Positions 1 to 36,275 of a stretch of DNA of 36,275 nt are shown in pieces. How positions within the stretch are numbered: the first letter of the stretch is position 1; each line of letters starts with the position of its first letter. The position numbers and the translations under genes were made by a program. The notes beneath the pieces are model-generated. The model saw only the letters and a list, made by a program, of their open reading frames with translations. It was not told the origin of the DNA and searched no databases. This DNA is from Chloroflexota bacterium (lineage in GTDB: Bacteria; Chloroflexota; Anaerolineae; UBA4142), in contig VGOB01000024.1 of assembly GCA_016865935.1 (NCBI GenBank), positions 1-36,275 of the forward strand. The letters are read 5' to 3'.

Positions 1-28
1 GAGGGCAAAATCGGGTATAATCGGCATG

Positions 29-91
29 GTGGTCTCTCGTGTGCGAAAGGTTGTTGGTGGGCACCACAATCATCGCACATTTTGAGACCAC
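29..91. repeat. Long interrupted inverted repeat / potential large hairpin
   Basis: GTGGTCTC (29-36) pairs with GAGACCAC (84-91); TGTGCGA (40-46) pairs with TCGCACA (73-79); inner TTG..TGGTG (51-59) pairs with CACCACAA (62-69). Confidence 0.7.
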
Positions 92-175
92 TTTCAAGTT
101 CACGTTACTGAATTCTGCAACACTCTCTCATGGCAGATACAACAAGAAAGTGAGTTTGTCATAGTTTTTTCCTCG

Positions 176-255
176 TGTCATTGCGAGCGTTTTTCGCGAA
201 GCAATCTCCAAATCGCGATTGGGGATTGCTTCGTCGCAAAAAACGCTCCTCGCAA
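176..255. repeat. Degenerate copy of the TGTCATTGCGAG...CTCGCAATGACA palindromic repeat
   Basis: TGTCATTGCGAGCG...GAAGCAATCTCC...GGGGATTGCTTCGTCG...CTCGCAA, same layout as copies at 7302 and 9716; right terminus degenerate. Confidence 0.75.
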
Positions 256-292
256 CCCTGGCACTTGCGTTCCCGCCAGGGCAAGTGTGACA

Positions 293-2845
293 CTAGCGGC
301 TCGGTCGCATATTCGCGTTGGTCGTGAACGGATTGCTCGCGGTGGAGGGCACTTGCATTCCGTCGTCCGCCGTGATCGCGCGGAAACCGCGCGCCAGGAC
401 GATGACGCTGTAGCGTCTGCCGCGCGGAATCGCGTCCTTGGTTTGGAACAAACCGTTCGCGTCGGAAACGCCATACGTGAGCACTTCGCTCGTCGTCACC
501 TTGTCGTCTGCCGCCGCGTCGGTCGCGCTCAAGCCCGGCTTGATGACGAAAAATTGCGCGCCTTCGATTCCGCGTCCCGTGTCCGCGTTCTTGATGTACC
601 CCTTGATGTAAACGAGATCGTCCGACGCGGTTTGCGGCGCGGAGGGCGCAGCGCCGGTTGTGCAGGCGACGAGTTCGACATCGTCAACGAAAAAACTGCT
701 GACGTTGTTCTTGGGATTTTCCGACATAAAGAGAATCCGAATCGTTTTGCCCGCGAACTGCGACAGATCGAACGTCGCTTGCCGCCACTGATCATCACCT
801 TGCGACGAAACGAATTTTTCGAGCGTCTTGATCACGTCGCCGCTCGAGTTCACGAGATTGGTCGCGAACTTGGCTTCGCTCGCGAACAAGCCCAAGAGTC
901 CTTTCGTTTCATAGTGCATCAAGCGCCAGTACGCCAGCGTGACGCGCGTCGCGTTTGCAGGAACGCGAATTTCTTGATAGATGTACTGGAGCGGCTCTTC
1001 GTCCGTGCCGCCGAGCCACGCGCTGCGCGCGCCGGTGTGCGGCAGTTCCGTGTCAATGATCGCCGAGTGCGCGGTGTTCACTTCGACCCAACCCGCCTCT
1101 GCGTTTTCGAATGTGCCGTTGACGACCAGGTTCGTGCAACCCGATGGAAGTTGTTGCGTCGGCGGTGGCGGCGCGGCGGGACCGCGTTGCTGCGGCTGCG
1201 TCGGCGTAGTCGGCATCTGGGTTGTGCCGCCCGCGTCGATCCCGACTTGCGCGAACGCGTCGCGCACCGCGTTCGCGTCACTCGCGCCGTACAATTCTTG
1301 CGCCGCGCGAATCGTCGCGCGCGCGGCATCGCCAAAATCGGAATCGGGTGTGAGGTACTGCGTCAGCGTGCGATAGTAAATCTGCTCCATCTTCTCGCGC
1401 CCCAACGCCTGCGCGACCAAGAACGCCGCGCGATTCGGGATGCCGCTGTTGATGTGCACGCCGCCGTTGTCCGAGCGGCGCGAATTTGCCAGGCGCGCAA
1501 ACTCGCGCATATGCCCCGGCTGACCGACTCCACCCAGCGGATTGCGCGCGTCATATTTGCCGCCGAGCGTCGGGTCTTCCAGACTGCGTAAATAGCGCAC
1601 AGGGTACGGCGGCGACTTGACCACCTCTTCGCCGACCGTCCAATTCGCGCGATCGATCAGCGCGCCAAAAATATCCGAGTACGCTTCGTTCAGCGCGCCC
1701 GATTGTCCCTGGTAAATCAGGTTCGCCGTCGCGTCGGTGATGCCGTGCGTGAATTCGTGCGCGACGACGTCGAGCGCGTACGCGAGCGGCTTGAAGATTT
1801 TCCCGCCGTCGCCATAAATCATCTGTTGACGTTCGCCGATCCACGCCGCGTTTTCCGCGTCCTCCGGATCGTTGCCGTAATGCACCGTCGAGACCAGCGC
1901 CAAGCCGCGCCCGTCAATGCTGTCGCGCTTGAACGTGTTGAAGAAATAGTCGTACACTTTGCCCGCGTTATCGTGCGCCGCTTGCGCGATCGCATCGTTG
2001 CGCGCGCGCTCGCCTTCTTCGATCACCAAGCGACCCGGGATCGTCGCGCGATTGTCGGCGGTGTACGTGCGCCGCACTTTGGCATTGTTCACCGCGTCGA
2101 AGCGATGCGTGACGATAGGACGCCGCGCGTTCACAAAATAGTACCACTGCCCCAGCGGCGAATCGGTGAGGATCGTAATGTGCCACGTCAGCGTCGCTTT
2201 GCCGATCTCGTCCACGTAGATCATCAAGCGCGTTTTATCGCGCAAGAGTTCGACGACAACGCGCGCGCGTTCGGCATCGGTCAATTGTTCGCTCATCAAA
2301 TCATCGAGCACGATCCGTTCGGCGTCGTCAGGCGCGATGGTCGGTTGTGTTGCGACGTTGATCTCCGGCGCGAATTGTCCGTTCACCGCGACGATGTTTT
2401 CGCGCGCGTCGAGATGCACGACGAGTTGCTTGCCGAACACGGGCACGCCGTTGTGCATCTGCGCCATTCGCACGTGCGCGTAACCGAGTTGCGAATCGGG
2501 TTCGACGCGCAAGATGCTGAATTGATCGCTCGCGCTTTTCAATCGGAACAAGGTACGATTCTCGTCGAGAAAACCACGCGCAATCGCGGCAGGGTTGCCG
2601 CGTTCCGCCGCGCTGGGCGTGTACGGCAGCGCGGTAGTCGCGTCCTTGCTCACGATAAAGCTGGGAACGCCGGTGCGCGCGTCCCAGTGCGCGTCGAGTC
2701 CGCCGCGCGCGCGCGCCTGCAAACCCAAGAACGCGGCGCGCGATCCGAATTCTTCGCTGCGCGCCATCGTCACGCCGACGACGAGCGCGGCGAGAACGGC
2801 GACGATCAAAATTCCAACAAGATATTTTTTGCGTTGATGCGGCAT
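293..2845 (-). CDS. M4 (thermolysin-like) family metallopeptidase with FTP-type propeptide and C-terminal accessory domains
   Basis: Zinc motif HEFTHGITD and downstream ALNEAYSDIFG; N-terminal membrane/signal segment MPHQRKKYLVGILIVAVLAALVVG; start placed at the internal ATG rather than the upstream ORF extension. Confidence 0.9.
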   Translation of the reverse strand: MPHQRKKYLVGILIVAVLAALVVGVTMARSEEFGSRAAFLGLQARARGGLDAHWDARTGVPSFIVSKDATTALPYTPSAAERGNPAAIARGFLDENRTLFRLKSASDQFSILRVEPDSQLGYAHVRMAQMHNGVPVFGKQLVVHLDARENIVAVNGQFAPEINVATQPTIAPDDAERIVLDDLMSEQLTDAERARVVVELLRDKTRLMIYVDEIGKATLTWHITILTDSPLGQWYYFVNARRPIVTHRFDAVNNAKVRRTYTADNRATIPGRLVIEEGERARNDAIAQAAHDNAGKVYDYFFNTFKRDSIDGRGLALVSTVHYGNDPEDAENAAWIGERQQMIYGDGGKIFKPLAYALDVVAHEFTHGITDATANLIYQGQSGALNEAYSDIFGALIDRANWTVGEEVVKSPPYPVRYLRSLEDPTLGGKYDARNPLGGVGQPGHMREFARLANSRRSDNGGVHINSGIPNRAAFLVAQALGREKMEQIYYRTLTQYLTPDSDFGDAARATIRAAQELYGASDANAVRDAFAQVGIDAGGTTQMPTTPTQPQQRGPAAPPPPTQQLPSGCTNLVVNGTFENAEAGWVEVNTAHSAIIDTELPHTGARSAWLGGTDEEPLQYIYQEIRVPANATRVTLAYWRLMHYETKGLLGLFASEAKFATNLVNSSGDVIKTLEKFVSSQGDDQWRQATFDLSQFAGKTIRILFMSENPKNNVSSFFVDDVELVACTTGAAPSAPQTASDDLVYIKGYIKNADTGRGIEGAQFFVIKPGLSATDAAADDKVTTSEVLTYGVSDANGLFQTKDAIPRGRRYSVIVLARGFRAITADDGMQVPSTASNPFTTNANMRPSR

Positions 2846-3111
2846 AAACAAATTCTCCAATCCTCGTCTCACTGATCCGATTATAACTCTAATTTTGCGC
2901 GCGGGCAAGCCACCGTCGATCCGGAGGTAGGCGTCAAAGCTTTGCGCGGTTTCGTTGCGTGCGCCCGCCGTCGAATGAATTCGACGTCTCAATGAGGTGA
3001 AAACACGGTAAAACGTGTTGGGCGCGACCCGCCAATCCGATTTATCGGATTTCCATCTGCGTTAGCGGTCGGACACGCGCACAAAACTATGACGGACACC
3101 CTCGATCTGGG

Positions 3112-3762
3112 TTATCGCACATTCCGCACCAGAAAGTCGGGGCTGCCGCAACTGCGCGCGGCGCGGCTCTGAATCTCGGAGCTACACGCGAGCGGTTTGC
3201 CCTCCTGCGAGAAACAAACGAACAGTTCTTGAAGAAAGCGTCCGGAACCAGAGCAATAAATCGCGAGCGACGACTCGCCAAGACCTGGGTTGACCGCGCC
3301 AAATTCTTGCTTGAGCCGCGCCGCCGTCACGCGAAACGGCTGCTCCGGCGCGCGGTACGCATCGGGAATGATCACCGCCTCTTTCAAGCGTTTCGACATC
3401 GCCAAATATTGTTCCGGCGTCAAACCGGTACACGTTCCATGTTTTTCCCACTCGTGATCGTACAATTTGGAATTGGGATAGAGCGCGGGAAATTTCGCCT
3501 TGATGTCGTTTGGCATTTTCGCCGTGGAACAATTGCTGGGATAGCCACGATTGTATTGGGGCCACAAGCCGTGCAACACAAAACCAAGTTTCCTGCCGAT
3601 GCTACATTGCTGCGCGTCGTTCGCGCCATCCGTCGCGCAATAATCCGGCGACCACGAGAGCGCCACGACGTAGAAATCGAATTGTCCGGGCTGACCGCTC
3701 GTCGGAATATCCAATTCGGAATTCTGCGCCGGTGGCTTGGACGGATTCGGTTCCAGGTTCAA
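3112..3762 (-). pseudogene. Ribonuclease T2 family protein, 5' end separated from its signal anchor by a MITE insertion (residual ORF with TTG start)
   Basis: CAS motifs FVLHGLWPQ and YDHEWEKHGTC. Removing 3785-3948 plus one TSD copy restores MNRTKLTPTSILILVIIIGVFVYQYYQGGLNLEPNPSKPP... from an ATG at 4021. Confidence 0.85.
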
Positions 3763-3784
3763 TCCGCCTTGATAGTATTGATAC

Positions 3785-3948
3785 GTAACTACTCAGCCCA
3801 TGCAACTTTTTAGTGGCGTCGAGATGACTCGACCACAATATACAGTGGTGCCACTTCTGAAGTTCTTGAGCAACTATGGCAACGACCACAACATCTAGTA
3901 GCCAAGCGCGTGACGGCTACTAAAAAAACGGGCAGGCTGAGTAGTTAC
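3785..3948. mobile_element. 164-bp non-autonomous MITE, IS66-like termini
   Basis: 14-bp perfect terminal inverted repeats GTAACTACTCAGCC...GGCTGAGTAGTTAC; flanked by 8-bp direct repeats ATTGATAC (3777-3784 and 3949-3956). GTAA termini plus 8-bp TSD fit the IS66 family. Interior hairpins at 3818-3833 and 3896-3922; no transposase ORF. Confidence 0.9.
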
Positions 3949-4022
3949 ATTGATACACAAAAACGCCGATGATGATCACGAGAATCAAAATTGACGTGGG
4001 CGTTAATTTTGTTCTGTTCATT

Positions 4023-7000
4023 TCAATCCTTTCGCTCCGTCATCGCGTTGACCACCGCACGCAAATGCTCGCGCCACCTGGGATCGCCGTCGAAAGCCAG
4101 CCACGCGCGATCGCGCGACACGCGCACGCGGTCTTTGAAGCGCGATTGCAAGCGCGCGGTGAGCGCGGCATCCGCGCGTCCCAGTCTAATCACAATGCGT
4201 CCTTCTTCGGTGGTGATCGAAACGATGTGCGCGGCGATTGCCGCGACTTTGATCCGCAACAGGTAGAGCAGGTTTTCGATTTGCTCCGGCGGCTTGCCAA
4301 ACCGATCCACCAATTCTTGCGCGATTTCGTCCACTTGCGCGGCGGTCGTAATGTCCGCCAGCCGCCGATACAACCGCAAGCGCAAACCCGAATCCGGCAC
4401 GTACTCTTCCGGGATTTGCGCGGGCAATGGCAAATCAATAATCGGCGCAAAACCTAATCCGCCTTTCGCCCTCTCGCTTCCCTTGTCCCTTGTCACCTGT
4501 CCCTTTTTCATTTCGACTGCGCTCGCGAGTAACCGACAATACAAATCGAACCCGACCGCCACGATGTGCCCCGATTGCTGCGCGCCGAGAATTTCGCCCG
4601 CGCCGCGAATTTCGAGATCGCGCATCGCGATTTGAAATCCTGCGCCCAGTTCGCTCGCTTCGGCGATGGCTTGCAGGCGGTCGTGCGCTTCCGCGCTGAG
4701 CGGATGGTTCTTCTCGTGCAAAAAGTACGCGTACGCGCGCGCCGCGCTCCGCCCAACGCGCCCGCGCAACTGGTACAACTGCGCCAGTCCGAACTTGTCC
4801 GCGTGCGCGACGACGAGCGTGTTCGCGTTCGGAATGTCAATCCCGCTTTCGATGATCGTCGTGCAGACGAGCACGTCGTACTTGCCCGTCGCAAAATCCG
4901 CCATCACCGCTTCGAGTTGCGCCTCGTTCATTTGCCCGTGACCGATCACGATGTTCGCTTCCGGCACGAGTTTCCGCAACTGATCCGCGACGATGTGAAT
5001 GCCGCGCACGCGGTTGTGCACGTAAAAGACTTGCCCGCCGCGATCCAGTTCGCGCAGAATCGCGTCGCGCACGAGTCGCTCGTCGTACTCGGCGACGTAC
5101 GTGCGAATCGGCAGGCGATCTTCCGGCGGCGTCTCAATCGTGGACATATCGCGCGCGCCGGAGAGCGACAAGTAAAGCGTGCGCGGAATTGGCGTCGCAG
5201 TGAGCGTCAGCACGTCAACCTGCTGGCGCAACTGTTTCAATTTTTCTTTGTGAACGACGCCGAAGCGTTGCTCTTCGTCAATGATCAGCAAACCCAGGTC
5301 TTTGAACTGCACGTCATCGGAAAGCAAACGATGCGTCCCGATCACAATGTCTACTGTGCCCGCTTGAATTTTTTCGACGATCTCGCGCTGCTCTCTGTCG
5401 GATCGAAACCGCGACAACATTTCGACGGTCAACGGAAATGGCGCGAGGCGTTCGCTGAACGTGTTGAAATGTTGTTGCGCCAACACAGTCGTCGGCACGA
5501 GAATCGCGATTTGCTTGCCATCGTTCGCGGCTTTGAACGCGGCGCGCAGCGCGACTTCGGTTTTGCCGTACCCCACATCGCCGACGATCAAACGATCCAT
5601 CGGGCGCGCGCGCTCCATATCCACTTTCACTTCGTCAATCGCGCGCAACTGATCGTCCGTTTCGACGTACGCGAACGACGCTTCGAGTTCGTTCTGCCAT
5701 TGATTGTCCGGCGCGAACGCGTGTCCTGATACAACTTCGCGCGCGGCGTACAGTTCGAGCAAATCGTCCGCGATGTCTTCAACCGCTTTGCGCGTGCGCT
5801 CTTTGACTTGCGTCCATTCCGCCGTACCCAGCCGACTCAACGTCGGCGCGCGCCCGCCGGGCGCGACGTAGCGACTCAGCCGATCAATCTGATGCACCGG
5901 GACATAAAGCGTATCGCCGCGCAGATATTCGATTTGCAGAAATTCGCGCTCGGGTCCATTGAGCGCAAAGCGCGTCAAGCCGCGAAAGATTCCGATGCCG
6001 TGATCGACGTGGACGATGTAATCGCCGATCGCGAGATCGGAGAAGAATGCTTCCGGCGACGCGGCGCGCGTCTTGGCGACGCGGCGCGGTTTGGGGCGCG
6101 ACCAGCCGAAGAGTTCGGCGTCGGTTAAAAGTTCAAAGTTCAAGGTTCGAGGTTCAAGGTTCAAGGTTGGAGGTTCGTTTAACTTTGAACTTTGAACTTG
6201 CAACTTGAAACCTTCAGCCAGCGCGCCTTGCACCAACACAATGTGCTTCGGCTCTGGAATTTTCGCAATGTGATCCGTCGGCTTGACGAAGAAATCGCGC
6301 TCGCGCAAAAGTTCGGAGAGGCGCGCGGCTTGACGCGTGACGACGACGACGCGCGCGTTTTCTTCGCGCAGTCTGAACAACTCGTCCATCACCTTGCGGA
6401 GTTGACCGCCGTAGCGCGGTCCGGGAGTGAACGGCAGTTGGATCGCTTCGCCGGGCGTCGCGTAATCCAGGAGCAACCGTTTGCGCGACAACATTCGCTC
6501 GCGCAGCGCGTTCCAGGGAAAGTACGGCAGCGCGACGTTCGCCGGCAATTCGCGCCGCGCTTCCAAATCGCCGCGCACATCTTCGGCTTGAAATTCGAGC
6601 GACTGCGCGTTCGCTTCGACTTCCGCCCAATCTTCGACGACGAGCAGACCTTGTTCCGGCAAGTGATCGACCAGCGATGCCGGATTTGGATAAAAATATT
6701 GCAGATAAAATTCGATGCCGTGAAATCGTCTGCCCTCGTCAAGCGCGTCGCGATCGCGCTTGAAACCCGATTCGGCAATCGGATGGCAGGTAGACAAATC
6801 CCAGGTGGCAATTTTTTGCGCGACGTCCCGTCCGCGCCCTGGGAGCGCTTCGCTCGCGGGCGTCAGCATCACGGCTTTGAGTTCTTGCGCGGAACGCTGT
6901 GTTGCCGGATCGAACGCGCGGATCGAATTGATTTCATCACCGACAAACTCGATACGGACGGGTTGCGGACTCGCCGGGATCCACACATCGAGGATGCCGC

Positions 7001-7634
7001 CGCGCCGACTGAACGCGCCGGGTGATTCGACGACTGCTTGGTACTCGTAACCGAGCGCGACGAGCGCGGACAAGAGTTCGGTGAGATTCACATTTTCACC
7101 GCGCCGCAGCGCGCGCATCCCCGCGACGAAATCGGCGGGTGGCACAGTTCTTTGCATCACCGCGCGAATCGTCGTGACGATGATCGGCGCGGGGTTGCCT
7201 GCCAGCGCGGCAAGCGCGGACAAGCGCGCGGCAATCGTCTCCGCGCTCCAGGGGATTCGTTCGTAGAACAGCGGATCGGGTTCGGGGAAGTCGAACACTC
7301 CTGTCATTGCGAGGAGCGTTTTTCCCGCAAGGGGGGCTGCGCTCTGCGACGAAGCAATCTCCGAGTTGCTTGGGGATTGCTTCGCCGCTTCGCGGCTCGC
7401 AATGACAGGTGACACCCACGCGTTGAGTTCGCTTGCGATCTGTTTGGCGCGCTCACTCCGCGCGGTCAGCACGACAATCGGCGCGAACAACGCGCGCGAC
7501 AACGCGGCAAGCATCGGCGCGCGCGCGGATTCGATCACGTCGGCGGTAATAGTCGCCTGGTCGCGTAGTCGCGTCGTCAAATGCTTGAACGCGTCAAGTT
7601 GTTCGATTAAAGGGAGAAGTCCAGATAAATTCAT
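4023..7634 (-). CDS. mfd: Transcription-repair coupling factor Mfd
   Basis: [48 protein letters not shown] helicase motifs; CarD/RID-like [17 protein letters not shown]-terminal TRCF domain. Start set at ATG 7634 ([13 protein letters not shown]). Confidence 0.96.
6126..6210. repeat. GTTCAAGGTTC-type palindromic repeat inserted in frame in mfd
   Basis: AAAGTTCAAAGTTCAAGGTTC... opposed to ...TTTGAACTTTGAACTTG; encodes [28 protein letters not shown]. Confidence 0.8.
7300..7409. repeat. TGTCATTGCGAG palindromic repeat inserted in frame in mfd
   Basis: 14-bp perfect inverted ends CCTGTCATTGCGAG/CTCGCAATGACAGG with internal GAAGCAATCTCC/GGGGATTGCTTC; encodes [35 protein letters not shown]. Confidence 0.9.
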
Positions 7635-7635
7635 C

Positions 7636-7727
7636 GCAAGGCAAAAGGCAAAAGTCAAAAGTCAAAAGTCAAAAGTCGTGCGGGGACAGAATTCACTTTT
7701 AACTTTTGCCTTTTTACTTTTTAGTTG
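7636..7727. repeat. AT-rich CAAAAGT tandem/palindromic repeat between mfd and pth
   Basis: GGCAAAAGTCAAAAGTCAAAAGTCAAAAGTC...CACTTTTAACTTTTGCC. Confidence 0.75.
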
Positions 7728-8329
7728 AAACGGTTCATCGCCGCGTCAATCCCGTCACGCAACCACATCTCAATCGCTTCTCCCGCGCGCGCGAACGTTT
7801 CGTCCATCAACGCGCGTTCGTCGTGATCGAATGTGCCGAGGACGTGATCGATATCCGCGTCCGGATTCGGTCTGCCGATGCCAACGCGCAAACGCGCAAA
7901 GTCGGACGCGCCGACGCGCGCGATGATTGATTCCATCCCGTGATGTCCGCCCGCGCTGCCCTTGGGGCGCAAGCGCATTTTGCCGAGTGGCAGATCGAGA
8001 TCATCGTAGACGACGAGCAAATCGGCGGGCGCGATTTTGTAGAACGCGAAGAGTTTGCCGACGGCGTCGCCGGACAAGTTCATAAACGTCTGCGGCTTGG
8101 CGATCAGTACGCGCGCGCCGGCGATGCTGCCTTCCGCGATTTCCGCGTTGAAGCGTTTGCGCGCAAAGCGTAACCCGTGCGCGTGCGCGAATCGCTCGGC
8201 GATGATAAAACCGACGTTGTGACGACTGCGCGCGTAACGCGTGCCCGGATTGCCGAGACCGACGATCAATTTGATGTTGGTCGGCGCGGTTGCCGCGCCG
8301 TGACGGAGGAGCCAACGAAGAGATGGCAT
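7721..8329 (-). CDS. pth: Peptidyl-tRNA hydrolase (Pth)
   Basis: IKLIVGLGNPGTRYARSRHNVGF, MNLSGDAVG, VVYDDLDLPLG, GGHHGMESI motifs. Confidence 0.95.
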   Translation of the reverse strand: MPSLRWLLRHGAATAPTNIKLIVGLGNPGTRYARSRHNVGFIIAERFAHAHGLRFARKRFNAEIAEGSIAGARVLIAKPQTFMNLSGDAVGKLFAFYKIAPADLLVVYDDLDLPLGKMRLRPKGSAGGHHGMESIIARVGASDFARLRVGIGRPNPDADIDHVLGTFDHDERALMDETFARAGEAIEMWLRDGIDAAMNRFN

Positions 8330-8503
8330 TTTTCGATTTCGGATTTCAGATTTAGGATTTTCGATTTTGGATTTGCCGCGCTGGATCACAGAATTTGTTT
8401 TGGCGCATTTGGCATGTTTGGCAAGCGATAGCCGCAAAACTCACAATGTTTGAGTTTACCACCACTTGGCTAATCTGGCAAACGCGACGGAAAATCGCGC
8501 AGA

Positions 8504-8531
8504 TTGACACAAAGCGGCACCGTGCTATAAT
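8504..8531 (+). promoter_or_regulatory. Sigma70-type promoter upstream of the M42 peptidase cluster
   Basis: TTGACA (8504-8509), 16-bp spacer, TATAAT (8526-8531); AGGAGG Shine-Dalgarno before GTG 8565. Confidence 0.75.
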
Positions 8532-8564
8532 GGCGACACTGTTTTCACAGGAGGCAGAAACTCC

Positions 8565-9707
8565 GTGTCGGCAAAAGATTTTTTGAAAAAACTTTCCGAA
8601 GCGCACGGCGTCTCGGGTTATGAACACGCGATCCGCGAAATGGTGATCGCCGAATTCAAACCCTACGCCGATGAAATTTCCGTCACGCCGATGGGTAGCG
8701 TCATCGCGCTCAAGCGCGGCGCGGGTCCTTCGATGAGGTCTACCCTGAGCAGAGCCGAAGGGCTCAGGACGGGCAAAGTCCTGATCGAAGGGCATATGGA
8801 CGAGATCGGCTTGATGGTGACGGAGATCGAACAAGGATTCCTCCGCTTCACCCAGGTCGGCGGATTCGACGTGCGCGTATTGCCATCGCAAGAAGTGATC
8901 GTGCACGGCAAGCAGAAACTGCGCGGCATCATCGGCGCACGTCCGCCGCACGTCCTCACCGCCGACGAGCGCGAGAAGGTAATCCCGATGAGCGATCTCT
9001 GGATTGACGTCGGCTTGCCGGAAGCGCGCGTGCGCGAACTGGTGCAGGTCGGCGATTGGATCACCTACGCGCGCGACGTGATCGATCTGAAAAACAATTT
9101 GGTCGCGGGCAAATCGCTCGACGATCGCGCCGCCGTGGTGTCCGTCGTCGAAGCGCTCAAGTCGCTCGCGACGATGAAGCATACCTGGGATGTCTACGCC
9201 GTTGCGAACGTGCAAGAAGAAGTCGGCTTGAAAGGCGCGCAGACATCGGCGTTCCGGATCAATCCCGATGTCGCGATCGCGCTGGACGTGAGCCACGCCG
9301 AACAACCGAACACGCCGGAGATTGGCACCGTGCCGCTCGGCGGCGGAATGGGCATCGCGATCGGACCTAACATTCATCCACTCGTCTACGAAAAACTGAC
9401 TGAAGTTGCCAAAGCAAACGAGATCGCGTTCAAGGTTCTCGCGGAAGCCGGCGCGACCGGCACCGACGCGTGGGCGATGCAAGTGGTGCGCGAAGGGATT
9501 CCGACCGGGCTGATTGACATTCCGTTGCGCTATATGCACACGTCGGTCGAAACGATCAGCATCACCGATGTCGAACGGATCGGACGCTTGCTCGCGCTCT
9601 TCTGCGCGTCGCTCGACGACAAGTTCATCAAGCAGTTGCGCGGGGAAACGGAAGAAGCAACGCGAAAGAGCGCGAAAGAAACGCGAAAGAACGCGAAGAA
9701 AAAATAA
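8565..9707 (+). CDS. M42 family metallopeptidase (FrvX/PepA-type aminopeptidase), copy 1
   Basis: EGHMDEIGLMV, SLDDRAAVVSV, QEEVGLKGA, DVSHAEQPNT, and GATGTDA motifs; GTG start. Confidence 0.9.
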   Translation: MSAKDFLKKLSEAHGVSGYEHAIREMVIAEFKPYADEISVTPMGSVIALKRGAGPSMRSTLSRAEGLRTGKVLIEGHMDEIGLMVTEIEQGFLRFTQVGGFDVRVLPSQEVIVHGKQKLRGIIGARPPHVLTADEREKVIPMSDLWIDVGLPEARVRELVQVGDWITYARDVIDLKNNLVAGKSLDDRAAVVSVVEALKSLATMKHTWDVYAVANVQEEVGLKGAQTSAFRINPDVAIALDVSHAEQPNTPEIGTVPLGGGMGIAIGPNIHPLVYEKLTEVAKANEIAFKVLAEAGATGTDAWAMQVVREGIPTGLIDIPLRYMHTSVETISITDVERIGRLLALFCASLDDKFIKQLRGETEEATRKSAKETRKNAKKK

Positions 9708-9715
9708 TCGTGGAA

Positions 9716-9803
9716 TGTCATTGCGAGCGTTTTCTGCAAAGCAATCTCCAAATCGCGAATTGGGGATTGCTTCGTCGGCACAAACCGCCTCCTCGCAATG
9801 ACA
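9716..9803. repeat. Intergenic TGTCATTGCGAG palindromic repeat
   Basis: 12-bp perfect inverted ends TGTCATTGCGAG/CTCGCAATGACA with internal GCAATCTCC/GGGGATTGC. Confidence 0.9.
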
Positions 9804-9816
9804 ATGGGAATATACT

Positions 9817-10842
9817 ATGCTCCTAGAAAAACTCTCCAACGCGCGCGGCGTTTCCGGCAACGAAGGCGAAGTGCGCGAGATTTTGATCGACGCGGTCAAA
9901 GACCACGTGGACGAGTACCGCGTGGACACGCTCGGCAATCTGATCGCGCGCAAAAAAGCCAAAGGCGCGCGCGCGCGCAAGCCGCTCCGCGTGATGCTCG
10001 CCGCGCATATGGACGAAATCGGTCTGATGATCACGCATCACGATTCAAACGGTTACTTGCGCTTCGATCCGGTCGGCGGAATTGACGCGCGCGTGTTGTT
10101 GAGCAAGACGGTGCTGATCGGCAAAGACAAAGTGCCGGGCGTCATCGGCGTCAAGCCGATTCATTTGCTCAAAGCGAGCGAACGTCAGCAAGTACTCGAA
10201 ACAGACGCGTTGACGATTGACATTGGCGCGAAATCGAAAGAGGACGCGCAGGGCTTGGTCAAGATCGGCGATTACGCGACATTTGCGACGACATTCAGTT
10301 CCATCGGGACGGATTGCGTCAAAGGCAAAGCGCTCGACGATCGCGCCGGGTGCGCCGCGCTCGTCGAAATTCTGAAACGCGATTATCCGTTCGATCTCTA
10401 CGGCGTTTTCACCGCGCAGGAAGAAGTCGGCGCGCGCGGCGCGCGCGTGGCGGCATACGCGATCGAGCCGACGTACGCGTTCGCGCTCGAAGGTACCGTG
10501 TGCGACGACTCGCCGAAGAAAAAAGATGTGTCACCGGTGACGCGCGTCGGCGGCGGTCCCGCGATCACGTTCGCGGATAATTCGTTGCTCTCGGATCGCC
10601 GCTTGGTGGATTTGCTCGTCGAGACGGCGCGCGAAAATAAAATTCCGTACCAATTCAAACAAGCCGTCGCGGGCGGCACCGACGCGGGACGCATCACGCT
10701 CGTCAAAGAAGGCGTGCCCTCCGTCGCCGTCGCCGTGCCGACGCGTTATATTCATTCGCCGGTCAGTTTGCTGAGCAAACGCGATTTCGAAAATCTGATC
10801 GCGTTGATGATCAAGGCGCTACCAAAAGTCGCAAAGATTTAG
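9817..10842 (+). CDS. M42 family metallopeptidase, copy 2
   Basis: AAHMDEIGLMI, ALDDRAGCAALVEIL, TAQEEVGARGARVAAY, AGGTDAGRI. Confidence 0.92.
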   Translation: MLLEKLSNARGVSGNEGEVREILIDAVKDHVDEYRVDTLGNLIARKKAKGARARKPLRVMLAAHMDEIGLMITHHDSNGYLRFDPVGGIDARVLLSKTVLIGKDKVPGVIGVKPIHLLKASERQQVLETDALTIDIGAKSKEDAQGLVKIGDYATFATTFSSIGTDCVKGKALDDRAGCAALVEILKRDYPFDLYGVFTAQEEVGARGARVAAYAIEPTYAFALEGTVCDDSPKKKDVSPVTRVGGGPAITFADNSLLSDRRLVDLLVETARENKIPYQFKQAVAGGTDAGRITLVKEGVPSVAVAVPTRYIHSPVSLLSKRDFENLIALMIKALPKVAKI

Positions 10843-10849
10843 ACCGATG

Positions 10850-10902
10850 ACAGACGACCGATGACCGAAATTTCCGTCGTCTGTCGTCCGTCCTTCGTCG
10901 AG
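10850..10902. repeat. Short imperfect palindromic repeat between M42 copies 2 and 3
   Basis: GACAGACGAC...GTCGTCTGTC inverted repeat. Confidence 0.65.
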
Positions 10903-10912
10903 GAGTTTAACA

Positions 10913-11989
10913 ATGGCTACCGCAAAAAAGGCAACTCATTTTCCGTTGCTCGATAACGACGATCCCCAATCGAGTGGGATGCATCCGTTGAAGGCGCTGA
11001 CCAAGCGCATCACCGAAGCGTACGGACCGTCGGGATACGAACAAGGCGTGCGCGAATTGATCCGCGACGAGATCAAGGGCTTCGCGGATGAGGTGCGCGT
11101 GGACGCGCTCGGCAATTTGATCGCGCGCAAAAAAGGGACGGGACCGACGCCGCGCAAAAAAGTGATGCTCGCCGCGCATATGGACGAAATCGGCGTGATC
11201 GTCACGCACATTGACGAGAAAGGTTTCGCGCGCTTTGCGCCGATTGGCGGCGTGTATCCGCTGACGCTTTTTGGGCAACGCTGCCGCTTTGCGAACGGCG
11301 TCGTCGGCGTGTTCGGGCGCGAGATAAAAGATTCGACCGCGACCGAAGTGACGCTGAACAAATTGTTCATTGACGTCGGCGCGACGAGCAAGGACGATGC
11401 GCCGGTCGGCGTCGGCGATCCTGCCGGGTTCTGGCGCGATTTTTCCGATCTTGGAAATCGCATCGTCTCCAAAGCGATGGATGATCGAATCGGCTGCGTC
11501 GTTTTGATCGAAGTGTTGAAGCAGTTGAAGAAATCGCCGCACGATGTCTATTTCGTTTTCACCGTGCAGGAAGAAGTCGGCTTGCGCGGCGCGACGACCT
11601 CGGCGTATGGCGTGCAACCCGATCTCGCGATCGCGGTGGATGTGACCGGCACCGGCGATACGCCGGAAGCGAACACGATGGCGGTGCAACTCGGCAAAGG
11701 TCCCGCGATCAAAGTGAAAGACGCGGGAATGCTCGCACATCCGGCAGTGAAAAATTTGCTTGCCGAAACCGCGAAGGAAGCGAAAATTCCGTACCAGTTC
11801 GAAGTGCTGACTGGCGGCACGACGGACGCGATGGCGATGCAGACGACGCGCGAAGGCGTGCCTGCCGGTTGTCTCTCGGTGCCGACGCGTTACGTTCACA
11901 CGCCATCCGAGATGATTGATTTCAACGATTTGCAAAACTCGATCAAGTTGTTGGTCGCGGTGCTGGGGAAGCAGATCAAGTTGGATTAG
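10913..11989 (+). CDS. M42 family metallopeptidase, copy 3
   Basis: AAHMDEIGVIVTH, AMDDRIGCVVLIEVL, TVQEEVGLRGATTSAYG, GGTTDAMAM. Confidence 0.92.
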   Translation: MATAKKATHFPLLDNDDPQSSGMHPLKALTKRITEAYGPSGYEQGVRELIRDEIKGFADEVRVDALGNLIARKKGTGPTPRKKVMLAAHMDEIGVIVTHIDEKGFARFAPIGGVYPLTLFGQRCRFANGVVGVFGREIKDSTATEVTLNKLFIDVGATSKDDAPVGVGDPAGFWRDFSDLGNRIVSKAMDDRIGCVVLIEVLKQLKKSPHDVYFVFTVQEEVGLRGATTSAYGVQPDLAIAVDVTGTGDTPEANTMAVQLGKGPAIKVKDAGMLAHPAVKNLLAETAKEAKIPYQFEVLTGGTTDAMAMQTTREGVPAGCLSVPTRYVHTPSEMIDFNDLQNSIKLLVAVLGKQIKLD

Positions 11990-12015
11990 TGCGACAGCGC
12001 AGTGATACGAAAGTG

Positions 12016-12061
12016 AACACCCGCTGACTGCCGTGTGCGGCAATGTCAGCGGGTGTTTTTT
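12016..12061 (+). terminator. Rho-independent terminator after the M42 cluster
   Basis: AACACCCGCTGAC ... GTCAGCGGGTGTT followed by T-tract. Confidence 0.9.
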
Positions 12062-12080
12062 GGGAATGGGTTGCTGGAGT

Positions 12081-12416
12081 TCAGTCGAGTGTTGCAACTG
12101 GGATCAGATAATCGTCAATCCGCAGTTCGTCGTTGATCGCGCACTTGTCCGGATCCCACACGATCATTTTGCGATCTCGGCTGATCTCGTATTTTTCGCG
12201 TTCGGCAGGTTCGGCATTATCTAGCGTCGGAATCCACGCCAACGGAATAGCAAGAATCCGCCCATCGATCAACTCGATGCGGATGTAATCGCGCTCAAAT
12301 TGGACGCGATGAATCAATGCCTCGCGCGGAAAAGTGTACGCCGAAGCGGGGTACGGAATGTCGTACCAACGGGTGGTTTGTTCGATCGGTTCAATGTGCT
12401 TTACGTTTGTGAGCAT
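12081..12416 (-). CDS. DUF2442 domain-containing protein
   Basis: GRILAIPLAWIPTLDNAEPAEREKYEIS matches the DUF2442 pattern; overlaps the upstream DUF4160 ORF. Confidence 0.8.
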   Translation of the reverse strand: MLTNVKHIEPIEQTTRWYDIPYPASAYTFPREALIHRVQFERDYIRIELIDGRILAIPLAWIPTLDNAEPAEREKYEISRDRKMIVWDPDKCAINDELRIDDYLIPVATLD

Positions 12417-12660
12417 TCCACGCCTCCATGATCCGCCCAAGATTCTGTTTGATGATTTGCAGTGACTGATTCAACTCGGTACGGCTCAACGTGCGCCCTT
12501 CGCGGGCTATTTCGATTTGCGGCTCCAACCAAATTTTGGCATCGTTCGCATCGTTTTGCGATCCTTTGCCGACATGAATGCTCGCCCGATGTTCCCATAG
12601 AACATCGTGGCTATGAAACCAAAAAACCAATTCGCCTTCTTTGAATACGCGAGGACTCAT
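12391..12660 (-). CDS. DUF4160 domain-containing protein
   Basis: FWFHSHDVLWEHRASIHVGKG...AKIWLEPQIEIAREGRTLSRTELNQSLQIIKQN pattern of DUF4160; ATG start at 12660. Confidence 0.8.
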   Translation of the reverse strand: MSPRVFKEGELVFWFHSHDVLWEHRASIHVGKGSQNDANDAKIWLEPQIEIAREGRTLSRTELNQSLQIIKQNLGRIMEAWNAHKRKAH

Positions 12661-12728
12661 CGATTATTCTCACTGTTGTTCCAATTCTACAATAGAATCC
12701 TTGCTCGGTCAAGAACGCAGCAAGCATT

Positions 12729-14378
12729 TTATAATGCAACTATCGAAACGATCCCCCGACTCCCGTCCACTTCCACCACCTCCCCTTCTCGAATCTCTGC
12801 GACGATGTTCGCGGTTCCCGCGACGGCTGGAAGACGATACTCGCGCGCGATGACCGCGCTGTGCGACAACACGCCGCCGCGTTCGACGACGAGTCCCGCT
12901 AGCCGCGCGAAAACCGGCGTCCACGCGGGATCAGTTGCCGGCGCGATCAGCACATCGCCGGGCTGAACGCGCGCCAATTCCTCCGCCGATTGGACGACGC
13001 GCGCGACGCCGCGCGCAACGCCGGGGCTGATCGCGCGTCCGCGCCATTGCGACGGGCGGGATAACCCCGCCCCGACATTTTTCAACGGCACATCGCCGCG
13101 CAAAAACGGCGGGTACGCTTCGGTGGGCGACTGCGCGTACTCGCGCTGGTACGCACGCCATTCATCTTGCCGCGCGGTGATCGCGCGCGCGAATTCTGTC
13201 TTGTGTAACCTCACGTCGAAATACGCGACGAGTTCGCTATGTGTCGCGTAAAAGACCGCGTCGCGCGTTGCAATCACGTCATCGCGCACCAAACGATCCG
13301 CGAGCAGCAAGTACAATCGTCGCGCGAGCGCAAGCGATTTTTGCCAGTAGTAACGTTGGTCTTCGCGCAGCGCGAGATAGTGACGCGCAAGCGAGAGAAC
13401 TTGATTGAAAATCACTTGTTTGTGAAAAGATGAAAGATGAAAGATGAAAGATGAAACGTCATTATCGGTCGGCGGTCGGCGGTCGGCAGTCGTCTGCAAC
13501 AACCGCGTGATTTGCTCCGGCGCTTCCGCAAACGTCGGCACCGCAATGTCGAGCGAGAACGAGCGATGTCCGTGTTCAGCAAGAAACGCGACTAGTTTGT
13601 CACTCTGAGCGCAGCGAAGAGTCTCTCCATGTTCTTTGCGAGATGTTTCGCTTCGCTCAACATGACAAACGCCGGCCAATTCGCGCAACGCCGCGTCCAC
13701 TTCCAGCGTCTTGTTCGGCACATCGGCGACGAGCCGCGCCGCGATCTCGTTCGCGTGTTCGCGATCGATCCACGCGGCGATCAGTCGCTTGAGCAAACCG
13801 AACGCGAGATCGGCGTCGCTCAAACTCCAGCGATGAATTCGCAAGACGCCGCGATGCAAATTTTCCGCCGCGCGCAGCGCATCGAAAATCGCGCGCGCGT
13901 CGTCACGCGACAGCGCGTCCACGCGCGCGCGTAACGCGGCGATGCCCGCGTTATGCTCGCGCGTATAGCGCGCCCAGTGACGATAGTTGTGCAGCGGCGA
14001 GACGTTGAACGGATCGGCGAGAAACGCGCGGAGCAGCGAAACGATCACGCGCGGCGCGTCGCGCCAGCGCGGGTACGGCGCGTGTTTGCGAAGCGCGCTG
14101 TCGCCATCGGGAAAATAGCGGGACGCGTCTTCGGGCAAAATGGAATCGGGAAAAATCTTGTAGAAGATTTGGAACGCGCGCGCGTTTGCGTACGGATGCC
14201 CATGCCACAAGCGCGTCAACGGGATCGTCTCGGCAGCGGGGTAACCCAGACAGCGCAACGGATCGCGCAGCGCGAGTTCCTCGATGAACGGCGCGAGGTG
14301 CGACCAACCGAGCGGCGAAATCGGCGCGGGCAAGCGTTCGTTGATGAAACCACTCGTCCAGAGAATTTCGTTTTCCAT
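12729..14378 (-). CDS. PEP-utilising enzyme, swivelling (mobile) domain protein lacking an N-terminal ATP-grasp domain
   Basis: WRGRAISPGVARGVARVV...GDVLIAPATDPAWTPVFARLAGLVVERGGVLSHSAVIAREYRLPAVAGTANI: PEP-utilisers mobile domain with GGVLSHSAVIARE phospho-histidine motif. Confidence 0.85.
   Translation of the reverse strand: MENEILWTSGFINERLPAPISPLGWSHLAPFIEELALRDPLRCLGYPAAETIPLTRLWHGHPYANARAFQIFYKIFPDSILPEDASRYFPDGDSALRKHAPYPRWRDAPRVIVSLLRAFLADPFNVSPLHNYRHWARYTREHNAGIAALRARVDALSRDDARAIFDALRAAENLHRGVLRIHRWSLSDADLAFGLLKRLIAAWIDREHANEIAARLVADVPNKTLEVDAALRELAGVCHVERSETSRKEHGETLRCAQSDKLVAFLAEHGHRSFSLDIAVPTFAEAPEQITRLLQTTADRRPPTDNDVSSFIFHLSSFHKQVIFNQVLSLARHYLALREDQRYYWQKSLALARRLYLLLADRLVRDDVIATRDAVFYATHSELVAYFDVRLHKTEFARAITARQDEWRAYQREYAQSPTEAYPPFLRGDVPLKNVGAGLSRPSQWRGRAISPGVARGVARVVQSAEELARVQPGDVLIAPATDPAWTPVFARLAGLVVERGGVLSHSAVIAREYRLPAVAGTANIVAEIREGEVVEVDGSRGIVSIVAL
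13424..13495. repeat. AAAGATG tandem and CGGTCGG repeat inserted in frame in the PEP-utilising gene
   Basis: GAAAGATGAAAGATGAAAGATGAAA followed by GTCGGCGGTCGGCGGTCGGCAGTC; encodes TADRRPPTDNDVSSFIFHLSSFHK. Confidence 0.75.
13596..13670. repeat. GTCAYYYTGAGCG palindromic repeat inserted in frame in the PEP-utilising gene
   Basis: TTTGTCACTCTGAGCG...CGCTCAACATGACAAA; encodes VCHVERSETSRKEHGETLRCAQSDKL. Confidence 0.8.
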
Positions 14379-14408
14379 CGCGTCGCATTATACGCCGCGA
14401 TTCTTGTT

Positions 14409-14437
14409 TGACAAACGCGCCACAAGAATCTATAATG
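14409..14437 (+). promoter_or_regulatory. Consensus sigma70-type promoter for tRNA-Val
   Basis: TTGACA (14409-14414), 17-bp spacer, TATAAT (14432-14437). Confidence 0.8.
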
Positions 14438-14440
14438 CCA

Positions 14441-14520
14441 ATGAACCAATCGCCCAATAAACCAATGAGCCAAATCAAGTCGCGTTTGGCTTATTGGCAC
14501 ATTGGTTCATTGGCTCATTG
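14441..14520. repeat. CCAATGAACCAAT palindromic repeat between promoter and tRNA
   Basis: GCCAATGAACCAAT...CCAATGAGCC opposed to TTGGCTTATTGGCACATTGGTTCATTGGC. Confidence 0.8.
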
Positions 14521-14525
14521 TTTCC

Positions 14526-14601
14526 GGGCGAATAGCTCAGCTGGTAGAGCGCTTGCTTTACACGCAAGATGTCACGGGTTCGAGTCCTGTTTCGCCCACC
14601 A
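14526..14601 (+). tRNA. tRNA-Val (anticodon TAC), CCA encoded
   Basis: GGGCGAA acceptor / TTCGCCC; D arm GCTCAGCTGGTAGAGC; anticodon arm CTTGC-TTTACAC-GCAAG; T arm ACGGGTTCGAGTCCTGT; 3' ACCA. Confidence 0.96.
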
Positions 14602-14715
14602 TTAGATACTTGCTCGCATGAGGCACAGATGACTAGCCGCAGAGCGAAGAATAAACACGTCGAAAAAAATCACGCGCGATCAACTCTCTCCGCGAATCAC
14701 GAGGAGGATGATCCG

Positions 14716-14952
14716 ATGACGAAAGACCTGACCAAGTATGTGACGACGCGCCAGGCGGCGGAGATGCTGGGCGTGGTTACAGATCATGTTTACCGGCTGA
14801 TCGAAGGCGAGAAACTGAGAAGCATACGGCTGGGGCACGAGTGGCTAATCTATGTGCCATCCATCGAGAAATACCAGCAAACCAAATCAAAGCGCGGACG
14901 GCCACCATCCGGATCACCCCGGCAAGTAGAAACAAACAACGGGCAAAGTTGA
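14716..14952 (+). CDS. Excisionase-family / HTH_17 DNA-binding protein
   Basis: YVTTRQAAEMLGVVTDHVYRLIEGEKLRSIRLGHEWLIYVPSIEKY, MerR/Xis-like winged HTH pattern; immediately 3' of tRNA-Val. Confidence 0.8.
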   Translation: MTKDLTKYVTTRQAAEMLGVVTDHVYRLIEGEKLRSIRLGHEWLIYVPSIEKYQQTKSKRGRPPSGSPRQVETNNGQS

Positions 14953-14978
14953 AACGCAACTTTGCCCGTGTTGTTTTT
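14935..14978. terminator. Hairpin terminator between the convergent HTH gene and brxL
   Basis: ACGGGCAAAGTTG-AAACG-CAACTTTGCCCGT followed by GTTGTTTTT. Confidence 0.85.
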
Positions 14979-14995
14979 CTTCACGAATAGGGTTC

Positions 14996-17041
14996 TCAGT
15001 CCCCCAGCGCTTTGATCAATGCCTCCTTCACATCCGCATAAAACAAGATGCTGATTTTCATCGCCATTTCATCGCTCAGTTCATTCAGTTGCCGGCGTGC
15101 CGAGATGGGGATCAGGAGGGTTGTCGCACCTTTCTCAATCGCGTGTTCGGCGACGCTCACGGCGTTGGGAACAGGGTCGAGTCCTCCGCCGAGATTCAAC
15201 CCACCGACTACGACCAGCCCGCCCTTCAAACTCTTGGCGAGAAGCGCGCCGCATAACGCGAGCAGTGCCGGCAATCCCAGGAACGCTCCATTCTTTGCCG
15301 TATCAAACGCGCGTAACTGAACAGTGAACTCGTGCTCGCGTGGGTCTCGATCCCCTACCAAATCCTTGGCACGCGTCAGCAAATTCTGTTCGCCGTACTT
15401 TATGCTTTCTTTGAATGGACCGGGCACCGGGACGTTGATGATCGTCACACCCGAGCCGGGACCTTCGTTGACGTCAATGCGGTAAAGTCCCACGCCTTCG
15501 TCTATCCCACCAGGGCTGATTGCCCAAACCTGTCCAGGCGGCAGTGGATCGGTGCCAATCGAGTTTTCGCTTTGCAGTTCTGGAGTGACAACGAATTTCT
15601 CTATGCCATCTTCGCCCATTTGATAACTGAAATGTGTATTCCGAAATTCGGCGCTGCCAATCCGTTTTTGTTGCTCTTTGACGCGACGGCGGCACTCCAT
15701 CGCGAGGCGCACCGCCCATTCGATGTCCTCGTCGGCAATCGGCATTTCGCGATTAGGGTAAAGCAGTTTGAGCAAACCATCCACGGTCCGATTGACTGCC
15801 GTTGTATCGCGTCCGCTGAGCGCGCCGCCATAATTGACGCGGCCTTGAATTGCCGTGAGCCGATTATCCGAACGAAGTTGTGTCCAACACTCTGAAAGAA
15901 AGTCGCTCACAAGTCCAAAGTGTTCTGTGAACAGCAATTTGTCCATCTTGGGGATATCCCACCCCGGCAAGTAAGCGTGAATGCGATCCATGAACGCGGT
16001 ATCGTTTCGCATTTCGACGGGCAACGGTCCAAATAGATGCCCGATGCGCTGCTGATGTTCGACGTCTACCTCAAAGTTGCCGACGAAGACGAGACTCCCG
16101 CTGGCGCGAATACTTTCGCGCCCACGGCTAAATTCGCCGGACTCCATATAGCCCTTCATGATGTTGACGCCGTCTTTTTGATCGAACGAGACGCCGGAGA
16201 TTTCGTCAAAGCAAACGACGTCGTACTGGCACACCAAACCGCGCTGACCATTGCTGTTGTTGACGAACATGCGCGCGACAGTTGCCTTGCCGCCGGAGAT
16301 GAGGTGCGAGTACGGCGAGACCTGTTGGAACAAATGCGATTTGCCTGTGCCGCGCGGACCCAATTCGACAGTATTAAAGTTGCGGGCGACAAACGGAACC
16401 ATCCGCAAGATTAAAACATCCTGGGCACGCGAAGAAAAGTGTTCTGTTTCAAAACCAATACTCCGGAGAAGAAACTGCTTCCACTCTGGCACAGTAAACG
16501 CTTCACGCCCGCGCGCCAGTTCGTCGAGGACGCCGTGTTTGGATAACTGAATAGGGCGGAGCGAGGTCACTCCGAACGGACGCCCAGCTTTTTCTTGCGC
16601 GATCGCAGAATCGTACTCCAGTTGAATTTCGGCGTAAAAGCCGCCCGTGAGAATGCGCTCGTTGGACGCAACCATCGCGGCGTCAATGCGCGCATCGGTC
16701 AGCCGAAGACTGGGGAGGGTGGCGATATATGAATCGGTGTACGTGTCGAGCCGTGCAGTAATGAGATCAATCAGTTTGACCGAGCCGCGTTCGCGCGCGC
16801 GCGATTTAAACAACTCCTCTTCGCCGGGGCGCACAGTCCGTTCACGCATCTGTCGCTCGACGATTTCAAGCCCTTCCGTGATTTCTACCTCGTTCGTGCT
16901 GGCGCAATACCGCCCAAGCAGAAATTCGCCAACATAGGTTGGCACAGGATAGCGTCCGCGAAATTTCAGCGCGAGGTCTTTGCGGACGATGTACCCTTCG
17001 AATGCTTTGGCGGCAAGTTGATCGAGTTTATCGAGTTCCAT
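14996..17041 (-). CDS. brxL: BREX system Lon-like AAA+ protein BrxL
   Basis: N-terminal FEGYIVRKDLALKFRGRYPVPTYVGEFLLGRYC, GPRGTGKSHLFQQVSPYSHLISGGKATVA, CFDEISGV, C-terminal Lon-like GGLNLGG...IPISARRQL. The ORF can start at 17053 or 17041. Confidence 0.92.
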   Translation of the reverse strand: MELDKLDQLAAKAFEGYIVRKDLALKFRGRYPVPTYVGEFLLGRYCASTNEVEITEGLEIVERQMRERTVRPGEEELFKSRARERGSVKLIDLITARLDTYTDSYIATLPSLRLTDARIDAAMVASNERILTGGFYAEIQLEYDSAIAQEKAGRPFGVTSLRPIQLSKHGVLDELARGREAFTVPEWKQFLLRSIGFETEHFSSRAQDVLILRMVPFVARNFNTVELGPRGTGKSHLFQQVSPYSHLISGGKATVARMFVNNSNGQRGLVCQYDVVCFDEISGVSFDQKDGVNIMKGYMESGEFSRGRESIRASGSLVFVGNFEVDVEHQQRIGHLFGPLPVEMRNDTAFMDRIHAYLPGWDIPKMDKLLFTEHFGLVSDFLSECWTQLRSDNRLTAIQGRVNYGGALSGRDTTAVNRTVDGLLKLLYPNREMPIADEDIEWAVRLAMECRRRVKEQQKRIGSAEFRNTHFSYQMGEDGIEKFVVTPELQSENSIGTDPLPPGQVWAISPGGIDEGVGLYRIDVNEGPGSGVTIINVPVPGPFKESIKYGEQNLLTRAKDLVGDRDPREHEFTVQLRAFDTAKNGAFLGLPALLALCGALLAKSLKGGLVVVGGLNLGGGLDPVPNAVSVAEHAIEKGATTLLIPISARRQLNELSDEMAMKISILFYADVKEALIKALGD

Positions 17042-17045
17042 AGCA

Positions 17046-19358
17046 TCAACCACCTATCGTTGTCAATTCCTGTTTGTAGATCACGCCTTCATCCGAGACC
17101 ACAACCACGAATGCGGCAGCGCCCATCCGTTCATCGTCCTCCACCAACAGTGAAGCATTGCCCTCAGCATCCGGCGCTTTGGGAGACGCGAGTGAGGTCG
17201 CCGGGTCACCGGCTTTGCTGCGAAGATCTACCTGAATGTCGGCAAGTCTACCCGCGATTTTGACGATGCAGCGCAATCCTCTCCACGTTACCGACTTGAT
17301 CTCGTAACTGGCTTGCGCGTCAGATGCTCGCGTAATCGTAAGAAGCGGGACGACACACTCCTGCGGGGACACGCCACCGTGTTCGTACTCCTTGCCAGTT
17401 TCAAAGCAACTGATGCCAGGCGCGATAGCAATGCGCGCGTCTTTGTCCCAATGCCACGGCACGGTCTGGAGATCGGTTTTGGCGTCGTCTTTCAAACGCG
17501 CACAGCGCCCCTTACGAATCTCGGTCAGATGTTCCGGCAATTGCGTTTTGGGCAACCCATCCGGCGCCATCAACCATCCATGATCGGTGATGATGACTAC
17601 CTTCTCCCAACCAGCGTCCACAAGCGATTGAATGCGCTGTACGAGCGTGCGTAATTCGCCGACGAGATGATGCGCGATTTTCCAACCATTGCCGTGTCCG
17701 TACTTGTCAATCTCTCCCAATTCTGTCCACGCCGATCTAGCAGGATCGCCAGTTTCTTCCGCGTCAAGCACTTGATAGCCGGCTTGGTCGAGCGTCTGGC
17801 GCAAGACCTCGGCGGTGACACGCACGTTGTTTTCCTTGACGTACGTGTCGAAAAGAATTTTGCCTTTGCCTGAAAACTTATCGGCAACGGGCGACACGGC
17901 AGGCTTGGCAGTTGGCGTTATGGTGGGTAGGGCGGTAAGATGCCACCCGACTTGGCAATTCAAACCGCGTTGCCGAAGCACACTTGCCAGTTGCTGCGCC
18001 ACATCAAAGCGTAGCGCGTCAGAAAAGAGGATGCATGCGCGCGAATCAATTTTCGCGGTTGGGTTCGTCGCGGGATACCCATTGAGCGCAATCGCTTTTT
18101 GAAACTCTGTCGCCAATTTTTCCAGCCACGGACGATACACCGTGCTGATCGCGGCTTTGACGGCGGCAACGTCTTCTGCGCGTTCGACGGCGGCAAGCGC
18201 GTTTAGCGCCGCGAGATCCACGCGCCAACCACGTTCCGTGTATGCCGCTGCAATTTCGCCGACGGTCGCGCCGGTGACCGGTTGCTCGGCTTCGCGCGCC
18301 AGAGTTGCCAAGTGCTCAAGCGCAACTGCGAGCGGCGCAAGTCCTAACGTACTCCACACCCACGCGCGCCGCGCCGCATTTTCGGTTTCGAGCGAATGAA
18401 TGAGTGAACGCGCATCAATTTCGTACTTCTGCCGCAGTTCACCCAGTTTTCGGCGCAACTGTTCTTCGGCGCGTTCGTTGTCTTGGGGCCACTCCGGCAT
18501 CAGTTCATCGAACATACTGATTTGCGGACGCGCATTGCGGAGTAAGGCAGGCAAGTTGGGGTACGCCTGTGGCGCTTCGGCAAATCGTTGCCACACCCGC
18601 GCCCACGCGCCTTGACGTTCGCCCAGTTTGCGCGCTCCCGTGATTTCGCCGTCTTGCTCGGGATGAAAACCGTACTTGCTCTTGCACAATTGGCAGAACG
18701 CCGTCCATTCTTCCGGTGCACACCGTTTGGCGTACTCGGCAGAATTGTTGAGCCAGAGGAGTAGATTACGCGCATCATCCGGGTTGAGCAACGCATCGAA
18801 GAACGCGGCTTTGAGCGGGGCTTGCTTTTGCAGATTGGCAATCGGTTCATCGGCAAGTTTCGAAAGCGCGCGTTGCATCGCCTCACGCGTTGCATCGTCC
18901 GCGCTGATAGGAATACCCAGTCCGCCATCTCTCGTTTGCAGAAACGCGGCGATACTCCATTCGCGTCCGTTCTTGTGAATCCACAAAACGCCGCGATATT
19001 GCAATTCGGCGAGGGGTTGCAAATGCTTGGGGCAATCTTCGACCGCGCGTAGTTCTTGCTTGCTGACGCCGGGGAGATAGATAATGGGGACGCTTTCGGC
19101 AGGTAGCGCAAACTCTGGCAACACGCCGGCAATCACGCACCGGAGCCAGTACGCGGGACCAGTGCGCTCGGCAGGATTGTACGCGCCCAGGGTGAAGATC
19201 GGCAGGCGTTCACACAATCGCGGAATCAGCGTTTGCCATTGGCGTTCTTTGTCGAGCCAAAGAACTGCCGCGGGCGCCGCCTGATCGTTTTTGTTGTACG
19301 CGCCCGCGTTCTTGAGCGCATCGGCGAGCGCGTCGAGGAAGGTTGATGCAGTTGGCAT
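17046..19358 (-). CDS. pglZ: BREX system alkaline-phosphatase-like protein PglZ (type B-like)
   Basis: YNKNDQAAPAAVLWLDKERQWQTLIPRLCERLPIFTLGAYNPAERTGPAYWLRC...IIYLPGVSKQELRAVEDCP; VVIITDHGWL metal-binding motif. Confidence 0.92.
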   Translation of the reverse strand: MPTASTFLDALADALKNAGAYNKNDQAAPAAVLWLDKERQWQTLIPRLCERLPIFTLGAYNPAERTGPAYWLRCVIAGVLPEFALPAESVPIIYLPGVSKQELRAVEDCPKHLQPLAELQYRGVLWIHKNGREWSIAAFLQTRDGGLGIPISADDATREAMQRALSKLADEPIANLQKQAPLKAAFFDALLNPDDARNLLLWLNNSAEYAKRCAPEEWTAFCQLCKSKYGFHPEQDGEITGARKLGERQGAWARVWQRFAEAPQAYPNLPALLRNARPQISMFDELMPEWPQDNERAEEQLRRKLGELRQKYEIDARSLIHSLETENAARRAWVWSTLGLAPLAVALEHLATLAREAEQPVTGATVGEIAAAYTERGWRVDLAALNALAAVERAEDVAAVKAAISTVYRPWLEKLATEFQKAIALNGYPATNPTAKIDSRACILFSDALRFDVAQQLASVLRQRGLNCQVGWHLTALPTITPTAKPAVSPVADKFSGKGKILFDTYVKENNVRVTAEVLRQTLDQAGYQVLDAEETGDPARSAWTELGEIDKYGHGNGWKIAHHLVGELRTLVQRIQSLVDAGWEKVVIITDHGWLMAPDGLPKTQLPEHLTEIRKGRCARLKDDAKTDLQTVPWHWDKDARIAIAPGISCFETGKEYEHGGVSPQECVVPLLTITRASDAQASYEIKSVTWRGLRCIVKIAGRLADIQVDLRSKAGDPATSLASPKAPDAEGNASLLVEDDERMGAAAFVVVVSDEGVIYKQELTTIGG

Positions 19359-19360
19359 GG

Positions 19361-19990
19361 CTAATCCAGTGGAAACCACGTCTGGAGAATTTGGCGTAAC
19401 CGCGTGAAGCTTGGGTCGTGGCAACGTTCCAATCCGACCTGTCTGGTGAGTTGTTCAAAGAGCGCGGCAGAACGACGTTTGTTCGTTTCTTGCAGAACAT
19501 CTTCCAGCAATTCTTTCGGTTGATGCGGCTTGGACGCATCCGTGTCCCAGCAGCCACGCTCATCTGCCAATGCGCGAATTGTGTCCCAGTCGGTGCCCAG
19601 CACTCGCGGCACATGCGGCGAATCAGACCAGACCCAGATTTCAAGTTCAGGATCGATGACGATGACGGCATTGCGATCTTGCCAACCGCTTTGATCGAGA
19701 TCAGTTTGAACCTTGCGAGCCATTTCATCCACTGTTGCTGGGCTACCGTCCCAAGTCGCATCGAAGACGACCAAGGCATATCGGTATTGGTTGACAAAGG
19801 TGCGCAAGAAATTACCTGCGCCGGTGAACACACCTGGGTCACGTTGCGGATGAGGAAAAATTTCAAAGGATGGTTGGTGGATACGTAAAGAATCGCAACG
19901 TGTATTCAACAGCGTGGCGATAGTCTTTTCTTGCTGAGTGTCAGCAACCAGTACGATCAAATCTTTCGGTCGAGAGGACTTGGCATTCAT
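19361..19990 (-). CDS. MAD4-like / RloB-DUF4276-like (possible TOPRIM-fold) protein embedded in the BREX operon
   Basis: IVLVADTQQEKTIATLL...GAGNFLRTFVNQYRYALVVFDATWDGSPA...VIVIDPELEIWVWSDSPHVPRVLG...KPHQPKELLEDVL...RRSAALFEQLTRQVGLERCHDPSFTRLRQILQTWFP; resembles from memory the MAD4 protein of MADS. Confidence 0.6.
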   Translation of the reverse strand: MNAKSSRPKDLIVLVADTQQEKTIATLLNTRCDSLRIHQPSFEIFPHPQRDPGVFTGAGNFLRTFVNQYRYALVVFDATWDGSPATVDEMARKVQTDLDQSGWQDRNAVIVIDPELEIWVWSDSPHVPRVLGTDWDTIRALADERGCWDTDASKPHQPKELLEDVLQETNKRRSAALFEQLTRQVGLERCHDPSFTRLRQILQTWFPLD

Positions 19991-21300
19991 CCGAGGACTC
20001 CGGATGCGTAAAGCGTGGCAAGATCAGTTTGCCCCTTCCAATCGCGCAGGCGGGGGTGATCGTTGCCGGCAACAATATCGGTTGCTCCGGATGGGTTCTT
20101 GGCAAAGCAAAGTATCTGATCCAGTTGCGCCAGGCGTAACATCAGCGGGGAGTGCGTCGCTAACAGCACCTGTCCATCGTATACTGACGACAAAGACTGG
20201 AAAACCGCTTCAATCGCGCGCGGATGAATTCCATTTTCTGGCTCTTCAATCAAATACACGCCACCGTGTTCGGGCAAATACGCCAACAGCGTTAGCGCTA
20301 GAAAGCGGAGCGTGCCATCGGACAAAAGCCACGAAGGCACCGGCTCGCCGCCCGACTTGTATTGAACCGCCAAATACAAGTGACGATCTTCTTTGCGAGT
20401 GACGACGTCAATTTTTTGTACATCCGGCAATACCGTTCGCACATGATCGAGCCACTCGCGACAAGTCTCGGGATTCTTTTTGTCCAACTCTTGGACGACC
20501 AGGGGCAAATTTGAACCATCCATGCGAAAAGTACGTGGCAAGGAAGGACTACACGGACGACGCATCATGGCGCTGTTGAGCGCGAGCGTTTGAATATTAT
20601 TCATCAGCAAGTTGCGAATCCAAATCGAAACAGGAAACTTTTCACTATCTTCCGGTAGGTTTGCCAGTGCCGCTTTGCGCGGTCCAACGCGAAACACGTT
20701 ATTCCATTTGGTTGTCTCGGAATAGAATGTGTCGTTGCCCGTGTCGGTTTTGGTAACCACCTTTCGCCAACCCGCGGTACGTCTGCCACTTGTCGTCATC
20801 AGCGTTTCGGGAGGAGTCGGTTCCATCGGGAATAGCATAACTTGCTGGGGCGGCGTGTCTTCCATTTCTTCGGATGAAAGCCAAAGCGTCTCTCCCAAGA
20901 TCGTCAACTCACCCTCTTTTCCATTTTCACCAATCGAAACGGCGTACCGCGCGCGTTTGGTCTTGCCATTCGTCACAGATTGCTGAACGAAATCCGGCAC
21001 GTTCAACTCGATCGCCAATTCAAAGCGATCAGATGCCTGATTGAATATCAACTCGCTTGACTCAGTGGCGCGCCCACGCGACTCTCCCGGTTTTTCGCGG
21101 ATGAGCAAGGCGTCTTCCAGACCCAGCTTCAGAAAATCACCGAGCAAGCCCATCACGTCGAGAAATGCGCTCTTGCCGGTCGCGTTCGCGCCAACAAGAA
21201 TCTGAAATGGCTGGAGCGGTTGATCGATATAATGCAAGCACCGATAATTCAATGCCTGCACACGCGAAATAATGGGTAGTCGTTTTCTGCGTTTTGTCAT
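19987..21300 (-). CDS. AAA family ATPase (AAA_21 / MAD3-like) embedded in the BREX operon
   Basis: Walker A LVGANATGKSAFLDVMG; Walker B GVYLIEEPENGIHPRAIEAVFQSL; H-loop LLATHSPLML; 4-nt ATGA overlap with the downstream MAD4-like gene. Confidence 0.85.
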   Translation of the reverse strand: MTKRRKRLPIISRVQALNYRCLHYIDQPLQPFQILVGANATGKSAFLDVMGLLGDFLKLGLEDALLIREKPGESRGRATESSELIFNQASDRFELAIELNVPDFVQQSVTNGKTKRARYAVSIGENGKEGELTILGETLWLSSEEMEDTPPQQVMLFPMEPTPPETLMTTSGRRTAGWRKVVTKTDTGNDTFYSETTKWNNVFRVGPRKAALANLPEDSEKFPVSIWIRNLLMNNIQTLALNSAMMRRPCSPSLPRTFRMDGSNLPLVVQELDKKNPETCREWLDHVRTVLPDVQKIDVVTRKEDRHLYLAVQYKSGGEPVPSWLLSDGTLRFLALTLLAYLPEHGGVYLIEEPENGIHPRAIEAVFQSLSSVYDGQVLLATHSPLMLRLAQLDQILCFAKNPSGATDIVAGNDHPRLRDWKGQTDLATLYASGVLG

Positions 21301-21383
21301 CGTTCCCTCACGACTTCAATTTGCTGTTCAATTCGCGATTGTATCCCGGCTTGGAGTTTGAGTCAACATACCAACCTCCAAAA

Positions 21384-24300
21384 TCACTTCTTCGCCTTCG
21401 CCTTCTCCGCGCGCGTGTAATGCAAATCGTTCAGCCGCTCACTCCCATCAGGATTCTTGCCGCGATCCTTGTTCCAGTTGATCGTGAATTTGCTCCGCAA
21501 GACGCCCGCCATCACGAACGGGCGAATGTTCAGCCGCACGCCGTCGTTCAGGTCTGGCTCCCAGCCCAGCGGTTGCTCTGCCAACGATTTCCAGCGCACG
21601 AAAATATCATACGGTGGTTCGCCTTCTCGAATCTGTTGCAATTTCTTTTGCAGTTCCAGCGCGGCGACGAGCCGACCATCCGCGCCTGCGACGCCTGCTT
21701 TTTGGTCTGCGCGTTGCGCCGTAATCCACGCGCCGAGATAGTGATAGATGAGATTGTCGAGCCGCGTGGCATCCAGTTTGTGATAGTTGACGAGCGCGGC
21801 AAAGCCGTCCTTGCGTCCGTCCCAAATGTGCCAGATGAATGGGCGATTGTGAAAGAGTTGGCAGTGCTGGGCAAAGAATCCATCACGCAACCATTCGTCC
21901 AGTCCTTTGCCCGCAAAGCCAGCATTGGCTAAAAGTTGCGCAATGCTATCTGGCGACAAGCCATCTTCAAATGCTTGATTGAGAAATGCGCGCAGATGTT
22001 CTGCCGCAGGTTGTTCTCCAGCGACGGGCGGCAAGCAAACGATGCCATCCTTGTCTGCGAGTTCAACGAGTTTGTCTGCTTTTTGTTGATGCCATTGATA
22101 ACCCAGCAAGCGCGCGACGGCGACTTGGAGAATGTTATCCGATGTGGCAACATCGCCATCAAAGAGCCATTGCGTTGGGTCGTGTGAGCCTGGTTCGGGA
22201 AGTGAGCCTTTTTCTTCAGCAACTCTTTGCCAATGCTCCAGATCGAATGGTATTTTGAGCAGGGCTCCAGGTGTAATTCCGATTCTCTTATCAACGCGGC
22301 GCACGGCCTCACGAAAATCGTGCGACGAGCAAAAAGCCCAAATAGCCCCAAGATGAGCTTGGTTGTGAGGAACAAGCACTGCGGTTTTTTGATCGTACAA
22401 TTCACCTGTGTACATAGTACAGTGCAATTGCCTCATACGAGTGACGGCAACGCCTTGACGTCCATAGGCTACATTGTCTACACCGGGTCGCAACATACCT
22501 TTTCCACCAGTACCCCAGTCAATAACGAACTCTCTCCCAGAATACTCTTTTGTTGAAATGACGGTACCCTGCATCGGTCGCCACGGAGGCAACAATGTCG
22601 GGAGTTCCCAAAAGGCTCTTGTCCAACGCTCAGTGTCGCCACTCACTATACCTCGGGGACTTGTTGCATATTTCTCTAGTAAAAGTCCACTCCTGCTTAT
22701 CTCAAAAGTTATTTGATCGTCTGGGTTATTGTGCTGGTCTGCCTGTGTCAGAGAAATCAGTCCGGCGTTTCGTAATCTCTCGGCTTTTTCGGTAGGCAGA
22801 CGCGGAGCTGAGGAATCAAATCCAACAAATGTGTGCGTATTACATGGAGGCATATTGGAATCAATCACAAGTGCAACAAAGGCACCTGCAGCTTGTGAAC
22901 TCTCAAATCCTCCCTCACCAAGCGTGGAAATCATGTTCAATGATTTCTTGGCCAAGATGGTTTTTCGTAGTTTCTTATAAGAACTCAAAAACATCCAGTT
23001 CTGTGGTGTGACCAAAGCGCATGTACCACCTTCGGCAGAAAAAAACCAACAACGTTGAAGAAAGGCAGTGGCTAGGTCAGCCTTCCCTTCAGAATATTGA
23101 GTTGTGAGGTAATCTCTCAGTGTCTTATCCTGCTTTTTTATTCCCAGGTACGGTACATTCGTCGCGACGAGTGTGTACTTGCCAGCCAGCAACTGCGTCG
23201 CGCTCGCCACCTCTTCTGCCGCCGCGCCAAATACTGCCGCAACTGGGTCTTCGCTCTCGCGTTCCTTCGCCAACGCCTTTTCCAACACGGGCGCAACTTG
23301 CGCGTAATCCGCCGTGAACATTCGGTCGCGCGCCGCCAACTCGGCAGGATTGATTAAACTTCCCAGGTCAGGCGCATTCTTGAACAATTCATACAATCGC
23401 TCCAGCGTCGTTCGCAGGTTTACATCCTTGCCCGCCAGTTTCGTCCACTCGCTCAACTGCCCTTGCACCGCAATCCCCGTGCACGCAATTTGCGGAATCG
23501 GAATCTTGCGATATCCACCCGACTTCCACGCCGCCAGCGCGAGCGCAAACGCCGCAATCTGCGTACAGCGCGGGTCCAGTTCCAATCCAAAGATATTGTC
23601 GCGCAAGACCGCATCGCCCGCGTCCACCGCTGACAAACCTTCTTCTTCCATTCGCATTTTGCGAATCATCTCGAACGCCGCCACATCGAAATGTCCCGAA
23701 CCACAACACGGGTCCATAAATCGAATCAGCGCGGCGCGTTCGGGAAATCCTGGGAACGTCCCCGCCGCAGGCGTGCCATCGTCAAGGAAACGCAGATAGG
23801 CGAATTCACGCACGAGCGGACTGTTCGGATGTCGCGCCGCCCACCACGCGCCGAGCGTATTGTCGAGCAAAAAGCGCACCATATAATCTTCGGTGAACAA
23901 TTGCGTCACAGGCGAAATATCCGCACCGCCGATTTTGCGCTCGCTCGCGTTTACCTCTTTCTTTTTCTTCGATTGCCAAAACTGATAAACCCAGCCCAGC
24001 GCATCATCCGCGACGAACAACGCGGGCGGCAAACTTGCCAGGATGTTCTCCAACGCCTGCCGACCTTCGAGTGCGAAACGCACGCGCGCGCACGGGTCGT
24101 CAGTGCGAAAAATCCCAGGAAGCATCGCGCTCGCGTACCGCGCGGCGACTTGCCACGCATCGGGTTCACCTTCTTCCGCTGCCAGTTCTTCACATTCCGT
24201 CAGCGTCACGGCGACGCCCGTTGGATGCATCAACAAATTATTTTCGGCGAGGAAACGCGCAAACAGCATTCGATGCCATTGCGAGTACGCAATCTCTTCG

Positions 24301-24527
24301 ACGAGCATCGGCGTGCCATCCTGCCGATTGCCATTGCCGAGTTGCCTGGCTTTGGCGCGCAGAGCATTGCGGAGTTGGCGTTGCTCTGGCGATAGCGAAG
24401 TAAACGCGTGCTCTTTATCGAAAGCCAGCGTGGCAAGCACGACCCGCGCCGCGTCTTCGGATGCGTCGCGGGCATTGATAATCGCGCGTTCGAGCGCACT
24501 ACGGAGTTCAGTGGGGAGTGGGGGCAA
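21384..24527 (-). CDS. pglX: BREX adenine-specific DNA methyltransferase PglX
   Basis: FMDPCCGSGHFDVAAFEMI SAM-binding motif and LVATNVPYLG catalytic motif IV; N-terminal MPPLPTELRSALERAIINARDASEDAARVVLATLAF typical of PglX. Confidence 0.93.
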   Translation of the reverse strand: MPPLPTELRSALERAIINARDASEDAARVVLATLAFDKEHAFTSLSPEQRQLRNALRAKARQLGNGNRQDGTPMLVEEIAYSQWHRMLFARFLAENNLLMHPTGVAVTLTECEELAAEEGEPDAWQVAARYASAMLPGIFRTDDPCARVRFALEGRQALENILASLPPALFVADDALGWVYQFWQSKKKKEVNASERKIGGADISPVTQLFTEDYMVRFLLDNTLGAWWAARHPNSPLVREFAYLRFLDDGTPAAGTFPGFPERAALIRFMDPCCGSGHFDVAAFEMIRKMRMEEEGLSAVDAGDAVLRDNIFGLELDPRCTQIAAFALALAAWKSGGYRKIPIPQIACTGIAVQGQLSEWTKLAGKDVNLRTTLERLYELFKNAPDLGSLINPAELAARDRMFTADYAQVAPVLEKALAKERESEDPVAAVFGAAAEEVASATQLLAGKYTLVATNVPYLGIKKQDKTLRDYLTTQYSEGKADLATAFLQRCWFFSAEGGTCALVTPQNWMFLSSYKKLRKTILAKKSLNMISTLGEGGFESSQAAGAFVALVIDSNMPPCNTHTFVGFDSSAPRLPTEKAERLRNAGLISLTQADQHNNPDDQITFEISRSGLLLEKYATSPRGIVSGDTERWTRAFWELPTLLPPWRPMQGTVISTKEYSGREFVIDWGTGGKGMLRPGVDNVAYGRQGVAVTRMRQLHCTMYTGELYDQKTAVLVPHNQAHLGAIWAFCSSHDFREAVRRVDKRIGITPGALLKIPFDLEHWQRVAEEKGSLPEPGSHDPTQWLFDGDVATSDNILQVAVARLLGYQWHQQKADKLVELADKDGIVCLPPVAGEQPAAEHLRAFLNQAFEDGLSPDSIAQLLANAGFAGKGLDEWLRDGFFAQHCQLFHNRPFIWHIWDGRKDGFAALVNYHKLDATRLDNLIYHYLGAWITAQRADQKAGVAGADGRLVAALELQKKLQQIREGEPPYDIFVRWKSLAEQPLGWEPDLNDGVRLNIRPFVMAGVLRSKFTINWNKDRGKNPDGSERLNDLHYTRAEKAKAKK

Positions 24528-24558
24528 AGCGTGACCTCAAATCGTGGTAGACTTGGAA

Positions 24559-25107
24559 TCAAATCATGCGTTCGAGCGCATTCAGGTGCGCGTGAATCTG
24601 CTGCGCGTCCAGCGCAAATTCTGGCGCGCGCGTCAGCATTGCCTGCGCCAGTTGGATCAACCGCTGCAACTCGATCCGTTTGTGTTGGAGGAGAAAGACC
24701 ACATCCTCCAAATCCGACTCAAAGCCGCGTTCGATTTTGCTTAACGCGATGCTGTACAGATCGAAAACGTAAACAGTCAATTTGCCGAATTGCCCAATCT
24801 GGACGTGGCGTCGTTCCGACTCGGACGGCAACGGAAGAAAATCTTGGAACGGGATGGCTTCGACCTCAATCTGCATTTCGACGGCGGCACGCTGAACCAA
24901 CTGCTCCAGTTCGCCCCGCTGGGCTGGCAAATCACTGCCCACATAATCCAGGTCAACGGTAGGACGAGGACTGCCCAGCAGAATGAGCGCACTGCCGCCG
25001 AGCAAGTACAAATTGGTTGGATGTTCGCACAGTTCACCCACTCGCGCCAGAAAAGCGCGAATGTCCGCGTCGCTCAGGTGGCAAGTTGAACGCGAGGGTA
25101 GTTCCAT
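24559..25107 (-). CDS. DUF6036 / AbiEii-like nucleotidyltransferase-fold protein
   Basis: NLYLLGGSALILLGSPRPTVDLDYVGSD: GGS...DxD motif of MNT-type nucleotidyltransferases; ATG at 25107 overlaps the upstream gene by 34 nt. Confidence 0.8.
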   Translation of the reverse strand: MELPSRSTCHLSDADIRAFLARVGELCEHPTNLYLLGGSALILLGSPRPTVDLDYVGSDLPAQRGELEQLVQRAAVEMQIEVEAIPFQDFLPLPSESERRHVQIGQFGKLTVYVFDLYSIALSKIERGFESDLEDVVFLLQHKRIELQRLIQLAQAMLTRAPEFALDAQQIHAHLNALERMI

Positions 25108-25613
25108 TGCTGCAAAACCTCCCGATGACGAATCAATCGTTCGGCGGCGTGGCGGTAGGTCCCGACCCAGTTGATGGTCAAGCCAGTCAGCGCCGCGTGG
25201 CGTGCGCCGAGCGTACGCAGACTGACACTCACGTCGGCAGAGAGGACAATGCCCAACGCCGCGCTGAACCAATCAGGCAAACGCGGTTGCGCGCCCAATA
25301 CCCGCGCTAGCCGGTCCCGATATTCACGCTGCAAGAGCAGCGCGGCAGTATAGAAGCATTCGCAAGTGACGAGCGGCAAAGCGGATAGCGCTTGCGCGGC
25401 GATCCGCGCGTCATCGGCAAATTCGGGATGGCGCAGAATCAGCGGGACAATCGCCGACCGGAGTCGCGCCTCTGGCGCGCAGGCAAGACCTTGCAGTAGT
25501 TCAACGGGCGTCACCTGCGGATTCCCCACTCCACCGGCGAGAAATAGCACGTCCAACGCATCGAGCGCGCCGACGAGTTCTGCGGGAGCAAGTTGTTTGT
25601 CCATCAATGACAT
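25074..25613 (-). CDS. Hypothetical protein partnered with the nucleotidyltransferase, between brxC and the NTase gene
   Basis: Long ORF in operon frame with ATG start; 34-nt overlap with the NTase gene; no family recognised. Confidence 0.75.
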   Translation of the reverse strand: MSLMDKQLAPAELVGALDALDVLFLAGGVGNPQVTPVELLQGLACAPEARLRSAIVPLILRHPEFADDARIAAQALSALPLVTCECFYTAALLLQREYRDRLARVLGAQPRLPDWFSAALGIVLSADVSVSLRTLGARHAALTGLTINWVGTYRHAAERLIRHREVLQQWNYPRVQLAT

Positions 25614-25629
25614 ATTTTACACCTGCGCA

Positions 25630-28600
25630 TCACTGCAAAATTACGGGTTTCCCATCATCAATCGCTATCATAATCTCAGCGCGCAAGTCGGCGAGGTAGG
25701 CATTGACCTCATCCGATTTGTGCAGCGTCGCTGGGCGCGGATGAATATAGACCGCTTGTGGTTCCAGCAACTTGCCCGCTTGTTCGCGCGCCCGCGCCAC
25801 ACGTGAAGGCAAGCCCGCGATCTTGTCATCCCAGTACTCCAACGACATCGCATCGAGCGTTCGCAAAAGTGCATCACCCGAGCCCACGTTGATTTCCGCA
25901 ATCGGTTCGAGCGTATTGCCCGACAGAATCCGCGCGCGATCGGTTTCACCCAGTTTCTGCCACTCGACGGACGTTTCCAACTCACTCACTTGGCGATTGC
26001 GTTCGTCCACCAAGCGTTGGCGCGCATTTTGAACGGCTTGGCGCAGCGCATTTGTCAGCGCGGTTGTCAACGGCGGCACCGGGTCTGGGTCAGTCAACAA
26101 CGTTCGCCCAAAACGAATCGCTTCGACTTGTGGTTTGATTTCAGCGGCAATCGGCAAAGTGCTCGCGTGCCGCATCAATTCTTGGAGCGTGTCCCAGCGC
26201 GGCTTGCGTTCCGCGATCTGCTTTTGCGCGTTGGTCCATTCCTTGTAATTGTTCAGCAACTCGGCGGACCGATTCGCCGCGGCAACCAATTGCTCATTCC
26301 CGCCAAGCGCACGCAACTGGTCAATGTTCGCGGTAGATGGACGTGGCGGAAGCGGCGGCTCTCCGCCAGCCGCGTTCGCCAGTTCAAGTAATCGCTCCAA
26401 CGCGCTTGCGAGCCCCTCGGATTCATCGCCAGTTTTGCATTGCGCCCCCATCTCGGATAAAAGTTTGCGAACGGCGATCCGTTGCGGGGCAGTGACCGTC
26501 ACGCCTTCGCTGTAGAAATCAATCCCGCCGATCTGGTTTTGCGGAATCTGTTTCAACGCGACAGGTTGTCCGTTCTTCATCACGCGCACAAATCCACCTG
26601 CGACGAGAACGAAGAGCGACGCATCCACTGCATCCTGGGGCCAGCCGTATCCTTCACCGGTAAATTGTTTGCGAATTTCCGTTCCTTTTTTGCCTGCGCC
26701 GCCAATGAACGTGCGAATTTCTTGGCAAGTGAAATACTTGTCCGCATCCCCGTTGTAACCGATTGCCGACAAGGCATCCGCTGCGCCTTCACTCGCGCGC
26801 TTGAGCACCGTGCCCCAGTTAGAAAAATCGGCGAACTTGAATTTGGGGAACAGGCGCACGAGCGCGGCATCCACTGCACTCTTGACCGATTCGATAATAT
26901 TCCCCTCGATAACCTCATTCCCGCCGCCTTGAAACACTTTGGCATTGTTGATCCCGCCGAGTACCAAACCGTCGAGTTGGCTCTTTTCAATCGTGCGGCG
27001 CGATTCCATCGCCGCGCGCGCTTCGACTCCGCCGGGTGTTGTCGGAGTGGGACGTTGATCAATCGTCTCTTGCGCGGCGGCAAAACGCGCCAGCGCATTC
27101 TTGAGTTGGTCCGCTTCCCAACGCGGCAAAAAGACATAGACGATGGGACTCTCCTGCCCGGCGGCAATCGCTTCATCGCGCACCGCTTTTTCCGAGACTG
27201 ACCACTCGTCGCGCACCCAGACTGGGACCGTGCCGCTATTTTTCTGCGGAGTGACGTTTCCGAAAATCAATTCGAATCGGCGCGGCGTTTTGCTCGCGCC
27301 TTGCGTCAACGTGATGCCTTTGAGCAACACACCCAGCGCGTTGCGAAACGCGGTCGCGCGATCGCTCGCGAGGCGCGTGTCGTCCGCCAAAAGTCGGGCC
27401 AGGCGTTTCCGAAAGTCGCCTTCCCATTCCGCGCTTTCGCGCGTTTGCAAACGATATTCGTCGCCGACGAGCATCACAGTGCCGTCGTCTGCAAGTGATT
27501 GAAGCAGCGACGGGATACGCTGGCGCAAATCAGAACTGCCTGCCGGAAGATTCTCGACCAGGAGATCGGCGAGTGTGTCCGCCGTTGCTTTAACGCCGGT
27601 CTGCGCGATGCCTTCGCTCGGCAATTTGCCAATTAGAAAAATCAGCGCGCCCAAACGCGAGCGGAGTTTGCCGTCGGGCGTGCCATCGTCTTGCCGGGCA
27701 ATCATCGTCGCGATGTCACGTAAAAGCACGCCGCTTTGGAGCATATCGCCGGAGAGTTGATTGTAAATCAAATCACCAGCGACGACCGTGCCCAAAGACT
27801 CGTTCGCAATACCGCGATTCGCTTCATGCACGATCCGAAGTTGCGTGCGTAGTTGTCCCGCCATCCCCGCATTATCCACCGCGCGCAGAACGCGTTCCCA
27901 AAAACGCCGGCGCGTCGGCAAGAGCGGATAATCCGATACCAGTTCGCGCGAGTCGGTTGGTTCAGGGCCAATCTTCGTCCCGACCAAGTGCCGCTCGATT
28001 TCGCCGCTCATCGTGTCGAGCATCTCTTTCAGTGCGGCGACCTGGGTTTGCTTTTTGCGAAGCACCACCTCACGCACCACGCGCTCAACATCCGTATCCG
28101 AAAGCATGACCGAAACGGTGAAACGTCCCTGTAATTTCTGCAATTGCGGTGTCGCTTGCAAAGCCGCTTGCCCCGTTGCCACAAACAACAGGCGACTGCC
28201 GAATCGCGAGGAACATGCCTCGACCACATTCTGCACGGCAAGCGTGCGCGCCGGGTCTTCGCCCATAAACTGCTGGAGTTCGTCAAAGACGAGAAGCGTG
28301 CAAGGCAATTTGTCGGCAGATGCAGATTTCAATCTGAGCACATCCTCCATCGTCTTGAACAATTCGTCGTCTGAAACATCATCGCGATTTGCGAATTGTT
28401 CTTTGAGCAAACTACGCGCTGCGGCTGGCGTAGATGCAAAACCTGGGAACGCTTTGAGCAGAGCATTCGTTACAACCGGCGAGACGTAAAGTTCGTAGAG
28501 TTCATTATTGAGATCTTGACCTTGTTGTTCAACCTCGCGCTTGAACACTTCATAATATCCGTTCTTCATCAGCCAAATTACAAACGTCGCTGGTGCGTAC

Positions 28601-29091
28601 TTCTCAGGCAGGCCCGCGCTTTTGAAGAGAATGCCGAGCAGCGCCAATCGCACGTTGTTCCCTGCCGCTGCACCCAACGTGCCGCCCGCAGACCAAAGTC
28701 CGCCCAGTCGTTTGCCGGCGGTGCTGATCTCTTTGAACAAGTCGTTAATATCATTGGGCAGTTTGACAATACTGCGTGCACGCGCGCCATCTGGAAATTC
28801 GATGTCGCGCCAGAGGTATTCCAAGACGCGTGCCAAATGAGATTTACCACTGCCGTAAAAACCGCTAATCCAAACGGCAGGCTGTTCTGGCTTGTCCAAG
28901 TTGGAGAGATAGGTCGACAGAATGCGCTCTAGTCCGCGCCGATACTCGCCCTCACAGACAAAGAACTCGAGTTCGTAACGCAACACAGCCCATTCTTCTG
29001 GCGAATGGGGATCGAGGATTTTCGCAACGCCGTCATTTGGAATAGTGAAGGTTGTCGGATCGCGGAAAAAGACCTCTCGATTCAGTGTCAT
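25630..29091 (-). CDS. brxC: BREX system P-loop ATPase BrxC (DUF499-like)
   Basis: FFRDPTTFTIPNDGVAKILDP...LSTYLSNLDKPEQPAVWISGFYGSGKSHLARVLEYLW; LLVFDELQQFMGED. Confidence 0.94.
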   Translation of the reverse strand: MTLNREVFFRDPTTFTIPNDGVAKILDPHSPEEWAVLRYELEFFVCEGEYRRGLERILSTYLSNLDKPEQPAVWISGFYGSGKSHLARVLEYLWRDIEFPDGARARSIVKLPNDINDLFKEISTAGKRLGGLWSAGGTLGAAAGNNVRLALLGILFKSAGLPEKYAPATFVIWLMKNGYYEVFKREVEQQGQDLNNELYELYVSPVVTNALLKAFPGFASTPAAARSLLKEQFANRDDVSDDELFKTMEDVLRLKSASADKLPCTLLVFDELQQFMGEDPARTLAVQNVVEACSSRFGSRLLFVATGQAALQATPQLQKLQGRFTVSVMLSDTDVERVVREVVLRKKQTQVAALKEMLDTMSGEIERHLVGTKIGPEPTDSRELVSDYPLLPTRRRFWERVLRAVDNAGMAGQLRTQLRIVHEANRGIANESLGTVVAGDLIYNQLSGDMLQSGVLLRDIATMIARQDDGTPDGKLRSRLGALIFLIGKLPSEGIAQTGVKATADTLADLLVENLPAGSSDLRQRIPSLLQSLADDGTVMLVGDEYRLQTRESAEWEGDFRKRLARLLADDTRLASDRATAFRNALGVLLKGITLTQGASKTPRRFELIFGNVTPQKNSGTVPVWVRDEWSVSEKAVRDEAIAAGQESPIVYVFLPRWEADQLKNALARFAAAQETIDQRPTPTTPGGVEARAAMESRRTIEKSQLDGLVLGGINNAKVFQGGGNEVIEGNIIESVKSAVDAALVRLFPKFKFADFSNWGTVLKRASEGAADALSAIGYNGDADKYFTCQEIRTFIGGAGKKGTEIRKQFTGEGYGWPQDAVDASLFVLVAGGFVRVMKNGQPVALKQIPQNQIGGIDFYSEGVTVTAPQRIAVRKLLSEMGAQCKTGDESEGLASALERLLELANAAGGEPPLPPRPSTANIDQLRALGGNEQLVAAANRSAELLNNYKEWTNAQKQIAERKPRWDTLQELMRHASTLPIAAEIKPQVEAIRFGRTLLTDPDPVPPLTTALTNALRQAVQNARQRLVDERNRQVSELETSVEWQKLGETDRARILSGNTLEPIAEINVGSGDALLRTLDAMSLEYWDDKIAGLPSRVARAREQAGKLLEPQAVYIHPRPATLHKSDEVNAYLADLRAEIMIAIDDGKPVILQ

Positions 29092-29648
29092 TTCTTGCTA
29101 CTCCTATCTTTGGCAGTGATGGCGATAGCTAAATAGTTCCAACCATCGCGCGCGTCAAGCAGGCGATAGTTCGATCCTTCATGCCGACCGGGGAAAAAGC
29201 CGAGCAATCGTCCGCGCACAAACGGAGCGACCGTTTCAAACAGCACCGATGCGCGGGTGAGACCGAACAAAGAACCGATGCCAAGCACGGCAACAACGGC
29301 ATCCTCTCCTACCTCAGGGGAGGTCAGCGTATCTTGGACTAGTTTTGCGGCATAGCCCGCAAAGCCCTGAAGCGCAAGTTCCATATCTTCGGGTTGCTCA
29401 AAGTACGCTTCGCGGTACTTGTGCTGCGACATCCATTTGGCAAAAGCGTCAGTCAGATCAACCAATGCCCACGCGTGTCCAGCATTTCGCGTGGCAACCT
29501 CAAAGTCGTGAATTCGCAAACGCACTCGCCGTTCTTGGCTTGGCTCATAGATGGCAAACCAAACTTTTTGCGCCCCAGCCAGCGTGCGATCCCAGGGCAA
29601 CCGTGCAACGTCTTCGTACTCGTGGATCAAATCATCAATCTCGCTCAC
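29088..29648 (-). CDS. brxB: BREX protein BrxB (DUF1788)
   Basis: VRGRLLGFFPGRHEGSNYRLLDARDGWNYLAIAI; 4-nt overlap with brxC. Confidence 0.92.
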   Translation of the reverse strand: MSEIDDLIHEYEDVARLPWDRTLAGAQKVWFAIYEPSQERRVRLRIHDFEVATRNAGHAWALVDLTDAFAKWMSQHKYREAYFEQPEDMELALQGFAGYAAKLVQDTLTSPEVGEDAVVAVLGIGSLFGLTRASVLFETVAPFVRGRLLGFFPGRHEGSNYRLLDARDGWNYLAIAITAKDRSSKK

Positions 29649-29712
29649 AGTTTAGAAACTCCTTTGTTCCAGGTAGCAAACGAAGGCACATGGTCACTTG
29701 CGAAGAACGCGG

Positions 29713-30510
29713 CTAGATTGGAAGTGTGGATTGCCGACCGCGCAACAAATAACGAAACCCTACCTCAGTAATTCCACCGGCGTGACGGTAGTCAATCCAT
29801 CCGCGTTGCGCTGCGACCAATGCGAGATCGTAAAGCGTGTGAATGGGCGCATCGAGCAGTTGGCACCAAAGCGTCTGGAACAGTGCTTCGCCTCGCACAC
29901 TGCAGAGGAAACCTAGGAACAGCGCGTATGCTAAACTCGCCGGCGTGACGTGGGCTTGAGCACGAATCTTGCGCAAGCGTCCTTGCAGATGACCCGACTG
30001 TTGCCATGATGACGCGGTGCGTCTGCCGATACCTGCGAGCACTCCAGGACTGTAGCGATTCGGGAAAGATTTGTGGACCGCGTCGGCAAACATATGCGAA
30101 GTAACATCTTTACCAACAGGAGTTGCCAAAATCAGGTCTGCGGTCGCGCGTAAGAGCGGATCCCGCGCCGTCGCGCAGAGCATCGCGAGCATTGGCTGAG
30201 ACTGCACATCGTCATCCCACATCTCCCGCAAAACGCGAAAAAGGTTGGTTTGCAGGTTCAGCGCGTAGAACTCTCGCAAGCGGCGAAAAGATTCCTTGCG
30301 CGCGGCGGTCGTCTTCTTCATCAGCGTATTTTGATCGAGGACCGCTGTCCGATACTCTTCCAAGTTCGCCGAGACAGGGCACGCCGAAAGCAACTGCCGC
30401 AATTCAGCCAACATAATCGTACGACTGCCATGCGAACCTATGGGGTCGTTGACGAAGCCTAATCTGATTGCTTCATTGGGAACACGCAACAACTTCACAC
30501 CTATACTCAA
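29713..30510 (-). CDS. brxA: BREX protein BrxA (DUF1819)
   Basis: GSRTIMLAELRQLLSACP...YRTAVLDQNTLMKKTTAARKESFRRLREFYAL..FRVLREMW. Start uncertain: ATG at 30414, or TTG at 30510 that keeps GSRTIM. Confidence 0.88.
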   Translation of the reverse strand: MSIGVKLLRVPNEAIRLGFVNDPIGSHGSRTIMLAELRQLLSACPVSANLEEYRTAVLDQNTLMKKTTAARKESFRRLREFYALNLQTNLFRVLREMWDDDVQSQPMLAMLCATARDPLLRATADLILATPVGKDVTSHMFADAVHKSFPNRYSPGVLAGIGRRTASSWQQSGHLQGRLRKIRAQAHVTPASLAYALFLGFLCSVRGEALFQTLWCQLLDAPIHTLYDLALVAAQRGWIDYRHAGGITEVGFRYLLRGRQSTLPI

Positions 30511-30544
30511 CTCAATTCGATTACCTCAACAATCTCAATACCAT

Positions 30545-30589
30545 ACGAAAAACACAAACGCCCGCCCTGATACTAGACCAAAGCGGGCG
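30545..30589 (-). terminator. Terminator-like hairpin in the BREX operon leader (possible attenuator)
   Basis: Minus strand: CGCCCGC (30589-30583) ... GCGGGCG (30565-30559) followed by TTTGTGTTTTT. Confidence 0.6.
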
Positions 30590-30690
30590 AGCATCCTACG
30601 CTCCACATCGCGCCGGGTGGTCATTCACCAGGAGCAGTGCCTCGCGAGTTGTGCAAGAACCACGCGGGAAATTTTTTGGTTACATTGCCA

Positions 30691-30718
30691 ATTATACCCG
30701 AAAACCGGTATTTACCAA
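30691..30718 (-). promoter_or_regulatory. Candidate promoter of the BREX operon
   Basis: Minus strand TTGGTA (30718-30713), 16-bp spacer, TATAAT (30696-30691). Confidence 0.5.
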
Positions 30719-30735
30719 AACGAGCGACCAGACTA

Positions 30736-30764
30736 TTGACAAATGTAGGTTATTCCTGTATAAT
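30736..30764 (+). promoter_or_regulatory. Perfect consensus sigma70 promoter divergent from BREX
   Basis: TTGACA (30736-30741), 17-bp spacer, TATAAT (30759-30764). Confidence 0.85.
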
Positions 30765-30787
30765 GGTATATGTAGGTTTATTCTGTT
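30744..30787 (+). repeat. Pair of direct repeats overlapping the divergent promoter (candidate operators)
   Basis: TGTAGGTTATTCCTGT (30744-30759) and TGTAGGTTTATTCTGTT (30771-30787), 27 bp apart start to start. Confidence 0.7.
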
Positions 30788-30809
30788 AATTGACAGACTA
30801 ACTCAAAAC

Positions 30810-30949
30810 GCGGTCGGCTGGCGCTTGCGACACCAACCGACCGCTCACCCCCGAACGTGCGTGACCACGTCGGAAGGCTGCGCCGATTGTAACACAACTT
30901 GCCTTCCCTCACAAACGCCAGGGGAGGCAAACCTATTTGGAGGCGCAGC
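30810..30949 (+). promoter_or_regulatory. Structured 5' leader of the DUF6011 gene train
   Basis: GCGGTCGG...CCGACCGC (30810-30844); ACGTG...CACGT (30855-30870); competing GGAAGGC(30872)/GCCTTCC(30901), TTGCCT(30899)/AGGCAA(30925), and GCTGCGCC(30877-30884)/GGCGCAGC(30942-30949) overlapping the SD. Confidence 0.55.
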
Positions 30950-30950
30950 G

Positions 30951-31406
30951 ATGATTACCTACCACCACGACAACACGGTGACCATTCGGGGCTACAGCCG
31001 GACGCCGGTCAAACTGACATTCCGCGCGTGGCTGAACGTCACCGACAAAGCCGTCGCCGCGGTTGAAGACGCGATGCAACGCGGCGTCAAGATCGAACGC
31101 GACGCGACGGAGAACGAACTGAACGCCAAGCGTTGGCTTTTCGCATGCTGGGAACACCAGGTTCGCACTGCCGAGAGCGCGCCGAAACTCAGTGCGCTGC
31201 TCGCCGATTGGAAAACGCGGCGTCATCTATTCGACATCGCGCCTGACCCGTCGCGCATTATTCGCTGTCAATGCTGCAACATTCCGCTCCGCGATCCAGT
31301 GTCCAAACTGCTCGGCGTCGGTCCGGTATGTCGCACTGGCGGGAAGAAACAGCAACCACGATCGGCGCGCTCGGCGCTCCAAATCGCGCAAGGGGTGACA
31401 GCATGA
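30951..31406 (+). CDS. DUF6011-like zinc-ribbon domain protein
   Basis: IIRCQCCNIPLRDPVSKLLGVGPVCRTG; ATG 7 nt after GGAGG. Confidence 0.7.
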   Translation: MITYHHDNTVTIRGYSRTPVKLTFRAWLNVTDKAVAAVEDAMQRGVKIERDATENELNAKRWLFACWEHQVRTAESAPKLSALLADWKTRRHLFDIAPDPSRIIRCQCCNIPLRDPVSKLLGVGPVCRTGGKKQQPRSARSALQIAQGVTA

Positions 31407-32017
31407 TCGCACTGACAGACCAGCGGCGCGCGTTCTTGCGCGAGATCGGACGACGCGGCGGATTGAAACGCGCGCAAGCGTTCACGTCGGAATATCAGCG
31501 CGCGGCGCGCGCGTGCGTGCGCCACGAGTCGAACGTCGCGAACGGGCGCAAGGGCGGCATCGCCTACGTGCAAAAGTACGGCAAGCGCAAACTCGTCGAG
31601 CAGGCGCGCCAGTATCGGCTCGCACATCCATCGGAGTTGGAGCGGATCGTCGCCGACGCGTTGGATGCAATCGGTGCGACAGATTTTGAACGCGAGGCGT
31701 ACGTCTTCCCCAAGTCGCGCGTGCATCACATCACCGGCGATTTTGTTTTCCGCTGCGCGCACAAGATTGTCTACGCCGACGGCGCGGCGTGGCATTGCGG
31801 CAAAGAACTGCATCCCTCTCTCGCCGAGTGTGCGGATCGTGCGATGCGGGATGAGCGATACGACAATTATTTGCGCGCGCGCGGTTGGAGTGTGTTGCGG
31901 TTGAGCGAGTCAGAAATCAAAGCGCACGCGCGCGGCGATGACGGCGCGATGCTCACCCAGTTGCGCGCGTTCGTTCGCGCCGACGGTTCGCCCGCGCTCT
32001 CGCCACAGCGTTTGTAA
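31403..32017 (+). CDS. DUF559/Vsr-like PD-(D/E)XK nuclease-fold protein
   Basis: SELERIVADALDAIG...EREAYVFP...GDFVF...KIVYADGAAWH...RDERYDNYLRARGWSVLRLSESEI; ATGA overlap with the previous gene. Confidence 0.65.
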   Translation: MIALTDQRRAFLREIGRRGGLKRAQAFTSEYQRAARACVRHESNVANGRKGGIAYVQKYGKRKLVEQARQYRLAHPSELERIVADALDAIGATDFEREAYVFPKSRVHHITGDFVFRCAHKIVYADGAAWHCGKELHPSLAECADRAMRDERYDNYLRARGWSVLRLSESEIKAHARGDDGAMLTQLRAFVRADGSPALSPQRL

Positions 32018-32033
32018 GAGCGCAAAACGGCTC

Positions 32034-32143
32034 CAAGGTATTACGAGACCTTGCTCTGAGTTTACCCTGCCCTTCCCCACTTTACGTGTGGGGAATACCT
32101 GGCGGAAAAGCGCGCGTGCCGGCGGAACTCACGTTCACCGGCA
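32034..32143 (+). other. Cluster of three intergenic hairpins upstream of the HTH/Zn-ribbon gene
   Basis: CAAGGT/ACCTTG (32034-32053); TTCCCCAC-TTTACGT-GTGGGGAA (32073-32095); TGCCGG/CCGGCA (32117-32143). Confidence 0.55.
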
Positions 32144-32163
32144 GTGCCAAAAAGGCGGACATT

Positions 32164-32532
32164 ATGCTGAACGGAACCTACCTCAAAAAATGGCGCAAGG
32201 CGCGCCACTTGTCGGCGCGCGAACTCGGGATCGCGTTGGGGTATCGCGGGCGCGAGTATATCAAGAAACTGGAGGGCGGCTATTTCCCGATTACGCCCAG
32301 GTTCGCGGCGCGCTTTGAGACGTTCAAGAACCAAACCCAGGCGCGCGAGTATCGCGAACGGAAAATCGAAACCCAGTACCCGCTTCCACCGCGCATCAAA
32401 ATCCTGGCGCGTCCGAAGCGATGTGCGATTTGTCGCGAATGGTTCATTTTTCGGAACGCGAGCGATCGCGTGTGCACGAATCGCAAATGCCGCCGGACCT
32501 ATCGCGCGCGGCACGACCAGGTGAAACGATGA
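32164..32532 (+). CDS. XRE-like HTH protein with C-terminal Cys4 zinc-finger-like segment
   Basis: LKKWRKARHLSARELGIALGYRGREYIKKLEGG (HTH); CAICREWFIFRNASDRVCTNRKC (Cys cluster). Confidence 0.65.
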   Translation: MLNGTYLKKWRKARHLSARELGIALGYRGREYIKKLEGGYFPITPRFAARFETFKNQTQAREYRERKIETQYPLPPRIKILARPKRCAICREWFIFRNASDRVCTNRKCRRTYRARHDQVKR

Positions 32533-32969
32533 TAGCACTGATTCTCTTGGCGGTGGTCGTCTTGCTGATCGTCGCGGTGATCGGGCTCGCGTCCTGGGGG
32601 GCGACGACCGCGGCGACCGGTTTGACTCTCGCGCTGACGAACGCGGTCATGCAAACGACGATCGCGTTGCTCGCGTGCGCGCTCGTGGCGGGGTTGCCGG
32701 TGATTGTCTTTGCCGCGTTTCGGTTGGACGCATGGCGCGCCGAACAGGATGCCGAGAGGAAGCGCACCTCGCGTGTCATCGCGATTACGCGGCGTGCTCA
32801 AGATGCCGATCCGATGCTGGGGGCAGGATCGCCGACCGTATTCCTCCCTGCCCCGCGTGATGAAACAGAAACGACGACACGCGCCTATCCAATTCTTACA
32901 CGACGCGCGCGTCGCGCGTCACCCCGAACGCGCCAAGCGGCTGGGATCGCCCGGAGGTGGTTTCGATGA
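32529..32969 (+). CDS. Membrane protein of unknown function (two N-terminal TM segments)
   Basis: MIALILLAVVVLLIVAVIGLASWG... TIALLACALVAGLPVIVFAAF; ATGA overlap with previous ORF stop. Confidence 0.65.
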   Translation: MIALILLAVVVLLIVAVIGLASWGATTAATGLTLALTNAVMQTTIALLACALVAGLPVIVFAAFRLDAWRAEQDAERKRTSRVIAITRRAQDADPMLGAGSPTVFLPAPRDETETTTRAYPILTRRARRASPRTRQAAGIARRWFR

Positions 32970-33997
32970 ATCGCGTTTTCGTTGGGATGATTGTGTTCAC
33001 ACTTTTTTCGATTGCGGTCGCGGCGTGCGGCACCGAGGCAACTCCGCGCGACGAACTGGGGCAAATGGTGGACGCACAGTTTCGCGCGACCGAATCCGCG
33101 CTGCAACTGAAACGGATCGCGGTTGAGGCGACCTCCCGCGCCGATGCGACGCGGCAGTATCTCATTTTGCAGGGACAGCAGACGCGCGTCGCGCAAGAGG
33201 CGAACGCGACCGCCACGACGCACAGCGCGTGGGCAACCGCGACGGCCCAAGCCGCACAATTCACCGCGACCACCCACGCGCAATCGGTCCAACACACCGC
33301 GACCGCGCACGCGCAGAGTGTTGCCGCGACCGGCACCGCGCAGAGCATCAGCGCGCAGGCAACCCAGGTGAGCGCATCCTCTACCGCAACGGCGAACGCG
33401 GCAAACGCGCAAGCAACCCAGGTGAGCGGCAACGCGACTGCAACGGTGATCGCGGCGCAGGTCATCGTCGAGCAGGAGAAAGCAACCTGGAATCAGCGGC
33501 TGGAATCGTTACGCGCGATCGCCTCGTTCATCGGCGTCACACTCGCGTTGATCGCGGCGGCAGTGATTGTCGGTTTTGCCGCGGTGCGCTTCGTGGACGC
33601 ATTCGTGTTGCGGGCGCGCGTGTTGCGCGACAAGACGGGGACCGTGTTGGTCATCGGTGAGAAGGACAAGGACGGGCGCCAGATGGTGCTGATTCCCGGT
33701 CGCTCGCCCGGCGCGGCACTGATGATTGCGCCGCCGGGTGTGACGCCACTCCAAATCGAAACCGGCGCGATGGATGAGGAGACGACGAAACGCGATCAGG
33801 CGGTCAGTCTGATGATCGCGGCAACGTCGGGCAGAAGCGGTGGCGCGGATGAATTGCTGGCGGAACTGACCGAAGGCGAACAGGTGCGCTTTGTGGACGA
33901 ACCGCCCGCGCAGTTGGTTTCAGGCGACGTGCGCGGTTTGTTGGATGGAGATTGGAAACAATTGGGGGATGGCAATGGACATTCAAACCAGTCTTGA
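32966..33997 (+). CDS. Lipoprotein-like protein with Ala/Thr-rich repeat region and one central TM segment
   Basis: Signal/lipobox FTLFSIAVAACG; ATATTHSAWATATAQ... low-complexity region; TM IASFIGVTLALIAAAVIVGFAAV. Confidence 0.7.
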   Translation: MNRVFVGMIVFTLFSIAVAACGTEATPRDELGQMVDAQFRATESALQLKRIAVEATSRADATRQYLILQGQQTRVAQEANATATTHSAWATATAQAAQFTATTHAQSVQHTATAHAQSVAATGTAQSISAQATQVSASSTATANAANAQATQVSGNATATVIAAQVIVEQEKATWNQRLESLRAIASFIGVTLALIAAAVIVGFAAVRFVDAFVLRARVLRDKTGTVLVIGEKDKDGRQMVLIPGRSPGAALMIAPPGVTPLQIETGAMDEETTKRDQAVSLMIAATSGRSGGADELLAELTEGEQVRFVDEPPAQLVSGDVRGLLDGDWKQLGDGNGHSNQS

Positions 33998-35279
33998 AAA
34001 GCGCATCGCGCAACATATCGCCGCGCTGACCCTTCAACACCTGACGCGTTCGAACTTGGTGCGCGACGATATCGCGAGCGATGATCCGTTGTTGTGGGTG
34101 TGGCAACAACCCGACCGCGTGGTGCTGATTGTCAATCCCTTGCGCGTCAAGAATCTGGACGCGCTGACGCGACCGCGCTTTACGCATCATCTCGGCACCG
34201 TGTTGCAAGGACGGCGCATCGTCGTCACGAATCACCGCGGGTTGTTTCTCCAAGTGGGATACTATCCCGAACCGGTGCGCGAGTTGCAAGCGCGTCCGTT
34301 GGACTTGTCCGCCCAACCGAGCGCGCTCGCGGTCCCGATCGGAATGACCGCGCGCGGCTCGTTGTGGTTGACGCTGACCGAGTTGGACGCGGTGTTGATC
34401 GGCGGGGCGCGGCGGATGGGCAAGACGAATTTGCTGCACACCTGGATCACCGCGCTGTTGCAGGGCGCGCACGCGCGCTTGATCCTTTTCGACGGGAAGG
34501 GCGGCGTCGAGTTTGCGCGATACGCGAATCGTGCGCGCGTCCGGGTCGTGACCGACAAGTTGTCGCCAGCGCTGGGGGAACTGTTCGCCGAAATGCACAC
34601 GCGTTTTGACGCGCTAAAGGCGGCGCGCGTCGCGAGTCTCGCCGAATACAATCGCGGGCGCGGCGAGGGCGCGCGGCTGGAACGGATCGCGCTGATTGTG
34701 GACGAACTCGCGTACGCGCTCGATGAGCCCGGCGTCGAGAATGTGTTGGTAGACCTGACCGCACGCGGTGGCGCGGTCGGCATCCATCCGATTCTCGCGA
34801 CGCAACGTCCGTCGAGCGATGTCATCACGCCGCGGTTGAAAGGGAATCTCGTCACGCGCATCGCGCTGCCGGTCCCCGACCGCGCGTCGTCAATGGTCGT
34901 GCTGGATCGCGCGGGCGCAGAGAGTATCGCCAAGACGCCGGGGCGACTGCTCATTTCGCACGGCGCGCGCATCGTCGAGGCGCAAGCGTTTTTTGCGAGT
35001 GGCGAGGGGCGAGCGGCGAATGACGCAAGCGGTCAGCCGTCAGCGGTCAGCGGCCGTCTTTCGGAGCGTGAAGCGTGCGTGGCGCGCGCGGCAATCGAGC
35101 GCGGACGATTCGTCATTCGGGAAATCGCCGAAGCGACGGGGGAACGCTTGGAGTACGTGAACGACCTTGCCAAGAAATGGCAACTGCTGGGCTATCTGAC
35201 CGAGGTCAAGCGGAACGCGCAAGGTCACAAACTCGGACGGGACATCACGCCCGCGCTGGCGTCTGCGCTGCGGAACTAG
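33975..35279 (+). CDS. FtsK/SpoIIIE (HerA-type) DNA translocase domain protein
   Basis: Walker A GGARRMGKTNLL; DGKGGVEFARYA; Walker B RIALIVDELAYAL; GGAVGIHPILATQRPSSDVITPRLKGNLVTRIAL; C-terminal winged-helix-like tail. Alternative ATG at 33969. Confidence 0.88.
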   Translation: MDIQTSLEKRIAQHIAALTLQHLTRSNLVRDDIASDDPLLWVWQQPDRVVLIVNPLRVKNLDALTRPRFTHHLGTVLQGRRIVVTNHRGLFLQVGYYPEPVRELQARPLDLSAQPSALAVPIGMTARGSLWLTLTELDAVLIGGARRMGKTNLLHTWITALLQGAHARLILFDGKGGVEFARYANRARVRVVTDKLSPALGELFAEMHTRFDALKAARVASLAEYNRGRGEGARLERIALIVDELAYALDEPGVENVLVDLTARGGAVGIHPILATQRPSSDVITPRLKGNLVTRIALPVPDRASSMVVLDRAGAESIAKTPGRLLISHGARIVEAQAFFASGEGRAANDASGQPSAVSGRLSEREACVARAAIERGRFVIREIAEATGERLEYVNDLAKKWQLLGYLTEVKRNAQGHKLGRDITPALASALRN

Positions 35280-35284
35280 GCGAA

Positions 35285-35338
35285 CAGCGGAACAAGCGGA
35301 ATGTAGCGGAACAAGCGGAATATCGCGGAACAAGGCGC
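35285..35338. repeat. Short tandem direct repeat
   Basis: AGCGGAACAAGCGGAATGT / AGCGGAACAAGCGGAATAT / CGCGGAACAAGGCG. Confidence 0.8.
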
Positions 35339-35340
35339 GG

Positions 35341-35521
35341 TTTGCATTTGTCATTTGCTCATTGTTCATTTGTCATTTAACAACCGAATACCTTGCCCAT
35401 CGCCGGCTGTGCAAATCAGACCGCGCGGACGCGGCGCAACGCGAGAGGCAATGAACAAATGCCAAATGAGCAAATGACAAAATGATTTGGCTCATTGGCT
35501 CATTGGCAAATTGGCTCATTG
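35341..35521. repeat. Composite palindromic repeat region (ATTTGTCATTTGCTCATTG and GGCTCATTGGC families)
   Basis: TTTGCATTTGTCATTTGCTCATTGTTCATTTGTCATTT opposed to AATGAACAAATGCCAAATGAGCAAATGACAAAATG; then TTGGCTCATTGGCTCATTGGCAAATTGGCTCATTG. Confidence 0.8.
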
Positions 35522-35572
35522 TTTTCGCGGCGAACAAGGGATGTGAGGAGATGGGCAGGGAAAAATGCGCGC

Positions 35573-35607
35573 GAAAAAAACCCTGGGGGGCAAAAACCGC
35601 CCCCCAG
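35573..35607 (-). terminator. Rho-independent terminator of the FGE-like gene
   Basis: Minus strand CTGGGGGGC-GGTTTTT-GCCCCCCAG followed by GGTTTTTTT; 9-bp perfect stem. Confidence 0.85.
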
Positions 35608-35650
35608 ACCCCCCACAGAAAACCAACACCCAGAACCCAGCATCCAGAAA

Positions 35651-36274
35651 TCAGGAGGCAGGAATAGAGCCAGGGGAACACACCCGAAAACCGATATTGT
35701 CGAGGAAGAGGTCAGGGACGTTCCTGTAGCGAACCGCACAGCGCGCAGTGACCGAACTGCCGTCCCACGAGCCCCCACGGACGACGCGATTCACTTTTTT
35801 ATCTTCGTACCACGAATTCGTCCACTCCCACACATTGCCGCTCTGATCACTCGTACCAGCAGGGCTGTTGCCTTCTGGGAATTGTCCGACGACAGTTGTC
35901 GAACCGATTTTGTGCCACGTCCCCTCTGGTTTCCAGAACTCTTCGCAACTCAATCGGTTGCGGTCAAATGTGTTTCCCCAAGGATACGCGCGTCCGTCGG
36001 TGTGCCGCGCGGCGCGTTCCCACTCTTCTCCGGTCGGCAGTCGAAAAGTTATGTTTGCGGGTTCGATGTTCAAGGTTTCAAGTTGATTGTTGCGCCAAAC
36101 CTGAAACTTGGAACCTGAAACCTTGAACTGCTCCGTCAGCCAGTTGCAATACGCTTCCGCTTCAAACCAGGACACACCCACCACCGGCGCGAGCGGATTG
36201 TTCCATTTCAGATCGTGCCACCAGAAGGGTTCGCATCGTTTTTCTGGCGGACGACCTTTGAGCCAATCCTTCAA
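35651..36274 (-). CDS. Formylglycine-generating enzyme (SUMF1/FGE-sulfatase) family protein, 5' end beyond window
   Basis: PVVGVSWFEAEAYCNWL...FRLPTGEEWERAARHTDGRAYPWGNTFD...GNVWEWTNSWY...RVVRGGSWDG...IGFRVC. Confidence 0.92.
   Translation of the reverse strand: MKDWLKGRPPEKRCEPFWWHDLKWNNPLAPVVGVSWFEAEAYCNWLTEQFKVSGSKFQVWRNNQLETLNIEPANITFRLPTGEEWERAARHTDGRAYPWGNTFDRNRLSCEEFWKPEGTWHKIGSTTVVGQFPEGNSPAGTSDQSGNVWEWTNSWYEDKKVNRVVRGGSWDGSSVTARCAVRYRNVPDLFLDNIGFRVCSPGSIPAS
36055..36126. repeat. GTTCAAGGTTTCAAG palindromic repeat inserted in frame in the FGE-like gene
   Basis: GTTCGATGTTCAAGGTTTCAAGTTG...CCTGAAACTTGGAACCTGAAACCTTGAAC; encodes QFKVSGSKFQVWRNNQLETLNIEPAN. Confidence 0.8.
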
Positions 36275-36275
36275 A

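Follow-up and report, generated by a model that had tools for sequence, protein, structure and literature searches.

A type 1 BREX operon with inserted genes

The window analyzed here, a 36,275-nucleotide stretch of DNA, contains a six-gene type 1 BREX operon that is complete and apparently intact, with its genes in the canonical order brxA-brxB-brxC-pglX-pglZ-brxL as judged by PADLOC, NCBIfam, and Pfam. Between pglX and pglZ, uninterrupted and on the same strand, lie two further genes, which encode an ABC ATPase of the MAD3 family and a small Toprim-like protein of the MAD4 family (Table 1).

Table 1. Genes and sequence features of the BREX operon in the window
Feature	Position	Strand	Evidence or remark
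brxA	29713..30510	-	PADLOC BrxA, 275.1 bits
brxB	29088..29648	-	PADLOC BrxB, 228.3 bits
brxC	25630..29091	-	NF033441, 755.7 bits (cut-off 400)
179-aa ORF, partner of the nucleotidyltransferase by position	25074..25613	-	ORF reading
DUF6036/AbiEii-like nucleotidyltransferase, 182 aa from an internal ATG	24559..25107	-	PF19502, 38.7 bits (cut-off 23.6)
pglX (brxX) methyltransferase	21384..24527	-	PADLOC PglX, 1351.4 bits; NF033452, 356.8 bits (below the cut-off of 500)
Promoter-like TTGACT-17-TACAAT	21338..21366	-	Within the 83-nt pglX-MAD3 gap; weak evidence
MAD3-family OLD/PtuA-type ABC ATPase, 437 aa	19987..21300	-	NF047739, 527.7 bits; Pfam AAA_21, 97.4 bits
MAD3 Walker A, GANATGKS	21169..21192	-	G37, N39, G42, and K43 invariant in 34 relatives
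MAD3 Walker B, LIEE (of LIEEPENGIHP)	20242..20253	-	Invariant in 34 relatives
MAD4-family Toprim-like putative nuclease, 209 aa	19361..19990	-	NF047734, 230.4 bits
pglZ, type B	17046..19358	-	NF033450, 881.9 bits (cut-off 400)
brxL	14996..17053	-	PADLOC BrxL, 951.6 bits; TIGR02688, 433.7 bits (cut-off 329.3)

A preliminary description had reported this pair with its motifs, its overlap, and its setting in a canonical BREX operon, and these details were confirmed, including the identity of the flanking genes. It had also likened the two proteins to MAD3 and MAD4. Both in fact pass the NCBIfam equivalog cut-offs (420 bits for MAD3 and 160 for MAD4; E values of 2.5e-158 and 2.3e-68), and on sequence comparison their homology to these families is far above chance. 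With the PADLOC models, the ATPase scores 140 bits for HEC-01A, 103 for AriA, and 90 for mad3, and the small protein scores 34 bits for mad4.

The pair is fitted tightly into the operon, as the description had held. The stop codon of MAD3 and the start codon of MAD4 share 4 nt (ATGA, 19987-19990), and 2 nt separate the MAD4 stop (19361) from the most plausible ATG of pglZ (19358). This short gap, which has no evident Shine-Dalgarno sequence, suggests translational coupling, and we infer that the pair is now probably co-expressed with the BREX operon. We considered a promoter of its own upstream of MAD3, which is a weak lead at most: two promoter-like sites occur in 2.4 kb and 1.3 are expected by chance, so there is no excess. 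The GC content of the pair (0.52) is slightly lower than that of the BREX genes (0.54 to 0.58).

Two other features of the operon deserve mention. The PglX of the window carries the motif NVPY, as does the PglX of the second BREX locus described below; the usual form of this methyltransferase motif is NPPY. In addition, a second pair of genes (24559-25613) is inserted between brxC and pglX, so that this BREX operon carries more than one cassette. Its ORFs share about 34 nt; the nucleotidyltransferase has GGSA and DLD motifs, and the 179-aa ORF has no match in Pfam or PADLOC.

The ATPase and its small partner

MAD3 retains intact Walker A, signature, Walker B, and H-loop motifs, all of them invariant in 34 relatives. 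Its predicted model (pLDDT 87.4) matches the folds of the PtuA, GajA, and OLD ATPases, each of which is partnered with or fused to a nuclease. PtuA of Septu and retron systems is the closest of these folds; its partner there is the HNH protein PtuB, whereas the partner here is Toprim-like.

MAD4 is modeled as a Toprim-type protein with a near-complete variant of the active site, and it is probably, though not certainly, a nuclease. The preliminary description had called the small protein Toprim-like, and the predicted structure and fold comparison support that view. The AlphaFold2 model, built from a 53-row alignment, has a pLDDT of 95.3 and a core of alternating beta strands and alpha helices, and a single PDB fold match falls under an E value of 0.001, that to the C-terminal Toprim region of Burkholderia pseudomallei OLD (6nk8; E 6.4e-4 and probability 1.00, but TM 0.40). 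DUF4276 is matched weakly by 14 of 54 MAD4 relatives (best E 7e-5), and in one case, the MAD4 of L004, the match scores under the family cut-off. The MAD4 of the window itself has no DUF4276 match in a profile search, and phmmer and profile searches of MAD4 against PDB sequences found no relative. In a viral fold library, a Megavirus protein was the top match and an RloB-like protein came fifth (E 0.01); we set this result aside as evidence.

Conservation among the 54 relatives points to D17 (49), E21 (45), D77 (54), E115 (53) or E117 (52), and K154 (54) or K159 (54) as candidate active-site residues. The Toprim active site of the B. pseudomallei OLD protein includes E400, E404, D455, D457, E508, and K562 (PMC6755086). 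Matched by order along the fold and not on coordinates, E400 corresponds to D17, E404 to E21, D455 to D77, E508 to E115 or E117, and K562 to K154 or K159. D457 corresponds, again by order, to residue 79, which is variable in the family and a threonine in the window. The MAD4 of the window therefore departs from the Toprim consensus of an invariant glutamate plus a DxD motif: the family has D17 in place of the glutamate (G or C in 5 of 54 relatives), and D77 of the DxD is kept while the second aspartate is lost. With an off-consensus site, catalysis by MAD4 is not assured.

Relatives of the pair and the question of MADS

A search of genome contigs with MAD3 returned 501 relatives, and we determined the genomic context of the best 80. 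Among these, one other pair is embedded in BREX (L011), where the order is brxC, small genes of unknown family, MAD3, MAD4, and pglX. Others are embedded in Hma/type 1 BR operons (L028, L033, L058, L061, L066, L067, and L082), in type III (L039, L054, and L083), type I (L041), or type IIG (L070) restriction-modification operons, or with a helicase and an AddB-like nuclease (L044). In four loci (L016, L038, L047, and L055), the Hma matches are partial or distant. About 60 of the 80 loci have no such partner recognized; they are called alone in this sense, given a limited marker set and several contigs that end within a few kilobases. Wherever embedding is clear, the recognized partners are on the strand of the pair. 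We dropped as a clue the observation that the pair always adjoins a methyltransferase gene, because every internal junction touches that gene in Hma and type III operons.

A further sample was drawn independently of similarity. Carriers make up 21 of 790 genomes, which come from two phyla (15 carriers of 390 and 6 of 400). Flanking genes were examined in most of these carriers (L148 was too short, and the contexts of the window, L004, and L033 had been established beforehand). One of these carriers has the pair in BREX (the window) and two have it in Hma operons (G325 and the genome of L033); for the others no partner was recognized. The MAD3/MAD4 family is widespread, is mostly found alone, and has been inserted repeatedly into different DNA-methylation defense operons.

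In a quick maximum-likelihood tree of 82 MAD3 proteins, with support from SH-aLRT alone, the window clusters with six unpartnered loci (SH-aLRT 99), whereas L011 belongs to another supported clade, and the pair has therefore entered BREX on at least two occasions. The embedded or alone label changes 15 times on the tree, and at least 10 times when only supported branches are counted, numbers that unrecognized partners would alter. A strong correlation links the distances among MAD3 proteins to those among MAD4 proteins (Mantel r 0.74; 0 of 2,000 permutations), from which it follows that the two genes evolve as a pair. Around the six clade mates of the window, ten neighbors were checked by Pfam, and most are housekeeping genes (LptF, radical-SAM/TRAM, and solute-binding proteins); the exceptions are an AAA_21 ATPase (L008) and an NB-ARC/TPR protein (L012).

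A few individual loci are unusual. Further MAD3-like AAA_21 ATPases lie close to the pair at L008:5862-15354. In L012 and L157, MAD3 has no recognizable neighboring MAD4 and is followed by a 416-aa ORF without a Pfam match, possibly a different partner. At L004:8517-10423 the pair lies amid unrelated genes, and its MAD3 looks truncated at the N terminus and is perhaps decaying.

The names of the two families raise the question of whether the locus is a BREX/MADS hybrid, that is, a remnant of a MADS locus or its fusion with BREX, as the preliminary description had suggested. MADS (Maestri et al. 2024) shares with the window the protein families, their order, the 4-nt overlap, and the position after a DNA methyltransferase gene, and NCBIfam names both genes of the window MAD3 and MAD4. 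However, no other MADS gene passes its cut-off anywhere in the window, the operon included, and none of MAD1, MAD5, MAD7, and MAD8 adjoins the pair. In the genome, which is 93.8% complete and has a single copy of MAD4, the best MAD2 match reaches 314.9 bits against a cut-off of 720 (a true MADS scores 1015), and MAD6 finds only partial, generic matches to kinase-like domains at 26-37% identity. Nor do the models discriminate between contexts. The MAD3 model (NF047739) gives 547 bits for the true MADS, 522 for the BREX copy of L011, 514 for the Hma copy of L067, and 506 for the unpartnered L007, and the MAD4 model (NF047734) gives 233, 229, 218, and 234, respectively, so the label marks a traveling module and not MADS. 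The window pair is also closer to its nearest unpartnered relatives (60-61% identity for MAD3 and 48-52% for MAD4) than to the pair of the plasmid MADS (39% and 31%), and it nests among unpartnered loci in the tree, in which the MADS MAD3 has a very long branch of unsure placement. On these results, with MAD2 and MAD6 as the further MADS genes sought across the genome, we reject the hybrid, which we regard as very improbable. The true MADS locus (L005), on a Piscinibacter plasmid, is the one plasmid locus with MAD4, and no MAD4 was found in viral contigs and phages. Separately, a 1308-aa protein with NERD and protein-kinase domains, distantly MAD6-like (26%), is encoded immediately downstream of brxL in another BREX operon (L133:1426-5352).

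Possible role of the module and its place among known systems

We think it somewhat probable that the pair is a complete module of an OLD-ABC ATPase and a Toprim-like protein inserted into type 1 BREX, where it would act as a backup layer made of a sensor ATPase and a nuclease. MAD3 would oligomerize, keep MAD4 inactive, and sense some sign of infection; an ATP-driven change would then release or activate MAD4, and MAD4, as a metal-dependent nuclease, would cut tRNA or DNA and stop phage growth at the expense of the cell. The pair would in this way form a second layer behind BREX. PARIS offers a precedent, since AriA holds AriB, which cuts tRNA when phage is sensed, and the association of an ABC ATPase with a Toprim protein is the plan of PARIS, with MADS listed among such systems (PMC12409363). 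Many loci have no recognized partner, so the module can do without BREX and its functional link to BREX may be loose.

How close that link is separates the main alternatives. The pair may be an independent defense module for which the BREX operon is just a secure place to settle and be expressed, the two being mechanistically unconnected, a reading that we find possible but doubtful. Its nearest kin adjoin housekeeping genes, sister BREX operons lack the pair, and a promoter-like site precedes MAD3; yet such sites are no more frequent than chance predicts, the spacing to pglZ suggests translational coupling, and embedded copies share the orientation of their partners. At the other extreme, MAD3 might specifically sense inhibition of BREX, for example when a DNA mimic binds PglX, and fire MAD4. 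This is a special case of the backup-layer reading and is plausible by analogy with PARIS, which has the same architecture and in which AriA responds to Ocr, a protein that both inhibits BREX and triggers PARIS (PMC12839542, PMC12409363). Both BREX insertions (window and L011) touch pglX, but with two of five junctions doing so in each operon, contact in 2 of 2 has a chance of about 0.16, and most relatives have no recognized modification operon to guard; we consider a BREX-specific trigger unlikely. A general version, in which MAD3-MAD4 has been recruited repeatedly into BREX, Hma/BR, type I, IIG, and III restriction-modification systems, and MADS and causes the death or arrest of the cell once the methyltransferase complex of its host operon is inhibited, seems to us less likely again. 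It is also conceivable that MAD4 is a catalytically inactive Toprim-like regulator and that the pair modulates BREX (for instance PglX or PglZ) without cleaving nucleic acid. The non-canonical first acid and the missing second aspartate of the DxD would fit, but D77, E115, E117, K154, and K159 are near-invariant in 54 relatives and the module occurs without BREX, and we hold this to be improbable. The backup-layer reading accordingly remains the one we prefer.

The likeness to PARIS that the preliminary description had drawn holds for the two-gene plan of a sensor ABC ATPase with a small Toprim partner. It does not extend to the families: the window pair matches MAD3/MAD4 and HEC-01A best and AriA models lower, the small protein (19361-19990) has no match to the AriB model of PADLOC, and the residues of its Toprim site depart from the consensus. 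HEC-01, an Hma-embedded candidate in PADLOC, is nearer for the ATPase, and the MAD3/MAD4 family also occurs in Hma loci, but MAD4 matches HEC-01B weakly (27 bits).

Rakesh and Krishnan (2026) described OLD-ABC/nuclease modules, foremost with Toprim, in at least 1242 BREX and BR taxa and proposed OLD-ABC/Toprim modules as backup effectors of BREX (PMC12839542, main text), so that the idea is already known. Their modules likewise consist of an ABC ATPase and a Toprim-like partner within the core BREX locus; in the main text they are termed PARIS-like and MADS is unmentioned. Defense genes embedded within other defense operons are also a known theme (Payne et al., as cited in PMC12255303). As far as the main text of PMC12839542 goes, the naming of the pair and its repeated insertion look new. 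Our contribution is to identify the pair and to report that it lives mostly unpartnered, has been inserted repeatedly, and entered BREX twice independently. Because the MAD3/MAD4 names and curated models mark a mobile cassette that is mostly outside MADS, annotation pipelines may call MADS components too often and overlook the module itself.

The family also provides a natural comparison, since one cassette occurs both inside and outside BREX and at two different junctions of BREX operons; the proposed backup role of OLD-ABC modules can be tested with it. The preliminary description had proposed a survey of BREX loci for the same gene order. Among 400 genomes of the phylum, we read three other operons whose PglZ is over the type-B cut-off, and none has MAD3-MAD4 between pglX and pglZ. 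In two of them (L132 and L133), pglX adjoins pglZ directly and brxC adjoins pglX, both inserted pairs being absent. In the third (L134:3923-8661), an SbcD-like phosphoesterase and an SbcC-like SMC-type ATPase lie between pglX and pglZ, and this junction therefore takes different ATPase-nuclease pairs.
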